This document shows positions 1 through 64,000 of a DNA stretch of 64,000 nucleotides, in pieces (within the stretch, counting starts at the first letter, position 1; each line of letters begins with the position of its first letter). This DNA is from Olsenella massiliensis (GTDB lineage: Bacteria; Actinomycetota; Coriobacteriia; Coriobacteriales; Atopobiaceae): NCBI RefSeq assembly GCF_001457795.1, contig NZ_LN898211.1, positions 310,001 through 374,000 of the forward strand. The letters run 5' to 3'. A model generated the notes under the pieces. The model saw nothing but the letters and a program-made list of their open reading frames with translations, was not told where the DNA came from and did no database searches. A program made the translations under genes and the position numbers.

Positions 1-572
1 CCCCTCCCCAGCTCAAACGTCGATCCCTCCGCATACAGCTGGAACGACTCCTTTCTGCCCGTGCGCAGGTAGTTGATGCCGCCGCGCGCCGCGAACGCCT
101 TGAGCGTCCAGGCCATCTGGACGGCGTCGGCGGCGTCGGCGACCACGGCGCCCGGAATGGTCCTCATGAGGGCGACGTCCTCGTAGGTGGTGTGCGTGCC
201 GCCGTTGGCGCCCGCCGTGAACCCGGGGTCGGAGCCCCAGATGTTTATCGTGTTGTGCGCGTAGCCGCCCGCCATGAATATCTGGTCAAACGCGCGGCGC
301 GTCGCGAAGGGGCCAAAGCTGTGCACAAACGGCACGAGACCCTCCGAGCTGAGGCCCGCCGCCATGCCCATCATGTTGGCCTCGGCAATGCCAACCTGGA
401 CGTAGCGCTCGGGGTGTGCATCCCGAATCTTGGTGGAGAGCGACGCGCCGCCGAGGTCCGCCTCGAACATCACCACGCGCTCGTCCTCGCGCATGAGGTC
501 GATGAGCGTGTCCGCGAACGTGTCGCGATAGGGCTTGCCTGCGGCGCCCACCTGTCGTGAGAGCTCAAACAT
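1..572 (-). CDS. Transketolase, C-terminal (pyrimidine-binding) subunit, partial
   Basis: This is the second half of a split transketolase; the partner subunit is encoded just upstream. Together they move two-carbon ketol units between sugar phosphates in the cytoplasm, using thiamine diphosphate. About 190 codons are visible before the gene runs off the left edge of the window. The visible part has the family landmarks: a FEADLGG stretch near residue 38, then GIAEANMMGMAAGL, the segment carrying the cofactor-activating glutamate of the pyrimidine domain, then FGPFATRRAFDQI. The ATG overlaps the stop of the upstream subunit by 8 bases, which implies translational coupling. Its place at the end of a PTS operon suggests it feeds a PTS-derived pentose phosphate into central metabolism. 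The substrate itself cannot be read from the sequence. Confidence 0.92.
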   Translation of the reverse strand, partial: MFELSRQVGAAGKPYRDTFADTLIDLMREDERVVMFEADLGGASLSTKIRDAHPERYVQVGIAEANMMGMAAGLSSEGLVPFVHSFGPFATRRAFDQIFMAGGYAHNTINIWGSDPGFTAGANGGTHTTYEDVALMRTIPGAVVADAADAVQMAWTLKAFAARGGINYLRTGRKESFQLYAEGSTFELGR

Positions 573-1425
573 CCTGCTCGCCCCCCTTGATCTGAGCCTC
601 GAGCGCGAGGACGGCCTCGTCGGTCGCCCGTCGTATCTCGTCGTTGTTCCATTTCATGGAGTGGTTGTCGGCCGCCCGCTCAAAATAGGCGACGCCGGCG
701 CCCTTGGTCGTGTCGAGCACGATGCAGTTGGCGCTCGCGTCGTTTGCCTTGGCGGCGTCTATGGCGGCGTCTATGGCGCGTATGTCCTGGCCGTCGACGC
801 GCTGCGTCATGAAGCCGAACGCGCTCATCTTCTGCGCGAGGTCAAAGCCCGGCAGCACCGCGGCCGTAGGACCGTCCAGCTGCTTCTTGTTGTCGTCGAT
901 GAAGACGATGCAACGCGACAGCCGGCGCCCGGCGATGAACTGGAACGCCTCCCAGCACTGGCCCTCGTTGAGCTCGCCGTCCCCCACGATGAGATAGGTG
1001 TACGCCGCCGACTCCTTCATCTTGAGCGCCAGCGCGATGCCCGCCGCCTCGGACGTGCCCTGTCCGAGCGACCCGGTGGTGGCGTCGACGCCCGGCGTCT
1101 TGAGTCGATCGGTGTGCGAGGGAAGGCGCGTCCCGCCGTCGTTGAGGGTGAGAAGCCACTCTCGAGGAAAGAAGCCCCTCTCGGCCAGCACCGAGTACAT
1201 GACCGGCCCGGCGTGTCCCTTGGAGAGGACGATGCGGTCGCGTCCCTGCCAGGTCGGATCGGCGGGGTCATGCCTCAGGTGGTGGGCGTAGAGGTCCGCC
1301 ATCAGCTCGACGAGCGACAACGAGCCTCCCACGTGCCCGTAGCCGCGGTGTCGGAGCATGACGAGCACGTCCTTGCGCAGCTTGGCGGCAAGAAGCGTCG
1401 CCGCCCGCTCGGTCTGTTCGTTCAC
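565..1425 (-). CDS. Transketolase, N-terminal (thiamine diphosphate-binding) subunit
   Basis: This is the diphosphate-binding half of a split transketolase, about 286 residues, the usual size. Visible motifs are GHVGGSLS near residue 30, SKGHAGP near 70 and the cofactor motif GDGELNEG near 148, closing with a DDN about 25 residues later. I chose a GTG start at 1425 because an AGGGGAGG ribosome site lies 6-7 bases upstream and the family begins close to this residue. An upstream ATG at 1536 would add about 37 residues of arginine- and alanine-rich sequence unlike the family. The gene follows the PTS IIB gene and overlaps the C-terminal subunit gene, so it is probably expressed with the PTS operon. 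Confidence 0.93.
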   Translation of the reverse strand: MNEQTERAATLLAAKLRKDVLVMLRHRGYGHVGGSLSLVELMADLYAHHLRHDPADPTWQGRDRIVLSKGHAGPVMYSVLAERGFFPREWLLTLNDGGTRLPSHTDRLKTPGVDATTGSLGQGTSEAAGIALALKMKESAAYTYLIVGDGELNEGQCWEAFQFIAGRRLSRCIVFIDDNKKQLDGPTAAVLPGFDLAQKMSAFGFMTQRVDGQDIRAIDAAIDAAKANDASANCIVLDTTKGAGVAYFERAADNHSMKWNNDEIRRATDEAVLALEAQIKGGEQDV

Positions 1426-1582
1426 GATTCCTCCCCTCTGGCGTCCGCACGCGCGTGCACGCCCCCGTTTCGCGCAAGCGTGGGCCGGCCCTGCCGACGA
1501 GGCAGGACAAACCCATGAAAACGGGACCGTAGGCAAAGAGCCGCTGCGGGCCAGGCGAATCTATCGTCTATTGTTGCGAGGG

Positions 1583-1864
1583 CTAGGCCAGGTGCGCCTT
1601 GAGCTTCTCCTCGAGCTCGGCCTTGTCAACGATGTTCTTGAGGACGACCTTCTTCTCGTCGGGAATGCTCGACACGAAGTCGGCGAGGTCGCCGCCCACG
1701 ATGAAGAGGTCGGCGGCAGTGGGGTTGATGTCCGAGATGGTGGTGTGGTCAACCTCGATGTCCCCGTGGCCGAGCTTCTTGAGGACCTCCTCGGTGTTCA
1801 TGTGAACCATGAGGCTCGATCCCAGGCCCGACCCGCAGGCGCACATGATCCTCCTGATTGCCAT
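1583..1864 (-). CDS. PTS IIB component, ascorbate (UlaB/SgaB) type
   Basis: A 93-residue cytoplasmic phosphocarrier. It has the N-terminal CACGSGLGSS loop, in which the cysteine takes phosphate from IIA and passes it to the sugar carried by IIC. Length and fold order match the lactate/ascorbate-type IIB family. It lies between the IIC gene and the transketolase pair and has a good AAAGGAG ribosome site. The real substrate may be ascorbate, a pentitol or another sugar acid or pentose. Transketolase next door favours a substrate that enters the pentose phosphate pool, but no UlaG-like lactonase or UlaD-like decarboxylase is seen in this window. Confidence 0.93.
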   Translation of the reverse strand: MAIRRIMCACGSGLGSSLMVHMNTEEVLKKLGHGDIEVDHTTISDINPTAADLFIVGGDLADFVSSIPDEKKVVLKNIVDKAELEEKLKAHLA

Positions 1865-1883
1865 GACGTTCTCCTTTGGTCAG

Positions 1884-1970
1884 GTGGCGCCGGGGTGCGA
1901 CCGGCGCCACAGGCGATCCATGACGTGAGTCTACCCACGCGCGGAAGGGGGCGGGACCAGGCCCGCCCCC
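1884..1970 (-). other. Two strong intercistronic hairpins between PTS IIC and IIB
   Basis: The spacer between the IIC and IIB genes holds two perfect inverted repeats. The first is 1884-1893 with 1901-1910, a 10-base arm GTGGCGCCGG. The second is 1947-1955 with 1962-1970, a 9-base arm GGGGGCGGG. Neither is followed by a T tract in the direction of transcription, so they look like mRNA-stabilising or processing structures that set the ratio of membrane to soluble subunits rather than full terminators. Confidence 0.5.
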
Positions 1971-1981
1971 AACGACGACGT

Positions 1982-3442
1982 CTACTCGCCAGCCGCGTCC
2001 TTCTTGGGGGCGACGTAGTTGTAGACGATGGGAAGCAGGTACAGCGCGACGCAGACGACCGTGAGGACCAGGCCGCCGGTGACGGAGACCATGTTGCCGA
2101 AGATGATGCCCATCCACGAGAAGTCGGCATCCGAGAAGGTGCTGCCGACATAGCCCAGCTGGGTGAACACGGGCATGCAGATGGCCGGCAGGAAGGTGAT
2201 GAGCAGGCCGTGGACGAAGGACCCGGCCACGCAGCCCTTCCAGCCTCCCTCGGCGTTGCCAAAGACGCCTGCGGTGGCGCCGCAGAAGAAGTGGGGCACG
2301 ACGCCCGGCAGGATCAGGGCCACGGGAAGGGCGGCGTTGCAGCCGATGAGGATGAGCAGGCCCACGATGCCCCCGATGAAGGAGCTCAAAAAGCCGATGA
2401 TGACGGCGTTGGGCGCATAGGTGAAGGCGACGGGGCAGTCGAGGGCGGGCTTGGCGCCAGGAACGATCTTGTCCGCGATGCCCTTGAAGGCGGGGACGAT
2501 CTCGCCGATGATGAGGCGCACGCCCGACAGGATGACATAGACGCCGCCGGCAAAGGAGAGGCCGCAGGTGACGCACCAGACGATCCAGTTGGTCGTGGTC
2601 TCCTGGCCGATGTTGAGCAGGACGGCGAGGTGCGCGAACTGCGGGTAGCTGGCCGCGAGCTCGTCGGCGGTGATGCCGGCGGGAACTGCGCTGAGCAGGC
2701 CGCGGGCGATGGCGATGCCCGTGACGATGATGAAGAAGATCATCATGGTGAGGCCGATGGACACGGTGGTGTCACGCAGGAAGATGAGGCGCTTGGGGAA
2801 GTTGATCTCCTCGGTGCTCTTGCTCTTCTCCTTGCCAAACAGGACGCGAGCGACCTGGCCCGAGAGCCAGTAGCCGATGCCGCCAAAGTGGCCGAGGGCT
2901 ATGGAGTTGCCGCCCGTTACCTTGCGGAAGGTCACCTGGCAGTACGCGGGGGAGAGGACCATGATGAGGCCCAGCAGACAGCCGCCGGCCAGATAGAGCT
3001 CGACTCCCGTAAGGCCGCCGGCGCCGCCCAGGATGACGGCGATCATGCAGGCCATGTACAGCGTGTGATGGCCCGTCAGAAAGATGTAGGGCATGCGCGA
3101 GAAGCGGGCGAGGACGATGTTGAAGACCATGCCCAGCGCCATGATGATGGCCGAGGCGGTGCCAAAGTTGGTGAGGGCGTCCGCGACGACGGCCTCGTTG
3201 TTGGGAACGACGCCCTGCATGTTAAAGGCGTAGTTGAAGATCTCGCCAAACGCGAGCAGGGACCCAGACTGCAAAAACGCGGCGCCCGCGGAGAGCACCA
3301 AAAATCCCACGATCGTCTTGAGCGTGCCCTTGATGATGTCCTCGACGGGCTTTCCCTGCAGGCACAGGCCCAGCAGGGCCAGCAGGCCGACGAGAATGGC
3401 GGGCGTTGACAGGATGTTGATGACGAAGCCAAGTACTGCCAT
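1982..3442 (-). CDS. ulaA: PTS IIC component, ascorbate (UlaA/SgaT) type permease
   Basis: A 486-residue polytopic membrane protein, the transport subunit of an ascorbate-family PTS. Hydrophobic segments run throughout, starting with the N-terminal stretch FVINILSTPAILVGLLALLG. The sequence has the typical LxGxxxEDIIKGTLKTIVGF region near residue 32 and ends in a charged cytoplasmic tail. A strong AAGGAGGAGG ribosome site precedes the ATG. Gene order IIA-IIC-IIB and subunit type support the family call; the transported sugar is inferred only at family level. Confidence 0.93.
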   Translation of the reverse strand: MAVLGFVINILSTPAILVGLLALLGLCLQGKPVEDIIKGTLKTIVGFLVLSAGAAFLQSGSLLAFGEIFNYAFNMQGVVPNNEAVVADALTNFGTASAIIMALGMVFNIVLARFSRMPYIFLTGHHTLYMACMIAVILGGAGGLTGVELYLAGGCLLGLIMVLSPAYCQVTFRKVTGGNSIALGHFGGIGYWLSGQVARVLFGKEKSKSTEEINFPKRLIFLRDTTVSIGLTMMIFFIIVTGIAIARGLLSAVPAGITADELAASYPQFAHLAVLLNIGQETTTNWIVWCVTCGLSFAGGVYVILSGVRLIIGEIVPAFKGIADKIVPGAKPALDCPVAFTYAPNAVIIGFLSSFIGGIVGLLILIGCNAALPVALILPGVVPHFFCGATAGVFGNAEGGWKGCVAGSFVHGLLITFLPAICMPVFTQLGYVGSTFSDADFSWMGIIFGNMVSVTGGLVLTVVCVALYLLPIVYNYVAPKKDAAGE

Positions 3443-3531
3443 TATTCCTCCTCCTTGTGGTAGTGGGTTGTTCGTGTCGTCCCGTCACGACGCCTTCGTC
3501 CGGCGGGGCGCTCGGCACGAAAGGTTGGGCG

Positions 3532-3984
3532 CTAGGCGCCAAAGTCTACGAACAGGTGATACACCTCGTCCGCCGTGGCGGCCGTGGCGGCCTTCTCGAT
3601 GTTCGCGGGGTCGGCGAACATCGTCGCCAGGATGCGCATGACGTCAATGTGAGAGTTGGGGTCCTGCGCCGCCAGCGTCACGAGCACGCGGACGGGCTCG
3701 CCCGGCTTGTACTCGACGCCCTTGCGGCAGATGGTCACGGCAAGCTGCTGCTTGATGACTCCCTGCTCGGGACGCCCGTGCAGCAGCGCCAGGTCAGGGG
3801 CGAGCGCAAAGTAGGGGCCAAACTTGTGGACGTTCTCGATGATGCCGTCAATGTAGGCGCTCGAGACGTAGCCCCCGTCAACGAGGGGCTGGACGGCCAC
3901 GTGAATCGAGTCCTCCCAGTCCTTGCAGGCCTCGACGATCTGCACGTTCTCGCGCTGGAGCATGTCGCTCATCGTCACTCCCAT
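3532..3984 (-). CDS. PTS IIA component, mannitol/fructose/ascorbate (UlaC) type
   Basis: A 150-residue EIIA-2 domain protein. It takes phosphate from HPr and passes it to the IIB cysteine. The active-site segment is ALLHGRPEQGV near residue 82, where the histidine is the phospho-acceptor; the family usually has PHARPE. It is the first gene of the operon: the ATG at 3984 has an AAGGAGG ribosome site 8-9 bases upstream, and a consensus promoter lies about 100 bases further up. IIC follows after 89 bases. Confidence 0.92.
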   Translation of the reverse strand: MGVTMSDMLQRENVQIVEACKDWEDSIHVAVQPLVDGGYVSSAYIDGIIENVHKFGPYFALAPDLALLHGRPEQGVIKQQLAVTICRKGVEYKPGEPVRVLVTLAAQDPNSHIDVMRILATMFADPANIEKAATAATADEVYHLFVDFGA

Positions 3985-4088
3985 GCCACTTCCTCCTTTC
4001 CTGATCGTTGAGCCGGCCCGGCCAAGACCCCCTGTCGCCCTGCCGGTCTCTAAGCTGGTATTTCCAACTATCTTCGTAATGCGTACAC

Positions 4089-4119
4089 ATTATATTCCAG
4101 ATTTTCCTTTTCTTGTCAA
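4089..4119 (-). promoter_or_regulatory. Sigma-70-type promoter of the PTS-transketolase operon
   Basis: On the minus strand a perfect TTGACA (4114-4119) and a perfect TATAAT (4089-4094) are separated by 19 bases, in an AT-rich island unlike the surrounding GC-rich DNA. The spacing is wider than the ideal 17, which would suit an activated or repressed promoter. Transcription would start near 4082, leaving a leader of about 98 bases before the IIA gene. Confidence 0.7.
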
Positions 4120-4199
4120 GAAAATTCCATTAATTGACCGTCCGGCCCTCCAGGCGGAACGGTCATATGTGGGGTTTGTACTAGAATCAGGTACCTGTT

Positions 4200-4249
4200 T
4201 CCCGCGAGCGGGACAGCTTGCCTAAGGTAGTGCTTGTCTAGGGTACTGC
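4200..4249. promoter_or_regulatory. Candidate operator elements before the DeoR regulator
   Basis: An inverted repeat TCCCGCGAGCGGGA spans 4200-4213. Two 12-base direct repeats that differ at two positions follow at 4222-4233 and 4238-4249 (CTAAGGTAGTGC and CTAGGGTACTGC). They sit between the divergent PTS operon and the regulator, where a DeoR repressor would bind. A TAGAAT hexamer at 4182-4187 could be the regulator's -10 element. The function is inferred. Confidence 0.35.
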
Positions 4250-5251
4250 GTGCCTCAGGCGGCTTCGTTCGTTTTCCTGAGAGACCGGGAGTGTCGCACC
4301 TTGTTCCGTCGCGAGCGTAGAGAGAGGATCGTCGCCCTGCTGGAGGAGCGGGGGTCTGCGACCGTGGAGGAGCTGGCCGAGCTCTGTCATGCCAGCGTCG
4401 ACAGCATCCGCAAGGACCTTCAGCAACTCGTCCGCGAAGGTCGCTGCGAGCGCTACTACGGGGGCGCCAGGCGCATTGGCCCCCCATCTGACCAAGGGAC
4501 GCCCAGCCAGGGGAGTCCTTTGGGCCAGGGAGCGTTTGGCCAGGCCGCCGGTGCCGACGACGCGCACGCGAACGAGAACGAGCTCATAGGTGGCCCCAGC
4601 CTCGTCCCCACGACCCTCCCCTCGGGCACGAGGCCCTGGCCGTGGGACAATCCCGCGCCCTCGACCGAGCCCGTCTCCGCCTCACGGGGGCGCCCGGACA
4701 TGGTGAGCCAGGAGGCGCGCCTCTCGGTGGCCCGTCGGGCCTATCTCGAGATCAACGACGGGGACGCCGTCTTCCTTGACGTCTCGCGCACCAACGCCCT
4801 GCTCGCGGACCTGATTGCCCAGGGCGACAAGCACGTCATCGTCACCACCAACATGATGGAGGTCATCCAGCGGCTCTCGGGCAAGCCCCACGTGACGCTC
4901 GTGAGCACGGGCGGCTACCTTAACGTGCAGCTCAATGGCTTTTTGGGATCGGCGACCATCAGTCTGCTGGAGCCGCTGCTCTTCTCGAAGGCGTTCATCG
5001 GCGCCGACGGCGTCAACTTGACGAACGCGGCCGTGACGACGGACTCCATCGACGCAGGCGAGGTCAAGGAGCGCGTCATCCATAACGCGTCCTACCCCTT
5101 CCTGCTGGCGGAGGAGCAGAAGTTCCACATGAGCCATCGCTTTCGCTTTGCCACCGTCACGGACTTCTGCGCGGTCATCACGGACACCGACGACCCCGAG
5201 ATTCTCGCCGGAATCGCGCGCCAGGGCGTTGCGGCCCTGCGAGCCCTGTAA
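4250..5251 (+). CDS. DeoR-family transcriptional regulator
   Basis: Probable repressor of the divergent PTS-transketolase operon. The N-terminus has the DeoR helix-turn-helix (RRERRERIVALLEERGSATVEEL..., through about residue 75). The C-terminal half is the sugar-phosphate-sensing DeoRC domain, beginning near SVARRAYLEINDGDAVFLD and containing VTTNMMEVIQRL. Between them lie about 70 residues rich in Gly, Pro, Ser and Gln, where most relatives have a short linker. The start is uncertain. The GTG at 4250 gives the longest protein; the in-frame TTG at 4301 gives MFRRERRERI, closer to the usual DeoR N-terminus. The effector is unknown, likely a sugar phosphate from the PTS pathway. Confidence 0.88.
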   Translation: MPQAASFVFLRDRECRTLFRRERRERIVALLEERGSATVEELAELCHASVDSIRKDLQQLVREGRCERYYGGARRIGPPSDQGTPSQGSPLGQGAFGQAAGADDAHANENELIGGPSLVPTTLPSGTRPWPWDNPAPSTEPVSASRGRPDMVSQEARLSVARRAYLEINDGDAVFLDVSRTNALLADLIAQGDKHVIVTTNMMEVIQRLSGKPHVTLVSTGGYLNVQLNGFLGSATISLLEPLLFSKAFIGADGVNLTNAAVTTDSIDAGEVKERVIHNASYPFLLAEEQKFHMSHRFRFATVTDFCAVITDTDDPEILAGIARQGVAALRAL

Positions 5252-5379
5252 GCCGGGGACAGACGCTCGACGACCCTGCATGCCGGCAGAGGCGGCGAGA
5301 GGCGAGGACGGGGGCGCCCCTCTTGGACAGCGTCTCGTAAGGCTTTGGTATTCATCCTCGTCACCGGCATGCCCGCGTG

Positions 5380-5581
5380 TACAATGAGGAGCGGCCGGTC
5401 GGCGCAAGGCGCTCGTGCGGCCCGTCCCGTCAGCAAGGAGAAGGGTCCTTGATGAAACCTCGACCTCACAGTCGCTGACCCCTCGATGGTTCCCTGTTGG
5501 TCTCATCGTGGGGTGTCCCCGAACGCCACGGCCCGCGCGTCCGTGCGAGGCGCGCCGCGCCAGACCAACTAAGGAGCTCGC
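5380..5581 (+). promoter_or_regulatory. Promoter and long 5' leader of the magnesium-transport operon
   Basis: The 330-base gap from 5252 to 5581 holds no full-size gene. A TACAAT hexamer at 5380-5385 could be a -10 box, but I see no good -35. The leader from about 5392 to 5581 is GC-rich and has several short potential stems, plus a small ORF at 5452-5478. It does not match the ykoK/M-box pattern as I know it. Given the downstream genes, a magnesium-responsive leader is plausible. Confidence 0.35.
5452..5478 (+). CDS. Candidate regulatory leader peptide MKPRPHSR
   Basis: An 8-codon ORF begins at an ATG preceded by AAGGAG 11 bases upstream, with a closer AAGGG at 5441-5445. It encodes Met-Lys-Pro-Arg-Pro-His-Ser-Arg. 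It lies about 100 bases before a gene with magnesium-transporter domains. Proline-rich leader peptides such as MgtL sense low magnesium in enterobacteria, so a similar attenuator is conceivable. Eight codons is short enough to arise by chance, so the call is tentative. Confidence 0.3.
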   Translation: MKPRPHSR

Positions 5582-7426
5582 ATGATCTACCTGTCCCAAC
5601 TGGTGGGAAACCCCGTGTACGACCTCAACGGAGAGCGCATCGGCAGGGTCAACGACCTTGGCATCGCCACCGGTGAGGTCTTTCCCCGCGTCACGTCGCT
5701 CGCCGTCGAGGGGCCCGGCAGGACCCCCTTCATGATCAGCTGGAGAAAGTACGTCGACTCGTTTGACGAGAGCGACGTCCGCCTCAAGGTAATCGCCACT
5801 GACATACGCTTTAGCTACCTTCAGCCCGACGAGGTCCTCATCGCCCGCGACCTGCTCAACAAGCAGATCGTGGACACCCGCGGCGCCCGCGTCGTGCGCG
5901 TGAACGACCTCAAGCTCTCTGACACCAGCTCGTCCCAGCTGCGTCTGCTGGGAGCCGAGGTGGGCGTCCGCGGCATCCTGCGCTCCCTCTCCCCCGCGCT
6001 CGAGCTTTTGGTCGTCAGGGCGTCGCGTGCCCTGGGCAAGCCCCTGCCGGAGCGCATCATCGCCTGGAACTACATGGACCTCCTCGACCGCGACCTCTCC
6101 AACGTCAAGCTGTCCGTCTCTCACAAGACGCTTGACGAGCTGCACCCCGCCGACATCGCCGACATCATAGAGCGCCTCGACCCCCGCCTGCGCGGCCAGG
6201 TCTTTGCCCAGCTTGACGAGGAGCGGGCCGCCGACGCCATCGCCGAGCTCGAGGACGACTCGATGGCCGCCGAGCTCATGGGCGACATGGACGTCACCGC
6301 CGCCTCGCGCCTGCTCTCCGAGATGGACCCTGACGACGCCGCCGAGCTCGTCTCGGAGCTTGACTATGACAAGGCCGAGAAGCTCCTGCGCCTGATGGGC
6401 GTGAAGGAGCGCGGCGCCATCAGGCAGCTCCTGGGCTACCGCGAGGACACGGCGGGCCGCATCATGACCTCCGAGGTGGTGTGGCTGGGCGAGGACGCGA
6501 CCGTGGGCGACGCCAAGCAGGCCATCCGCTCCCTTGACGAGGCCTTCGAGTCGGTTCACTACGTGTACCTCAAGGACGAGGAGGGTCGCCTCTCCGGCGT
6601 CGTGAGCCTGCGCAGCATCATCTCCTTTGACGACGACGCCAAGCTGGGCGACATCGCCTACGACGACCTCGTGTGCGCCCGCCCGGACGACGACCAGGAG
6701 GACGTCGCCCTCGACATCGCCAAGTACAACCTGCTCGCCATGCCCGTCGTTGACGACGAGCGGCACCTGCTGGGCATCGTCACGGTTGATGACGCCCTCG
6801 ACGTCCTCGAGGAGGAGCACGAGGAGGATCTTCAGATCGCCGGCGGCGGGCGCGGCGACGCCGACGGACGCAAGGGCACCAGCGGCCTGCTCTGGCTGTT
6901 GCGCAACGAGCTGTGGTTCTTCGCCTGGATGGTCGGGCTCGCCGCCCTCGCCCTCCTTGTGGGCGACGGCCGCCGCGAGCTCGTCTTTGCCCTTGGGGCC
7001 GCCCTGCCCGTCGCCGTCATCGCGGCGCTCGACTCGGTGAGCTACACCACCAACTTCTTCATCGAGAACGACCCCGATGACGAGGACTCGCCGTCGCTGG
7101 CAGGCTTCGCCCTGAAGGGCGTCGGGCTGGGACTCGTCTTTGCCGCCTTCGAGTCGCTCGTCGCCGTCGGCGTCCTCAGCGCCCTGTTTGGACAGGACGC
7201 CGGCGGCGTCAAGGCGGGTCAGCTGGCCGTCCTGAGCTTTGGCGCCGCCGCCGCGAGCGTGCTCGCGTCGTTCCTCTTGGCCCCCGTGTGCCTGAGCGTC
7301 CTGCGCTCGCGTGACGAGAAGGGCGCCGAGACCTCGGGCATCGCCCTCCAGCTTCTGGCCATGGCCATATCCGTCGCGCTGTTCTGCGCCATCACCCTCG
7401 CCCTCGTGGCGGGGCTGGGGCTGTAG
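5582..7426 (+). CDS. PRC-barrel / MgtE_N / CBS-pair membrane protein
   Basis: A 614-residue protein. Its order is: a PRC-barrel at residues 1-60 (VYDLNGERIGRVNDL), a second PRC-like segment at about 85-160, an MgtE intracellular N domain at about 185-300 (LHPADIADIIERLD, LLSEMDPDDAAELV), a CBS pair at about 300-420, and five or six membrane segments from about 435 to the end. The soluble half matches MgtE magnesium sensing, in which acidic helices release the channel when magnesium falls. The membrane half lacks the GNxGxQ-type motif I expect of MgtE and contains an acidic loop, NDPDDEDS. It may be a regulator or partner of the next gene's transporter rather than a classic MgtE channel. The stop is one base before the next ATG. 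Confidence 0.85.
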   Translation: MIYLSQLVGNPVYDLNGERIGRVNDLGIATGEVFPRVTSLAVEGPGRTPFMISWRKYVDSFDESDVRLKVIATDIRFSYLQPDEVLIARDLLNKQIVDTRGARVVRVNDLKLSDTSSSQLRLLGAEVGVRGILRSLSPALELLVVRASRALGKPLPERIIAWNYMDLLDRDLSNVKLSVSHKTLDELHPADIADIIERLDPRLRGQVFAQLDEERAADAIAELEDDSMAAELMGDMDVTAASRLLSEMDPDDAAELVSELDYDKAEKLLRLMGVKERGAIRQLLGYREDTAGRIMTSEVVWLGEDATVGDAKQAIRSLDEAFESVHYVYLKDEEGRLSGVVSLRSIISFDDDAKLGDIAYDDLVCARPDDDQEDVALDIAKYNLLAMPVVDDERHLLGIVTVDDALDVLEEEHEEDLQIAGGGRGDADGRKGTSGLLWLLRNELWFFAWMVGLAALALLVGDGRRELVFALGAALPVAVIAALDSVSYTTNFFIENDPDDEDSPSLAGFALKGVGLGLVFAAFESLVAVGVLSALFGQDAGGVKAGQLAVLSFGAAAASVLASFLLAPVCLSVLRSRDEKGAETSGIALQLLAMAISVALFCAITLALVAGLGL

Positions 7427-7427
7427 C

Positions 7428-8678
7428 ATGGCGGCCGCCACCGACCGAGGGGGCCGCAAGGCGGGCAGGCTCGCGCTGCTCGCCGCCATGGGTCCGGGCA
7501 TCCTGACGGCGCTGGCCGGCAACGACGCCGGCGGGGTCGCCACCTATTCCACCGCGGGAGCCACCTTTGGCTTTGGCATGCTCTGGACGGTGCCCCTCAT
7601 GTGCCTGCTGCTCATCGTGGTGCAGGAGACCTCCGCCCGCATGGGCTGCGCCACCGGCAAGGGCTTTGCCTCCCTCATTCGCGAGCGCTTTGGCATTCGC
7701 ATCTCCGCCGTCGCCATGCTGTCGCTCATCGTCTCCAACTTTGCCGTCACGCTTTCCGAGTTTGCGGGCATTGCCTCGGGCATGGCGCTCTTTGGGGTCC
7801 CCACCTGGGCCTCGGTTCCCATCGCCGCCATCACCACCTGGCTCTTGGCCGTGTCGGGGTCATACCGTCACATCGAGAAGATCCTCCTGGCCATTGGCCT
7901 CGTGTTCGTCACGTACATCGTTGCCGGGGTCATGGCGCATCCCGACTGGGGAGAGGCCCTTCGCTGCACCCTCGTTCCGCAGGCGTCCGCAGACCCCAGC
8001 TATATCTCGCTTTTGGTGGCAAACGTGGGAACGACCATCTCGCCTTACATGATCTTCATGGTGGCGAGCAACGTCGTCGAGAAGAACCTTGACGCCTCGG
8101 ACATCCCCGGGCAGCGGGCCGACAACGTGTCGGGCGCCATCTTTGCGGAGATAATCACCTGGTTCATCATCCTGACGACCGGAGCGGTCCTCTTTCCCGC
8201 CGGCATCCTGGTCAACGACGCGGCCGACGCCGCCCAGGCCCTCGTGCCCTTGGCCGGGCGCTATGCGTCGGCCATGTTTGCCGCAGGGCTCGTCGGCGCC
8301 TCGTTCTTGGCCGCCTGCGTCATGCCCGGCATCACCGCAGGGGCCCTCTGCGAGGCCTTTGGGTGGGAGCGCGGCATCAACCGGCGCTGGCAGGAGGCGC
8401 CGGTCTACTACGGCACCATCGCCCTCATCACGCTGGCGAGCGCGGGCCTCGTCCTGCTGCCCGGCGCGGACCTCTTTGGCATCATGATGGCGTCCCAGGT
8501 CATCAATGGCGTGCTGCTTCCCGTGCTGCTGCTGTGCATGGTCACCATCGCCGACGACCGCCACATCATGGGCGAGCACGCCAACGGACGACTGTGGAGC
8601 GGACTCACCTGGTTCACCATCGTCGCCGTCATCATCCTGACGGTGGTCATGTTCGTCTTCATGGCCCTGGGCTACTAG
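7428..8678 (+). CDS. NRAMP-related divalent metal transporter, probable magnesium type (NRMT)
   Basis: A 416-residue membrane protein of the NRAMP/SLC11 fold. Helix 1 reads LAGNDAGGVATYSTAGATFG, so the usual DPGN metal motif is DAGG. Helix 6 reads TTISPYMIFM, so the usual MPH is SPY and the thioether ligand that selects manganese and iron is gone. These changes are what is expected of the NRAMP-related magnesium transporters described for Eggerthella and relatives. The gene starts one base after the MgtE_N/CBS protein, giving a two-gene operon for magnesium. A start further upstream would overlap the previous gene heavily and is rejected. Confidence 0.88.
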   Translation: MAAATDRGGRKAGRLALLAAMGPGILTALAGNDAGGVATYSTAGATFGFGMLWTVPLMCLLLIVVQETSARMGCATGKGFASLIRERFGIRISAVAMLSLIVSNFAVTLSEFAGIASGMALFGVPTWASVPIAAITTWLLAVSGSYRHIEKILLAIGLVFVTYIVAGVMAHPDWGEALRCTLVPQASADPSYISLLVANVGTTISPYMIFMVASNVVEKNLDASDIPGQRADNVSGAIFAEIITWFIILTTGAVLFPAGILVNDAADAAQALVPLAGRYASAMFAAGLVGASFLAACVMPGITAGALCEAFGWERGINRRWQEAPVYYGTIALITLASAGLVLLPGADLFGIMMASQVINGVLLPVLLLCMVTIADDRHIMGEHANGRLWSGLTWFTIVAVIILTVVMFVFMALGY

Positions 8679-8692
8679 CGCGCGGCGCAGGA

Positions 8693-8747
8693 CGGCCGCG
8701 AGGGTACGCCCGAGAGAGCTCTCGGCGACGCCTGGCTGTCGCGGCCG
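8693..8747. terminator. Nested hairpin between convergent genes
   Basis: Arms CGGCCGCGA (8693-8701) and TCGCGGCCG (8739-8747) enclose an inner stem CCGAGAG/CTCTCGG (8710-8716 with 8719-8725). It lies between the convergent NRMT and PRC-barrel genes and could serve both directions. There is no T tract. Confidence 0.45.
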
Positions 8748-8758
8748 CACTGCGGAAG

Positions 8759-9469
8759 CTACTTGCTGGCGCGCTTGTACTCGTCCATGAACGAGCCGAA
8801 CATGCCCTTGGTCCTGCCCAGCTGTCGGCCCAGGGTCTTGCTCCCCTTGTCCAGCGCGCGAGCCGCCTTGTCATCCGCCTTCTTGGCGACGGCGGCGCCG
8901 CGGACCTTGGCGCGCGCGTAGCCCTCCCCGGCCTTGGCCGCCACGCCGCCCGTGAGCTCGGACGAGGCGACCTCGTCCGCCACGACCATGTAGCCCTTCG
9001 CATAGCCCCTAACGAGCGCGGCGGGAATGGGCAGGGCTCCAACGAGCGTCTGCGCCACGCCGCCGTCGCCCACGAAGAAGCACTCGACCTGCCCCGTCGT
9101 GGCGTCAAACGACGCATCGCTCACAAAGCCCAGCTCGCGGCCGCCCTCGGTGCGTGCGTCCATGCCCGACCAGATGATGCAGCGGTCCCAGTCAAGGCCC
9201 AGGCGCGTTTGGGCCGCCTGGTCGGTCCCCTCCTCGAGGTTGGTGACGACGAGCGTCTTAGCACGGCGCTCAAGGGCGTCGAGCGCCACAAAGACGTCGG
9301 GGCGCTTGATCATGCCGACGATGTCAGGGCGGCGGACCATGACGCCCACCACGCGCGTCCCCTCGGGCGAGAAGACCGCCGTCTTCACGCGACCAAAGCG
9401 TTTGCCTGCCCCGCCGCCCTTGGGAACGACCACCTTGAGCCTGTCGAGGTCACTCAGCCTCGTCGTCAT
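8759..9469 (-). CDS. PRC-barrel domain protein
   Basis: A 236-residue protein with two PRC-barrel-like halves: residues about 8-75 (GKRFGRVKTAVFSPEGTRVVGV) and about 90-150 (GGRELGFVSDASFDATTGQVE). The C-terminal 80 residues are Ala/Lys/Arg-rich and probably helical or disordered. PRC barrels are small beta domains found in RimM and photosynthetic reaction centres and often mediate protein binding. No catalytic residues or membrane segments are apparent. A GAGGAGG ribosome site precedes the ATG. It is followed by the magnesium genes in convergent orientation and preceded by a YtxH gene. The cellular role is unknown. Confidence 0.8.
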   Translation of the reverse strand: MTTRLSDLDRLKVVVPKGGGAGKRFGRVKTAVFSPEGTRVVGVMVRRPDIVGMIKRPDVFVALDALERRAKTLVVTNLEEGTDQAAQTRLGLDWDRCIIWSGMDARTEGGRELGFVSDASFDATTGQVECFFVGDGGVAQTLVGALPIPAALVRGYAKGYMVVADEVASSELTGGVAAKAGEGYARAKVRGAAVAKKADDKAARALDKGSKTLGRQLGRTKGMFGSFMDEYKRASK

Positions 9470-9536
9470 GCGCGCCTCCTCATATGCCCCATGGCCGCCC
9501 GCCCAGAGAGCCCTCGTGCCCGCGTCGGACAGAAGA

Positions 9537-9572
9537 GGGCGGACGGGGCGTGAGCGCCGCCCTCGTCCGCCC
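9537..9572 (-). terminator. Hairpin after the YtxH gene
   Basis: A perfect 9-base inverted repeat, GGGCGGACG (9537-9545) and CGTCCGCCC (9564-9572), with an 18-base loop that can pair further. It lies between the YtxH stop and the PRC-barrel gene. No clear T run follows, so it is a weak or Rho-assisted terminator candidate. Confidence 0.45.
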
Positions 9573-9618
9573 GCAGGCAGAAGCCATGACCGTGCCCCTC
9601 ACACGCCTACGTGCCCGC

Positions 9619-10095
9619 TTACTTGCCTTCCTCGACGTCGTTGGGGTCCTCGGCCGTCGCGGCGTCGCCGTCAACGATCTCCACATGGACGGACGCCGCC
9701 TCCTGGACGTTGTCCTTGACGTCTTCCACGCCCTCGGCAACCTTCTCCGCGACGCTGTTGACGGCCTCCTGGACCTGGGACGACGTCGTGCTGACCGCGT
9801 CTGACAGCGACGACCTCAGCTGGTCCATGCGCTCGCGAGCCAAGTCAACCTTGGCGCGAAGCTCGTCGGTGGTGGCGTCCACGTTGGGCCGGACGCTGTT
9901 GATCTTGTCTCCCACGACGCGCGAGCTGCGCTCGTAGGTGTCCACCGCGCTGTCCCAGGCGTCGTTCATGGCGTCGGCCACCCGGGCGCGGCTCTCGGAG
10001 CCCGTTCGGGGCGCCAGCAGCAGTCCTGCCATCACGCCAGCCGCAGCACCAAAGATGCTGCCGACGACAAATCCAAGTGTTCCCCTTGCGCTCAT
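9619..10095 (-). CDS. YtxH-domain protein
   Basis: A 158-residue protein with a hydrophobic glycine/alanine-rich N-terminus (FVVGSIFGAAAGVMAGLLLAPRTG) that ends in the LAPRTG motif typical of YtxH (often labelled gas-vesicle-like) proteins. The remainder is a long amphipathic helix or coiled coil with repeated Val, Ala and Ser, and an acidic tail. Proteins of this family are small membrane-associated, often stress-induced proteins of unknown biochemical function. AGGAGG lies 5-6 bases before the ATG. Its neighbours are a PRC-barrel gene downstream and the CphA-N-like gene upstream. Confidence 0.85.
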   Translation of the reverse strand: MSARGTLGFVVGSIFGAAAGVMAGLLLAPRTGSESRARVADAMNDAWDSAVDTYERSSRVVGDKINSVRPNVDATTDELRAKVDLARERMDQLRSSLSDAVSTTSSQVQEAVNSVAEKVAEGVEDVKDNVQEAASVHVEIVDGDAATAEDPNDVEEGK

Positions 10096-10210
10096 GACGT
10101 CCTCCTGTCGTTAGTCAAGCTCATTCGGCCAAAGTTGGATGCCCTCAAAACCTCCGCTCGCACCTTGCGTGCATGCGACGCCCACGGGACGATCGGTCGC
10201 CGTGAGATGA

Positions 10211-11650
10211 TCACCTCACTCTGTGGGGACCGGGAATATACTCCTCGGGAGCGACGTCGGATTCGTCGTCGCTCTCACCCTCGTCCGCGGCGGCCGTTGC
10301 GTCCTCCGACGCTTCGTCCGCCGTGCCGTCGTCGTCCTCTGCGACGCCGTCACCTGCCGCGGCGCCCTCGTCCCCCCGGATGGCCGCGACCTCGCCCGCG
10401 ACGAGGTTCTGCTGGGTGAAGGGAGAGGGGGCTGTCGCAGGGGGCTGGGGATGCATCAGCAGCTCCGCGAACTCGCTGTCATAGGGCTCGTCCTCCGCGT
10501 CGGCATCAACGTCAACGTCCACGCGCTCCCCGGGACGCTGCGCGGGGATGCGGGCGGTGTCCGAGAGAGTGCTCCCGTCGGCCTGGGCGGCATCTGACGA
10601 CTCGGGGCCGTCGGCTGAGGGAGCGTCCTCGATCGACGACGTCGCGTCAGGCTCGTCGCTTGGCCGGGCGGCGTCGCCCCTGGCCTCGACGCGCGCCGCG
10701 GCCGCCTGCGCGGCGGCCTGCTCCTGGGCGATCTGCTCGGCAAGGTCGCGGCGCCCCTGCCGGGAGCGACGCTCGGCCTCAAGGCGCTCGGCCTCCTCTT
10801 GGGCGCGGGTCTCGGCCTCAAGGCGCTCGGCCTCCTCGCGCTCCGCCTGGCGTGCCGCCTCGGCGTCCGCCTCCTCTTGGGCGCGCAGGCGCTCCTGTGC
10901 CTCGTACTCGTCAAGGTCCACCGCCCAGGACGGCGTCGCCGCCTTGCGCTCGGCGGCCTCCTCTTGGGCCCGGCGGCGGGCCTCCTCTTCGGCCTCAAGG
11001 CGGTCCGCCTCCTTGCGGGCGCGGGCCTCGGCCTCCACCTCCGCGCGGGCCTCGGCGATCTCGGCCTCGCGCTGGGCGATCTCGGCCTCGCGCTGGGCGA
11101 GGGCGCGCTGATACTCGGCGTCAACCTCGGCCCTCAGGGCGTCCTCCACCTCCTGGCGGTAGGTCACCTCGTGAATCTCGCCGATGTTCTGGACCATGCT
11201 CGTGAGCCCCGACACGATGGCCTCGACGTCGGGCGCCGGTTCGGCTCCGCCGCCAAAGGCCCAGTTGGCTATCCACACGGCGCTCGAGAGCGCCCCCATG
11301 ACCAGCACGTCGTCGGGACAGGAGAGCTCGATGTCAAAGCTGCGGTCGTCCCCCTCCACCGGGTAGGTCTTGCCCGAGCTTATGTCGGCGGAGGCGCTCG
11401 ACTGAGAGAGGAGCTCCACGGTCATGTGCTCAAGCAGGTGGGCAATCTCGGTGTCGCCCATGACCCCCTTGAACGACTCGTCCCGGTCGCCCATGCACAC
11501 ATGCTCCACGATGTGCGGCATGAGGTAGTAGATGCGCGTGGTGGCAACGAGGTCGTCGCTGGTCATGAGCGGCGCATCCTGCGTGACGTAGATGCGCGCC
11601 GTCAGGTTCTCGAGGCCAACCTTGACGCGCTTGATTTCGAAAAGTGCCAT
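10211..11650 (-). CDS. Cyanophycin-synthetase-N-like domain fused to a long charged coiled coil
   Basis: A 479-residue protein. Residues 1-135 resemble the N-terminal domain of cyanophycin synthetase: LMPHIVEHVCMGDRDESF near 43-60, then IAHLLEHMTVELLSQSS near 70-86. Both carry the HxxEH pattern, and the second has a following Glu, as in CphA (VEHxC..., GHIVEHIALEL). There is no ATP-grasp or Mur-ligase domain, so it cannot make cyanophycin alone. Residues about 165-320 are a Glu/Ala/Arg coiled coil with imperfect repeats such as REAEIA and RLEAE. The last 150 residues are acidic and disordered, ending in EEYIPGPHRVR. No signal peptide is visible. The function is unknown; a hydrolase or a scaffold is possible. 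Confidence 0.75.
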   Translation of the reverse strand: MALFEIKRVKVGLENLTARIYVTQDAPLMTSDDLVATTRIYYLMPHIVEHVCMGDRDESFKGVMGDTEIAHLLEHMTVELLSQSSASADISSGKTYPVEGDDRSFDIELSCPDDVLVMGALSSAVWIANWAFGGGAEPAPDVEAIVSGLTSMVQNIGEIHEVTYRQEVEDALRAEVDAEYQRALAQREAEIAQREAEIAEARAEVEAEARARKEADRLEAEEEARRRAQEEAAERKAATPSWAVDLDEYEAQERLRAQEEADAEAARQAEREEAERLEAETRAQEEAERLEAERRSRQGRRDLAEQIAQEQAAAQAAAARVEARGDAARPSDEPDATSSIEDAPSADGPESSDAAQADGSTLSDTARIPAQRPGERVDVDVDADAEDEPYDSEFAELLMHPQPPATAPSPFTQQNLVAGEVAAIRGDEGAAAGDGVAEDDDGTADEASEDATAAADEGESDDESDVAPEEYIPGPHRVR

Positions 11651-11737
11651 GGGACGGGACCTTCCCCTTGCGCTCGCTTGTACGCAGCCATTGTACCAAT
11701 GCCCACGCCACCACGCCCCGTGGGCGCGGCGAGGGGC

Positions 11738-13081
11738 CTATGAGGCGGCGTCGGCATCCCGTGAGGCGTCGGCATCCTCAGGGATCTCGTCGTCACGAGG
11801 CTCGGGCGCGCTCACGCGCAGCATGGACACGCGCCGGCCGCGCATGGACTGCACGTGAAACGTGTAGCCGTCGATCACAAACTCGTCTCCGGGGCGCGGC
11901 AGGCCGTCCGCCACGTCGATGACGAAGCCGGCGATGGTCTCGTACTCCTCGGAGTCCTCGATGGGCCAACCCAGCTCGATGGAGTCGTCAATGGGAAAGC
12001 GCCCGTCAACGAGCCACTCCCGGGCGCCCAGCTGGGTGAGGTACTTGTTGTCGGGGTCAAACTCGTCCTCGATCTCGCCGACGATCTCCTCGACGATGTC
12101 CTCGACCGTGATGACGCCCGCCGTGCCGCCGTACTCGTCCACGACGATGACCATCTGGTCGTGGGCGCTGCGCATCTCGGAGAGCAGGGGGATGATGTCC
12201 TTGGTGTCCGGGACGAAGTCGGGCTTGCGCATGTGGCGACGGATGCTGTCGGCCTGGGCGTGGTCGTCGAGCACGGGGCCGATGAGGTCCTTGATGTGGG
12301 CTATGCCCACGATGCGGTCAAGGTCCTCGTGATACACGGGAACGCGCGAGTAGCCCGTCCGACGCATGACGGCGAGCACGTCGCCCACCGAGCTGTCATC
12401 CTCCATGAACGTGACGTCAACGCGCGGGATCATGACCTCGCGGGCCTTGGCGTCGCCCAGGTCTATGACGTCGTGAATCATGGACTTTTCCTCGTCCGTG
12501 AGCTCGTCGGAGCCCCTGACCAGGTAGCGGATCTCGTCCTCGGAGACGTCCTGCCTGTCGTCGGTGCTCTTGATGTGCAGCAGGCGGGCGAGGCCGTTTG
12601 CCGTGGAGGCCGTCAGCGCCACGAGGGGGCGCGTGAGCACCGCAAAGCCGTTGATCGGGCCGACGACGCGCTTTGCCACGGCCTCGGCGTCCGCCATGGC
12701 GATGCGCTTGGGGACGAGCTCGCCCACCACGATGGAGAAGTACGACACCACGAGCGTGATCAGGACCGTCGCCAGGGCCTCGGAGAGGTGGGCCTCCACG
12801 CCCCACAGCGCGATCTGGGCGCCCAGGGGGCCCGACAGGCTCGTGGCGGCAAAGGCCGAGCTGAAGAAGCCCAGCAGGGTGATGGCAACCTGGATGGCGG
12901 CAAGGAAGTGCGCCGGGTCCTCGACGGCCACGGAGGCGATGGCGGCCCGTTGGTCGCCCTCCTCGGCGTCGTGGTCCAGCAGGGCCTTGCGCGCCGTCGA
13001 GAGCGCCATCTCTGACATGGAGAAGTACCCGTTGGCGATGGTGAGAAGGACGGTCACCACTATGGAGATTGCGATGTTCAT
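11738..13081 (-). CDS. CorC/HlyC-family protein (CNNM + CBS pair + CorC_HlyC domain)
   Basis: A 447-residue membrane protein. Order: a CNNM/DUF21 transmembrane domain, residues 1-190 (VTVLLTIANGYFSMSEMAL near 9-27, VGELVPKRIA near 120); a CBS pair at about 210-330 (REVMIPRVDVTFMEDD, SRVPVYHEDLDRIVGIAHIKDL, VVDEYGGTAGVITVEDIVEEIVGEI); and a C-terminal CorC_HlyC domain with DEFVIDGYTFHV. The family is linked to magnesium or cobalt efflux and membrane-stress resistance. The older hemolysin name is misleading. The ATG at 13081 begins the first membrane helix. An upstream reading frame exists but encodes no recognisable domain and overlaps the flippase gene. Confidence 0.9.
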   Translation of the reverse strand: MNIAISIVVTVLLTIANGYFSMSEMALSTARKALLDHDAEEGDQRAAIASVAVEDPAHFLAAIQVAITLLGFFSSAFAATSLSGPLGAQIALWGVEAHLSEALATVLITLVVSYFSIVVGELVPKRIAMADAEAVAKRVVGPINGFAVLTRPLVALTASTANGLARLLHIKSTDDRQDVSEDEIRYLVRGSDELTDEEKSMIHDVIDLGDAKAREVMIPRVDVTFMEDDSSVGDVLAVMRRTGYSRVPVYHEDLDRIVGIAHIKDLIGPVLDDHAQADSIRRHMRKPDFVPDTKDIIPLLSEMRSAHDQMVIVVDEYGGTAGVITVEDIVEEIVGEIEDEFDPDNKYLTQLGAREWLVDGRFPIDDSIELGWPIEDSEEYETIAGFVIDVADGLPRPGDEFVIDGYTFHVQSMRGRRVSMLRVSAPEPRDDEIPEDADASRDADAAS

Positions 13082-13229
13082 GCGCCTGGGCGCACCTTTC
13101 GTAGCGGCGGGGCGGCGGGGCGCAGCGACCGCCCCGGCAGGGAGGCTTCCTCGTCCATGGTAGCAGAACGAGGCGGCGGCGCCGGCACGGGCGGTGGGCG
13201 CGGAATCTCGGCGCGGTCGCGCCGGAACG

Positions 13230-14702
13230 TCAACGGCCGCCTTGGCCCCTCGGGGCGCCAAGCGCCTCGCGCGCCGTGCGCACGAGATACGAGAGCTCCT
13301 CCACCCTGAGCGCCGCAGCCAGCAGCAGGTAGACGGCAGAGAACGCCACGAGCTGCGCCAGGATCGTGACCCAAGGTCCCAGCGCCAGCGCGCCCAGCGG
13401 CGTCGCGCAGAGCGCCGCTGCGGCTGCCAGGCCAAAGGCCGGAGCGATGTCGCGCAGCTGATGAAGATAGGAGTACCCCACGATGCGCTTGTTGGGGAAG
13501 GCGTTGATGAAGGTGCAGACGACGTTGGAGAGGGCCGCCCCCACCACGATGGCGTCGATGCTCCTGAGCCCAAAGGCGGCCACGAGCAGGATGCCGAGGC
13601 CCACGACCACCTTGACGACCTCGAGCCTGAGAAACACGTCGCTGCGACCCATGCCGTTGAGCACCTGCAGGTTGGTGGTGTGGATGGGCAGCAGCGCATA
13701 GGCGAGGCAGTAGAGCTGAAGGTAGGGCACGGCGGGCTCCCACTGCGCGCCGAGGAGCGCCGGCACCAGCCGGGGGGCCACCAGGGCGAACCCCGTCATG
13801 GCCGGCACGACAAAGAAGGTGCTCGTCTTGAGCGCGCGACGCATGAGGCGACGCACCAGGGCGACGTCGCCCTGCACGCGTGACACGGCGGAGAGCATCA
13901 CCGGCTGGATGACGCTGTCGAGGAGGGTGCCCAGCTGCTGGGGGTACTTCTTGCCCTGTGACACCAGGCCCAGCTGAGACCCCGTGAACACGCGGCCTAT
14001 GACGAGGTCCGAGACGCTCTGGTTGGCCTGGTCGAGCAGGCCTGACGCCAGGAGCTTCCAGCCAAAGCCAAAGAGGCGGCGGGCCCGGTGGGGAACAAAG
14101 ACGGCCCGCGGCTTCCAGGGGATCTGGGCGGCGAGCACCGCGCACTTGGTGAGCTGGTAGGACAGCTGCTGCGCCACCAGAGCCCAGAGCCCGCCCCCCA
14201 TGAGGGCGCAGCCTATGCCCAGGACGCCGGAGGTCGCGGCCGCGCTCACCGTGGAGCGAAAGGTCTTGTGAAACTCCAGGTTGCGGGCGACGATGGCCTC
14301 CTGGATGGCGTTGAACGCGTTGATGACCAGCACCAGCACCAGCACGCGCAGCGGCCACAGCATGTCGGGCATGCGATAGAATCCCACGACGGCGGGGGCG
14401 GCAAAGAAGACGAGCGCGCACAGGGCCGCCGAGACCACGAGGCTCATCCAGAATACGGTGTCGTAGTCGTCCCGCGAGATGTCGGGCGCCTGGATGATGG
14501 CCGTGTTGAGCCCCGACTGCACGATGACGTTGCCCACGTTCACAAAGACGAGCATGATCGCCAGGGAGCCAAACTGGGTGGGCGAGAGCAGACGCGCCAT
14601 GACCACCTGGACCACGATCTGGATGAGCGCGGAGCCCCCCTGCTCAAAGAGCTTCCAGAACAGGGACGTGATCGTCCGCGACTTGAGGTCCTGCTGTGCC
14701 AT
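13230..14702 (-). CDS. Polysaccharide flippase (Wzx/WzxC-like, MOP superfamily)
   Basis: A 490-residue polytopic protein of about 12-14 membrane segments. It has the WzxC-type N-terminus, ITSLFWKLFEQGGSALIQIV...ARLLSPTQFGSLAIMLVF, and the conserved middle segment DLVIGRVFTGSQLGLVSQGKKYPQ. It should flip undecaprenyl-linked glycan units across the membrane for capsule, teichoic-like or glycoprotein polymers. No glycosyltransferase genes accompany it here, so the substrate cannot be inferred. A TAGAAT hexamer on the minus strand just upstream (14746-14751) may be its -10 box. Confidence 0.88.
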   Translation of the reverse strand: MAQQDLKSRTITSLFWKLFEQGGSALIQIVVQVVMARLLSPTQFGSLAIMLVFVNVGNVIVQSGLNTAIIQAPDISRDDYDTVFWMSLVVSAALCALVFFAAPAVVGFYRMPDMLWPLRVLVLVLVINAFNAIQEAIVARNLEFHKTFRSTVSAAATSGVLGIGCALMGGGLWALVAQQLSYQLTKCAVLAAQIPWKPRAVFVPHRARRLFGFGWKLLASGLLDQANQSVSDLVIGRVFTGSQLGLVSQGKKYPQQLGTLLDSVIQPVMLSAVSRVQGDVALVRRLMRRALKTSTFFVVPAMTGFALVAPRLVPALLGAQWEPAVPYLQLYCLAYALLPIHTTNLQVLNGMGRSDVFLRLEVVKVVVGLGILLVAAFGLRSIDAIVVGAALSNVVCTFINAFPNKRIVGYSYLHQLRDIAPAFGLAAAAALCATPLGALALGPWVTILAQLVAFSAVYLLLAAALRVEELSYLVRTAREALGAPRGQGGR

Positions 14703-14759
14703 GCGGCCCCTTCTCCCAAGATGTCCCGTGGCGCGTGTTCCCTAGATTCTAGGCGAGAA

Positions 14760-14797
14760 GGGAGGGCGCCCTGGCGCGGCGGCCAGAACGCCCTCCC
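14760..14797 (-). terminator. Terminator after the EF-G-like gene
   Basis: A perfect 9-base stem, GGGAGGGCG (14760-14768) with CGCCCTCCC (14789-14797), plus an inner CTGG/CCAG pair. In the minus direction it is followed by TTCT. It separates the EF-G-like gene from the flippase. Confidence 0.6.
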
Positions 14798-14828
14798 CCA
14801 CGCGTCTCACCGGAGCGCGCCCGGGACG

Positions 14829-16901
14829 CTACCTGCCTTCCGCGCGACGGCGGGCGTACTCCTGGGCAAGCTCCTCCTGGACGTCGTGGGGCACCTGCTC
14901 GTAGCCCGACACCTCCATCTCGAACTCGCCCGTGCCGCGCGAGAGGGAGCGCAGGCGCGTGGCGTAGTCGGTGACCTCGGCATACGGAACCGTCGCCTCG
15001 ACGGTGGTGTGGCCGGCCTGGGCCCCCTGCCCCGAGGTGGCGCCCATGCCCTCGACGCGACCGCGCGAGGCCGAGATGTCGCCCATCACGGAGCCGGCAT
15101 AGCTGTCGGGCACGGTGACGGACAGGTGCGCCATGGGCTCAAGCAGCACGGGCTCGGCCTGGGCGACGGCCTTCTGGAAGCCGATGCGCGCCGCCGTCTT
15201 GAAGGCCATCTCGTTGGAGTCGACGGGATGATAGGAGCCGTCGTACACGGCGACCTTGATGTCAATCATGGGATAGCCCGCGACGACGCCGTCGGTCATG
15301 GTCTCCTGGACGCCCTTGTCGACGGCGGGAATGTAGTTGCGCGGGATGTGGCCGCCCACGACCTCGTCCACGAACTCGTAGCCCGCGCCGGGGTTGGGCT
15401 CCACGCGCAGCCAGCAGTCGCCGTACTGGCCGGCGCCGCCCGTCTGCTTCTTGTGGCGCCCCTGGGCGCTGGCGACGCGGCGGATGGTCTCGCGATACGG
15501 AATGCGCAGCTTGACGGTGTGAGCCTTGACGCCCGTGCGCTCCTCCAGCCGGTCGAGGAGCACGGAGACCTGCGCCTCGCCGATGGCGGACACCACCGTC
15601 TGACCGGTGTCCTCGTCCCTGGTGACGCTCAGCGTCGGGTCGGCGTCGGCGCTCTTCTCGAGGAAGGCGTACAGCTTGCCCTCGCTGCCGCGCTCGTCAG
15701 CCTCTATCGCCGCGCGATACAGCGAGTTGGGGAAGCGGAAGGCGGCCGCCTCGACCTTGCCGGTGACCGAGAGCGTGTCGCCGGTGAGAGCGTCGAGCTT
15801 AGGCACCACGCAGACGTCGCCGGCTGCGACTTCCTGCAGGTCGCGAGTCTCGCGGCCCATCATCTGATACAGGTGGCTCAGGCGCTCCGACTTGCGCGTG
15901 CGGGCGCAGGTGAGCTCGGTGCCCGGCCTCACCGTTCCGGCCAGCACCTTGATGAAGGACAGCTTGCCGTTCTGCTGGTCCTGGAGGCTCTTGAAGACGA
16001 AGGCGACGGGCCTGTCGTCGTCCGGCGAGATGTCCAGCTCCTCGCCGTTGACCAAGGGGACGCGGCCGTAGTCGGCCATGGTGGGGAACCACGCCGCGAT
16101 GCCCTCCATGAGCGCGATGACGCCCTCCTCCTTGACGCAGGAGCCCGCGAACACGGGCACGAAGACGCGGTCGATGATGGCCTTGGCGAGCAGGCCCTCG
16201 AGCTCCTCGGTGGTGACGGGCTCGCCCTCTAGGTACTTCATCATGAGCTCGTCGTCGGCCTCCACCACAAGCTCCACGAGCTGGTCGTGGGCATGCCGGG
16301 CGGCGTCCAGGTAGTCGGCGGGCACCTCGCTCACCACGGGCTTGCCGTCCTCGAGATGGCGCGACGTCAGATGGATCACGTCGATGATGCCCGCGAACGC
16401 GTCGCCCGACCCTATAGGCATCGTGACGGCGGCAAGGCGGTTGCCGTAGCGCTCCTGGGCGGTCAGAAGGGCGGTGTCCCAGTCGGCGTCGGGACGGTCG
16501 AGGCGATTGATGAAGAGGGCGCGGGCGATGGAGAGGTCCTCCGCCGCGTACCAGAGCCTCGTGGTGATCGTGCCGGGGCCGGAGGCGGCGTCCACGACGA
16601 AGACGGCCGTCTCGGCGGCGGCCAGCGCGCCGTAGGCGTCGCCCACGAAGTCGGGGTAGCAGGGGGCGTCAAGGACGTTGATGCGACAGCCGTCATACTC
16701 CACCGGCGCGATGGTGGTCGAGATGGAGAAGCCGCGCGCGCCCTCCTCGGTGTCATAGTCGAGCGTGGGCTTGGTGCCGGCGTGACCGCCCAGGCGGGTC
16801 GTCCTGCCCGTCAGGTGGAGCATGGCCTCGGCCAGCATGGTCTTGCCCACGCCGCCTTGGCCCACGAGAGCGAGGTTCTTTACCTTGGTGCTTGCAGCCA
16901 T
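14829..16901 (-). CDS. EF-G paralogue (EF-G2-like, translation-factor family) with degenerate G3 motif
   Basis: A 690-residue protein with the five-domain layout of elongation factor G. G1 is GQGGVGKT (residues 14-21) rather than AHxDxGKT. G3 is DAPCYPDF (about 78-85) rather than DTPGHVDF, so both the invariant glycine and the catalytic histidine are changed. G4 is NRLDRP rather than NKMDR. Domains IV-V are intact, including GGAGQYGDCWLRVEP and DVQEELAQEYARRRAEGR at the end. Actinobacteria often carry such a paralogue beside true fusA, with debated roles in stress or ribosome release. It is unlikely to be the essential EF-G. AGGAGGGA precedes the ATG. Confidence 0.88.
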   Translation of the reverse strand: MAASTKVKNLALVGQGGVGKTMLAEAMLHLTGRTTRLGGHAGTKPTLDYDTEEGARGFSISTTIAPVEYDGCRINVLDAPCYPDFVGDAYGALAAAETAVFVVDAASGPGTITTRLWYAAEDLSIARALFINRLDRPDADWDTALLTAQERYGNRLAAVTMPIGSGDAFAGIIDVIHLTSRHLEDGKPVVSEVPADYLDAARHAHDQLVELVVEADDELMMKYLEGEPVTTEELEGLLAKAIIDRVFVPVFAGSCVKEEGVIALMEGIAAWFPTMADYGRVPLVNGEELDISPDDDRPVAFVFKSLQDQQNGKLSFIKVLAGTVRPGTELTCARTRKSERLSHLYQMMGRETRDLQEVAAGDVCVVPKLDALTGDTLSVTGKVEAAAFRFPNSLYRAAIEADERGSEGKLYAFLEKSADADPTLSVTRDEDTGQTVVSAIGEAQVSVLLDRLEERTGVKAHTVKLRIPYRETIRRVASAQGRHKKQTGGAGQYGDCWLRVEPNPGAGYEFVDEVVGGHIPRNYIPAVDKGVQETMTDGVVAGYPMIDIKVAVYDGSYHPVDSNEMAFKTAARIGFQKAVAQAEPVLLEPMAHLSVTVPDSYAGSVMGDISASRGRVEGMGATSGQGAQAGHTTVEATVPYAEVTDYATRLRSLSRGTGEFEMEVSGYEQVPHDVQEELAQEYARRRAEGR

Positions 16902-17056
16902 GTTCCCTCCTCAAGCCCGTCTCGCCCCATGCGGGGGCAGGGCATCAGTACGACACGATGCCTTCAACATATCCATGGCCCCGGATTGCCAACCCCACGT
17001 TTCGGGCGGCGCGGGCAAGGGCGCCGCAGGCGCGACGTTTGCCCGTCAGATTGCCC

Positions 17057-18004
17057 CTACCAGCGGCGGACCTTCTCGACGTTCTCGCGGATGTGCGCAC
17101 AGCTGGCGTGGAACTTCTCCTGCTCACGCTCGTCCAGGGCCAAAGGAAAGAGGCTCTCGACGCCGTTTGCGCCGACCACGGCGGGCAGCGAGGTGTATAT
17201 GCCGCTCTCGCCGTAGACGTCGTCCAGAAGGACGCCGCAGGGGGTGATGAGCTTGGAGTCCTGGATGACGGCCTTCACGATCTCCGTGGCGGCGTTGGCC
17301 ACGGAGTACTCGGTGCAGCCCTTGCCGGCGTAGGTCACGTAGCCGCCCTGGCGGGCGGCGTCCTCGATGGCGTCCTTGTCAAACGTGAAGCGCTCGGGGT
17401 CGCTCCTCTCAAGCTCGGCCAGGGGCGTGGCGCCAAAGGACACGTGCGACCAGGCGGCAAACTGCGAGGCGCCGTGCTCGCCAAGCATCCAGCTGGTGAT
17501 GGAGGTGGGGTTGTAGCCCGTGACGTCGGCAAGGGCGTGGCGCAGGCGGGCCGAGTCGAGCGCGGTGCCCGACCCGATGACGCGGCGCGGGTCAAGCTCC
17601 GCCAGCTTCCAGATGAGGGTGGCCACGACGTCGCAGGGGTTGGCGATGGTGACGATGACGCCCTCGTAACCCTTGAGGCGGGGCGCCCACGACGCCGTCT
17701 CGTCCGAGGTGCAGAACAGCTCGCCGTCGCGGTTGCCGGCGGCCTGGGCTATGTGCCCTGCGGCGTTGACCACGACGTCGCAGCACATGAGGTCCTCGTA
17801 GCGGTCGTGACAGTTGTACACGCGCGCCTGTCGGGGGTAAAAGGGCATGGCGTCCTGCAGGTCGTTGACCTCGCAGGCGACCTTGCTCTCCTTCACGTCA
17901 ACGCAGTAGAGCTCCGCCGCCAGCCCCTGATAGAGAATCGCGTTTGCCACGTGCGCTCCCACGTGGCCCATGCCGATGATGCCGATCTTCGTTACTGCGC
18001 TCAT
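17057..18004 (-). CDS. L-lactate / L-2-hydroxyacid dehydrogenase, LDH-MDH family
   Basis: A 315-residue NAD-dependent dehydrogenase. GMGHVG (residues 11-16) is the Rossmann loop and the Asp in YCVDVKES (about 36) selects NAD. IANPCDV (about 128) and GSGTALDSARLR (about 147) are family signatures. GEHGAS (about 178) holds the catalytic histidine. The LDH/L-hydroxyisocaproate dehydrogenase branch seems closer than true malate dehydrogenase, but 2-oxoacid specificity is not certain. It would regenerate NAD during fermentation in the cytoplasm. GGAG lies 4-5 bases before the ATG. The gene stands alone between purF and the EF-G-like gene. Confidence 0.87.
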   Translation of the reverse strand: MSAVTKIGIIGMGHVGAHVANAILYQGLAAELYCVDVKESKVACEVNDLQDAMPFYPRQARVYNCHDRYEDLMCCDVVVNAAGHIAQAAGNRDGELFCTSDETASWAPRLKGYEGVIVTIANPCDVVATLIWKLAELDPRRVIGSGTALDSARLRHALADVTGYNPTSITSWMLGEHGASQFAAWSHVSFGATPLAELERSDPERFTFDKDAIEDAARQGGYVTYAGKGCTEYSVANAATEIVKAVIQDSKLITPCGVLLDDVYGESGIYTSLPAVVGANGVESLFPLALDEREQEKFHASCAHIRENVEKVRRW

Positions 18005-18118
18005 GGTTCTCCATTCCTCGTCATGTGAACGTGTTGATGGTCTCCGGTGTGCGGGGCTGGCGCGCCAGGCTCCTCTGGCGACAAAACGCCTGGCGCCCCG
18101 GGCCGGCGCGGGTGGCGC

Positions 18119-19639
18119 CTATGGCGTCGCTGGGGGCTTTGCGGCAGGCCCGTCCGCTCGCGCCGGGCGGGCCTCGACCACGTTTGGCGTGTATCCCGGC
18201 AGGAACTTCTCCTCGTAGAACGACTTGGGGATGCTCACGGGATACCGGCCGTTAAAGCAGGCCGCGCAGTAGCCGCGGTCGGGCACGCAGGCCAGGAGCC
18301 CCTCGATCGAGAGAAAGGCCAGCGAGTCGGCGCCGATGTAGTCGCGCACCTCCTCGACGGACTTGTTGGCGCTGATGAGCTGGTCCTGCGTGGCCGTGTC
18401 GATGCCGTAGAAGCAGGGCCACACGACCTCCGGCGACGCCGAGCGCAGGTGCACCTGGGTGGCGCCCGCCTCGCGCAGCATGCGCACGATCTGCTTGGAC
18501 GTGGTGCCGCGCACCACCGAGTCGTCCACCATGAGCACGCGCTTGCCGGCCACCGCGTCGGCCAGGGCCGTCAGCTTGAGGCGCACGCCCCGCTCGCGCA
18601 GCTCCTGGGTGGGGGCTATGAAGGTGCGCGCCACGTAGCGGTTCTTGATGAGCCCCGTGCCAAAGGGCAGGCCCGCCTCGGCGGCAAAGCCCTCGGCCGC
18701 CGGCGTGCCGCTGTCGGGAACGCTGATGACCAGGTCGACGTCGGCGGGCGCCTCGCGGGCGAGCTGGCGGCCCATCTCGTGGCGGACCTTGTAGAAGGAC
18801 CTGCCGTCCTGCACGGAGTCGGGGCGCGAAAAGTACACGTCCTCAAAGATGCACGTTGCCTCGCCCCGCTGGGCGACGCCCTCCTCGCTGGAGATCCCCT
18901 CGTCCGACACGCGCAGCACCTCGCCGGGACGAACCTCTCGCACGAAGCGGGCGCCCACGATGGACAGGGCGCAGGTCTCGCTGGCGACCACCCACTCGCC
19001 CTCGCCGAGCCTGCCAAGGACCAGCGGCCTGATGCCCAGGGGGTCCCTAAAGGCGTAGAGCGCGTCCTCGCGCACGAGCACCACGGCGTAGCCGCCGCGC
19101 ACGAGCTGCATGGTGCGGCGGATGCCCTGCCTCAGGTGGCTCGTCCTGCTCGTGAAGTAGCCTATGAGACGGGCCATGACCTCGCTGTCGGTGTCCGAGC
19201 GAAACGGGATGCCCGCGTCGATGAGCTTATGGCGCAGCTCGTCAAAGTTCACGAGGGTGCCGTTGTGGGCCAGGGCGATGACCACGTCCCCGATGGTGGA
19301 GAGGTGCGGCTGCGACGACTCCCAGCCCTTGGCGCCCGCCGTTCCGTAGCGGCAGTGGCCGATGGCCACCTTGCCCTGCATGGCCTGGAGGTCCTCGTCC
19401 TTGAAGACCTCGGTGACAAGCCCCAGGTCCTTGCGGACGAGCACCGTCTTGCCGTTGCCCACCGCGATGCCTGCGGAGTCCTGGCCGCGATGCTGTAGGG
19501 CCCTCAGGGCAAAGTAGGTCATGCGCGACACGTCCTGACCGGGAGCCCAGATGCCAAAGACGCCGCACTCCTCGTGCAGGCCGGTCATGCCGGCGTGATG
19601 CTCGGCCGCGTCGCAGGCGGTCATGGACGATGCGCTCAT
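18119..19639 (-). CDS. purF: Amidophosphoribosyltransferase (first step of purine synthesis)
   Basis: A 506-residue enzyme that makes phosphoribosylamine from PRPP and glutamine. EECGVFGI places the catalytic nucleophile at Cys25, so a propeptide of 24 residues is probably removed. RALQHRGQDSAGIA is the glutaminase signature. VLMVDDSVVRGTTS is the PRPP-binding loop. GYCAACF near residue 458 provides two of the cysteines of the Bacillus-type iron-sulphur cluster, so this is the oxygen-sensitive class. AAAGGGG lies upstream of the ATG. The remaining purine genes are 11-23 kb away in the same window (purN, purM, purE, purD, purA). Confidence 0.96.
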   Translation of the reverse strand: MSASSMTACDAAEHHAGMTGLHEECGVFGIWAPGQDVSRMTYFALRALQHRGQDSAGIAVGNGKTVLVRKDLGLVTEVFKDEDLQAMQGKVAIGHCRYGTAGAKGWESSQPHLSTIGDVVIALAHNGTLVNFDELRHKLIDAGIPFRSDTDSEVMARLIGYFTSRTSHLRQGIRRTMQLVRGGYAVVLVREDALYAFRDPLGIRPLVLGRLGEGEWVVASETCALSIVGARFVREVRPGEVLRVSDEGISSEEGVAQRGEATCIFEDVYFSRPDSVQDGRSFYKVRHEMGRQLAREAPADVDLVISVPDSGTPAAEGFAAEAGLPFGTGLIKNRYVARTFIAPTQELRERGVRLKLTALADAVAGKRVLMVDDSVVRGTTSKQIVRMLREAGATQVHLRSASPEVVWPCFYGIDTATQDQLISANKSVEEVRDYIGADSLAFLSIEGLLACVPDRGYCAACFNGRYPVSIPKSFYEEKFLPGYTPNVVEARPARADGPAAKPPATP

Positions 19640-19733
19640 CGCGTCCCCTTTGCGCAGGCTAGAATGGTGGGTGCAACGCGTCTAGTGTACGGCAAGCCCC
19701 GACGCGGGCCAGGCCGCGTCGGAAGGTCGTAAC

Positions 19734-20951
19734 ATGGGATACCGCACCTACACCTGCCCCATCGCCCGCCGCTGCGGAGGATGCGAGTGGCTCTCGGTGC
19801 CCTATCCCATCCAGCTTCGTCGCAAGCAGGAGGCCCTGGAGCGGCTCTTTGGGGACATCTGCCGCGAGGACGGCTGTCGGGTGGCGCCCGTCCGCGGCAT
19901 GGAGGACCCCCGCGCCTTCAGGATGAAGGCGGCCGCGCCCTTTGCCCCCGGTCCCAAGGGGCGCATGCGCACGGGCTTTTATGAGGGAGGATCGCATCGC
20001 ATCGTCTGGTGCGAGCGCTGCCTGGTGGAGGACGAGCGGGCGCGAGCGGTCCTCAACGACGTGGCGCGCGTGGCGGAGCGCCTGGGCATTGCCGCCTACG
20101 ACGAGGATCGCGGCACCGGCGTGCTCAGGCACGCGGTCCTTCGCTGCGGCCATGCCACGGACGAGACGCTGCTGACCCTGGTGACCAACGGCGAGCGGCT
20201 CCCCCGCGCGGGGCGCTTCGTGCGAGAGTTGCTCAAGCGCCACGGCGAGCTCACGAGCATCGTCCAGAACGTCAACACCCGACGCACCAACGTCATCCTG
20301 GGCCAGCGCTGCCGGACGCTGTACGGCCCGGGCGTCATGCGCGACCGGCTGCTGGGCTGCACGTTTGAGATAGGTCCCACGAGCTTCTACCAGACGAACC
20401 CGCGGCAGACGGAGCTGCTGTACTCCCTGGTCGTCGAGGGCGTGCGCCTCTCTGGGGGCGAGAGGGTCCTTGACGCCTACTGCGGCTGCGGCACCATCGG
20501 CATCTGCCTGGCCAAGGCCGCGCGGGAGACAGGGCGCTCCCAGGTGCACGTGACGGGCGTCGAGCAGGTCTCGGGTGCCGTGGCGAGCGCGCGGCGCAAC
20601 GCCGCGGCCAACGGGCTGAAGGACTGCTGCACCTTTGTGAACGCCGACGCCACGGAATACCTGCGCCGGACCGCCGGCGCCGCCGGAGGGGCCACGCCGG
20701 ACGGGGACGGCAGGTTTGACGTCGTGGTCATGGACCCGCCGCGCGCGGGGTCCACGCCCGCGTTCATCGCCAGCGTCGCGGCCTGCGCGCCGAGGACGGT
20801 CGTGTACGTGAGCTGCAACCCCCAGACGCAGGTTCGCGATCTTGCCGAGCTGCGCCGGCGCGGCTACCGCGTGACCGGCGTGACACCGGTGGACATGTTT
20901 CCGCACACCAAGCACGTGGAGACGGTGGCGCTGATGTCGCGGGAGAGGTGA
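19734..20951 (+). CDS. 23S rRNA (uracil-5)-methyltransferase, RlmD/RumA-like
   Basis: A 405-residue SAM-dependent RNA m5U methyltransferase. Cys residues CPIARRCGGCEWL (8-20) start an iron-sulphur cluster motif, with the fourth cysteine likely in VWCERCL near residue 95. SAM-binding is by VLDAYCGCGTIG near residue 243. DPPRAGS (about 331) and YVSCNPQT (about 360) carry the active site; the Cys of SCNP forms the covalent RNA adduct. There is no N-terminal TRAM domain. Whether it modifies 23S position 747 or 1939 is not decided by the sequence. It is divergent from purF. Confidence 0.9.
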   Translation: MGYRTYTCPIARRCGGCEWLSVPYPIQLRRKQEALERLFGDICREDGCRVAPVRGMEDPRAFRMKAAAPFAPGPKGRMRTGFYEGGSHRIVWCERCLVEDERARAVLNDVARVAERLGIAAYDEDRGTGVLRHAVLRCGHATDETLLTLVTNGERLPRAGRFVRELLKRHGELTSIVQNVNTRRTNVILGQRCRTLYGPGVMRDRLLGCTFEIGPTSFYQTNPRQTELLYSLVVEGVRLSGGERVLDAYCGCGTIGICLAKAARETGRSQVHVTGVEQVSGAVASARRNAAANGLKDCCTFVNADATEYLRRTAGAAGGATPDGDGRFDVVVMDPPRAGSTPAFIASVAACAPRTVVYVSCNPQTQVRDLAELRRRGYRVTGVTPVDMFPHTKHVETVALMSRER

Positions 20952-21039
20952 CGAGGCTCGGCTCTCCTGACGGGCGACTTGGGCGCCACCGGAACAGACG
21001 ATGTTGTCGGGAACAGACGCCGCCTCAGGGACATGCCCG

Positions 21040-22543
21040 TCATCGATGACGTCCGGAGGCCGTTGGCGGCGGGCAGCGCTTCATCAGTTCCTGCACCGCA
21101 AACTTTCCGCTCGCGGCGGCGAGGGGCAGCCCGCCGCCGGTCTGAACCCATTGGCTGGCAAGAAACAGGTTCCTCAGGCCTGGTACGGTGCTCTTGACGT
21201 ACAGCGGCTTGTATCCCTTGAGCGCGTTGAAGCTCATGTAGGCCCCCTGATACGCATGGCACCATCGGGCAAAGGTCAGCGGGCTGTAGGTGCTCGGCAG
21301 GACAAGCCTTCCCCTTACTGCGGGAAAGCGACTTTCGATGCGCTGTCTGAGGGTCTCAGCCAGGGCGCGTTTTTCTTCCTCATAGGCTGTCTTTGACAGG
21401 GAGCTCCAGTAGGCAAATGTGCCGTTATTCAAGAGCACGTTGCACTGAATCACCCGCTTGTCGGCAGGAAACAGCGTCTTGTCGTAATCGTACAGCCGTA
21501 TGCCGCACAGGTCTTTGCTTTCTCCGGCCACCGTGTAGGGCTCACAGGAAAACACCACCGACCCCTTGGGAAGATGCAGGTCACCCTCTCCCAGGACGCC
21601 AAAGGCCGCCTGGTAGCCGGTGTTGGCCACATACCCTTCGGGGTGTTCATACATGGTTCTTAGGTTCCTGTCCAGATATGTTTCGGACAGAATCTTATAG
21701 AACAGCTGGTGCGGGTCGGCGGCCCATATAAAGGCCTCGCCGGTGATCGTCCGGGCGTCTTTTAGCTGCACGCCGCATAGACGCCGCTCGTCAACCTTGG
21801 CGGCGGTCACGTCGGCGTTGCGCTCAACTGAGCCGCCCAGGCTTTGATAGCGTTCCAACATTCGCCTGACCATTCCGACAGAACCGCCCTGCGGTATGCC
21901 GGCGCTGCCGCTTGTATAAAAGGCGTAGGAGGTAAGCAAGGTGATCGCGAGGAAGTCCTTGGGAAAAAAGGCGCCCATCATGCGCCTGATCAAGGGATTG
22001 TTGAACCGTTCTGCCAGCTCGGCAATCGTCAGGCTCCCATAGGTCTGATAGGCTCTTGAGGCCCCCCCTCATGCCCATGGCCATTTTTAGAAACTGGAAC
22101 ACGTTCATATGGGCCACAGACGTCTCGCAGGGTGGCTGTACGCACTCAAGCTGTCGCACCGAATCGAAGAAGACATTGATCTCCCGTGCGTCTTCCGGCG
22201 CGACGGAAAGAAGCTCCGTCCTGCTCCTTTCAAGGTCCCTGGCAAACGTCAGGGTTCTGCCTTCGGCTTGCAAGGTATAGAAGGCTGGTTCGTAGTAAAG
22301 GTCAACATCGGCGGTCAGCACGCCCAGCTCGCTCCAGAGCTGGTGCAGGGGGTTTTCTTTGTTGCATCCGACAAGCCAATGTATGCAGTTGTCGATATGA
22401 TAGCCCTGGCGATTCCAGCCTGTGCACTCACCGCCGACCATCTGGTTCTTTTCGAGGATTAGCGTCTTATAACCTTGTTCTTGAGCTAGGATTCCGGCGC
22501 TTAAGCCAGAGATTCCTCCGCCTATAATCACAAGATTATTCAT
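21040..22543 (-). pseudogene. Frameshifted FAD-dependent oxidoreductase, phytoene desaturase-like
   Basis: A single protein read in two frames. The first part, from the ATG at 22543, gives MNNLVIIGGGISGLSAG, an ADP-binding GxGxxG loop, followed by GGECTGWNRQGYHIDNCIHWL. The second part gives ELAERFNNPLIRRMMGAFFP and ends with the family C-terminal motif LASQWVQTGGGLP. The shift falls at or near a run of seven C at 22062-22068: one base fewer joins the frames as MRGASRAYQTYGSLTIAELAERF. The gene is less GC-rich than its neighbours, which suggests horizontal transfer. Homologues in Firmicutes act as amine-oxidase/phytoene-desaturase-family flavoproteins of uncertain substrate. It may be a real pseudogene, a phase-variable tract or a sequencing error. 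Confidence 0.8.
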
Positions 22544-22626
22544 ATTTCCGCACCTCTCTGCGTGTTGCGTCAATTATACGCCACGCGCTAGGTACGAGGG
22601 GGCAACCCTGCGGCACCTTGCGTATA

Positions 22627-22659
22627 CTTTGTATGAAACGTAGGGTTTTTCATACAAAG
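22627..22659. promoter_or_regulatory. Perfect 12-base palindrome, candidate operator
   Basis: CTTTGTATGAAA (22627-22638) and its exact complement TTTCATACAAAG (22648-22659) flank a 9-base spacer. It lies between the divergent flavoprotein gene and the AbrB-like gene. A TATACT hexamer at 22623-22628 overlaps the left arm, so a bound repressor would block transcription. Dyad symmetry and size fit a dimeric regulator such as a TetR- or AbrB-type protein. Confidence 0.6.
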
Positions 22660-22687
22660 GGACCCTGTCACATAAGGGAGGATGCCC

Positions 22688-22963
22688 ATGAAAGCACAGG
22701 TCGCAGCGTCAACGCATGACCAGCCCTCACCTGACGAGGGCGACGGGCACCGGGGGCTGTACGTGTGGACGGCAAAGGTGGGCACCAAGGGGCAGATTGT
22801 TCTTCCCAAGGAGTCCCGTGACGTGTTCAACATCGCCAGCGGAGACACGGTGCTGCTGCTAGGTGACGTCAGGCGAGGCATCGCGCTCTTGAGCGGCGCG
22901 CAGATGGAAGAGGCGCTCCTGCGGGTTCACGGCGCCATGGAAGAGGGGTCCGATCTCCCATGA
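22688..22963 (+). CDS. AbrB/SpoVT-type DNA-binding protein
   Basis: A 91-residue protein with one swapped-hairpin AbrB domain, residues about 26-72 (KVGTKGQIVLPKESRDVFNIASGDTVLLLGD). The family binds DNA as a dimer and acts as a transition-state regulator or an antitoxin. I prefer the ATG at 22688 over 22682 because GGGAGG is then 6-7 bases upstream rather than adjacent. The stop overlaps the start of the next gene (ATGA), so the two are coexpressed. The palindrome upstream could be its own operator. No toxin gene is evident. Confidence 0.85.
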   Translation: MKAQVAASTHDQPSPDEGDGHRGLYVWTAKVGTKGQIVLPKESRDVFNIASGDTVLLLGDVRRGIALLSGAQMEEALLRVHGAMEEGSDLP

Positions 22964-24087
22964 GGGCCCTCAGGGTCATCCTGGCGGTTAGCGCCGTGCT
23001 CTGCCTCGCGGCAGCTGGCCTGGCCTGGCACACGCTCAGCTATGACTACGGCAACGACCGGTTCATGACGTCACGTGGCACCCAGCTTGGCTTTGCCGAG
23101 AAGACCTACCAGACCCCCGACGGGCGCACGATCGCCTATCTGGAGGGTCCGGACGCCGGCGAGCCGCTGCTTCTGATCCATGGGCAGATGGTCTCCAAGG
23201 AGGACTACGCCAAGGTCCTGCCCGAGCTGTCGCGCCGCTATCACGTCTTTGCCGTGGACTGCTACGGCCATGGCGGATCGTCCAAGGACCCCAACGCCTA
23301 CAACATCACCACCATCCGCGACGACCTCGTTGGCTTCATGGGTAACGTCATCCGGGCAAGGACGCTCGTCGCGGGCCACTCCTCGGGCGCCCTCATTGCC
23401 GCCGCCGTCGCAGCTGCCGCCCCAGGCCAGGTGAGCGGCCTTTTGCTTGAGGACGGCCCCTTCTTTTCGACGGAGCCGGGCCGGGCGCAGAACACGCTCT
23501 CGTACAAGGAGTTCCGGACGATACACGACTTTCTCACCCAGGACGAAGAGACCAACTACACCCGCTACTACCTCTCGCACACCTACATGAGCACGCTCTT
23601 TGACAGCGGGGACGGCGACACCTGGGAGCCGTTGGTCAAGCGGCCGTTTTCCGAGCGCATAGACGAGGGCGGCGGCGTCATGCCCATCGTGTGGTACTAC
23701 CCTCCCGAAGTCGGCCTTAACAGCCTGGTCTTTCTGACGCGCAACCTCCAGGATGGCACGGGTACGTATGACCTGCGCTTTGGGGACGCCTTCTATGACT
23801 TCTCCTGGTTTGCCGGATTTGATCAGGAGCAGGCCCTGCGGCAGATAGCCTGTCCCACGCTCATCCTCCACGTTGCCCCGTCAAGCGCGACCGCCCCGAG
23901 CTATTACGACCGGCAGGGGGTCCTCATCTCGGCGATGGACGAGAGCGACGCGCGGCGCGTTCACGCGCTCATAGCGAGAAGCGAGCTTATTGAGGGGTAC
24001 GCCTCGCGCCATGACATTCACGACGAGCTTCCCCGGGAGTACGTCGATGCCGTCGATCGGCTGTCGGACGGGGTTACAGAAAGGTAG
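22960..24087 (+). CDS. Membrane-anchored alpha/beta hydrolase
   Basis: A 375-residue protein. An N-terminal hydrophobic segment (VILAVSAVLCLAAAGLAW, residues 6-23) is a signal anchor or signal peptide, so the enzyme faces outside. The hydrolase core starts near residue 52 (PDGRTIAYLEGP), with the oxyanion-loop LLIHGQ (71-76), AVDCYGHGGSS (98-108) and nucleophile elbow GHSSG (139-143, Ser141). A catalytic histidine is probably that in SRHDIHDE near residue 356. Substrate is unknown: esterase, lipase and peptidase relatives all exist. The ATG overlaps the AbrB-like gene, so it is probably its regulatory target. Confidence 0.85.
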   Translation: MRALRVILAVSAVLCLAAAGLAWHTLSYDYGNDRFMTSRGTQLGFAEKTYQTPDGRTIAYLEGPDAGEPLLLIHGQMVSKEDYAKVLPELSRRYHVFAVDCYGHGGSSKDPNAYNITTIRDDLVGFMGNVIRARTLVAGHSSGALIAAAVAAAAPGQVSGLLLEDGPFFSTEPGRAQNTLSYKEFRTIHDFLTQDEETNYTRYYLSHTYMSTLFDSGDGDTWEPLVKRPFSERIDEGGGVMPIVWYYPPEVGLNSLVFLTRNLQDGTGTYDLRFGDAFYDFSWFAGFDQEQALRQIACPTLILHVAPSSATAPSYYDRQGVLISAMDESDARRVHALIARSELIEGYASRHDIHDELPREYVDAVDRLSDGVTER

Positions 24088-24147
24088 CCCCGCGTGACGA
24101 CGCGAGGGGGCGGCGCCGGAGGGCGGTGAGCGGGAGCATCAAGGAGG

Positions 24148-24173
24148 GCGGCGGCCGGTTTCCCGACCGCCGC
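24148..24173. terminator. Hairpin between convergent hydrolase and adhesin genes
   Basis: GCGGCGG (24148-24154) pairs with CCGCCGC (24167-24173); the bases between can extend the stem. The 158-base gap between the two convergent genes holds nothing else recognisable. Confidence 0.45.
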
Positions 24174-24245
24174 GTCCCATCTCAGGTTTCCGCGGGTCCC
24201 GGCCTCACGTAAGCCGGAGCCGCATCGTGCCGCCCGGGCCGGGCG

Positions 24246-27200
24246 CTACCCGCGCCGGCGCCCCCTGCGGGCGAGGATCGCCCCGCCTGCGACGAGGCCG
24301 AGGGCGCAGGCGGCGAGGTAGCTCGCCGCGGGGCTGGTGTCGTCGTCGGTCCTGGGAAGCGCGACCTGGGCGGGCTTCGGCTCGGGATAGACGTTGGTGA
24401 AGGTGGCGTCCGCGCCGTCCGGCGCCGAGCCCGCCTTGGCGTCCCGCGCCGTGCCGCCGCTCGTGAGGGTCGTCGTGCTCCCGGTCACCTCGAGGACGCC
24501 CGCGCCCACGTCCTCGACCGTCACCGTGAGCGTGTACGTCGCGTCATCGTAGGCGCAGCCGGCGTCGCCCTTGGTCTCGGCGAGCGTGTAGGTGTAGGTG
24601 CCGGGCATCGTGAAGGCGATCTTGCCGAACGTTGTCGTGCCCTCGCCCGTCACGTGCGCGACCTTGCGTCCGTCCGCGGCGTCCGCGGGCATCGGGAAGG
24701 ACGGGTCCGTGGGCCTCAGGACGAACTCGAAGTCGTCGGGCGTGGCGGGCGCCGGCCCCTCGACGCGCTTTTGCGCGGACGGCTCGTAGCTCGTGGGCGT
24801 GGGGGCGTAGGTGTTGGTGACGGTGAAGCCCTCCAGGGCGCTACCCTCGACGCCGCTCGTCGTGTAGCCGGCGACGGGGTCCTCCGTCACGGCGTAGTCG
24901 ATGGGCACGCCATTGGTGTATTCGGGAAGGTCTTTGAACTCGTAGCGCCAGCCGGAGGCCTCGTCCATCGTGACCGCGTCAACCTCCTTGCCGTCGGCAA
25001 GCAGGTGGATCGTGACGCTCTTGGCGGCCGGGCCCACCCACTTCTTCTGGACGGGAATGGTGACGGTGCCGGTAAGAGTGTTGGTGATCGAGGCGGTGTC
25101 CTTCTCGACGGTCGCCGGCTGCGTAGCCTCGTAGTGCTCCACCGCGTCCTCGGTGACGGTGTAGGTGATGGCCTTGCCGCCAGCGTTTACGGGCACGGAG
25201 CCAAAGCTGCCCTTCCAGCTGCCGTCCGGGCCGGCGACGAGCGCCAGTGACTTGACCTTGGTGCCGTCGGCCAGCAGGTTCAGGGTGATGGACGCGGGAC
25301 GCAGGCCCCGCCCGTCGTTGTCATCGACCCAGGTCTTGGTTACGTTGATGGTGCGCTCGGCCGGCTTGTGGGTGTTGGTGATGGTAAAGCCCTTGGACTG
25401 CGAACCCGTGACGGAGCAGCTATAGCCCTTAGGCACCGCGGTCTCCGCAACGCTGTAGGAGACGGCCTTGCCGTCGCCGTCGTAGGTGTCAAGGCCCTCA
25501 AACGAGAAGGCCCAGGAGTCCGTCGCCGTGAGCGTGGCGGTCTTGCCCGTGTCTTTGCCGTTGGCGCGCAGGCTCACAGTCACGCTCTCGGGCCTGATGC
25601 CGTCCTGGTCGTTGGCGTCATCCCAGACCTTGGAGCCCTTGATCTGAATCTTGGGGTTGACGAGCGTGTTGGTGACCGAGCGGCCGTCCGCCCCGTAGGT
25701 CACGGCAAAGTCCTTGGACGCCAGCGTCAGCGTGCCGTCCTTCTCGCCCTGCTCGCGCACGGTGTAGACATAGGCCTTGCCGGCGCCGTCGTACAGCACC
25801 AGCCCCCCGAACGTGGCCTGCCAGTTTCCGGCGGCGCTGAGGGTTTGGGTGGCGCCGGTGGCGACGCCGTCGCGCAGGAGCTCGAGCGTCACGAAGAGGT
25901 TGGCCGTGCCCGAAGGCGAGATGCCCGCCCAGGTCTTGGTGACGGTCAGGTCCTTGGTGGGAACGAAGACCCAGCGCCCGTAGACGGTCTCGTCCTTGCG
26001 GATGTTGAGCGTGGTGATGACGTCCGTGCCGCCCTGCTCGTGCGTCCAGCCCGCGAACGTCCAGTAGCCCTGGACCTCCTGGCCGTCCTTGGTGGCCCCC
26101 GACTGGGTGGTCGTGAGCGCCTGTGCCAGCGTCTGGGTGGCGTCATATTCGATGTCACTGACGCTTGCGGGTGTGGTGCTGTCCCCGGGCGTGCCGTAGA
26201 CGGGGTCGGGCGAGACCACGTAGTCTAGGGTGTAGGTCTTAGTTGCCTTGTGATAGGTGGTCTCCGAGGGGATGTCCTTGTCGTGACCCTCGACGGAGGT
26301 GATGCGCGCCGTGTTGACGAAGGTCGTCGACCGCACGAGGTCGCCCGTGAGGGCCGTGGGGATGCTGAGCGTCATCGTGGCGCCCGCCGGCAGGGAGCCG
26401 ACGCCCAGGGTGAGCGTGCCGTCCTTCTCGGAGGCGGACACCGAGGTCGCCGTGGTCAGGGTGGCGTTGGTAAGCTTGAGCTCGGGGCAGGTCACCTTGA
26501 TCTGGTCGCGCAGCACCGAGAGGCCCTCGGGGATGGGGTCCTGTATCACGATGTCCCTGAGCGCCAGCTCCGTGCCCTTGTTGGTGACCGTGAGGGTGTA
26601 GGTCACGGGCGTGCCCTTTGTGTTGTCAATCTGGGTGGGCGCGTCTTTGGTGCCCGTGGCGGGCTCGGACGCCTTGTGAAGCTCAAGGTCATAGCCCAAA
26701 AGCTTGATTTTGGCAGAAGCTTCGTAGGGCTGGACCTTGTCGCTTGCAGATGCAGCCTGGCCCACAAAGGTGCGAGCCATCGCACACACGGGATTGACTG
26801 CCTGCCTGCCTACGAGCGCCTCGTCTGTGGGTGCCACCATGTGCACGTATGCGCTGGCGCCGGTGCCGTAGTTCAGCGAGAAGTCGTTGCCCTTGTTCGT
26901 CTTGGTGCAGTCTATGGCAATGGCCTTGATGCTGGCCTTGTTGGCAGGCTCGGTGGTGCTCCACACGCTCGTGTTGGAGATGTCCATCTGAGCTGCAGTC
27001 GGCACCTTGGTGGCATAGTACACCACAGGAGCGCAGGTCTCACCGGGGTGATTCCACGACTCTTTTGCCTTGATGGAGCTCAGGTCAACCCAGTCAAACG
27101 TGCCTCTCCAGGCACTACTTTCGGTTGTGGAACCGTTTTCGAGGATGTCATAGAACACAAGGCTATCCGTGCGGGTGCTGTTGGACGCGCCAAAGGAGAG

Positions 27201-30200
27201 CTGGTAGGAGTACTTGTTGCCCAGATACTCGCTCGTCTGGTTGCCGTAGAGCTTGTCGTGGTCGTTGGCAACCTTCTTGGTGACGCCCGACTGCTTGACC
27301 GTGACGGGGTTGTAGTCAATATAGGTCTGCTGCAACGCCCATTCTGTGGGGTCATCCTTGATGAGGTCTTGGTAGTACTGCCGATTGAGGTAGCTGGGGT
27401 TGGTAAACGCCCCCGACAGGTCTTTTTTGGTAGCGCCTGACGTGTCGTGGAAGGCGACGGTGTTGAGCACCTTGTTGCCGCGGTCAGCCACGTTGTGGTA
27501 GGAGTTTGCAAGCGGGTAGCGAAGACGCAGCCCAAACCCATGCTCACGCAGCTTGGCGGCACCCGTCATCTCGTCGGGTACCGTGACCTCAACAATCATC
27601 ATCGTAAGGCCCGAGCCCTCCCAGTTTTCCTGGAAACGCACAGAATAGGCGTCCTTGGGGAGCCTGTCGTTGCCCCAAGGGTCGATGAACATCTGCACCT
27701 GCGAGGCGTCCACCGAGGTTCCGGCGGGAAGCAGGTCATAAAACACGCCCGACGTGACAATGTAGGGCTGAAGGTAGCTTTTGTCCTTATAGCCCGAGCC
27801 CCACAGCGAGGAGTAGGTTCTGAACATGGCGTTGACCCAGCGCGTCTGAACGCCCGTGGCGGCATCGTCTATAAAGTATGTGCCGTCAAGCTGCGATTTT
27901 TCAAGGTACGTAGTAAAGGTGAGACCTCTGAGCCGTGCGGCGGCAACACGAGCGTCCTGATAGAGCGTGTTGATGCTGCCCTTCTGCTGTCCGCCCTCAA
28001 ACAGGCGCAGCGAGGCACTCGTGGCGAGGGATGTGGGCTGCTCTGCCTGCATGTCTGCAGCAATCAGGCCTTTGAGATGTGCGGAGGGATGCAAGGTCAG
28101 CGTAGTGGCGGCCGTGAGGGAGGTGCGGAAGTACTGGCTGCGCACACGATACTTAAGACCCACGACCGAGTCGGGAAGTGTCACCGTAGAACCCTTGGTG
28201 GGCTCGCTGCCGTCAGCGGGCGTGAAGGTGTAGGTAGGCGTCGTGCCCGTGTAGCTTACGCTGAGAGTACCAAACAGCTCATAGTCAGTTGACCCCGCCT
28301 TGCGAATGAGAATGTCGGTGGTACCGAGCTTCTGACCGTCAAATCCCTGTCCCGAGACAAGCTGCCATGTTCCCTGGGCTCCCGGCGTTGCGTCTTGACC
28401 AGAGAGCCCAAAGGACACCGACGAGTAGCTGTAGTCCGCATCCTCAAGCTCGGTCATCGTGGGCAGCACCTCGCTGGCCGGGCGGCGATCTCGGAACTTG
28501 TTCTCGGTCACGACTCGAGGCGTTGCCTCCTCCACCTCAGCCACGTAGGGCGTAACGCTGTACGTCTTGGTTGCCGCGTCCCAGGTGGGAGTGGTCGGGG
28601 GTTGAAACGTTGCCCGCGTGGTGAACGTCGGCCATGACTGATTGGTGAGGGCGGCATCACGATCTTGCGTGATAAACGTCTGGGCAAACTGGTACCAGTC
28701 ATACTCGCTCGATATGCGAGAGTTCTTGGTAATGCCCAGCTCTCCGCCATAGGGCCGTACATACACGTTAGTATCTGCCTCGGCATACTTTTTATCACGC
28801 GTCACGCCGTTGGACTGCGTCTCTTGGACGGAGACCTTGTTGTGCACGGGAAGGCCGTCGTGCTGAAGGTCCACGCCCCGTGCCTTGGCCTCCTCAAGCA
28901 GCGAGATGGGGTAGCGCTCCAAAAGCGCGTAACGGACGGTGTTGTAGGTGGCCTCATATCCATTGTTCCAGAGCCAGTTCTCAGACCACGGGTTTGCCTT
29001 CCGGTATTCGGGGTCAAACTGCTTGAGCATGCCCACGTTGGGCTCGTCCGTGTAGCTGCGCCAGCCCTCCTTGGTGATATCCCTATAGGAACTATCCGTG
29101 TTGCCGTTGAGATATTCAGGACGTTCAAAGCCATGTTTATTTCGGCCATAGCGCTGGATGCCGATGAGCTCGCCGTCCTGCTGCTCCTGTCTGAACATGT
29201 AGGTATAGGGAATGGTGTTGTCGGCAGGACGTTTTACGTCTGCATGCCAGATCACGTAGAAGTACTGGTCCGCGTCAGCGGGCTTGGTTCCCCAAATGTC
29301 CTGCCAAGCGAGGTAGACCCCATCGTCTGGGGTGAGGTCAGCGTGCTTGAGAGCTATGCTCATATCACTGTTCTTGTTATGCAGCTCGCTCGTAAGCTGT
29401 CTGGCAATGGACGTCTCGTTGCTGCCGTCATTGTTCTGGTCAACCGTGAGGGTGGCATCATACGACGCATGCGTCACGCCGGCCCCGTCCACCTTCACGT
29501 GGCTTGCCGTAAACGAGAAGCCCTGCTCAAAGTAGAACTGAGCGCCCCCTGCAAGGGTGTTGTAGTTGGTGATGGTAAGCGTGCCGTCGCCGTTGTCCAC
29601 GTAGTTGAAGTCGGCGCTCGCAGAGGTCTGGGGTGCCTCCACGAGCTGCCATTTGAGCGTGGGATTATACCTTCCCCCGTTGTACATATCGTAGTTCACG
29701 TTGCTCGTGCCGTCCCAGCCCCTATAGAGGGCCGCGGGCACGGTGATCTTGATGCTCCCGGGAGGGAAGGTCTCATTTGCGGGGGCGTTGATCTTGAGCG
29801 ACACGGACGCCGTCGCCGTGAGCGAGCCACGGTTGTTCACGGGGTGGAAGATGAGGTTGGTGTGGTTGGGGTCGGCCGCCTCGTCGTAGCTGTAGGCCGT
29901 AACGCTGGGGCCCGCGGCGTTGGTCCAGTTGATGTTGAAGTCAAAGGACGACGCTTGGGCGGGCGCTCGCACGGCGGGAGCGCTTACCGCCTGGCCCTGC
30001 TCGGGCGCGTCCTTGTCTGAGGCAGCCGCGTCTAATGATGCCGGGTCTCCGTCCGTGGTGCCGGTCGCGACTACGCCGGCAGCGTCATCGGCGGCGGACT
30101 CATCTCCTGCCGACGGAGCGGAGGACTGTTCCTGGGCGGCAGACTCGGTAGCGCCCAGCACCTCGGCGAGAGCCGGCGCAACAAGCAGGGACAGCACGGC

Positions 30201-30260
30201 AACGGGAACCAAAACCATAAGTAGCAGATGAATCAGGCGGCGAGTCGAAGAATGTCTCAT
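24246..30260 (-). CDS. Giant cell-wall-anchored adhesin with Cna-B repeats and pilin-like domain
   Basis: A 2004-residue secreted protein. Signal peptide 1-32 (RRLIHLLLMVLVPVAV..., APALA cut). A Ser/Ala/Asp-rich spacer runs to about 100. A large beta-rich head of about 1050 residues is not recognised. A DUF11-like domain lies at about 1190-1290 (YTLTVTNKGTELALRDIVI). An InlB B-repeat lies at about 1335-1430 (WTFAGWTHEQGG). Four Cna-B domains follow at about 1430-1820, each with Lys in VTKTW-like starts, a central YTVxE and a closing TNT, the triad for internal isopeptide bonds. A Spy0128/FctA-like pilin domain is followed by LPRTD, a hydrophobic helix and RRGRRRG. The sorting motif is LPRTD instead of LPxTG. 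I prefer the ATG at 30260; a TTG at 30284 is possible. Confidence 0.9.
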   Translation of the reverse strand: MRHSSTRRLIHLLLMVLVPVAVLSLLVAPALAEVLGATESAAQEQSSAPSAGDESAADDAAGVVATGTTDGDPASLDAAASDKDAPEQGQAVSAPAVRAPAQASSFDFNINWTNAAGPSVTAYSYDEAADPNHTNLIFHPVNNRGSLTATASVSLKINAPANETFPPGSIKITVPAALYRGWDGTSNVNYDMYNGGRYNPTLKWQLVEAPQTSASADFNYVDNGDGTLTITNYNTLAGGAQFYFEQGFSFTASHVKVDGAGVTHASYDATLTVDQNNDGSNETSIARQLTSELHNKNSDMSIALKHADLTPDDGVYLAWQDIWGTKPADADQYFYVIWHADVKRPADNTIPYTYMFRQEQQDGELIGIQRYGRNKHGFERPEYLNGNTDSSYRDITKEGWRSYTDEPNVGMLKQFDPEYRKANPWSENWLWNNGYEATYNTVRYALLERYPISLLEEAKARGVDLQHDGLPVHNKVSVQETQSNGVTRDKKYAEADTNVYVRPYGGELGITKNSRISSEYDWYQFAQTFITQDRDAALTNQSWPTFTTRATFQPPTTPTWDAATKTYSVTPYVAEVEEATPRVVTENKFRDRRPASEVLPTMTELEDADYSYSSVSFGLSGQDATPGAQGTWQLVSGQGFDGQKLGTTDILIRKAGSTDYELFGTLSVSYTGTTPTYTFTPADGSEPTKGSTVTLPDSVVGLKYRVRSQYFRTSLTAATTLTLHPSAHLKGLIAADMQAEQPTSLATSASLRLFEGGQQKGSINTLYQDARVAAARLRGLTFTTYLEKSQLDGTYFIDDAATGVQTRWVNAMFRTYSSLWGSGYKDKSYLQPYIVTSGVFYDLLPAGTSVDASQVQMFIDPWGNDRLPKDAYSVRFQENWEGSGLTMMIVEVTVPDEMTGAAKLREHGFGLRLRYPLANSYHNVADRGNKVLNTVAFHDTSGATKKDLSGAFTNPSYLNRQYYQDLIKDDPTEWALQQTYIDYNPVTVKQSGVTKKVANDHDKLYGNQTSEYLGNKYSYQLSFGASNSTRTDSLVFYDILENGSTTESSAWRGTFDWVDLSSIKAKESWNHPGETCAPVVYYATKVPTAAQMDISNTSVWSTTEPANKASIKAIAIDCTKTNKGNDFSLNYGTGASAYVHMVAPTDEALVGRQAVNPVCAMARTFVGQAASASDKVQPYEASAKIKLLGYDLELHKASEPATGTKDAPTQIDNTKGTPVTYTLTVTNKGTELALRDIVIQDPIPEGLSVLRDQIKVTCPELKLTNATLTTATSVSASEKDGTLTLGVGSLPAGATMTLSIPTALTGDLVRSTTFVNTARITSVEGHDKDIPSETTYHKATKTYTLDYVVSPDPVYGTPGDSTTPASVSDIEYDATQTLAQALTTTQSGATKDGQEVQGYWTFAGWTHEQGGTDVITTLNIRKDETVYGRWVFVPTKDLTVTKTWAGISPSGTANLFVTLELLRDGVATGATQTLSAAGNWQATFGGLVLYDGAGKAYVYTVREQGEKDGTLTLASKDFAVTYGADGRSVTNTLVNPKIQIKGSKVWDDANDQDGIRPESVTVSLRANGKDTGKTATLTATDSWAFSFEGLDTYDGDGKAVSYSVAETAVPKGYSCSVTGSQSKGFTITNTHKPAERTINVTKTWVDDNDGRGLRPASITLNLLADGTKVKSLALVAGPDGSWKGSFGSVPVNAGGKAITYTVTEDAVEHYEATQPATVEKDTASITNTLTGTVTIPVQKKWVGPAAKSVTIHLLADGKEVDAVTMDEASGWRYEFKDLPEYTNGVPIDYAVTEDPVAGYTTSGVEGSALEGFTVTNTYAPTPTSYEPSAQKRVEGPAPATPDDFEFVLRPTDPSFPMPADAADGRKVAHVTGEGTTTFGKIAFTMPGTYTYTLAETKGDAGCAYDDATYTLTVTVEDVGAGVLEVTGSTTTLTSGGTARDAKAGSAPDGADATFTNVYPEPKPAQVALPRTDDDTSPAASYLAACALGLVAGGAILARRGRRRG

Positions 30261-30369
30261 ATTTAAGCCCCAGTTTTCTGACAATAAGCCAAGTTACAGT
30301 ATGGCATACATCAGACGCCGGGACCTACCCGATTGCCCATTCAGCTGCTTTTTTTCCTGAGCGGCAGGC

Positions 30370-30391
30370 AAAAAGCCGGCAGGGGGCGGCT
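30370..30391 (-). terminator. Probable terminator after purN
   Basis: On the minus strand AGCCG (30387-30391) pairs with CGGCT (30374-30378) and TTTTT follows at 30370-30374. The stem is short, so strength is uncertain. Confidence 0.5.
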
Positions 30392-30402
30392 GCAGCGCTT
30401 GC

Positions 30403-30468
30403 GCGTCAGGCGTCTGGGCAAAAGGCGTCAGGCGTCTGGGCAAAAGGCGTCAGGCGTTTGGGCGCTCG
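30403..30468. repeat. 22-base tandem repeat, three copies, at the purN 3' end
   Basis: Units at 30403-30424 and 30425-30446 are identical (GCGTCAGGCGTCTGGGCAAAAG). The third unit, from 30447, matches for its first 11 bases, differs at one position and then continues as GGG into the purN coding end. The purN stop lies inside the third unit, so the two upstream units look like duplications of the gene's last bases. Confidence 0.8.
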
Positions 30469-31172
30469 TCCTGGCGGACGCACACCTTTCCGTCGGCGCT
30501 CACGCTCACGCGCCCCTCGGCCAGAAGCTGGATGACGTCGGGAAGGAGCTCGTGCTCAAGATCGTGGACGTGCCGCTCAAGCTCATCGACGGTCCAGCTT
30601 TCCTCTACCTCAAGAGGGCGCTGGGCAATGATGGGCCCGCAGTCATAGCGCTCGTCGGCAACGTGAACGGTGACGCCCGTCACCTTGACGCCGTAGTCGT
30701 AGGCGTCCTGGATCGCGTGGGCCCCCTTGAAGCTAGGGAGCAGGGCGGGATGAAGGTTGATCACGCGGTTCTTGAACGTGCGCAGGATGGGATAGCGGAC
30801 CATACGCATGTAGCCCGCCATGATCACGTAGTCAACCTTGGCCCGAAGCAGCGCGGTGGCGATGGCCTCGTCGGCCACGAGGGGGTCCTCGTAGAGCTCC
30901 TTGGAGAGGCTCATGGTCTGAATGCCCGCGGCCTCGGCGCGCCTGAGGCCGGCGGCGCCAGGGCGCGAGGAGATGACGATCGCAACCTGGGCGTTCAGCG
31001 TACCTGCGGCGATGCGGTCGATGATGGCCTGGAGATTGGTGCCGCCCCCGCTGATCAGGACGCCGAGGCGCAGGGGCGCGGAGACGTCCGGCCCCTGCGC
31101 GGGCTGCGGGGGCTGAGGGGATGGCGCGGACGGGACGGCCTGCGGTCCCTGCGCGAGCTTGGGGGCGCTCAT
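30450..31172 (-). CDS. purN: Phosphoribosylglycinamide formyltransferase (10-formyl-THF dependent)
   Basis: A 240-residue enzyme that formylates GAR in purine synthesis. The first 30 residues are a Pro/Gln/Ala-rich extension absent from most family members. The core starts at RLGVLISGGGTNLQAI. VIMAGYMRMV, INLHPALLPSFKGAHAIQDA (catalytic Asn and His) and TVHVADERYDCGPIIAQ (catalytic Asp) are present. The ATG overlaps the purM stop by four bases (ATGA), so translation is coupled. An alternative start closer to RLGVLIS is possible but no in-frame ATG or GTG with a better ribosome site was noticed. Confidence 0.95.
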   Translation of the reverse strand: MSAPKLAQGPQAVPSAPSPQPPQPAQGPDVSAPLRLGVLISGGGTNLQAIIDRIAAGTLNAQVAIVISSRPGAAGLRRAEAAGIQTMSLSKELYEDPLVADEAIATALLRAKVDYVIMAGYMRMVRYPILRTFKNRVINLHPALLPSFKGAHAIQDAYDYGVKVTGVTVHVADERYDCGPIIAQRPLEVEESWTVDELERHVHDLEHELLPDVIQLLAEGRVSVSADGKVCVRQDERPNA

Positions 31173-32266
31173 CGGTACGTCACCGCGCCGGAGCCCGGCA
31201 CGCACTCTCCCATGACGAAGGAGGGGAGGCCCTCGGCGGCAAGCGCGGAGCGCACCGCCCTTACGTCCTGGGGGGCCACGACGAGGCTCATTCCCACGCC
31301 CATGTTGAAGGTCTTGTAGGCCTCGTCGGGCGTGAGCCGCGCCGCGCGCACGCAGCAGTCGATGATGGGAGGCACGTCCCAGGAGGGGGCGCGACAGGCG
31401 TCCCAGGAGCATCCCGCCGCGCCGCCGCGGTCAACGACCGCATCGACGGAGGGAGGCAGCGCCCGGTTGAGGTTTTCAGTGATGCCGCCGCCCGTGATGT
31501 GCGCCATGGCGCGGATGGGCGCGCCGGCCTTGAGGGCGCGCACGAGGGCGCCCGCGTAGATGGTGGTGGGACGCATGACGGCGTCGGCCAGAGACTCCCC
31601 TCCCAGCTCGTCAAGGGGCCGCTCGAGCTCTCGCGGCGTCTTGCCCTCTATGAGGACCTTGCGCACCAAGGAGTAGCCGTTGGAGTGGATCCCGCTGGAG
31701 GGCAGGCCCAGGATGACGTCGCCGGGGCGGACCTTGTCGGGCCCGAGCATCTTGGGACGGTCCACGACGCCCACGACGAAGCCCGCGAGGTCGTAGTCCG
31801 CGGGGTCCATCACGCCGGGATGCTCGGCCATCTCGCCCCCAACGAGGGCGCAGCCCGCGCGCCGGCACCCCTCGGCGATGCCGGCGACGATCTGGGCCAT
31901 CTGCTCCGCCTTGAGCTTGCCCACCGCCACGTAGTCGAGGAAGAAGAGCGGCTCCGCACCGACGGGGACGACGTCGTCCACGCACATGGCGACCAGGTCC
32001 TGCCCCACGGTGTCATGGCGCCCCAGCAGCCGGGCGATGGCGAGCTTGGTGCCGACGCCGTCCGTGCCCGAGACGAGCACGGGGTCCTCCATGTCCTTGA
32101 AGCCCGCCATCGAGAAGCACGACCCAAAGCCTCCCAGGCCGCCTATGACCTCGGGGCGGGTGGTGGAGCGCACCGCGTCTTTGATGGCCTCGACGGCGCG
32201 GGCTCCCTCGTCCACGTCAACGCCGGCGTCCGCGTAGCTCACATGCCTCTGCTCGTTTGAGCCCAT
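31169..32266 (-). CDS. purM: Phosphoribosylformylglycinamidine cyclo-ligase
   Basis: A 365-residue AIR synthetase, the ATP-dependent ring-closing step of purine synthesis. Visible family features are SYADAGVDVDEG (10-21), GGLGGFGSCF, VSGTDGVGTKL (about 67-77), PVGAEPLFFLDYVAVGKL and GLPSSGIHSNGYSLVR. The ATG at 32266 is preceded by AGAGGAG at good spacing. It overlaps purN. Upstream on the same strand is the class B sortase body, 73 bases away. Confidence 0.96.
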   Translation of the reverse strand: MGSNEQRHVSYADAGVDVDEGARAVEAIKDAVRSTTRPEVIGGLGGFGSCFSMAGFKDMEDPVLVSGTDGVGTKLAIARLLGRHDTVGQDLVAMCVDDVVPVGAEPLFFLDYVAVGKLKAEQMAQIVAGIAEGCRRAGCALVGGEMAEHPGVMDPADYDLAGFVVGVVDRPKMLGPDKVRPGDVILGLPSSGIHSNGYSLVRKVLIEGKTPRELERPLDELGGESLADAVMRPTTIYAGALVRALKAGAPIRAMAHITGGGITENLNRALPPSVDAVVDRGGAAGCSWDACRAPSWDVPPIIDCCVRAARLTPDEAYKTFNMGVGMSLVVAPQDVRAVRSALAAEGLPSFVMGECVPGSGAVTYR

Positions 32267-32339
32267 GCCGTTGCTCCTCTCGTGCCCACACGCGGGCCGC
32301 CGGGGGCGGCCATGCGGGCGTGGTGCCTCAGGTGGTTTC

Positions 32340-33098
32340 TCAGTCGGACGGAGCCGAGACGACGGCCTCGTCCTTGGGAACGCACACGAGCACGCTCCTG
32401 CCGTTGGTGCCGTCCTCGGTGTAGTACTCCTTGTAATAGTTGCAGGTGACGAGCGACAGCACGTGGCTGGCGCCCTGGACGACCTGCGCGGCGTCGGGGC
32501 GCTTGGTGACGGCCTTGTCGAGCAGGCCCTGAAGGTAGGTGCGGCGCTCGTCGTCCGACGCGAAGTTAAACGTGCGGACGGTCTGGTCGTCGGCGCGCGC
32601 GTAGTACATGAGCAGGGGCTCGAGCTCGTAGGCGCCCTGTTCGGTGACGTACCAGACCGTATCGGTCCGGTCAAAGGCCGCCTGGTCGTCCAGGGCGGCA
32701 ATCTGCTCAAACATCGTTCCGTTGAGCAGGTGATGGCCATAGATGATGCTCTGGGCGTCCGTCATGCCGGGCGCGGCGTTCTGATAGTCGAGGAAGAGCT
32801 GGCCGCTCAGCAGGTAGTTGCCCTCGGCCGAGTGGCGCAGATAGCGCTCGTTGTCGTCGGCCTGGTAGACCGCGTAGTTTATGGTGGTTCCCGGCACGTA
32901 GAGCCAGCCCACGACCTCGTCGTTGATGGCCTTGAGGCCCGCCCAGTCAACCTCGGGCGCGCGGTTGGGCTGGTCCCAGACGGTGGCGTAGGCGGCGAGC
33001 TTCTGCTGCTCTACGTCAACCTCGTGGTAGCGCCACTGGTTGAAGCCCCAGAGTCCCGCCGCGACGAGCAGCATCACGACGCCCACCACGATGAGCAC
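32340..33098 (-). CDS. Class B sortase, 5' end missing
   Basis: Transpeptidase that joins sorting-signal proteins to the cell wall or to each other. The visible part has a membrane helix (LIVVGVVMLLVAAGLWGF) and the sortase B fold with IIYGHHLLNGTMF (catalytic His), VLSLVTCNYY (catalytic Cys) and NGRSVLVCVP (catalytic Arg). The only in-frame start is a GTG at 33098 inside the membrane helix, without a ribosome site. The frame stays open upstream to about 33254, encoding a Pro/Ala/Ser-rich stretch typical of a cytoplasmic tail. An adapter-like junction follows at 33266. I infer the true start is the ATG at 35427, now separated by a misassembled insert. Confidence 0.85.
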   Translation of the reverse strand: MLIVVGVVMLLVAAGLWGFNQWRYHEVDVEQQKLAAYATVWDQPNRAPEVDWAGLKAINDEVVGWLYVPGTTINYAVYQADDNERYLRHSAEGNYLLSGQLFLDYQNAAPGMTDAQSIIYGHHLLNGTMFEQIAALDDQAAFDRTDTVWYVTEQGAYELEPLLMYYARADDQTVRTFNFASDDERRTYLQGLLDKAVTKRPDAAQVVQGASHVLSLVTCNYYKEYYTEDGTNGRSVLVCVPKDEAVVSAPSD

Positions 33099-33265
33099 CG
33101 TGGAGGCGACGTTGCGGGCGCTGCGGGCGGAGTGAGGTGCGACGCCTGGCGCGGACCTCGGCGCCGATGCGGGAAGCGGCGCGGAGACCTTCGGGCCCTT
33201 CGTCGAGGCGGACGGCGCCGCCGCGGCCGCGGCCGGCCTTGAGGCCCTCTCCCTCTAACACCTCT

Positions 33266-33284
33266 AGCTGCGTATAAGGGACAG
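33266..33284. other. Tn5/Nextera mosaic-end-like junction (assembly artefact)
   Basis: AGCTGCGTATAAGGGACAG matches the 19-base mosaic end used in tagmentation libraries at 16 positions. Homology to chorismate synthase starts directly after it (TGLPAGIGSPPF) and the frame is closed by a stop inside it. The sortase frame breaks on the other side. Confidence 0.75.
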
Positions 33285-33751
33285 GCACGGGCCTGCCCGC
33301 AGGCATCGGCTCCCCCCCGTTCGACGGCATGGAGAACCTCCTTGCCCGCGCCCTCTTTGGCATCCCCGCCGTCAAGGGCGTCGAGTTTGGGCGTGGCTTT
33401 GCGGCGAGCGAGCTGCGCGGGAGCCAGAACAACGACCCCTACCGCATGCGCGAGGGCCGGCCTCGGCCCGTCACGAACAACGCCGGCGGCATCCTGGGCG
33501 GCATCACCACCGGCGCGCCGGTCGTGGTCAGGGTGGGCGTCAAGCCCACCCCGAGCATCGCCGCTCCCCAGCGCACGGTGGACCTCGCCACGCTAGAGGA
33601 CGCCGAGCTCGCGGTGCGCGGTCGCCATGACCCCTGCGTCGCCGTGAGGGCCGTCCCCGTCGTCGAGGCGCTCTGCGCCCTCGTCGTCCTGGACGCCTGG
33701 CTCTCGTACCCGCCCGAGCCGGCACCCGCCGCGACCGCCCGCCACGACTGA
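33285..33751 (+). CDS. aroC: Chorismate synthase, C-terminal fragment on a misplaced segment
   Basis: About 155 residues of chorismate synthase: TGLPAGIGSPPFDG, then IPAVKGVEFGRGF, GSQNNDPYR, RPVTNNAGGILGG, TTGAPV and KPTPSIAAPQ, a region holding the FMN- and EPSP-binding loops. The first half or more is missing. Upstream of 33285 the frame meets a stop within a mosaic-end-like sequence, so the truncation is a junction and not natural decay. An ATG at 33329 is an internal methionine. It reads into pheA in operon order, so the genome presumably has a complete aroC elsewhere. Confidence 0.88.
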
Positions 33752-33767
33752 CTGGGAGACTGACGCC

Positions 33768-34913
33768 ATGGAGCAACTCGAGGACGTCCGCGACAAGATC
33801 GACGAGATCGACCATGCCCTGCTCGACCTCATGGTGAGGCGCACGGAGCTCGCGGCGGACGTCGCCGCCTACAAGGCGGCGCACCACCTGACCGTTCTTG
33901 ACCGCGCCCGCGAGCGCCGCGTGGTCGCCGACGCCCGTCGGCGGGTGCCCGAGGACCTGAAAAGCCATGCCGCCGCCCTGATGGAGCTCCTCATGGAGGC
34001 CTCGCGCACGCGGCAGGGCGACATACTGGGCGCGACGTCGCCCGCCATCGAGGCCATCGACGAGGCGCTGGCCGTGGCGCCCGCGCTCTTTCCCACCGAC
34101 GCGCTCGTGGTGACCCAGGGGGTCGAGGGCGCCTACCAGCAGATCGCGACCGAGCGCATCTTCAGCCACGCCCAGATCGGCTACGTCGGGTCCTTTGAGG
34201 GCGTGTTCGAGGCCGTCGAGGCCGGGACCTGCGACTTTGGCATCCTGCCCCTGGAGAACAGCACGGCCGGCACCGTCAACCAGGTCTATGACCTCATGAT
34301 GCGCCATGACGTCCACATCGTGCGGAGCTGTCGCGTCAAGGTGAACCACAATCTCCTCGCCAAGCCTGGAACCAGGCTCCAGGACGTCACGGACGTCTAT
34401 AGCCACGAGCAGGCCATCCGTCAGTGCGAGGCGTTTCTCGCCACGCTGCCGGGCGTGCGCGTGCACGTGACGCGCAACACCGCCCTGGCCTCAAGGTTCG
34501 TGGCCCAGAGCGACGAGCCGGGCGTCTGCGCGCTGGCCTCGCGCGAGTGCGCGGAGCTCTACGGCCTCAGGGCGCTCGCCAAAAACGTCCAGGACAACGA
34601 CAACAACTACACGCGCTTCGCCTGCATCGCAAAGGGTCTCACCATCTATCCCGGCGCCGACAGAAGCTCGCTCATGCTCGTGGTCCGTCACCGCCCGGGC
34701 GCCCTCTACCGGGTTTTGGGCATCTTCTTCGCCCTGGACATCAACATCACCAAGCTCGAGAGCCGTCCGATCCCCGACCGCGACTTCGAGTTCATGTTCT
34801 ACTTTGACGTCGCGTGCCCCGCCGCCTCCCCCGCGTTCAGGCGGCTGGTCAAGGAGCTCGGCGACGTCTGCGAGGAGTTTCGGCACCTCGGAAGCTACGC
34901 GGAGGTCTCCTAG
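33768..34913 (+). CDS. pheA: Chorismate mutase / prephenate dehydratase
   Basis: A 381-residue bifunctional enzyme of phenylalanine synthesis. Residues 1-90 are an AroQ-type chorismate mutase (RDKIDEIDHALLDLMVRR, VAAYKA). Residues about 110-290 are prephenate dehydratase (GVEGAYQQIA, GILPLENSTAGTV, and NNYTRFACI with the catalytic Thr and Arg). The end is an ACT domain with LESRPIP, the usual phenylalanine feedback site. It is complete and follows the aroC fragment by 16 bases and precedes aroE by one base. It lies on the segment bounded by adapter sequence, so its true genomic position is probably elsewhere. Confidence 0.94.
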   Translation: MEQLEDVRDKIDEIDHALLDLMVRRTELAADVAAYKAAHHLTVLDRARERRVVADARRRVPEDLKSHAAALMELLMEASRTRQGDILGATSPAIEAIDEALAVAPALFPTDALVVTQGVEGAYQQIATERIFSHAQIGYVGSFEGVFEAVEAGTCDFGILPLENSTAGTVNQVYDLMMRHDVHIVRSCRVKVNHNLLAKPGTRLQDVTDVYSHEQAIRQCEAFLATLPGVRVHVTRNTALASRFVAQSDEPGVCALASRECAELYGLRALAKNVQDNDNNYTRFACIAKGLTIYPGADRSSLMLVVRHRPGALYRVLGIFFALDINITKLESRPIPDRDFEFMFYFDVACPAASPAFRRLVKELGDVCEEFRHLGSYAEVS

Positions 34914-34914
34914 C

Positions 34915-35127
34915 ATGGCCGGCACGGGCGAGCGGCGCTTTGGGCTTTTGGGGCGCACGCTCGCGCACAGCTGGTCGCCCGCCATTCACGCGCGCCTGGG
35001 CTCCGCTCCCTACGGCCTCTTCGAGCGCGAGCCCCAGGATGTCGCTGACTTCGTGCGCAACGGCGGCTGGCGCGGCCTCAACGTCACGATACCGTACAAG
35101 CGCCGCGCCTTTGAGCTCGCGGACGAG
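34915..35127 (+). CDS. aroE: Shikimate dehydrogenase, N-terminal fragment cut by adapter
   Basis: About 71 residues of the substrate-binding domain: FGLLGRTLAHSWSPAIHARLG (shikimate-binding SWSP) and GLNVTIPYKRRAFELADE (with the catalytic lysine of NVTIPYK). After LADE the reading frame continues directly into Illumina adapter sequence, so the rest of the gene is lost from this place. The gene starts one base after the pheA stop. Confidence 0.88.
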
Positions 35128-35202
35128 ACATCGGAAGAGCACACGTCTGAACTCCAGTCACGCCAATATCTCGTATGCCGTCTTCTGCTTGAAAAAAAAA
35201 AA
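35128..35202 (+). other. Illumina TruSeq index adapter with poly-A tail (contamination)
   Basis: From about 35128 the sequence is the standard indexed adapter: TCGGAAGAGCACACGTCTGA and onward, the six-base index GCCAAT (35162-35167, known as index 6), then the ATCTCGTATGCC...CTGCTTG end (to 35191) and eleven A (35192-35202). This is the read-through pattern of a short library insert and is not bacterial. Its translations give the well-known database artefact peptides such as EEHTSELQSR and RRRHTRYWRDWSSDV. Confidence 0.98.
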
Positions 35203-35393
35203 CACCCCCCTCTGCACGCTCTTCTCCCGCTCGGACCTGGGGCGCCCCGCTCCCCTGCTCGTCGCGTGTGGCCGGGAGGTTGGAGGTTGGAAGAGCACAC
35301 GCCTGAATGCCAGCAACGCCCATCTCACGTCTACAGCCTCCTTCTCCCGAAATTAACCGACACCAGCGAGACGTGTCTAGACGTGTATAAGAG
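35203..35393 (+). other. Low-quality sequence, second degenerate adapter copy and mosaic-end-like junction
   Basis: After unexplained sequence to about 35287, a second, error-rich copy of the indexed adapter runs from about 35288 (GGAAGAGCACACGCCTGAAT) to about 35355. It is followed by a P5-like stretch and then AGACGTGTATAAGAG (35379-35393), which matches 14 of the first 15 bases of the tagmentation mosaic end. Nothing here supports a gene. Confidence 0.85.
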
Positions 35394-35427
35394 CGTGGCG
35401 CAGGTGCTTGCTCGTGCCCTGGCCCAT
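35394..35427 (-). CDS. Probable 5' end of the class B sortase gene
   Basis: Three bases after the purE stop an ATG opens a frame (MGQGTSKHLRH) with GGAGGG seven bases upstream. It is cut after 11 codons by the adapter junction. The sortase body at 32340-33254 lacks a start and ends at the other junction, so this is very likely its first exon-like piece. Some bases between the two pieces may be lost or wrong, because an in-frame TAG occurs at 33255-33257. Confidence 0.6.
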
Positions 35428-35430
35428 CCG

Positions 35431-35901
35431 CTAGCCCTCCGCCATCTGACGCTTGAAGTCAGCCATGACCTGGGCGTATCTCTCGTCGGAGGTGGCGAGG
35501 ACCTGCGTCGCGTAGATGGCGGCGTTCTTGGCGCCGTTGATGGCGACGCAGGCGACGGGCACACCCGAGGGCATCTGGACCATGGAGAGCAGGGAGTCCA
35601 TGCCGCCGAGGTCGCTCGTCTTCATGGGAACGCCCACGACGGGCAGCGGGGTGAAGGCCGCGACGACGCCGCCCAGGTGGGCCGCCTTGCCGGCGGCCGC
35701 GATGATGACCTTGAGACCGCGATCGCGGGCGGACGAGGCCCAGGCGTGAACCTTGTCCGGCGTGCGGTGGGCCGAGGCAATGACGAGCTCATAGGGCACG
35801 CCGAACGCCTCGAGCTGCTTGGTGCAAGCCTCCATGGTCGGCAGGTCCGACTTTGATCCCATGATGATTCCCACGAGGGGCTTCTGCTCGCTGTCTGCCA
35901 T
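35431..35901 (-). CDS. purE: N5-carboxyaminoimidazole ribonucleotide mutase
   Basis: A 156-residue class I PurE that converts N5-CAIR to CAIR. The start is the ATG at 35901, which has GGAGG six bases upstream, giving MADSEQKPLVGIIMGSKSDLPTM. SKSD (about 14-17), SAHRTP (about 41-46, catalytic His) and AGKAAHLGG are present. It is the first gene of a set purE-sortase-purM-purN once the adapter-bounded insert is removed. A purK partner is not seen in the window. Confidence 0.95.
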   Translation of the reverse strand: MADSEQKPLVGIIMGSKSDLPTMEACTKQLEAFGVPYELVIASAHRTPDKVHAWASSARDRGLKVIIAAAGKAAHLGGVVAAFTPLPVVGVPMKTSDLGGMDSLLSMVQMPSGVPVACVAINGAKNAAIYATQVLATSDERYAQVMADFKRQMAEG

Positions 35902-35981
35902 GCGTTCCTCCAAAGGGCTCTGCCTGCGGGACAAGACGGCGGCGGGCTCGACGCGGGCTCGCTCGCCTCATGTGCAGCACC

Positions 35982-35987
35982 AGTATA
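35982..35987 (-). promoter_or_regulatory. Probable -10 element of the purE operon promoter
   Basis: TATACT on the minus strand, about 80 bases before the purE start. No strong -35 is seen at 17 bases, so it may depend on an activator or on an extended contact. Confidence 0.4.
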
Positions 35988-36078
35988 CGTGCACTTCTTT
36001 GACGCGTCTTTTCACATTTGCCGGCGTTGCCCGCAACGTTACCCGCGCGACACGGTGCGGCCTGCGCGTCCGGGCGCG

Positions 36079-36107
36079 TTGCCAGCCGTGCGCGCAACGC
36101 CTATGCT
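36079..36107 (+). promoter_or_regulatory. Promoter of the pyridoxal kinase gene
   Basis: TTGCCA (36079-36084) and TATGCT (36102-36107) are separated by exactly 17 bases. Transcription would begin about 35 bases before the ATG at 36150. Confidence 0.6.
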
Positions 36108-36149
36108 TGCTGCCAAGCATCGGTCCACAAGTCCATGTGAGGAGCATTC

Positions 36150-37028
36150 ATGTCAGAAGCAAGGGACCAGTATCTGTACGTTCGCTCGGACGGCTACATT
36201 CCGCGCGTCGCCGCCGTGCACGACCTGTGCGGGTATGGCAAATGCTCGCTGGGAGTGGCCATTCCCGTCCTGTCCGCCGCCGGCTGTGACGTGTGCCCCG
36301 TGCCCACCTCGCTCTTCTCGGCGCACACCAAGTTCCCTCACTTCTACATGCACGACACCACCCCCATCCTCGACGAGTACCTTGACGCCTGGGCAAAGGA
36401 GGGCGTGGCGCTCGACGCCGTCTACTCGGGGTTCCTGGGCTCCGCGGAGCAGGTGGGCGCCATACGGCGCCTGTATGCGGAGCACCCGGGGGCGCTGCGC
36501 GTCGTGGACCCCGTGATGGGCGACGGCGGCACCACCTACCCAACCTACACGCAGGACATGTGCCGTGCCACGGCCACGCTCGTGCCGGGCGCCGACCTCC
36601 TGATTCCCAACCTCACCGAGGCGTCCATCCTCACCGGGCTTCCCTACGAGGGTCAGGACGTCAGCGACGAGCAGGTGTCAAGGCTGGGCGCGGCGCTCCT
36701 TGAGATGGGGGCCAAGAACGTCATCATCAAGGGCGTCGTCCGGGGCGACGGCATGATACGCAACTATCTGATGGAGGCGCAGGGCGCGGGGGCGCCCCGG
36801 GCGTTTGCCTGCGAGCTCTTGCCCTTCATGCTTCACGGGACGGGCGACCTGTACGCGTCGTCCCTGCTCGCCGCCGTCATGGCGGGGCGCGGCCTTGACG
36901 ACGCCGTGGCCTTTGCCGGCGCCTTCGTGCACGACGCCATGGTGGTCACGAGGGTCCAGCCTGACTTTGAGCTGCGCGGCGTGAGCTTTGAGAGCGTCCT
37001 TGGCAAGGTGACGGCGCTCGTCGCCTAG
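36150..37028 (+). CDS. pdxY: Pyridoxal/pyridoxine kinase (PdxY/PdxK-like)
   Basis: A 292-residue PfkB/ribokinase-superfamily kinase that phosphorylates B6 vitamers for salvage. AAVHDLCGYGKCSL (about 21-34) is the substrate-side signature. GFLGSAEQV and VVDPVMGDGG (about 118-127) match PdxY. The anion-hole motif is LHGTGDLYASSLLAA (about 229), with GTGD carrying the catalytic Asp. GAGGAG lies upstream of the ATG. The gene stands alone with its own promoter and a strong terminator. Confidence 0.88.
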   Translation: MSEARDQYLYVRSDGYIPRVAAVHDLCGYGKCSLGVAIPVLSAAGCDVCPVPTSLFSAHTKFPHFYMHDTTPILDEYLDAWAKEGVALDAVYSGFLGSAEQVGAIRRLYAEHPGALRVVDPVMGDGGTTYPTYTQDMCRATATLVPGADLLIPNLTEASILTGLPYEGQDVSDEQVSRLGAALLEMGAKNVIIKGVVRGDGMIRNYLMEAQGAGAPRAFACELLPFMLHGTGDLYASSLLAAVMAGRGLDDAVAFAGAFVHDAMVVTRVQPDFELRGVSFESVLGKVTALVA

Positions 37029-37041
37029 CTGGCCTGGACGA

Positions 37042-37075
37042 GTCCCGCCGCAACTCAACGGGGCTGCGGCGGGAC
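37042..37075. terminator. Strong hairpin between convergent genes
   Basis: A perfect 11-base stem, GTCCCGCCGCA (37042-37052) and TGCGGCGGGAC (37065-37075), with a 12-base loop. It closes both the pyridoxal kinase gene and the convergent membrane-protein gene. No T tract. Confidence 0.7.
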
Positions 37076-37117
37076 CTCACAGCGGGCGTCGAGTGACGGC
37101 CGTCGTCGAGGGCCTCG

Positions 37118-38023
37118 CTACGAGCGCTCCTGGGCCTTTGGGCTAGGCGCTTCTGAAGTCGCGTCTGCGCCCGCAGAGGAGTCGGCGGTCGGGGCGGCAG
37201 AGCCGCTCGCGTCGCCGGTCCCCAGGATGCTCGAGAAGATCGCGTTGGGGGTGATGGACGACGTGATGCTGTCGTGCAGCTGCTCGGCCGTCTGGGAGTC
37301 CACGCCCGAGATGGCGCAGTTAAAGCGCACGCCGCTCGCGGTCGTCGTCTTGGTCCAGGTGAAGGTCATAAGCGTCTTGAGGCTCCCCGCAGGCTTGAGC
37401 AAGCCAAACAGCCCGGCCTGCTTGATCTTGCCCGCATCGTCCTGATAGACGTTGACGTGGTAGACCACCGTGTTGACGTTTTGGTTGAGCAGCGCGTTGA
37501 CCGAGAAGGCCGCCGCCTGGATCTGCGAGCCCGCAAAGGACTCGAGCGCGTTCGCCGAAGAGGTGTCCGTCACCGTGACCTCGATGCGGTGGGTGTTCTC
37601 GTCGGCCTCCTGGACGCTGAAGTCGGTCGGGAACTGCGTGAAGCCCGTCCCCCATTCCACACCATGGTCCAGGGCCTGGTACACGGTGTTTATGTTGACG
37701 TTCTCCGCCAGGTCGGCCGTGGTCGCGCGACGCACGAGGGTGGTGACCAGCTGGAGCGAGACGACGCCGACGAACAGGACGATGACGAAGGCGACGGCGG
37801 TGCGGGTGATCTTGCGGCCGACCGTGGAGCCGGAGGGGTCGGCGTCGGAAAGCGGGTCAACGTTGACGCCATGTCGGCGAGAGCCGCTCAGCCTGTCCTG
37901 GGCGAGGGCGGTCTCCTCGTTGGTGTGGCCCGTGTCATCAACCGTGCCGAAGAGCCTCTCGGCCTCGTGCGCGTTGAGGGTACCCTTGGGGATGGGCGCC
38001 AGCGCCCTCTTTCTGCCAGCCAT
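37118..38023 (-). CDS. Membrane-anchored protein of unknown function
   Basis: A 301-residue protein. Residues 1-70 are cytoplasmic and charged. One membrane helix follows (ITRTAVAFVIVLFVGVVSLQLV, about residues 73-95), and an extracellular domain of about 170 residues rich in Thr, Val, Asn and Gln ends in a Ser/Ala/Asp tail. The extracellular part has alternating hydrophobic residues (HRIEVTVTDTSS, VVYHVNVYQDDAG) that suggest a beta fold. I do not recognise the family. I chose the ATG at 38023 because AGGAGA is 6-7 bases upstream. Its neighbours, a Nudix gene and a kinase, do not point to a role. Confidence 0.75.
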   Translation of the reverse strand: MAGRKRALAPIPKGTLNAHEAERLFGTVDDTGHTNEETALAQDRLSGSRRHGVNVDPLSDADPSGSTVGRKITRTAVAFVIVLFVGVVSLQLVTTLVRRATTADLAENVNINTVYQALDHGVEWGTGFTQFPTDFSVQEADENTHRIEVTVTDTSSANALESFAGSQIQAAAFSVNALLNQNVNTVVYHVNVYQDDAGKIKQAGLFGLLKPAGSLKTLMTFTWTKTTTASGVRFNCAISGVDSQTAEQLHDSITSSITPNAIFSSILGTGDASGSAAPTADSSAGADATSEAPSPKAQERS

Positions 38024-38139
38024 GCAACTCTCCTGCCTGTGACCACGCGGCGACACAAAGGGCGTCGCCCGGTGTCGCCTGCGGGCACGCGAACCAGTAT
38101 AGTGGTGCCGCGTCGCTCCGTTGAGCGATGACGCCGACC

Positions 38140-38949
38140 TTACCGGTCGTTGGGGGCGCCCTCGCGCCCCTGCGGCCCCACGCCACTCTGAGATGGTACC
38201 ATCCGGTGGGCTATGGCGTCGCAGACAAGGGCGCCTACCACGGTCTTTGCATCCTCTATGCGCCCGTCGAGCACCGCCTCGACCAGCTCGCGCAGCTCCA
38301 CGAGGTCCACGTTGATGAACTCGTCGGCGTCTGGGTCGGAGTCCGCAAACGTGAGGTCCGTCGCCATGTACAGGTGAATGCGCTCGTCGCTGAACCCCAC
38401 CGACGGGACGAGCGTGGTGAGAAACGCCATCCTGCCTGCCGTGAGGCCCGTCTCCTCGCGAAGCTCCCGCCGTGCCGCCTCAAGCGGGTCCTCGCCAGGC
38501 GCGAGCTTGCCGGCAGGGATCTCGACCGTCACCCGGTCGAGCGCCGCGCGGTACTGTCGCACCAGGCAGATGCGCCCCTCGTCCGTAAGGGCAACCACGC
38601 CAACGGCGCCCGGGTGGCGCACCACGTCACGGCGCGCCTCGCGACCGTCTGGCAGGCGGTCGAGCAGCACGTCAACGTTAAAGAACTGCCCCTTCCACGC
38701 GACGTCCTCGCCGATGATGCGCTCGGCGAGGCCCCTGTCGCGCGGATCGTCGTCGCCCAGCGCGAGGCTGCGGCGAAGAGGGGCGCCGGACTGATGGTCG
38801 GGCGACGGGCGTTCGCCCTCAAAGGTGAGGGCGTCAACGCGCGCACGAACGTCCTTTGCGGCGTGGGACAGCTCCTCGTCAAGCGAGGGGGGCTCCGAGC
38901 CTGCGAGAAAATCCCTTCTTGGACCGCTGACGTGCGTGTCCTCGCTCAT
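38140..38949 (-). CDS. Nudix hydrolase, ADP-ribose pyrophosphatase type
   Basis: A 269-residue protein. The C-terminal part has a perfect Nudix box, GKLAPGEDPLEAARRELREE followed by TGL, near residues 150-172. The preceding segment RRDVVRHPGAVGVVALTD and ICLVRQYR and the following PSVGFSDERIHLYMA fit the ADP-ribose pyrophosphatase branch, which splits ADP-ribose to AMP and ribose 5-phosphate. About 65 extra N-terminal residues (charged, Asp/Pro/Ser) are unusual. I prefer the ATG at 38949, because AAAGGAG lies about 9 bases upstream, over 38958. Confidence 0.88.
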   Translation of the reverse strand: MSEDTHVSGPRRDFLAGSEPPSLDEELSHAAKDVRARVDALTFEGERPSPDHQSGAPLRRSLALGDDDPRDRGLAERIIGEDVAWKGQFFNVDVLLDRLPDGREARRDVVRHPGAVGVVALTDEGRICLVRQYRAALDRVTVEIPAGKLAPGEDPLEAARRELREETGLTAGRMAFLTTLVPSVGFSDERIHLYMATDLTFADSDPDADEFINVDLVELRELVEAVLDGRIEDAKTVVGALVCDAIAHRMVPSQSGVGPQGREGAPNDR

Positions 38950-38998
38950 CGATGACATCTCCTTTGGCGCGGGTCGGCTGTGGGGACTGGCAGGTCCG

Positions 38999-40300
38999 CT
39001 AGAGCCGCTCGCGGCCCTTGATGGCCTTGATGCCTATGTCGTGCCGATAGGTCTTGCCCTCGAAGCTGATCTTGTCGCAGGCCTCGTACGCCCTGTTGCG
39101 CGCGTCCTCGAAGCTCGACGCCACGGCCGTCACGTCAAGGACGCGCCCGCCGTCGGTGAGGATGGCGCCGCTCTCGTCGAGGCGCGTCCCCGCGTGGTAC
39201 ACGGTGACGCCGGGGAGCGCCTCCGCCTCGTCGATGCCGCTGATGAGCTTGCCCCTCTCGTAGGAGCCGGGATATCCCGCGCTCGTGAGCACCACGCTCA
39301 CGGCCCAGTCGTCCTCCCATGCCACCATCGAGGGGCTCAGGGTTCCCGCGTCGCAGGCCAACAGGCAGTCAACCAGGTCAGCGCGCATGCGGGGCAGCAC
39401 GACCTGGGTCTCGGGATCGCCAAGGCGGGCGTTGAACTCCAGCACCTTGGGACCGTCCTTGGTGAGCATGAAACCGCCGTACAGACAGCCGCTGTACGTG
39501 ACGCCCTCGTCGCGCAGCTGGTCAACGACGCGCTGCTCTATCTGGACCATACGCTCGAACTCGCCGGGAAGCAGGATGGGGACGGGAGAGTAGACGCCCA
39601 TGCCGCCGGTGTTGGGACCGCGGTCGCCGTCCAGGGCGCGCTTGTGATCCTGCGAGGTGGCCAGGGGCACAACGGTCCTGCCGTCCGTGAGGGCCAGCAG
39701 CGAGCACTCCGGGCCCTCAAGCAGCTCCTCCACCACGACGGTTGAGCCCGCCACGCCAAAGGCGCCCGAGAAGCACTCGTGGACGCCCGCAAGGGCCTCG
39801 TCGGTGTCCTGGGCGACGATGACGCCCTTGCCCGCCGCCAGGCCGTCGGCCTTGACCACGCACGGGCCCCCGAGCGAGCGGACGTGGGCCGCGCAGGCGT
39901 CCTCGTCCGTAAAGCTCTGCCACGCGGCCGTGGGCACGCCCGCACGGGCCATGACGCCCTTTGCGAACTCCTTGGAGCCCTCCATGCGGGCGGCGGACGC
40001 CGAGGGGCCAAAGACCGGGATGCCGGCCGCGCGCACGACGTCGGCCACGCCCGCGACCAGGGGGGCCTCGGGACCTATGACCACAAGGCCCACGCCCCTC
40101 TCGCGGGCGAAGGCGGCGAGCGCGGCGCCGTCAGACGCGTCCACGTCTGCCCTCTGGGCCATCTGGAGCATGCCGCCGTTGCCGGGGGCGACCCAGAGCC
40201 TGCCCGCGCGCGGCGAGGCCGCCAGCTTGGTGAGCAGGGCGTGCTCCCTGCCGCCGGAGCCTACGAGGAGGATGTCAACCGTGCCGTCTGCTGCGCTCAT
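38999..40300 (-). CDS. purD: Phosphoribosylamine-glycine ligase
   Basis: A 433-residue ATP-grasp enzyme, the second step of purine synthesis. Key features: ILLVGSGGREHAL (10-22), GPEAPLVAGVAD (about 76), KADGLAAGKGVIV (about 144, ATP lid), EELLEGPECSLLAL, and FNARLGDPETQVVLPRM (about 282) with the metal ligands. It lies between the Nudix gene and a DegV gene, 10 bases from the latter. Expression with purA-degV is likely. Confidence 0.96.
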   Translation of the reverse strand: MSAADGTVDILLVGSGGREHALLTKLAASPRAGRLWVAPGNGGMLQMAQRADVDASDGAALAAFARERGVGLVVIGPEAPLVAGVADVVRAAGIPVFGPSASAARMEGSKEFAKGVMARAGVPTAAWQSFTDEDACAAHVRSLGGPCVVKADGLAAGKGVIVAQDTDEALAGVHECFSGAFGVAGSTVVVEELLEGPECSLLALTDGRTVVPLATSQDHKRALDGDRGPNTGGMGVYSPVPILLPGEFERMVQIEQRVVDQLRDEGVTYSGCLYGGFMLTKDGPKVLEFNARLGDPETQVVLPRMRADLVDCLLACDAGTLSPSMVAWEDDWAVSVVLTSAGYPGSYERGKLISGIDEAEALPGVTVYHAGTRLDESGAILTDGGRVLDVTAVASSFEDARNRAYEACDKISFEGKTYRHDIGIKAIKGRERL

Positions 40301-40310
40301 GAGACCGTCC

Positions 40311-41411
40311 TTATGACGCTGGGTCGGGGTCGAGTCCGTGGTCGGGGTCCTGGTTGGGTCCGGAGTCGCTCGTGGCGCGGGGGCGCCGTGCGTCGGGATT
40401 CGTCCCCGGCACCGAGGCCGGCTCCGTCAACGAGGGGCCGGCGACGTCCTGAAGCTGTATCAGCGCCCTCAGCTCGTCGGCGGAAAGGAGCCGCGACGGG
40501 GCGTAGACGACGCCCGCGGCGCCGCTGCCCATCTTCGCGAGGGTGTCGGGATGGGCCTCAAGGACGCCGGCGCACTCCTTCTGAAACTCGTTGGTGTCAA
40601 GGTGCTTCTCGATGACGGCGAGCAGCCACGAGTCGCCGGCGCGCAGGCCCGCATAGGTCAGCGGGCCCACCTGGCGGGAATACGTGCTCATGGTGCGCGC
40701 GATGTTGCCGGCAAGGCGGGCGAGCTCGGTGGAGCGCGAGAGCTCGCGCATCTGCCCGCTCTCGTCTGAGACGAGCATGCGTCGGGTGCCTGTGGCGCGC
40801 AGGCGCAGGCGGTTGGCCTCGCCCAGGATCTTCTTGCGCAGGGCCAGCTTCACCGTGTCCGCGGTGGAGACCCCCGGGTCCTTGAGGGGAATGATCGCCA
40901 GGCGAGAGGCGCGTGACAGCTCCACGGCCCGCTGGGTCGCCTGAGCAGGGCTCATTCCGCCGTCCCGGTCGGCAACCAGGCGTGCGAGCACGAGCGTCAC
41001 CTGGGAGGGAGGGCAGGCCAGCTCGATGAGGCAGGTGTTGACCCGCGACACGCGCCGGGCCGCGCGCTGGACCACGGCGGAGACGTTATGGCCTGCGCGT
41101 GCCGCGTGAAGCACGAGGACGTTGGCACTTCCTGCATCGGCAAGCTCGTTCAGGACGCCCACCAGGTCATCCTCGCCGGGCACCAGCGACGTGCCCTTGT
41201 CCTCGCCCTTTGCCTGGGCAAGGCGCGAGAGCAGATCGAGCGCCTCCACGTCGAGGCCACCACGACGGCGCATGCCCTGCGGCGCGGCCGAGAGGGACAG
41301 CGTCCTCACCCCCGCAGCCGCAAGGGCCTCGGGGGCAAGATTGCAGGCCGCGTCGCAGACGATGGCAAAGCGAGCGGCACCTGTGGAGGGAGCGGAGACG
41401 GGGGCGCGCAC
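40311..41411 (-). CDS. DegV-like fatty-acid-binding protein with extra C-terminal domain
   Basis: A 366-residue protein. Residues 8-270 follow the DegV fold (FAIVCDAACNLAPEALAAAGVRTLSLS, then GTSLVPGEDDLVGVLNELADAG, VLVLHAARAGHNVSAVVQRAA), where relatives bind a fatty acid for the FakAB kinase. The usual TDSxxDL start reads CDAACNL, and the family's TSQPS reads TSLVP, so ligand residues are altered. The C-terminal 40 residues are Pro/Asp-rich. The start is a GTG two bases after the purA stop, which is overlap-like coupling, without a strong ribosome site. Confidence 0.75.
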   Translation of the reverse strand: MRAPVSAPSTGAARFAIVCDAACNLAPEALAAAGVRTLSLSAAPQGMRRRGGLDVEALDLLSRLAQAKGEDKGTSLVPGEDDLVGVLNELADAGSANVLVLHAARAGHNVSAVVQRAARRVSRVNTCLIELACPPSQVTLVLARLVADRDGGMSPAQATQRAVELSRASRLAIIPLKDPGVSTADTVKLALRKKILGEANRLRLRATGTRRMLVSDESGQMRELSRSTELARLAGNIARTMSTYSRQVGPLTYAGLRAGDSWLLAVIEKHLDTNEFQKECAGVLEAHPDTLAKMGSGAAGVVYAPSRLLSADELRALIQLQDVAGPSLTEPASVPGTNPDARRPRATSDSGPNQDPDHGLDPDPAS

Positions 41412-41413
41412 CG

Positions 41414-42694
41414 TTAGTTCCAGTACCGGTCGATCGTCTGCTCGCGGTCGGGACCCACGGTGATGATGGAGACCCGCACGCCCGCCAGCTGCTCGAGGAA
41501 GTCGATGTAGTCCTTGGCCTCGCGCGGAAGCTGGTAGAAGTTCCTCACGCCCGAGATGTCGCACTTCCAGCCCGGCAGCGTCTCGTAGACGGGCTTGGCG
41601 TGATAGAAGACGCTCTGGTGCTCCGGGACCGTGCGATAGGTGACGCCGTCGCACTCGTAGGCGACGCACACCTTGATCCGGTCGAGGCAACCGAGCACGT
41701 CGAGCTTGGTGATGGCCAGGTCGGTGAGGCCGTTGACGCGCGCCGCGTAGTTGACCACCACGGCGTCGTACCAGCCGCAGCGACGCTTGCGCCCCGTGGT
41801 CACGCCGTACTCGTGACCGGCCTCGCCCAGCTTGTCTCCCACCTCGTCAAAGAGCTCCGTGGGGAAGGGGCCCGACCCCACGCGGGTCAGGTAGGCCTTG
41901 GCGATGCCCAGCACGCGCTGGATCTGGGTGGGCCCCACGCCCGATCCGGTCACCGCGCCGCCCGCCGTGCAGTTGGACGACGTGACAAAGGGGTAGGTGC
42001 CATGGTCGATGTCGAGCATGGTCGCCTGCGCGCCCTCAAAGAGGATGTTCCTGCCGTCCTCGAGCTGCTCGTTGAGAAAGAGCGAGCTCTCGACGATGTA
42101 GGGGCGGATGCGCTCGGCAAAGGGCAGGTAGGTCTCGCAGATCTGATTCACGGTGTAGGTGGGCAGCTCATAGACCTTCTCGAGGATGGGGTTGGTGTAG
42201 GCGAGCGCCGCCTCGAGCTTCTGGCGGAAGATCTTCTCGTCCAGCATGTCCTGGACGCGCAGGCCCGTGCGGTTCATCTTGTCCATGTAGGTGGGCCCGA
42301 CGCCGCGCTTGGTGGTGCCTATGAGGTTTGAGCCGAGCTTCTTCTCGTGGGCGCCGTCCAGGTCCTTGTGATAGGGCATCACGATGTGGGCGTTGCCCGA
42401 GATCTTGAGGGCGTCGCAGCTTATGCCCTGGTCCTTGAGCATGTCGATCTCGCCAAGGAGCACCTCGGGGTCAACGATGCAGCCGTTGCCGATGACGGGA
42501 AAGGTGCCGTCATACATGACGCCCGAGGGCACCTGGTGCAGCGCCAGCTTGTGACCGTTGGCGATGACGGTGTGGCCGGCGTTGGCGCCGCCGGCGTAGC
42601 GGCACACCACGTCAAAGTCTCCGGCGATGAGGTCGGTGACCTTGCCCTTTCCCTCGTCGCCCCACTGGGTGCCGACCAAAACTGATGCTGGCAT
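41414..42694 (-). CDS. purA: Adenylosuccinate synthetase
   Basis: A 426-residue GTP-dependent enzyme that joins IMP and aspartate, the first committed step to AMP. GTQWGDEGKGKVTD (7-20) is the catalytic P-loop with Asp13. GGANAGHTV (about 36-44) carries His41. GVGPTY, LDIDHGTYPFVTSSN and GRKRRCGWYDAVV follow in family order. AAGGAG precedes the ATG. The gene leads an operon with the DegV and purD genes. Confidence 0.96.
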   Translation of the reverse strand: MPASVLVGTQWGDEGKGKVTDLIAGDFDVVCRYAGGANAGHTVIANGHKLALHQVPSGVMYDGTFPVIGNGCIVDPEVLLGEIDMLKDQGISCDALKISGNAHIVMPYHKDLDGAHEKKLGSNLIGTTKRGVGPTYMDKMNRTGLRVQDMLDEKIFRQKLEAALAYTNPILEKVYELPTYTVNQICETYLPFAERIRPYIVESSLFLNEQLEDGRNILFEGAQATMLDIDHGTYPFVTSSNCTAGGAVTGSGVGPTQIQRVLGIAKAYLTRVGSGPFPTELFDEVGDKLGEAGHEYGVTTGRKRRCGWYDAVVVNYAARVNGLTDLAITKLDVLGCLDRIKVCVAYECDGVTYRTVPEHQSVFYHAKPVYETLPGWKCDISGVRNFYQLPREAKDYIDFLEQLAGVRVSIITVGPDREQTIDRYWN

Positions 42695-42756
42695 GCTGTC
42701 TCCTTATATGGTGTGCGCCTCGTCGCCCCTGCGGCGAGCGCCCCGCTACCGGCACG

Positions 42757-42762
42757 ATTATA
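42757..42762 (-). promoter_or_regulatory. Perfect -10 hexamer upstream of purA
   Basis: TATAAT on the minus strand, 63 bases before the purA start. The sequence 17 bases further up (GGCCGT) is a poor -35, so an activator or extended contact may be needed. Expected to drive the purA-degV-purD operon. Confidence 0.5.
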
Positions 42763-42878
42763 GGCCACCTGCGCGCGCGACGGCCACCTGAGGGCGCGCC
42801 CTTCGTCGCGGCCTCACGCGGCGGGCAGGGCCGTCCCGTCGGACGTCCTGGGCTCCGGCGGGCGGCGCGGGCGGTCCG

Positions 42879-44279
42879 TCACTCGGAGTGCCGGGTGTCC
42901 ACCTCCACGAACTTGGTGGAGCTGGGCAGGAACATGAGGGGCACGATGTCCAGCGGTCCGGAGCGGTTCTTTGCGATGATGAAGTCCGTGACGCCAAGGT
43001 CGGGGCGGTCCTGGCGCTCGGCCTCCTCCTCGTTCATGGAGCGGTCAAGCAGGATCACGATGTCGGCGTCCTGCTCGATGGAGCCGGACTCACGCAGGTC
43101 AGAGAGCTGGGGGCGCTGGCCCTTGCGGTCCGTTACCTGGCGGTTGAGCTGCGAGAGCGCCACCACGGGCACGCCTAGGTCCTTGGCCATGATCTTGATG
43201 CCGCGCGACATCTCAGACACCTCGGTGGCGCGGCTGTCGGCGCGCCTGCCCGACGGGGGCGACAGAAGCTGCAGATAGTCAACGAGCACGATGCCCTGCT
43301 CCTTGCCCTTGAGCATGCGGCGGGCCTTGGCGCGTATCTCGGTGACCGTGGTGCCGGGCGTGTCGTCGATCATGATGTCAAAGGTCGAGAGCTCATAGGT
43401 GGCCTGGACGATCTGGTCCCACTGGTTGTCCTTGATGCGGGCGCTGCGGATGGCGGACAGCGGTATCTTCGCCTGGGCCGAGAGGAGGCGCTGGGCGATC
43501 TCCATCTTTGACATCTCGAGGGAGAAGAACGCCACCGAGGCGCCCTTGGCGGCGGCGTTGACGGCCAGGTTGAGGGCGAAGGAGGTCTTTCCCACGCCCG
43601 GGCGGGCGCCCACCACCACCATCTGGCCGGCGCGCAGCCCCTGGAGGCGCGCGTCGATGCCGGGGTAGCCCGTCTGCACGCCCAGGATGCCGTCGGGGTT
43701 CTGGCATGCCTCGCTCAGCTCTTCGTACAGGTCTTCCATGGCGGACGAGAGCGTCACGTAGCTGTTCTTGACCGCGCGGTCTGTGACGCCCATGAGGAGC
43801 TTCTCGGCCTCGTCAACGACCTCCTTGGTGTCCTCCGGGGCGTCAAAGGCCAAGCTCGATATCTTTGACGAAGCGACGATGATGTCCCTGAGCGTCGCGT
43901 CGCGGCGCAGCATCTCGACGTAATGGGGCCAGCTGACCAGAGCGGTGCTCTCCTGGTTGAGGTCGATGAGGTAGCTGGCGCCGCCCACCTTGTCAAGCTT
44001 TCCCTGGCTCTTGAGATGGTCGGCCAGCGAGATGACGTCAATGGCCCTGCCCGTGGAAAAGAGCTCGGAGACCGCGGTGAAGATGAGCTTGTGGGCATAG
44101 AGGTAGAAGTCGCCCTCGCGCAGCGAGGTCAGACACTCCTGCAGCGCCTCGGGCATCATGAGCATGGCCGTGAGCACGGACTTCTCGGCCGCCGGGCTGT
44201 GGGGCATGACCGAGCCCTGCCGGGCGGGCGCCCCCTGACGGGCGTCATACTCGTCATACGGTGCAAACTGGTCGCTCAT
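42879..44279 (-). CDS. dnaB: Replicative DNA helicase DnaB
   Basis: A 466-residue ring helicase that unwinds DNA at the fork. The N-terminal domain begins at PHSPAAEKSVLTAMLMMPEAL (26-46). The RecA-like domain has Walker A GARPGVGKTSFAL (about 223), Walker B IVLVDYLQLLSPP and the DLRESGSIEQDADIVILLDR arm. No intein is present. The first 25 residues are a low-complexity leader (SDQFAPYDEYDARQG). The gene lies downstream of the ribosomal S6-SSB-S18-L9 operon, separated by a terminator, and has its own promoter candidate. Confidence 0.96.
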   Translation of the reverse strand: MSDQFAPYDEYDARQGAPARQGSVMPHSPAAEKSVLTAMLMMPEALQECLTSLREGDFYLYAHKLIFTAVSELFSTGRAIDVISLADHLKSQGKLDKVGGASYLIDLNQESTALVSWPHYVEMLRRDATLRDIIVASSKISSLAFDAPEDTKEVVDEAEKLLMGVTDRAVKNSYVTLSSAMEDLYEELSEACQNPDGILGVQTGYPGIDARLQGLRAGQMVVVGARPGVGKTSFALNLAVNAAAKGASVAFFSLEMSKMEIAQRLLSAQAKIPLSAIRSARIKDNQWDQIVQATYELSTFDIMIDDTPGTTVTEIRAKARRMLKGKEQGIVLVDYLQLLSPPSGRRADSRATEVSEMSRGIKIMAKDLGVPVVALSQLNRQVTDRKGQRPQLSDLRESGSIEQDADIVILLDRSMNEEEAERQDRPDLGVTDFIIAKNRSGPLDIVPLMFLPSSTKFVEVDTRHSE

Positions 44280-44342
44280 GCGCTCCCGTCCATACGTCGT
44301 CAGCGGCCCGGGTCGCCATCAGGGACGCCGGTGGGTATGGGT

Positions 44343-44372
44343 ATCCAAACCCCTTCGTACCCGTATTGTCAA
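44343..44372 (-). promoter_or_regulatory. Candidate dnaB promoter
   Basis: A perfect TTGACA (44367-44372, minus strand) followed after 18 bases by TTGGAT (44343-44348), a weak -10. The 460-base gap 44280-44739 also holds an AT-rich stretch (44400-44460), a long palindrome and the rplI terminator. Confidence 0.4.
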
Positions 44373-44550
44373 CCATGCGCGCTACCTGGCGCTTGTTTAA
44401 AGGTCTCACGCCGTACCGTGCAGTTTGTCACTTTTCTACGTTTTCAACAACTTTTGCTATTTTGTGAGCGTCGAGTTTTCGACATATGCGGCGCCACACA
44501 AGCCTAGGGCGGCGATTGAGGGTTTATATGGGGCAACTACCTGGGATGAT

Positions 44551-44604
44551 GCGGACGTTCGTGACGTTTTACCTGGTAAACGTCACGAATGGGAGATTGT
44601 CCGC
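44551..44604. repeat. Long nested palindrome between rplI and dnaB
   Basis: Inner arms TTCGTGACGTTT (44558-44569) and AAACGTCACGAA (44578-44589) are a perfect 12-base inverted repeat with an 8-base loop. Outer hexamers GCGGAC (44551-44556) and GTCCGC (44599-44604) also pair. It directly follows the rplI terminator. It is not followed by T and may be an operator, a cruciform or a second termination structure. Confidence 0.6.
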
Positions 44605-44651
44605 AAAAAGGGAGGGAACCGTCGCCAAACTGCTGGCATAGGTTCCCTCCC
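44605..44651 (-). terminator. Rho-independent terminator of the rpsF-ssb-rpsR-rplI operon
   Basis: On the minus strand GGGAGGGAACC (44641-44651) pairs perfectly with GGTTCCCTCCC (44610-44620), with an inner GCCA/TGGC stem in the loop, and TTTTT follows at 44605-44609. It lies about 90 bases after the rplI stop. Confidence 0.9.
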
Positions 44652-44739
44652 CGAACGTTTACGAGCCTCTTACGTGCGGCTTTCAGCTCCACAAGGCACG
44701 TTGTTCAAAAACTTCGCCCTGTTGACAAGGACAGGGGCG

Positions 44740-45309
44740 CTACTCGGTCACCTCGGCGGCGCTCGCCTCGGCGGCGTCGGCCACCTCGGTCGCCTCGTCC
44801 TCGACGGGGGCGTCCTGGGCCTCGCCGGCCTCGACCTCCTCGGCGGGGGCCTCGTCCTGTCCCGCGTCCGCACCGACAAGGACGCTCACCTTGGCGTTGA
44901 TCTCGCGGTACAGGTTGACCTCAATGTCGTGCCTGCCGGCGGTCTTGATGGCCGCGGTGCGCGTGATGCGCTTGCGGTCGATCTCGACGCCGAGCTGGTC
45001 GCGAATCGCGTCCGCAATCTGGCTGGTGGTGACCGAGCCAAAGAGCTGGTTGTTCTCGCCAACCCTTGCCTCGACGAACACCGACTTGTCGTTGAGCTTC
45101 GCGCACGTGGCGTCGGCGTCGGCGATGCGCTTTTCCTCGCGCTTCTCGATGTTGCTGCGACGCTGCTCCAGCTGCTTGATGTTGCCCGGGGTGGCGGGCT
45201 GGGCGATCTTGTTGGGGAACAGGTAGTTCTCCGCGTAGCCCTGGGTGACCTCTACCAGGTCGCCCTCGCCGCCCTTGCCCCTGAGCTCATCCAAAAGGAT
45301 GACTTTCAT
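44740..45309 (-). CDS. rplI: 50S ribosomal protein L9
   Basis: A 189-residue protein, longer than the usual 150. Residues 1-150 are standard L9: MKVILLDELRGKGGEGDLVEV, then GYAENYLFPNKIA, the long connecting helix, and GVEIDRKRI...IKTAGRHDIEV. The extra 40 residues are an acidic Glu/Ala tail. L9 binds 23S rRNA near L1. AGGAGG is a strong ribosome site. It is the last gene of the S6-SSB-S18-L9 operon. Confidence 0.95.
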   Translation of the reverse strand: MKVILLDELRGKGGEGDLVEVTQGYAENYLFPNKIAQPATPGNIKQLEQRRSNIEKREEKRIADADATCAKLNDKSVFVEARVGENNQLFGSVTTSQIADAIRDQLGVEIDRKRITRTAAIKTAGRHDIEVNLYREINAKVSVLVGADAGQDEAPAEEVEAGEAQDAPVEDEATEVADAAEASAAEVTE

Positions 45310-45364
45310 GGGTACTCCTCCTGATCGTCGGACCTAGTCCGACCAGTTGCCTGTTGCTTGCGCG

Positions 45365-45637
45365 CTAGCCGCGGTTGCGGCCGCCGCGACCGGAGACCAC
45401 GGCGACGGTGTACGGAAGCAGCGCCATCTCTCGCGCGCGCTTGATGGCGAGTGCGATGTCATGCTGATGCTGCGTGCAGGCGCCAGTGACGCGGCGCGGC
45501 TTGATCTTGCCGCGGTCGGTCATGTACTTGCGAAGGAGCTGGGTGTCCTTGTAGTCGATGAACTCGACGTCCTCCTTGCAGAACTGGCAGTACTTGCGAC
45601 GCGGCTGGCGCTGCTCAACTTGCCTTTGCTTAGCCAT
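45365..45637 (-). CDS. rpsR: 30S ribosomal protein S18, zinc-ligand type
   Basis: A 90-residue protein of the small subunit platform that pairs with S6. [17 protein letters not shown] (15-31) and GACTQHQ carry Cys and His residues typical of the zinc-binding (C+) form of S18. [17 protein letters not shown] and [14 protein letters not shown] are the core. It lies between ssb and rplI. Confidence 0.95.
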
Positions 45638-45681
45638 GTCTTGTGCCTTTCTCTGGCGGCGTTGGTGCCGCCTCGTAAATC

Positions 45682-46188
45682 CTAGAACGGGATGTCCGTG
45701 TCATAGACGTCCGCGGAGGGCGGCGTCTGTACGGGGGGAACCTGCGGCCGGGGGGCGGCAGGTGCGCCGGGGGTCGCGGCGGCGTCCTGGGGCGCGCCGT
45801 AGACGGGCTGCTGGCGCCCCTGGCGCTGCTGTCCGCCCGTCGCGCCCTCGGCGCCGCGGGCGGAGAGGAACTCGACCTCGTCCACGACGACCTCGAGCTT
45901 GGAGCGGTTCTGCCCCGTCTGGCGGTCCTGCCACTGGCTCCAGCGGAGCTTCCCCTCGATGGCGACCTTGGTGCCCTTGGTGAGGTAGCGGGCCAGCGCG
46001 TCGGCGCGGGCGCCGAACATGACGCAGTCCACGAAGTTGGGCCGGTCCTCCCAGTTGCCCGTCTGCTGGTTGCGCGCGCGGTCGTTGACCGCCACGCCGA
46101 ACGCCAGCACCGAGGTGCCGCCCGCGGTGGCCCGAAGCTCGCCGTCGCGGGTGAGGTTGCCCGAGATGTTCACGCGGTTGATGCTCAT
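45682..46188 (-). CDS. ssb: Single-stranded DNA-binding protein
   Basis: A 168-residue SSB. The OB fold spans residues 1-110 ([64 protein letters not shown]). A Gln/Gly/Pro/Ala-rich linker follows, and the end DTDIPF is the acidic tip that recruits partner proteins. It lies in the conserved operon between rpsF and rpsR, where it couples replication and ribosome supply. Confidence 0.96.
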
Positions 46189-46233
46189 GCTTGCCTGCCT
46201 CTCATCCGTAGGCCAAAGGCCCTGCCTCCATGC

Positions 46234-46527
46234 CTAGTCCTTGTCGCTGCGGCGCACGATCATGTGGCGCTTGACGGCGTCGTTGATGCGCAGGACTCGG
46301 TCGAGCTCCGCGATCTGGGCGGGATCTGCGTGGAAGTTGATGAGGATGTAGTCACCCTCGGTCAGGTCGTCGATCTCAAAGGCGAGCTTGCGCTTGCCCC
46401 AATCCTCGACGCTGTCGATGGCGCCCCCGTTCTCGGTGACGGCAACGTCAATGCGCTTGCTGACGCCGGCGCGCGTCTCTTCGGTTGCGGCGGGATCGAC
46501 AAAGTAGAGCAGTTCATAAGCCTTCAT
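46234..46527 (-). CDS. rpsF: 30S ribosomal protein S6
   Basis: A 97-residue protein: MKAYELLYFVDPAATEETRAG, then VEDWGKRKLAFEIDDLTEGDYILINF and VLRINDAVKRHMIVR. The start at 46527 has a textbook AGGAGGTGA ribosome site. Longer frames upstream run into leader sequence and are rejected. It is the first gene of the S6-SSB-S18-L9 operon. Its leader holds a hairpin that could bind S6:S18. Confidence 0.95.
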   Translation of the reverse strand: MKAYELLYFVDPAATEETRAGVSKRIDVAVTENGGAIDSVEDWGKRKLAFEIDDLTEGDYILINFHADPAQIAELDRVLRINDAVKRHMIVRRSDKD

Positions 46528-46551
46528 GTGGTCACCTCCTCTGGACTGGCG

Positions 46552-46604
46552 GCCCCGGTTGGTGAAGGTGCGTCCGGGGCAGGAAGAATCAGCCTTGCAT
46601 GCTA
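46552..46604 (-). promoter_or_regulatory. rpsF leader: -10 box and candidate S6:S18-binding hairpin
   Basis: TAGCAT (46599-46604, minus strand) is a possible -10. The leader then folds as GCCCCGG (46574-46580) with CCGGGGC (46552-46558) around a 15-base loop, followed by GGCCGCC before the ribosome site. Bacterial rpsF leaders often carry a hairpin with a CCG motif that binds the S6:S18 dimer for autoregulation, and this is a good candidate by place and content. Confidence 0.5.
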
Positions 46605-46779
46605 CCACATGACGTCGTGCCCGTCTGCGAGGTGACGTACGCTGGACACCACCCACACATTTTTCTTCCTGCAGGCAGGGTAGCGTCGGCGGCGCGCGGA
46701 CATCTTGCGCGCACCATGCAGGATGCTGGCGGCGCGCTCAGGGCGGCAGCTAGAACGGCGGAGACGGCGTGCGCACGCA

Positions 46780-46804
46780 CATGGAGGCCCGACGGGCCTC
46801 CATG
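46780..46804. terminator. Perfect hairpin after the DUF4013 gene
   Basis: CATGGAGGCCC (46780-46790) and GGGCCTCCATG (46794-46804), an 11-base stem with a 3-base loop. The 421-base gap 46528-46948 contains no gene; it holds this hairpin, then the rpsF promoter and leader. No T tract follows, so termination may be Rho-assisted. Confidence 0.55.
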
Positions 46805-46948
46805 ACCTCTCCACATATGCAGGTTCTCGGAACGTTGGCCCGCCGACCTCGACACGCCGGGATCATGGTCCTCAAGGCGACGCCCTCGCGGGCCCTCGGC
46901 GCCTTGGCCTGGAGGGGCGTGGGGCCGCGTGCGCCCTGGATGCGCGCC

Positions 46949-48160
46949 TTAGATGTGCGGGCGGCCGTCGCCGGGCGCGGGAGCATCCGGCGCGGGAGGG
47001 GTCTCGCCCGAGGCGCCGGCAAGAGGGTCGTCCAAGGTCGGCCCGTCGGCGCCGGGGGCCGGAGGAGCGCAAGGGGCCGACGGGGCGTCGTCGTTAGGAA
47101 TCGTCGCGGTGGCATCGTCCCCAGAAACCGCCGTGGCACCGTCATCCTCAGGGGCCGCCGACGTCGCGGCGCCGAGCGGTATGACGTCCACGACCTGGGC
47201 GCCATCATGGACGGAAGCGGCTTGTCCCGCAGGGGTCGGCTCAAGGGGGGCGCATGCATCATCGGGCGCCTCGCCTGCGGGCGCGTCGGTCTGACCCTGC
47301 GCCGGCCCCTGCGCACCGTCAGGGACGGGCGACGCTGCCGCCAAAGCTGCGGGCGCCGCAGGCTGCGCCGACGTCTGCGCGGGGGGCAGCGGGTCATGAC
47401 GCGTACCCCAGGACATGACGTCAAACTGGCGCATCCACAGGCCCACCATCACATAGTTCATGAGGGACATGAAGGAGGCGGCCAGCATGGAGAGAAGGAC
47501 GCACAGGGCAAGGGAGGCGAAGAGGGGGCCCATCGACCCGGACAGACCGTAGTTCGCGGCGGTCGCCGCCGCAGCGAAGACATAGAAGATGCCCGCGCCC
47601 AGCAGCAGGAGCGCGGGGATGGCAAGCACGAGGGTGACGCAGACGCTCATGAGGGCCATGGTGCCCGCGAGCCTGAAGAACCCCTTGACGTCACGACGTA
47701 TCATCTCGGCTATGCGATTGAGCTGGAAGCCCGCCTTGAAGTCCTGATAGATGGTGGCCCGCAGGACGGGGATGGCGACGAGCACGCCCACCAGGAACAG
47801 CAGGACGTTTGTGACGATGGTGAGCGGCAGGGGAAGGTCGGCATATGGGCGGGATGAGGTCAGGAAGGGGGCCTGGAGCGCAAAGACGAGAAGCTCCGCG
47901 ACGAGAGCCCACGGAAGGGAGACGACGAAGGCCCGCCACCCGCTCTTGATGCAGTGCATGACGTCGATGTTCTTCTGCTTGGGGGAGCCCTCGACGTTCC
48001 ACGACACGAGGCGGGCCCACTCAAGGGCGTACCCGGTCACCACAAGCGCCCCCACGACGGGCACGAAGGTCCACAGCATCAAAATCAGCAGAACCTTGAA
48101 CCAGCCCTTGTCCTTGGTGAGCAGGGACCAGGCATGGGAGAAGTATGCGGTGCTCTTCAT
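46949..48160 (-). CDS. DUF4013-family membrane protein with long Ala/Pro tail
   Basis: A 403-residue protein. Residues 1-255 hold about six membrane segments with the DUF4013 start (AYFSHAWSLLTKDKGWFKVLLILMLW, residues 5-30, and PVVGALVVTGYALEWARL). Residues 256-403 are an Ala/Pro/Asp/Gly tail without fold. Members are of unknown function, common in Actinobacteria and Archaea. AAAGGA precedes the ATG. No partner gene is visible: it lies between tRNA genes and the ribosomal operon. Confidence 0.82.
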   Translation of the reverse strand: MKSTAYFSHAWSLLTKDKGWFKVLLILMLWTFVPVVGALVVTGYALEWARLVSWNVEGSPKQKNIDVMHCIKSGWRAFVVSLPWALVAELLVFALQAPFLTSSRPYADLPLPLTIVTNVLLFLVGVLVAIPVLRATIYQDFKAGFQLNRIAEMIRRDVKGFFRLAGTMALMSVCVTLVLAIPALLLLGAGIFYVFAAAATAANYGLSGSMGPLFASLALCVLLSMLAASFMSLMNYVMVGLWMRQFDVMSWGTRHDPLPPAQTSAQPAAPAALAAASPVPDGAQGPAQGQTDAPAGEAPDDACAPLEPTPAGQAASVHDGAQVVDVIPLGAATSAAPEDDGATAVSGDDATATIPNDDAPSAPCAPPAPGADGPTLDDPLAGASGETPPAPDAPAPGDGRPHI

Positions 48161-48248
48161 TCGACGTCCTTTCCCGCGCTCGTTACCTCACAGTCCTAAA
48201 GCATACAAAAAGCGAGCCTGAAACGACAGGCTCGCCCGGTGACGCTGG

Positions 48249-48335
48249 CGGAGGAGGAGGGATTCGAACCCTCGTAGCCCCGAAGGGCTAAACGGTTTTC
48301 GAGACCGCCGCATTCAACCACTCTGCCACCCCTCC
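48249..48335 (-). tRNA. tRNA-Ser (anticodon CGA)
   Basis: An 87-base gene with a 7-base acceptor stem (GGAGGGG with CTCCTCC, one G-T pair), D arm, anticodon loop with CGA flanked by CGGTCT/ACCG, a long class II variable arm (TAGCCCTTCGGGGCTA) and TTCGAAT T-loop. CCA is not encoded. Reads UCG codons. Confidence 0.93.
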
Positions 48336-48380
48336 GAGGGTGAAGCGGCGCCCTTGCGGGCGCCGCTGCGTATGGTCTGG

Positions 48381-48468
48381 CGGAGAGTCTGGGATTTGAA
48401 CCCAGGATACGCTTTAGGCGTATACACGATTTCCAATCGTGCTCCTTCGGCCACTCGGACAACTCTCC
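48381..48468 (-). tRNA. tRNA-Ser (anticodon GGA)
   Basis: An 88-base class II tRNA: acceptor GGAGAGT/ACTCTCC, anticodon GGA in CGATTGGAAATCG, a long variable arm (TATACGCCTAAAGCGTAT) and the T-loop TTCAAAT. CCA is not encoded. Reads UCC/UCU. It lies 45 bases from the other tRNA-Ser. Confidence 0.93.
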
Positions 48469-48534
48469 ACAAAAGCGCACAGGTGAGTATAACCTAACGA
48501 GGGCGGGCAGCGCCACCGCGGGCGCACAAACTAA

Positions 48535-48543
48535 TTATCCACA
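48535..48543 (+). promoter_or_regulatory. Isolated perfect DnaA-box sequence
   Basis: TTATCCACA, the consensus DnaA box, stands in the gap between the tRNA-Ser genes and the TRIC-like gene. Only one copy is seen, so it is not an origin, but it could titrate DnaA or arise by chance. Confidence 0.35.
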
Positions 48544-48684
48544 TCTTGCGTACGGAACGGGACCCGCGGGCCAGGACGGGCGGGCGTGCTAGAATCGTCC
48601 GGCCGGGTCGTGCGCTCGCTTTTGTCCCACGTCGCGGCCACGGGCGACGCCCCGCGTCACGTTCCTCCCAACATTGGCAGGCCC

Positions 48685-49437
48685 ATGATCCCACCCCTCA
48701 TCGCCGAGGCTCCCTACGACACGGTCGCCCAGATTCCCACCTGGCTCGATCTGCTGTCCGTGCTCATCGGCTCGTTCAGCGGCATTTTGGTGGCACGCAG
48801 GCGCAACCTTGACCTCGTGGGGTTTGTGGCCCTCTCCCTGCTGTGCGGCCTGGGCGGCGGCCTCATCCGCGACGTCATCATGCAGCGGGGAGGCGTCTAC
48901 ATGCTTGACTCCCCCAACGCCATCCCCCTGACGGTCCTCGCGGGCACGCTGGGCTACCTCTTCTCGAGCGTCCTGGAGAGGGCCCCGCGGCTGCTGATGG
49001 TCGTGGACATCGTCTCGGTGGGGCTCTTCGTGGCGACGGGCACCGGCAAGGCCATGAGCTTTGGCCTTTCGTTCTGGGCCTGCCTCCTCATGGGCGTCAC
49101 CACCGGCGTGGGAGGCGGCATGCTGCGCGACATCGCCCTGGGCGAAACGCCGCACATCTTCCGCAAGAGCAACCTGTACGCCGTCTGCGCCGCTGCGGGG
49201 GCGCTCTGCTATTACCTGCTCGTGCTGGGTCTGCACGTGAGCCGCTTCTATGCCGTGCCCCTCTGCGTCCTTGTGGTCGTGGGCATACGGCTCTGGTCCG
49301 TCAAGTTTGACGTGATGCTGCCCGTGGACATTGACCTGGCCCCTCAGGTGGGACATGCGGCCCGACGGGCATGGCGAGGGGCGCGTCGCCGCGGCAGGGG
49401 CGCGGGGCGGCAGGATGACGAGCGGGATGCGTCGTGA
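48685..49437 (+). CDS. TRIC-type (UPF0126) cation channel protein
   Basis: A 250-residue membrane protein of two repeated three-helix units, each with a glycine-rich GGG...RD motif: GGGLIRDVI (near residue 56) and GGGMLRDIA (near 142). Bacterial members of this family form trimeric channels that carry potassium and related cations. The C-terminus is basic (ARRAWRGARRRGRGAGRQ). The ATG at 48685 is chosen because it begins just before the first membrane helix; a GTG at 48586 would add 33 residues with no helix. Confidence 0.87.
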   Translation: MIPPLIAEAPYDTVAQIPTWLDLLSVLIGSFSGILVARRRNLDLVGFVALSLLCGLGGGLIRDVIMQRGGVYMLDSPNAIPLTVLAGTLGYLFSSVLERAPRLLMVVDIVSVGLFVATGTGKAMSFGLSFWACLLMGVTTGVGGGMLRDIALGETPHIFRKSNLYAVCAAAGALCYYLLVLGLHVSRFYAVPLCVLVVVGIRLWSVKFDVMLPVDIDLAPQVGHAARRAWRGARRRGRGAGRQDDERDAS

Positions 49438-49487
49438 GGGCCCGCGTACTACTCTTTCGCAACACCTCATCGTACGGGTCGCACAAA

Positions 49488-49519
49488 GGGTCCCGCGCCT
49501 CTGACGGGCCGCGGGACCC
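49488..49519 (-). terminator. Terminator after typA
   Basis: GGGTCCCGCG (49488-49497) and CGCGGGACCC (49510-49519), a perfect 10-base stem, with TTT next in the minus direction. Also closes the convergent TRIC gene. Confidence 0.6.
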
Positions 49520-49557
49520 CACGTGAGCGGGCGGCAGGCGGCGCGCAGGCCTCCTGC

Positions 49558-51396
49558 CTATTTGTCCACCATGCCGTGACGCACGCGCCACTTGCGGCGC
49601 TCCGTCTCGTTGAGGATGCGCTTGCGCATGCGGACGGACTTGGGCGTCACCTCGACGAGCTCGTCGTCCATGATGTATTCGAGCGCCTCCTCGAGCGAGA
49701 AGGTCTTGGGCGGCGTGAGCTGCACCGAGATGTCCGCCGTGGACGAGCGCTGGTTGCCGAGGTTCTTGGTGCGGGCTATGTTGACCACCATGTCGCCGGG
49801 GCGGGAGCGCTCCCCCACCAGCATGCCCTCGTAGCAGTCGACGCCGGGGCCCACGAAGAGCTGGCCGCGCTCCTGGAGGGTGCCCAGGGCGTAGGCGACG
49901 GACTTCTCGGTTGACATGGAAATCATGGCGCCGTTCTGGCGGGCGCCAAGCTCGCCGGCGAAGGGCCCGAACTCAAGGAAGGTGTGGTAGAAGACCGCCT
50001 CGCCGTGCGTCACGTTGAGGATGCGATTCTTGAGGCCCATGATGCCGCGGGTGGGAATCTTGAACTCGAGGTGCGTCTGGGTGGTGCCGGCCTCCATGTT
50101 GGTCATGGTGCCGCCCACGTTGCCAAAGAGCTCGATGACCTTGCCGGCATACTCGCCGGGACACTCGACGACGGCCTGCTCGACCGGCTCCAGGCGCCCG
50201 CCGTGGCCGTCCTCCTTGAACAGGACGCGCGGGCGGCCCACCTGAAACTCAAAGCCCTCGCGCCGCATCTGCTCCATGAGCACCGAAAGGTGCAGGATGC
50301 CGCGGCCCGACACCTCCATGCCCGTCTTGTCGGGCAGCTCCTCTATGCGCATCGTCACGTTGTTCTCGCGCTCAAGCTCAAGGCGCTCCTTGAGCTGGCG
50401 TCCGCCGACGATCTGGCCCTCGCGCCCCACGAGGGGCGAGTTTGACGGCTCAAAGACGATGGCGAGCGTGGGGGGATCTATCTCTATGGGCTCAAGCTCC
50501 ACGGGGTTGTCCGGGTCGGTGTAGACGTCGCCGATGTCCGTGCCCTCGATGCCCACGACGGCGGCGATGTCGCCGGCCTCGACCTCCTGGCACTCCTTAC
50601 GCCCCAGGTAGTCAAAGGTGAAGAGCTGCTTGACCTGCGCCATGGCCCTGCTTCCGTCGTTCTTCACGACCAGGATCCTGTCGCCGTCGCGCAGAGTTCC
50701 CGAGTAGACGCGCCCGATGCCGATGCGGCCCACGTACTCGGAGTGGTCAATGGTCACGCACTGCATGGCCAAAGGGCCCTGCGCGTCAACCTCGGGGGCG
50801 GGTAGGGCGTCCACGATCATGTCGAGCATGGGGAACATGTCCATGTTGCCGTCATCTGGCGAGAGGCGCGCAAAGCCGTTGACGGCGGAGCAGTAGATGA
50901 CGTGCTCCATGGCAAACTCAAGCTGGTCGTCCGTCGCACCCAGATCCATCATGAGGTCGAGCGAGGCGTTGAGGGCGCGCTCGGGATCGGCGGCGGGCTT
51001 GTCGACCTTGTTGATGACGACCATGACCTGCAGGCCGGCGGCGATGGCGTGCCTGAGCACGAAGCGCGTCTGGGGCATGGGGCCCTCGGCGGCGTCAACG
51101 AGGAGCAGGGCGCCGTCAGCCATCTTGAGGACGCGCTCGACCTCGCCGCCAAAGTCGGCGTGGCCCGGGGTGTCGATGACGTTGATCTTCACGCCCTGGT
51201 ACTCGATGGAGATGTTCTTTGCCAGGATGGTGATGCCCCGCTCGCGCTCCTGGTCGTTCGAGTCAAGCACGCGCTCCTGAACCTGCTGGTTCTCGCGAAA
51301 CGCGTCCGTGGCGCGCAGGAGCTTGTCCACGAGCGTCGTCTTGCCGTGGTCCACGTGGGCGATGATGGCGATGTTTCTTATGTTCTCTTGGAGCAT
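49558..51396 (-). CDS. typA: Ribosome-associated GTPase TypA/BipA
   Basis: A 612-residue translational GTPase. G1 AHVDHGKT (14-21), switch I RERGITILAKN, G3 DTPGHADF (about 76-83) and G4 NKVDKP are intact. EF-G-like domains follow, and the C-terminal TypA-specific domain ends with RKRILNETERRKWR. It acts in ribosome assembly and stress growth. The start ATG at 51396 follows AGAGG; the extra 23 residues of a longer frame have no support. A TATACA (51456-51461, minus) upstream may be its -10. Confidence 0.96.
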   Translation of the reverse strand: MLQENIRNIAIIAHVDHGKTTLVDKLLRATDAFRENQQVQERVLDSNDQERERGITILAKNISIEYQGVKINVIDTPGHADFGGEVERVLKMADGALLLVDAAEGPMPQTRFVLRHAIAAGLQVMVVINKVDKPAADPERALNASLDLMMDLGATDDQLEFAMEHVIYCSAVNGFARLSPDDGNMDMFPMLDMIVDALPAPEVDAQGPLAMQCVTIDHSEYVGRIGIGRVYSGTLRDGDRILVVKNDGSRAMAQVKQLFTFDYLGRKECQEVEAGDIAAVVGIEGTDIGDVYTDPDNPVELEPIEIDPPTLAIVFEPSNSPLVGREGQIVGGRQLKERLELERENNVTMRIEELPDKTGMEVSGRGILHLSVLMEQMRREGFEFQVGRPRVLFKEDGHGGRLEPVEQAVVECPGEYAGKVIELFGNVGGTMTNMEAGTTQTHLEFKIPTRGIMGLKNRILNVTHGEAVFYHTFLEFGPFAGELGARQNGAMISMSTEKSVAYALGTLQERGQLFVGPGVDCYEGMLVGERSRPGDMVVNIARTKNLGNQRSSTADISVQLTPPKTFSLEEALEYIMDDELVEVTPKSVRMRKRILNETERRKWRVRHGMVDK

Positions 51397-51568
51397 GCGG
51401 GCCTCTGTCCCTCGTTCTGTGGTTTGCCGGCAGACGCGGCACGTAACTGGAAGACTGTATACCACGCCACCGCCGGGGCGACGGGCGTGGGCAAGAAAGC
51501 TGCGTTATTTCACGGACGTCGCGCCCGAGGGAGGGGTGCTCACCTCTTTGGGGCGGCGGCTGAAAGCG

Positions 51569-52015
51569 TCACAGAAGCGGATCGATCTCGCCTGCGGGGG
51601 CCGGGTCGCTCCATTGAAAGTCCTCGTGGGCGCCCCTGCCTGCCACGAGCGAGTAGGCGGAGTAGGCCCGGTAGCCCCGCTCGCCAAACTCGAGCATGAG
51701 CGCGTCGTGATAGGAACCGTCGTCGTCGGCGACGGCTCCCTCGTAGGCGATCGCGTAGCGCACCGGCGCCGCAGGGTCATGTGCGTCCGCGGCGAGTGAC
51801 CTGACCGTCTCGCGGGCGCCCATGAGGCAGGCCTCCACCCCGTCGTCAGAGACGTCGTAGGACGTCACGGTGCCGTCGCGGGCCTGGACGACGAGCAGGA
51901 CGTTGAGGTCCCTGCCGTCCGCGAGGAGGTTGAGCGCGTCGCCTGCAAGCGTCGCTCCCAGACTGTCAAGCTCGGGCGACATGCCCTCTTGTCGTTCGGC
52001 TGAGGATGGCGACAT
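51569..52015 (-). CDS. Small protein of unknown function
   Basis: A 148-residue acidic protein with no signal peptide and no membrane helix. It has stretches like LGATLAGDALNLLADGRDLNVLLVVQ and HDALMLEFGERGYRAYSAYSLVAGRG and a rich alternation of hydrophobic and acidic residues that suggests an alpha/beta fold. AAAGGG lies upstream of the ATG. I do not recognise the family. It lies between tRNA-Ala and typA. Confidence 0.7.
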   Translation of the reverse strand: MSPSSAERQEGMSPELDSLGATLAGDALNLLADGRDLNVLLVVQARDGTVTSYDVSDDGVEACLMGARETVRSLAADAHDPAAPVRYAIAYEGAVADDDGSYHDALMLEFGERGYRAYSAYSLVAGRGAHEDFQWSDPAPAGEIDPLL

Positions 52016-52143
52016 GGACGTTGCCCTTTCTTGGACGCGATGTTCCCACAGCATAGCGCAGCGCACGAGGGCGCGCCAAGACGGCGGGGCTGGGCAGATG
52101 GAAAAGGTCACAGGCGAAACGCCCGTGACCTCGCGTCGTGTGG

Positions 52144-52216
52144 TGGAGACGATGGGGTTCGAACCCACGACCTCAGGCTTGCAAAGCCCGCGCTCTCCCA
52201 GCTGAGCTACGTCCCC
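52144..52216 (-). tRNA. tRNA-Ala (anticodon TGC)
   Basis: A 73-base gene: acceptor GGGGACG/CGTCTCC, D arm GCTCAGCTGGGAGAGC, anticodon loop TTTGCAA, T arm with TTCGAAC, discriminator A. CCA is not encoded. Confidence 0.95.
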
Positions 52217-52281
52217 TTTAGCAATAATCACCCCAGCGGCGACTCGGCTCACGCTGGGGTGATTATTATCAAGGAAGGTGG

Positions 52282-52355
52282 TGGGCCCGACAAGGTTCGA
52301 ACTTGTGACCTCCCGGTTATCAGCCGGACGCTCTGACCAACTGAGCTACGGGCCC
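52282..52355 (-). tRNA. tRNA-Ile (anticodon GAT)
   Basis: A 74-base gene: acceptor GGGCCCG/CGGGCCC, D arm GCTCAGTTGGTCAGAGC, anticodon loop CTGATAA, T-loop TTCGAAC, discriminator A. It pairs with tRNA-Ala 65 bases away, the couple usually found in rRNA spacers, but here without rRNA. Confidence 0.95.
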
Positions 52356-52509
52356 AACGCAAGGAGAGATGTTACTCCCCGCAGCCAAAGAGGTCAACCG
52401 TCAAGTTGGTAATTCCTCGGCCATAATTTATCGATTGTGGGCGGGCAGGGCAGGCGGGACGGGTACCATGGCCAGACATAGGGACAGGCTGCCACACGAG
52501 GGGGTGCTC

Positions 52510-53019
52510 ATGGTACGCATGGACATACAGACCATCATGGTCGGGGCGGGGCCCATGTCATCCCTCGTCGTGCTGCGGCCGCGATCGGCCGGCAGCGAGG
52601 GCGGAGGGGCCTCGGGGCGACTCCCCATTCGCATCGGCGTGCTCGAGGCGAGCTGTATCTCGGCGGGAATCGAGGGTTCGCCCGTGGGGCGACCCCTTAC
52701 CCATGACCTGCTGCTTGACTGCATCGGGCAGATGGGCGGGTCATTGGACTCCGTCGAGATCGTTGACGTGCGGGGCACGACCTTCTTTGCCCGTCTCAAC
52801 GTGAGCTGCGCGTCGGGCCGCCACGTGGAGCTTGACGCCCGACCCTCGGACGCGCTGGCGCTCGCCATCCGCGCGGAGGTGCCCATCTTTGCCGACGAGA
52901 CCGTGCTCGAACGCGCGACCATGCCCGACTTCGACGCGGTCGAGAAGCGGGAGAGGCAACAGGAGCTCGAGGAGTTTCACGACTTTGTCGAGCACCTCTC
53001 GCCCGAGGACTTCTCCTAG
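52510..53019 (+). CDS. Bifunctional nuclease family (DUF151) protein
   Basis: A 169-residue protein. The DUF151/BFN core spans residues about 35-140: LPIRIGVLEASCISAGIEG, RPLTHDLLLDCIGQMG, TTFFARLNVSCASGRHVELD and ARPSDALALAIRAEVPIFAD. Members carry DNase/RNase activity in plants and possibly in bacteria. An acidic helix (VEKRERQQELEEFHDFVE) ends the protein. The ATG at 52510 is preferred, because GAGGGGG lies 6-7 bases upstream; a longer form from 52468 is possible. Confidence 0.88.
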   Translation: MVRMDIQTIMVGAGPMSSLVVLRPRSAGSEGGGASGRLPIRIGVLEASCISAGIEGSPVGRPLTHDLLLDCIGQMGGSLDSVEIVDVRGTTFFARLNVSCASGRHVELDARPSDALALAIRAEVPIFADETVLERATMPDFDAVEKRERQQELEEFHDFVEHLSPEDFS

Positions 53020-53035
53020 CCCATCGTCGCCGCGA

Positions 53036-53059
53036 CCCGCCGTCCCAGTGGGAGGCGGG
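53036..53059. terminator. Hairpin between convergent DUF151 and gyrA genes
   Basis: CCCGCC-G-TCCC pairs with GGGA-GGCGGG around an AGT loop (53036-53059), one base bulged. It is likely shared by both directions. No T tract. Confidence 0.55.
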
Positions 53060-53119
53060 CCGCAGCAGACTCTCTTCGCGAGAGGTCGCAGGTCATGGCT
53101 CGCAGGTCACGGGCTGGGC

Positions 53120-55909
53120 CTACTCGTCGTCACCCTCGATCATGGTGTCGTCAAGCTCCTCCTCGCCGCCGATGTCAACGGGCTCCTCCTCGGCGGCGTC
53201 GGCGGCGCCTGCGCCGGCGAGGTCGAGCACGCCCTGGTTGGCCTGGGCCTTGGGGGCCTTCTTCTTGCGGGCGACCATGCGCGCGAGGGCGCTCACCCGG
53301 TCGTTGTCGCTCATGTTCATGATGCGGACGCCCTGGGTCGAGCGGCCGAGCCGCGAGATGTCCGCCGTCTTGACGCGAATGACGACGCCCTCCTCGGACA
53401 CGATCATGAGCTCGTGCTGGGGACCCACCACGCGACATGCCACGAGGTCGCCCTTCTTGGCGGTCATCGAGATGGTGGCGACGCCCTGCCCGCCGCGGCG
53501 GTGCTGGGGATACTCGCTCACGGGCGTGCGCTTGCCGTAGCCCTTCTCGGTCACCACGAGCAGGTCTCCCCTGCCGTTGGAGATCTCCATGCCCAGCATC
53601 TTGGCGTCGCCCTTGAGCGTGATGCCGCGCACGCCCGAGGTGGCGCGTCCCGTGGGCCTAATCTCGGACTCGTCAAAGACGATGGCCTTGCCCGCCGTGG
53701 AGCACAGGATGGCCTTCTCGCCCTGCTTGACGCGACGCACGTTGACGAGCTCGTCATTGCGCTTGAGGTTGATGGCGATGATGCCGTCGCGACGGCTCTT
53801 GTCATAGTCGCTCATGGCGGTCTTCTTGACCATGCCGTCACGGGTGGCAAACATCAGATACTCGTCGGTGGGGAACTCGCGCGTGGTGATGACGGCGGTG
53901 GGATGCTCGCCGTCCTCCAGCGGTATGACGTTGACGAGCGCCGAGCCCCGGGCGTGGCGCGAGCCAATGGGCAGCTCGTGCACCTTGACGCGGTACACCT
54001 TTCCCTTGTTGGTGAAGAAGAGCACGTAGTCGTGGGTGGAGGCAACGAAGAGATCCTCCACGAAATCGGTTTCCTTGAGCGAGAGGCCCTGGATGCCCTT
54101 GCCGCCGCGGCGCTGCGAGCGATAGGTCGAGACGGGCAGGCGCTTCACGTAGCCGGCGTGCGTCACGGTGATGACCATGTCCTCCTCGGCGATGAGGTCC
54201 TCTACGTCAAGGACGACCGGCGCGTCCGAGATGGCGGTGCGGCGCGCGTCCGCGAACTTGTCCTTGATCTCGAGCATCTCGCTCTTGATGACGCCGAGGA
54301 TCTTCCTCTCGTCGGCGAGGAGTTCCTCGTAGTAGGCGATGGCACGCCTGAGGCCGTCGAGCTCCTGCTCGATCTTGTCGCGCTCCAGGCCGGTCAGGCG
54401 CCGCAGGCGCATCTCGAGGATGGCCGTCGTCTGCTCCTTGGTGAAGGCAAAGCGCTCGGTCAGGCGCGCGGCCGCCTCGGCGTCCGTGCGGCTTGAGCGG
54501 ATGATGGAGATGACCTCGTCGATGTGGTCGAGCGCCAGCAGCAGGCCCTCGAGGATGTGGGCGCGCGCCTGTGCCTTCGCGAGGTCAAAGCGCGTCCTGC
54601 GCGTGACGACGTCAACCTGGTGGTCAATGTAGTGCCTGAGGATCTGAGGGAGCGAGAGCAGCTTGGGCACGCCGCCCACAAGGGCCAGGTCGATGATGCC
54701 GAAGGAGGTCTGGAGCATCGAGAACTTGTACAGGTTGTTGAGCACGACCTCGGGGATGGCGCCCTGCTTGAGCTCGATGACCAGGCGCAGGCCCTTGCGG
54801 TTGGACTCGTCGCGCATGTCAGAGATGCCCTCGATGCGCTTGTCGTTGACGAGCGTGGCGATCTTCTCCTGAAGGTTGCCCTTGTTGACGCCGTAGGGAA
54901 ACTCCGTGAAGACGAGCTTGTTGCGGCCGCCCTTGGTTGACTCGACGTGCGCCTTGGCACGCACGGTGAGGATGCCGCGGCCCGTCTCGTATGCCTGGCG
55001 GATGCCCTCGGAGCCCATGATGACGGCGCCCGTGGGAAAGTCGGGGCCCGGCATGACCCGCATGAGCTCGTCAATCGTGACATCGGGGTTGTCGATCATC
55101 AGACAGGTGGCGTCAATGACCTCGCCGAGGTTGTGCGGCGGGATGTTGGTTGCCATGCCCACGGCGATGCCCTGCGACCCGTTGACGAGGATGTTGGGAA
55201 AGCGGGAAGGCAGCACCGAGGGCTCCTGGAGCGACTCGTCATAGTTGGGCTGCCAGTCCACGGTGTCCTTGTTGAGGTCGCGCAGAAGCTCCATGGCGGG
55301 GCGGGCCAGGCGGCTCTCGGTGTAGCGCATGGCGGCTGCCGAGTCGCCGTCGATGTTGCCAAAGTTGCCGTGGCCGTCAACCAGGGAGATGCGCATGGAG
55401 AACCACTGCGCCAGGCGGACCATGGCATCATAGACGGCCACGTCGCCGTGCGGGTGGTACTTGCCGATGACCTCGCCGACCGTCCAGGCCGACTTCTTGT
55501 GGGGCTTGTTGGGAAAGATGCCCGCCTCGTTCATGGCGTAGAGGATGCGGCGATGCACCGGCTTAAGGCCGTCGCGCACGTCCGGCAGGGCGCGGGCGGT
55601 GATGACCGACATGGAGTACTCGATGAACGACTGCTCCATCTCGTGGCCGAACTCGCGCGTCTGCAACGTCCCGCCGTGGATGTCGGTATCGTCCCCGCCG
55701 CCGCGGGCGTCGGGGAGCGGCTCGAGGTCGTCATCCGTCTCGGCGTCCGCGTCGTTGTCCGTGGCGGCCTCGTCGTCAGCGTCGGGGTCATAGACCGGCA
55801 GCGGCGGGTCCTCTTGGTCGCGCTGGGCACGCGCGAGCAGCTCGCGGAGGTCATCGGGCATCATGGCGTCATCGTCGGCGCCCGGCCTGGTTGTCGTTTC
55901 GTCAGCCAC
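53120..55909 (-). CDS. gyrA: DNA gyrase subunit A with acidic N-terminal extension
   Basis: A 929-residue topoisomerase subunit. Residues 1-80 are a low-complexity Asp/Glu/Pro extension before the usual start ([20 protein letters not shown]). The active-site tyrosine is in AMRYTESRL. The quinolone region reads [20 protein letters not shown]: Val where E. coli has Ser83, with the Asp87 equivalent kept. The GyrA box is RSQRRGGKG near residue 590, and six beta-pinwheel blades follow. The GTG start at 55909 is preceded by AAGGGA. The gene follows gyrB by 17 bases. Confidence 0.96.
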
Positions 55910-55926
55910 GTGGCTTGTCCCTTCGT

Positions 55927-58089
<2,163 letters not shown>

Positions 58090-58127
58090 TCAATCCTCGT
58101 GTCCCCCGGCGCGGGCGCGCACGGACG

Positions 58128-58682
58128 TCACGACGCGGGCGGAGGGGGCGTCCGGTCGCGGCGCAGGCTGTCCCTCATGGCCTGGGCCAGGCGCTCCCTC
58201 AGTCCCGGCGGCAGGTCGGCGCAGCGCCTACGGACGCGCTCCTCATCCTGCGGCGAGAGGGGCGCGGTCACGGCGGGCGAGGGGGCGCGGGATGGCGTGG
58301 GCGGGCGGCGGTTGCGCGCCAGCCTGAACTCAAGGCCCGAGAGCTCGAGGCCCGCCGCGGCGAGGCGGGCGAGGTAGATCTCTCGGTTGGTGTTCCAGTC
58401 CATCAGCCGCGCGTGGGAGTCAACGTAGACGCCCATCACCGGCGGCAGTGCGTCGTTTGGGGGCTTGCGCAGATAGACGCCGCAGGTGTGCGTACGCTCC
58501 ACGTCGCCGTTGGCGTCGCGCCATGCGACGGCAGCGCGCTGGTTGGCGCTCAGGGAACGTCCCAGACCGCGAGACAGGAAGCGTCCCAGAAGGTGGTCAA
58601 CTGACTCCGAGCCCCTCTCGCGCGGGTTGAGACCCCACACCGACCTCAGGGCGCCCGAGCTTGGAGGCTTCCACTCACTCAC
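58128..58682 (-). CDS. DUF721 protein, DciA-type helicase operator
   Basis: A 184-residue protein. Residues about 20-120 form the DUF721 domain, with VDHLLGRFLSRGLGRSL at its start and VGVYVDSHARLMDWNTNREIYLARL in the KH-like part. The C-terminal third is Arg/Pro-rich. In bacteria without DnaC/DnaI, DciA helps load the replicative helicase DnaB, which fits its place next to recF and gyrB and the presence of a dnaB gene without a loader here. The start is a GTG overlapping the recF stop by 8 bases. Confidence 0.85.
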   Translation of the reverse strand: MSEWKPPSSGALRSVWGLNPRERGSESVDHLLGRFLSRGLGRSLSANQRAAVAWRDANGDVERTHTCGVYLRKPPNDALPPVMGVYVDSHARLMDWNTNREIYLARLAAAGLELSGLEFRLARNRRPPTPSRAPSPAVTAPLSPQDEERVRRRCADLPPGLRERLAQAMRDSLRRDRTPPPPAS

Positions 58683-59769
58683 CTATGCTCACCACCCGCG
58701 CGGCCTCAAGGAGCGAGTCAGGAAAGTATCCCAGGTTCGTGGTGGTGATGACGGTCTGGACGCCCTCCTGCACAAAGCTCGTCATCGCGATGCGACGTCG
58801 CTCGTCAAGCTCGCTCATGACGTCATCAAGCAAGAGCAGAGGCGCACCGCCCGTGAGCTCGTGGCTGAGCGCCAGCTCGGCCATCTTCCACGCCAGCACG
58901 ATGGTGCGCTGCTGGCCCTGCGAGGCAAAGGAGCGCGCGTCGCGGCCGTCAACCAGGAAGGTCACGTCGTCGCGCTGAGGTCCCACGAGCGTCTGCTGAC
59001 GGCGTCGCTCCTGCTCGCGCAGCTCGCCCAGGCGCCTGAGGAAGATCTCGCGCAGCTCGTCTCGGGAGAGCGCGGTAGGGTCGACGTCGGCGCCCAGCGA
59101 GCACAGGTAGGAGCAGTCAAGGCGCTCTCCCTCCGCGAGCTGGGCGTGGATTCTCTTGATGTGCGCCGCCAGGCGCGTGAACATCCTCGCGCGTGCGGCC
59201 AGGAGGGTCGCGCCGCCCAGTGACAGGGACTCGTCCCAGGCCTCGAGCAGGGAGCTGTCCGGGTTGATATCCTTGAGCAGACGGTTGCGCTGCTCGACGG
59301 CATGGAGGTAGGAGCCCAGGACGCTCCCGTAGCCCTTGTTGACCTGTCTGCCGAAGGCGTCGAGCTCGTCTCGGCGCCATGAGGCCCCACGCTTGACGAG
59401 CGAGAGGTCGTCGGGCGTAAAGAGCACGCTCATCAGCGACGCGGGAAGGTCGGCGGCCACGCAGCGCTTGCCGTTGCGCTCAAAGAGGCGTCGCGCGCCC
59501 TCGACGCGGCAGGCCACGTCGATGACTCGTCCGTCGCCGGTGAGCGTCGCGACGGCGCGGGCGCCGGCCGCGCCCTCCAAGATGAGGTCCTGAGGTCGGG
59601 GGCGCCTGAAGGAACATCCAGCCGTCAGGAGCTGGAGCGCCTCTATGACGTTGGTCTTGCCCGCGGCATTATGGCCGTGCAGTATGGTCATGCCCCCCGC
59701 AAACGTCAGGGCCTCGTGGCGAAAGTTGCGCCAGTCGTCGAGCGTGAGGGTCCGCACGAGCAGTCCCAT
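58675..59769 (-). CDS. recF: DNA replication and repair protein RecF
   Basis: A 364-residue SMC-like ATPase of gap repair. Walker A is GHNAAGKTNVIEAL (about 32-45). VGPQRDDV and the signature ASQGQQRTIVLAWKMAEL, and Walker B PLLLLDDVMSELDERRR, are intact. RVVSIGE ends the protein. It starts two bases before the dnaN stop-side spacer and overlaps the DUF721 gene. Confidence 0.95.
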   Translation of the reverse strand: MGLLVRTLTLDDWRNFRHEALTFAGGMTILHGHNAAGKTNVIEALQLLTAGCSFRRPRPQDLILEGAAGARAVATLTGDGRVIDVACRVEGARRLFERNGKRCVAADLPASLMSVLFTPDDLSLVKRGASWRRDELDAFGRQVNKGYGSVLGSYLHAVEQRNRLLKDINPDSSLLEAWDESLSLGGATLLAARARMFTRLAAHIKRIHAQLAEGERLDCSYLCSLGADVDPTALSRDELREIFLRRLGELREQERRRQQTLVGPQRDDVTFLVDGRDARSFASQGQQRTIVLAWKMAELALSHELTGGAPLLLLDDVMSELDERRRIAMTSFVQEGVQTVITTTNLGYFPDSLLEAARVVSIGE

Positions 59770-59771
59770 GG

Positions 59772-60875
59772 CTACATCCTGACGGGCATCAGCAGATAGA
59801 GGTAGTTGATCTGACCATACGACTTGAAGATGCCGGGCTGCATGGTGTTCTGGAGCTCGAGCGTCAGCTGGCTGTCTGTGGCCGCCGCGTTGACGCAGTC
59901 AAAGACGTAGTGATAGTTGAGGGCGATGGACATGCTCTCTCCCTCCGCGCGGACGGGGACCGTCTCCGTCGAGTCGCCCTGGTCAGGAGAGGATGCCGAC
60001 AGCCTCATGACCTCGCCCTCGACGTCGATGTCAAAGCGCACAGACGAGTTGGCCTGGGCGATGACGGAGACCCTCCTGAGGGCCGCCGAGAGGGTCTCGA
60101 CGTCAACGGTGACGGAGGTTCCGCAGCTCGACGGCAGCAGCTGCTTGTAGTTGGGAAACGTCCCTTCGATCCTTCGGGCTACGTAGGTCGTGGCACCAAA
60201 CGAGAACACGACCTGGCTCTCGTTGGTGCCCATCATCATGCTGTCGGCGTCTGAGGCCAGCGAGAGCACGTCATGCAGGGTGGAGCCGGCGACGATGGCC
60301 GTGAAGGGCTCGTCCGCACCGGATGTCTCGGTGTTGGAGTCACACACGGCGAGACGATACGAGTCCGTGGCAACCATGCGAATCGTGTTCTCGTGGACGG
60401 AAAGGAGCACGCCCGAGAGGATGGGTCGCGAGGTGTCCTTTGAGGTCACTTTGTAGACCTTGTCGACCATGGCACCCACGAGCGCGCAGGGAAGCTCGAT
60501 GGAACGCTCGAGGGTGTAGGAGGGAAACTCGGGAAAGTCCGCCGCGTCGAGCGTGTTGAGACGAAAGCGAGACTTCTCGCAGGCGATGACGACGATGTGG
60601 TCGCGGCTTTCGAAGCTGACCGCCGCGTCCGAGAGCGTCTTCACGATGGCCTGCAAGGTCTTGCCCGCGACGACCGTCTCTCCCTCCTCCTCGACGTTGG
60701 CGGCGACGCTGTGTCGTATCGAGATGGTGAGGTTGGTGGTCTGCAGCTCGATGGCCCCAGGTCTGGCGATGATGTGGATGCCTGACAGGATGGGGAGGGT
60801 CGAGTTTGACGCCATACCCTTCGTCACGACGGCGAGGGCCCTCTCCAAGGATGACTGGCTTACCGAGAACTTCAT
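59772..60875 (-). CDS. dnaN: DNA polymerase III beta subunit (sliding clamp)
   Basis: A 367-residue clamp of three repeated domains: MKFSVSQSSLERALAVVTKG, FPSYTLERSIELPCALVGAMV, EGTFPNYKQLLPSS and the closing PGIFKSYGQINYLYLLMPVRM. AAAGGGG is a fair ribosome site. An AT-rich promoter candidate lies 70-90 bases upstream. Confidence 0.96.
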   Translation of the reverse strand: MKFSVSQSSLERALAVVTKGMASNSTLPILSGIHIIARPGAIELQTTNLTISIRHSVAANVEEEGETVVAGKTLQAIVKTLSDAAVSFESRDHIVVIACEKSRFRLNTLDAADFPEFPSYTLERSIELPCALVGAMVDKVYKVTSKDTSRPILSGVLLSVHENTIRMVATDSYRLAVCDSNTETSGADEPFTAIVAGSTLHDVLSLASDADSMMMGTNESQVVFSFGATTYVARRIEGTFPNYKQLLPSSCGTSVTVDVETLSAALRRVSVIAQANSSVRFDIDVEGEVMRLSASSPDQGDSTETVPVRAEGESMSIALNYHYVFDCVNAAATDSQLTLELQNTMQPGIFKSYGQINYLYLLMPVRM

Positions 60876-60941
60876 CGTGACCCCTTTCGACGCGGTCGCC
60901 CCGGGCGCAGGGCAAAGGTTGGTTGCTGCTACTAATACTGT

Positions 60942-60969
60942 CTTATATATAAGAGAACAGTACTAACAA
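60942..60969 (-). promoter_or_regulatory. Candidate dnaN promoter in an AT-rich palindrome
   Basis: TTGTTA (60964-60969, minus) and TATAAG (60942-60947) are 16 bases apart. The -10 region sits in the palindrome CTTATATATAAG (60942-60953), which could also melt easily. The 277-base gap 60876-61152 also has two GGTTTCAAC direct repeats (61129-61137 and 61141-61149) and no clear DnaA box. Confidence 0.4.
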
Positions 60970-61152
60970 TATCGCGTGACGCTTTGTAGAGAACTGTGAC
61001 GTCAGGCAGGTGGAAGGGCATGTTTCGCGCGACGGGACAGGGGGCGGAACTCTTCATCATCAACATCAGCGCCCCTCCTCCCATCGTCCTTCGACACCGA
61101 ACGCCTGGTTTTCATAGCTCGTCGCAACGGTTTCAACGTAGGTTTCAACATC

Positions 61153-62652
61153 TCAACCCTTGTCGATGATGCTCTCTTTGAGCGTCTCAAGCTGGTCAAG
61201 GAAGAGCCGGTCCTCCTTCATGGCCTTGTCCACCCAGATGATGCTGTGCTTGACGGTGGCGTGCGAACGCCCGCCAAACTTCTTGCCGATGTCGGCGAGG
61301 GTGTTGTCCGTGAGCGCGCGCGTGAGCCAGATGCCCACGTGACGCGGCTCCATGAGCTCCTTGTTGCGCTTTGACCCCACGAGCTCTGAGTGGGAGACGT
61401 CGTAGTGCCCCTCGACGGCCTTCTGGATCTGCTCGATGGTCACGGCGCGCTGGCCGCTGGGCCATTTGGCGTTCGCCAGACGGATGACGTCCTCCCGCCC
61501 CAGGGCGGCGCCCTTCTGCTCGAGCCGGCCGGCGTTCATGATGCAGGTCTGGACGAAGCCCTCTATGACGCGGATGTTGGTGCCCGAGCGCTCGGCCATG
61601 AGCTGACGCATGTCCTCGCTGATGCTGCCGGTGAGGCCTCCCACGTGCTCGCGTGCGGCGTCCTGGCGCATGCGCTCGTAGAAGGCGTTTATGAGGTTGA
61701 GCTTGAGCTCGTAGTCGGGCACCTGGATGCTCACGGTGACACCGGAGTCCATGCGGCTGGTCTCGCGCTCGTCGAACTTGCTCTCCCCCATGCCCAGCTG
61801 CGACGGCGATCGGTCGGCGGCGAGCACGATCTGCTTGCCATGGGCAATGAGGGCGTTGAAGGTCTCGAAGAAGAAGCGGATCGTGCCTGCCGCCGTGCGC
61901 ATGTTCTGCACGTCGTCGATGATGAGTATGTCGACGTTCTGGTAGTTGTTGGACAGGGCGCTGCGCGCCGAGGTCTCGCTGTTGTTCCAGGCGATGCGAT
62001 AGTCCTCCACGAACTCCGCCGCCGTGCGATACACGCAGACGCGCGACGGGTCGTTGGTGACCACGTAGTTTTGGATGGCCCGCAGAAGATGCGTCTTTCC
62101 CAGGCCGCTCTTCCCATAGATGAACAGCGGGTTGTATCCCTTGTTCTCTCCGTTGGCGACCTGCTTTGCCGCCTCGAAGGCCAGCATGTTCTCCTCGCCC
62201 GCGACGAAGCGCTCAAAGGTGAGCTTTGAGTCGGCGAGGTCGCTGGCGGTGTCCGCGAGCGGGCTGGCGTTTGCCGCCGCGCCGTCAGCCGGCGAGTGTG
62301 CCTCGGCGGGCGCCTGCGCGCGGGCCTCGGAGGTGATGCGCCTCAGCTCGCTGCTGGAAAGATGCGAGCTGGTGTCAATCTCCATCGACTCGCTCGGTTG
62401 CGCAAGGAGCACCCTCAGCTTTACCGGCTGGAAGGCCGCCTCGTTAAGGCAGGCCTCTATGAGCTGCGTGCACTGACGAATCTTCCTCTGGGCAAAGCCC
62501 AGGTTGGTGGAGATGGACAGCGCCGAGCCGTCAAAGCTGATGACGTCGCAGCTCTTAAGCATGGCGAGAACCGAAGGTGCCAGGCTCTTGGTGCCCAGCA
62601 TGACCAGCACGTCATGCCAGAGAAGCTTTGCGTCGTCCTGCGTCGAGTCCAT
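61153..62652 (-). CDS. dnaA: Chromosomal replication initiator DnaA
   Basis: A 499-residue AAA+ protein. Domain III holds Walker A IYGKSGLGKTHLLRAI (about 183), Walker B ILIIDDVQ and sensor regions; domain IV ends with the DNA-binding signature GGRSHATVKHSI. Domain II is an Ala/Ser/Pro linker. The ATG at 62652 has AGGTGG about 5 bases upstream and is preferred to the GTG at 62661. dnaN lies 277 bases downstream, the usual order. Confidence 0.96.
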   Translation of the reverse strand: MDSTQDDAKLLWHDVLVMLGTKSLAPSVLAMLKSCDVISFDGSALSISTNLGFAQRKIRQCTQLIEACLNEAAFQPVKLRVLLAQPSESMEIDTSSHLSSSELRRITSEARAQAPAEAHSPADGAAANASPLADTASDLADSKLTFERFVAGEENMLAFEAAKQVANGENKGYNPLFIYGKSGLGKTHLLRAIQNYVVTNDPSRVCVYRTAAEFVEDYRIAWNNSETSARSALSNNYQNVDILIIDDVQNMRTAAGTIRFFFETFNALIAHGKQIVLAADRSPSQLGMGESKFDERETSRMDSGVTVSIQVPDYELKLNLINAFYERMRQDAAREHVGGLTGSISEDMRQLMAERSGTNIRVIEGFVQTCIMNAGRLEQKGAALGREDVIRLANAKWPSGQRAVTIEQIQKAVEGHYDVSHSELVGSKRNKELMEPRHVGIWLTRALTDNTLADIGKKFGGRSHATVKHSIIWVDKAMKEDRLFLDQLETLKESIIDKG

Positions 62653-62723
62653 GTGGTCCACCTGACGCCCATGCGGGGCTGCGAGATTGTAGAAAAGTGA
62701 GCGCTCGTGGCGCGCAGTTCCCT

Positions 62724-62729
62724 AGTATA
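62724..62729 (-). promoter_or_regulatory. Probable -10 element of the dnaA promoter
   Basis: TATACT on the minus strand, about 75 bases before dnaA, with the AT-rich flank TTTTCATCA upstream. No good -35 hexamer is seen. Confidence 0.4.
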
Positions 62730-62764
62730 TGATGAAAACTCGCTCAGGTGAGGGAAAGTCGGCC

Positions 62765-63922
62765 TCATGCAGGATGAGCGTCGCCATCTGTCGCCGCGAG
62801 AAACGCCCTTCCCGCCGCGGAGAGGCGACGCTTCTGTTCGCCGCGCCGCTTGTTGACAAGCCCCAGGTCCTCCAATGACGAGAGCTCGCGCGACCAGGTG
62901 GGCTGAGAGCTCCCGTACGCCCTCATGAGGTCCGTGGGACCGACGCTCTCATGGTCGCGGAGAAACGAGAGGACGAGGTGGCCCCGCTCACTGATCTCAA
63001 GGGCGTGAGCTCCCGCCTCGTCGGCGGATGCGGCGCCAGGCACGGACGGCCACGGCGGCGCCGTGGGGTACGTCGCGGCGGGCAGGGGGGCTGATGGCGC
63101 CGATCCCCAGACCACCGAGCCCTGACTTTGGGTCGCGACGCCTGGCATGATGGACGGCATGGCGCCCGGCGTCGCCTGCGGCCATCCCGCCTGAGACTGC
63201 GCCTGATAGGAGGCGGCCGGGTGTGCGAGCGGCCATGAGACCGCCGTCCCAAACGGCGCGCTCGCCGCGGGTACGACCGTCGCCGCGGCCCCTGCGCCCA
63301 TGAGACCTGACGGCTGGGCGGGCCACGACGCCGTGGAGGGCTGCCCCGCCGCCTGAGGGGCGCACCCTGCCGTCCTCGTATCCGCATGTGGCGCCCTCAC
63401 GGCGGAGATGGTCACGACCGTGCCGGTGGAGATGTTGTCCTCGATGGTGAGGGCACCGCCCTTGTCCTGCATGTACTGCTGCACGTAGGGCAGCCCCGAC
63501 CCGACGCCTCGGATGTAGCGGCGCATCTCCTCCGTGGCCGAGCTGGTGCCAAACTGCAACGCCCGGTCCTTCTCCTTGATGCCGGGGCCCTGGTCTGAAA
63601 AGCGCAGGGTGTTGCCGTCGTCCAGGATGCTGATGGTCGGCTGGCGGAAGAAGGAGTGAATGAAGTTCTCCACGATCTCGCGAATGACCATGAAGGGCAC
63701 CGTGCTGCCCTGCTCCCTGGCGAGGCGGGACACCGTCGCCGTGATCTCGTCCAGATAGGGCCGGACGTCCTGGGGCTCTATGACGACGACGCGCGGCGCC
63801 GCGGAGACGTCGTCATAGACGGCGATGCGCGCGGGATACCTGACCACGAGCGTGTGCGTCTCGGATGGTGGGCCCTCGCCGGGATCGTCGTCTCCCACAA
63901 AGGGGAAGAAATCCCTGGCCAT
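62765..63922 (-). CDS. GHKL ATPase fused to a C-terminal winged-helix domain
   Basis: A 385-residue protein. Residues about 60-185 form a histidine-kinase-like ATPase: N box VIREIVENFIHSFF, G1 FSDQGPGIKEKD, G2 GVGSGLPYVQQYM. No histidine-phosphotransfer domain or sensor region is present, so it resembles an anti-sigma or regulatory ATPase. A Pro/Ala/Gly/Ser-rich linker spans about 190-300. The end, about 305-380, is a MarR-like winged helix: ISERGHLVLSFLRDHESVGPTDLMRAY, then SSLEDLGLVNKRR. GGAGGTGA precedes the ATG. It lies immediately upstream of dnaA on the same strand, a position that suggests control of replication or of its own operon. The 78 bases beyond, to the window edge, are AT-rich upstream DNA with no gene. 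Confidence 0.8.
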   Translation of the reverse strand: MARDFFPFVGDDDPGEGPPSETHTLVVRYPARIAVYDDVSAAPRVVVIEPQDVRPYLDEITATVSRLAREQGSTVPFMVIREIVENFIHSFFRQPTISILDDGNTLRFSDQGPGIKEKDRALQFGTSSATEEMRRYIRGVGSGLPYVQQYMQDKGGALTIEDNISTGTVVTISAVRAPHADTRTAGCAPQAAGQPSTASWPAQPSGLMGAGAAATVVPAASAPFGTAVSWPLAHPAASYQAQSQAGWPQATPGAMPSIMPGVATQSQGSVVWGSAPSAPLPAATYPTAPPWPSVPGAASADEAGAHALEISERGHLVLSFLRDHESVGPTDLMRAYGSSQPTWSRELSSLEDLGLVNKRRGEQKRRLSAAGRAFLAATDGDAHPA

Positions 63923-64000
63923 GGCCCCTCACCTCCCCTTTCGATATCCATTCGTCATTGTTGAAAACTTTCATCCAAAGTGCGATACGTGAATGGAATA

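Follow-up and report, generated by a model that had tools for sequence, protein, structure and literature searches.

A displaced aroC-pheA-aroE piece between sequencing adapters: a near-certain assembly artefact in the sortase gene of an Olsenella massiliensis genome

Why should part of an aromatic amino-acid operon lie inside a sortase gene? The question is raised by a 64,000-nucleotide stretch of an Olsenella massiliensis assembly (contig C13, positions 310001-374000; “the window” below), one of 13 contigs totaling 1.82 Mb and listed as 97.07% complete with an estimated contamination of 0.26%. Reading frames and profile searches place purE, a sortase gene, purM and purN on the minus strand, with purE separated from the sortase body by plus-strand sequence: the C-terminal part of aroC, a complete pheA, and the initial 71 codons of aroE (Table 1). 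A first-pass annotation, made from the sequence alone, had described this arrangement as it stands, with the end of aroC, pheA and the beginning of aroE lying between two sortase parts. It is almost certainly an artefact of assembly, in which mate-pair adapters went untrimmed and the aroC-pheA-aroE piece was wrongly placed in the sortase gene. The true gene orders are probably purE-sortase-purM-purN and aroB-aroA-aroC-pheA-aroE/K-aroQ, with both the sortase and the aromatic operon intact in the organism.

Table 1. Features of the purE-sortase region, by position in the window.
Feature	Coordinates	Strand	Details
Sortase body without a start	32340-33246	-	TIGR03064, 139.9 bits (cut-off 153.75); Pfam Sortase, 33.9 bits
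Degraded 38-bp mate-pair junction adapter	33247-33284		29/38; best of 200 shuffles 23/38
aroC, C-terminal part	33285-33751	+	68% to G002 AroC residues 231-383, from 33290; TIGR00033 profile 209-345; belongs on C12
pheA (chorismate mutase/prephenate dehydratase), complete	33768-34913	+	genome's only copy; belongs on C12
aroE, N-terminal part, 71 codons	34915-35127	+	77% to G002 AroE residues 9-72; TIGR00507 profile 3-73; belongs on C12
TruSeq read-2 adapter, index GCCAAT, P7 tail (24/24), 11 A	35128-35202	+	73/74 over 35128-35201
81 bp between the two TruSeq copies	35203-35283		genome search: only matches of at most 25 bases
Degraded second TruSeq index adapter copy	35284-35357	+	51/74; best of 200 shuffles 39/74
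Junk ending in a mosaic-end-like stretch (35379-35397, 15/19)	35358-35397		38-mer score 22/38, within shuffles
Sortase 5' stub, MGQGTSKHLR (first 10 codons)	35398-35427	-	ATG at 35427, GGAGG upstream, 4 nt after the purE stop
purE	35431-35901	-	TIGR01162, 196.6 bits (cut-off 149.6); TAG stop 35431-35433

The decisive mark is at the right edge of the piece, and is one that the first-pass annotation did not mention: a TruSeq index adapter followed by poly-A, at 35128-35201. Homology to AroE stops at 35127, the base directly before the adapter, and the aroE part therefore ends there; the right boundary proposed earlier, at the second mosaic-end-like sequence, is for this reason about 250 bp too far to the right. 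The index-plus-P7 part of this adapter is also printed in three published papers. No origin was found in the assembly for the 81 bp that separate the adapter copies, tblastx giving just short, weak matches.

At the left edge, the adapter in question is a palindrome composed of two mosaic ends joined tail to tail. Two mosaic-end-like sequences had originally been taken to flank the piece, and they are the best two in the window: 33266-33284 matches the mosaic end AGATGTGTATAAGAGACAG at 16 of 19 positions and the right-hand one at 15, with the third-best match at 13/19. The pair is suggestive of an adapter but does not decide the matter, because shuffled sequence can do as well: among 200 first-order shuffles of the window, the chance baseline for all adapter matches, the best mosaic-end match was 16/19 in one and 15/19 in seven. 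Taken alone, the right-hand match is weak, being within reach of chance on the latter count; extended to a 38-mer (35360-35397) and compared with the junction adapter, this end also stays within the shuffle range. AroC homology does begin at the left junction, as had been claimed, although not exactly: it starts six bases past the adapter. The combination of junction adapter and TruSeq adapter points to a mate-pair library rather than to the plain tagmentation of the original reading.

On the sortase side, both halves described by the first-pass annotation were found: the body lacks a start, and the start codon, with its ribosome-binding site, lacks a body. The frame of the body is open from the adapter edge to its stop, the first start codon in frame being a GTG at 33098; lacking its N-terminus, it stays below the curated cut-off for class B sortases (TIGR03064). 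In the related genome G004, the sortase begins MAGGTGRHLRRS at the corresponding place after purE, and 6 of 12 residues are identical between this start and the stub, all in the first 10: the sole 6/12 match among the 7412 six-frame positions of the G004 locus. With 33247-35397 removed, about 180 nt would separate the purE stop from the sortase residue at 33098; the distance between the purE and sortase matches is 70-345 nt in 14 relatives, and 932 nt in L028. The sortase is probably intact, as the earlier reading had it, but the junction may have cost it a few residues of its N-terminal tail.

The neighborhood that had been proposed for the site without its insert, purE next to the sortase, is the one seen in relatives. 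Counts cover 11 genus- or family-level loci (L022-L032, of 20 returned; order-level loci L033-L040 left aside) and nine named loci (L060-L068, of 11 returned; two Oscillospiraceae loci, L069 and L070, left aside), two of the nine being the same contigs as two of the 11. The two genes are together on one strand in all of the first set and in eight of the second, the exception, L063, beginning 141 bp before the sortase, where it is cut by the contig end. No match to pheA, aroC or aroE was found beside the purE-associated sortase in any of the 20 relative loci. By this sortase the organism is closest, among the named relatives listed, to Olsenella sp. RUG161 and Olsenella profusa F0195 (68-69%).

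A class-B-like sortase is a conserved companion of purE across the family, mostly before purM and purN. In the window, directly downstream of purN, is a 2012-residue surface protein (24246-30284, minus strand) with Cna-B, FctA-like and DUF11 domains and an LPRTD-type C-terminal tail, a candidate substrate for the sortase.

Where, then, does the aromatic piece belong? The first-pass annotation had supposed that it came from elsewhere in the genome, and its home is indeed identifiable on contig C12, where the order is aroB-aroA-aroC (residues 1-138)-junk gap-aroE (C-terminal part)/aroK-aroQ, without pheA. The parts are complementary. The Pfam chorismate synthase profile is covered from 194 to 327 in the window and from 1 to 127 on C12 (146760-147149); compared with the 389-residue AroC of G002, from the same genus, residues 1-138 are on C12 and 231-383 in the window, while for the fused AroE/AroK of that genome (426 residues), 9-72 are in the window and about 161-426 on C12. 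A whole-genome search with E up to 10 found the middle parts of the two genes nowhere else in the assembly. A complete aroC and aroE next to pheA, which the first-pass annotation had suggested looking for elsewhere in the genome, did not turn up either: there are only incomplete parts and no second pheA, and it is the complementary parts on C12 that reveal the origin of the piece.

In relatives, the two aroC parts are separated by 219-276 nt and the two aroE parts by 231-291 nt (eight loci measured); compared with these, about 220-290 nt are missing at each edge, so that the piece and the C12 ends do not abut. Adapter searches of the genome found no recognizable adapter in the C12 gap. Part of this gap instead repeats, over 63 bp and at 92%, a sequence that C12 has 3.4 kb away, as might be expected from a mate-pair join. 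The order aroA-aroC-pheA-aroE/K-aroQ is unbroken on one strand in all six relatives fetched at length (G001-G004, G007, G009). Neighbor counts in shorter loci were taken over 11 of 20 returned (L002-L012, ten from the same genus or family and one from the same order; order-level L013-L020 left aside): both aroE parts are beside pheA in ten, and the aroC parts as well in nine, L012 being cut by a contig end and order-level L009 giving a pheA match alone.

The aroQ at the end of the C12 cluster has a peculiarity of its own. Its frame (L044, 6738-7721, minus strand, downstream of aroE/K) joins a PTS EIIB domain (PF00367, 39.1 bits, cut-off 27) to a class II dehydroquinase (PF01220, 176.6 bits), and the same fusion is present in all six relatives examined (L110-L115). 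It could link PEP-using sugar uptake to PEP-using aromatic synthesis; a full-text literature search found no paper on such a fusion.

It is the matching hole on another contig that makes the piece in the sortase gene an assembly error rather than biology, and the sequences on either side of the junctions are not neighbors in relatives. Could the genome nevertheless have been truly rearranged, the piece having moved into the sortase gene and the adapters just filling nearby gaps? The piece is single-copy, and the C12 cluster of this assembly does truly lack it, as a rearrangement would have it; such an event is highly improbable, however, given adapter sequence, which no organism carries, at both edges, the breakage of both aroC and aroE with about 220-290 nt lost on each side, and the content of the piece, whose gene-length coding frames are the aro genes and pheA, with no transposase seen among the reading frames of 33285-35127. 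Even less probable is contamination from another organism in the sample: the assembly is a draft, but the piece supplies just those aroC and aroE parts that are absent from C12 as well as the genome's only pheA, its G+C (0.65-0.73) is like that of the flanks, its pheA is closest, among the matches listed, to a same-genus genome (73%), and the contamination estimate for the assembly is 0.26%.

Mosaic ends were derived from the ends of Tn5, and a further possibility is that a natural Tn5-like element carried the genes and left the mosaic-end-like sequences behind as its remnants. This is the least probable of all: a TruSeq index, P7 tail and poly-A are synthetic, most mosaic ends in the assembly (22 of 34) form 11 tail-to-tail pairs, which is the form of the library junction adapter, and no transposase frame was seen between the ends. 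The same gene order was found in none of the 20 relative loci.

Assembly error being the preferred explanation, a plausible course of events can be outlined. The genome would have been sequenced at least partly from an Illumina Nextera Mate Pair library, its chemistry consisting of tagmentation, circularization through the 38-bp junction adapter and ligation of TruSeq adapters, and trimming would have been incomplete. Weakly covered GC-rich spots in aroC, in aroE and at the 5' end of the sortase gene would have left gaps, and low-quality reads running into junction or TruSeq adapter may have been kept and built into the ends of the piece and the sortase gap. The 1.84-kb piece between two weak spots would then have become an island with adapter ends, which scaffolding or gap filling may have set in the sortase gap instead of the gap on C12.

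Adapters are not confined to this site. The assembly contains 34 mosaic ends at up to three mismatches (control, 0), the tail-to-tail pairs being adjacent; the 38-mer, at the same tolerance, occurs at ten sites, one of them exact (control, 0), each site scoring on both strands because the sequence is a palindrome. Three sites of the genome have the TruSeq read-2 adapter, and next to the exact junction adapter on C12 there is a read-1 adapter, matched at 28/33 (L087). More degraded junction adapters are also present, and both kinds of adapter lie inside contigs at many other places (L083-L101). Across 396 genomes of the class, the 38-mer was found in three: the source genome (10), G057 (12) and G112 (28). 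All three also have a TruSeq adapter, versus none of 17 others tested, and the completeness listed for each of the three is at least 97%.

Are the genes at the other sites also displaced? The flanks were given to Pfam as 14 pairs, along with the single flanks L089 and L090. A family was recognized on both sides in eight pairs, and in three of these (IMS/IMS_C at L086, Dus at L088, UvrD_C at L094) the two flanks are one gene in order, so the adapter there merely fills a gap in place. The families differ in five, and the remaining six pairs have a family on one side or none. The other sites thus cannot be called misplaced, and the site in the window is the one shown to be so; the genes at the others are likely broken in the assembly only.

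Annotated literally, this genome would have three broken genes, the sortase, aroC and aroE, together with an out-of-place pheA in a purine operon, and such a reading might yield the call of an aromatic amino-acid auxotroph; all of these are most likely artefactual. Biological interest is accordingly low, and the value of the case is as a data-quality warning. The same adapter signature marks doubtful spots here and in G057 and G112, and can thus serve as a simple screen. There is a somewhat better than even chance that public genomes contain a small, systematic class of errors, flagged by junction adapters within long contigs and invisible to completeness and contamination scores: filled gaps, operon pieces on the wrong contig, false gene breaks, and false pathway losses. 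No published report of the error in this genome was found, in literature searches made by terms other than the strain name.

The combination of junction adapter and TruSeq adapter fits the Nextera Mate Pair kit, which, in the excerpts available of PMC6298255, involves tagmentation with biotinylated junction adapters, circularization, shearing and ligation of indexed TruSeq adapters, with junction-adapter trimming by NxTrim as a standard step afterwards; an excerpt of PMC7357533 gives the same 38-mer as a circularizing (“ring”) adapter. The present case resembles carry-over from this kit in combining, within a single assembly, TruSeq adapters with the 38-bp pair of mosaic ends joined tail to tail, and differs in that the adapters are deep inside long contigs, one set flanking a piece from the wrong contig. 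A survey by Moeller et al. (2024; PMC11536531) reports that Illumina adapters in published microbial genomes harm assembly accuracy and contiguity, that 1,110 of 15,657 species assemblies are adapter-enriched at p<0.01, and that adapters, detected with a TruSeq 12-mer, are concentrated at contig ends; nowhere does its text use the word Nextera. Here, in contrast, the adapters are mate-pair junction adapters, and are inside contigs. NxRepair (PMC4458127) addresses Nextera mate-pair assemblies of bacteria in which disparate genome regions have been joined: distant regions are likewise joined here, but whereas NxRepair relies on insert sizes, the error in the O. massiliensis assembly is visible in the sequence.

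Follow-up and report, generated by a model that had tools for sequence, protein, structure and literature searches.

An adapter-bordered aroC-pheA-aroE segment beside purE as a very probable assembly artefact in Olsenella massiliensis

Introduction

Contamination of microbial genome databases by Illumina TruSeq adapters has been documented by Moeller et al. (2024, PMC11536531), in whose cases the adapters cluster at contig ends. A second kind of library oligonucleotide is the palindromic junction adapter of Nextera mate-pair libraries, in which fragments are circularised via this adapter, sheared and completed as ordinary paired-end libraries; the adapter therefore lies mid-fragment in properly made mate-pairs, and its trimming is essential (Skewer paper, PMC4074385). 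Both sequences are in print: the complete TruSeq Adapter Index 6 oligonucleotide in PMC10000876, and all 38 bases of the junction palindrome, as the circularisation adapter, in PMC7357533.

The window analysed here is a stretch of 64,000 nucleotides from Olsenella massiliensis, C13:310001-374000, in which C13 (NZ_LN898211.1) is a 903 kb contig of a 13-contig, 1.82 Mb assembly. As in the cases of Moeller et al., a TruSeq adapter was left in a published-type microbial assembly and lowers its accuracy, but it lies deep in the contig and is accompanied by an apparent false join and by a second kind of adapter. The latter is the same palindromic junction adapter as that discussed in the Skewer paper, although here it survived into the finished contigs, where it stands at no fewer than 17 sites, in many of them with base errors. 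Given the identity of the adapters and their recurrence across the assembly, the division of aroC and aroE into parts that complement each other on two contigs, and the unbroken gene order of relatives, we regard it as almost certain that the interval 33247-35397 is an assembly artefact, in which aroC(3')-pheA-aroE(5') would have been misplaced through library sequence.

Results

Composition of the adapter block

As shown in Table 1, the right-hand part of the interval (35130-35397) is largely made up of library oligonucleotides. The initial annotation had read here, from about 35128, a TruSeq indexed adapter with index GCCAAT, a poly-A run, a second, error-rich adapter copy and a "mosaic-end-like" stretch, and all four were recovered: the first copy is exact and carries the barcode listed for Index 6; the second copy reaches an alignment score of 29, whereas none of 1000 shuffles scores above 15; and the mosaic-end-like stretch corresponds to half of the Nextera junction adapter. 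For the C-rich filler between the two TruSeq copies, an origin shared with C12:388604-388679 was considered and rejected; the apparent match of 75% is due to the adapter part, and the stretch upstream of it has a score of 12, which 244 of 1000 shuffles attain.

Open reading frames run across this block. The minus-strand frame at 35010-35300 encodes a product containing SSRRRHTRYWRDWSSDVCSSD, and the plus-strand frame at 34804-35856 encodes SEEHTSELQSR, so the peptides named in the initial annotation are indeed encoded. Their description as known database artefacts, which we presume to hold, gained no confirmation from a literature search for adapter-encoded peptides, in which no paper printed or mentioned them. 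A Pfam search assigned no family to any of four adapter-crossing frames.

Table 1. Features of the interval and further junction-adapter copies (window positions, or contig positions where a contig is named)
Feature	Position	Strand	Basis
Degraded palindromic Nextera mate-pair junction adapter, presumed left border of the artefact	33247-33284	.	29/38 bases
Putatively misplaced genomic segment: aroC 3' part, complete pheA, aroE 5' part	33285-35129	+	Pfam and protein searches; complementary aroC and aroE parts on C12
pheA, complete	33768-34913	+	Within the segment
aroE, 5' part	34915-35129	+	Within the segment
TruSeq Adapter Index 6, exact	35130-35191	+	62/62 identity; oligonucleotide printed in PMC10000876
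Poly-A (11 A), read-through beyond the oligonucleotide end	35192-35202	+	Sequence
C-rich filler, probably low-quality read tail	35203-35288	.	No convincing match in the assembly
Second TruSeq copy, error-rich	35289-35345	+	43/57 matched, 14 mismatches
Half Nextera mate-pair junction adapter, presumed right border of the artefact	35376-35393	+	17/18 bases of TCTAGATGTGTATAAGAG
Other junction copies on C13	223715, 277065, 277187, 388180, 403962, 594835		30-38/38
Other junction copies on C12	154672, 175744, 193144, 195601, 226603, 305933, 361382		30-38/38
Other junction copies on C11	184952		30-38/38
Other junction copies on C10	97615, 127456		30-38/38

Left border and enclosed segment

The junction adapter at the left border was overlooked in the initial annotation; its number of matching bases compares with at most 25 for 300 scrambled palindromes anywhere in the window. 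Adapter sequence thus stands on both sides of the enclosed segment, in which the aroC part covers positions 210-327 of the 327 of the Pfam chorismate synthase profile and the aroE part positions 1-69 of the 83 of Shikimate_dh_N. With proteins of the relative G002 as queries, the window holds AroC residues 222-383 and AroE residues 7-76. The extent first given for the artefact, 35128-35393, is right for its right-hand part and too short on the left, where the interval would begin at 33247 and take in about 1.8 kb of misplaced genomic DNA; the accompanying warning that annotation across the stretch is unreliable is upheld and extended to 33247-35397.

Donor site on C12 and receiving site beside purE

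A search of the assembly with AroC and AroE-AroK from G002 placed AroC residues 1-141 at C12:146748-147173 and, on the same strand, AroE-AroK residues 161-426 at C12:145850-146647. These two parts are separated by 100 bases without pheA, and the middle of the locus is absent on C12. The segment 33285-35129 very probably belongs on C12 between 146648 and 146747, near 146.7 kb. AroC residues ~142-221 and AroE residues ~77-160 were not found anywhere in the assembly, so that about 160 codons of the two genes appear to be lost from it. Within the scar itself (~C12:146648-146747) no adapter was recognisable, and no alignment rose above those of shuffles.

In 15/15 relatives examined, no more than 1 kb separates a sortase gene from purE, and neither pheA nor aroE stands between them; most of these relatives have the order purM-sortase-purE-pdxK, which is the order flanking the insert here; the receiving site is uninterrupted in the 15. 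Of 80 relatives, 71 have aroC, pheA and aroE as direct neighbours, and purE is absent from all 71 loci. In closed relatives, aroE and purE are far apart (1.32 and 2.92 Mb in G002, 2.28 and 0.77 Mb in G004, 0.86 and 1.89 Mb in G020, respectively). In the window, the sortase frame is open towards the left adapter and has no obvious start, and its 5' end was probably lost from the assembly as well.

A genuine rearrangement could have placed pheA beside purE, with adapter contaminating one end by chance; the segment is indeed genuine DNA of the organism, and purE, its right-hand neighbour, is intact. This is highly unlikely, since adapter is present at both borders, these coincide with the points at which aroC and aroE break off, the other parts of the two genes lie on C12, and the arrangement occurs in no relative examined. 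To the biological form of such an event, a true relocation of aroC'-pheA-aroE' beside purE that splits aroC and aroE and leaves the strain dependent on supplied aromatic compounds, we give even less credence.

Adapter copies elsewhere in the assembly

The TruSeq oligonucleotide occurs exactly three times in the assembly without mismatch, and at least 17 junction-adapter sites share 29 or more bases, one of them all 38, with the 38-base palindrome formed by CTGTCTCTTATACACATCT and its reverse complement. The TruSeq copy around C13:880482-880554 splits a gene for an RlmL-type methyltransferase, and that around C12:388589-388650 splits a gene for an ABC-2 type membrane protein; in both, matching gene parts lie on either side. 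Beside the latter copy is a short MRFLHLADLHMG stretch that resembles the start of an SbcD-type nuclease and is perhaps another stray piece. Each further junction copy within a contig is likely to mark a gap or a false join. The junction copies that were compared show 67 substitutions, chiefly T>G, A>C, T>C and A>G, a pattern that looks like low-quality base calling and not like decay by mutation.

The perfect junction adapter at C12:193144 has flanks that are collinear in G004, so that the idea of a long-range misjoin behind all junction sites was rejected: the adapter is the mark of a defect in this assembly, although long-range displacement does not occur at each copy. It might therefore be supposed that the adapter at 35128-35393 likewise only fills a local gap between true neighbours, with nothing displaced, as happens at C12:193144 and some other sites. 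That reading is barely credible here, because relatives have sortase adjoining purE and aroC-pheA-aroE elsewhere, the rest of aroE on C12 contradicts it, and junction adapter is also present at the left border, 33247. Least credible of all is that the palindromes are natural Tn5/IS50-type transposon ends and that the segment moved by transposition. The junction adapter does resemble such ends, being built from the Tn5 mosaic end, but the mosaic end is an engineered hybrid, and the reading is further opposed by the back-to-back copies, as in the circularisation adapter, by the co-occurrence with a TruSeq oligonucleotide and by the scattered substitutions of all sorts.

Adapters in other genomes and records

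The TruSeq adapter, at up to 2 mismatches, is absent from 59 relatives, and among 298 further genomes of the order just 2 contain the junction core. These searches also brought out G075 and G104, of the same order, with 12 and 27 junction-palindrome matches per strand, respectively; they are representatives of other species with the same defect. That relatives from a mate-pair-using laboratory share the artefact was considered and found unsupported, the only case being the L008 genome with one site and 3 mismatches. Further afield, the 62-base oligonucleotide was found, whole or in part, in 17 phage records and in 1 of 5426 E. coli genomes, often a few bases from the record end, and plasmid records gave no match. 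All aligned external copies (n = 4) differ at the index, that of Caulobacter phage Ccr29 carrying the Index 9 barcode. The oligonucleotide thus occurs here with a listed index and in unrelated records with other indices; together with its identity and the other copies within the assembly, this bears out the original reading of the sequence as library chemistry and not genome.

Several records outside the order show similar inclusions. In E. coli SK0832 (NZ_AP046542.1, 2224680-2224743), whose genome bears the label "complete", an adapter of TruSeq type, its index 8 bases long, lies between cheY and cheB. Similarly, the complete records of phages Ccr29, TS13 and EI contain TruSeq adapters, and in Klebsiella phage EI the hypothetical protein gene CPTPhageEI1_134 overlaps the adapter.

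Discussion

The three exact TruSeq copies and the 17 or more junction sites point to a Nextera mate-pair library trimmed only in part, and the presence of two adapter kinds in one assembly fits the design of such libraries. The misplacement at 33247-35397 probably arose from this library type in the following way. Fragments would have been circularised via the junction adapter and sheared, and TruSeq adapters (Index 6) ligated; incomplete trimming of the reads would then have left adapter sequence at contig ends. These common ends may have created artificial overlaps, which were taken like repeats by the assembler or exploited by a gap-filler, and at the gap between sortase and purE one or the other program would have put in the aroC(3')-pheA-aroE(5') contig that belongs on C12.

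Scores for completeness and contamination, 97% and 0.26% for this assembly, miss the error. The defects of the assembly comprise about 20 adapter sites with one demonstrated displacement, and the split genes are aroC, aroE and those for the RlmL-type methyltransferase and the ABC-2 type membrane protein. The stretch is a data error and not biology, and it reveals no new biology; its value is that of an error report for quality control, in that gene order and annotation over 33247-35397 are not to be trusted. An aromatic auxotrophy or an operon rearrangement of O. massiliensis inferred from this assembly would be misleading.
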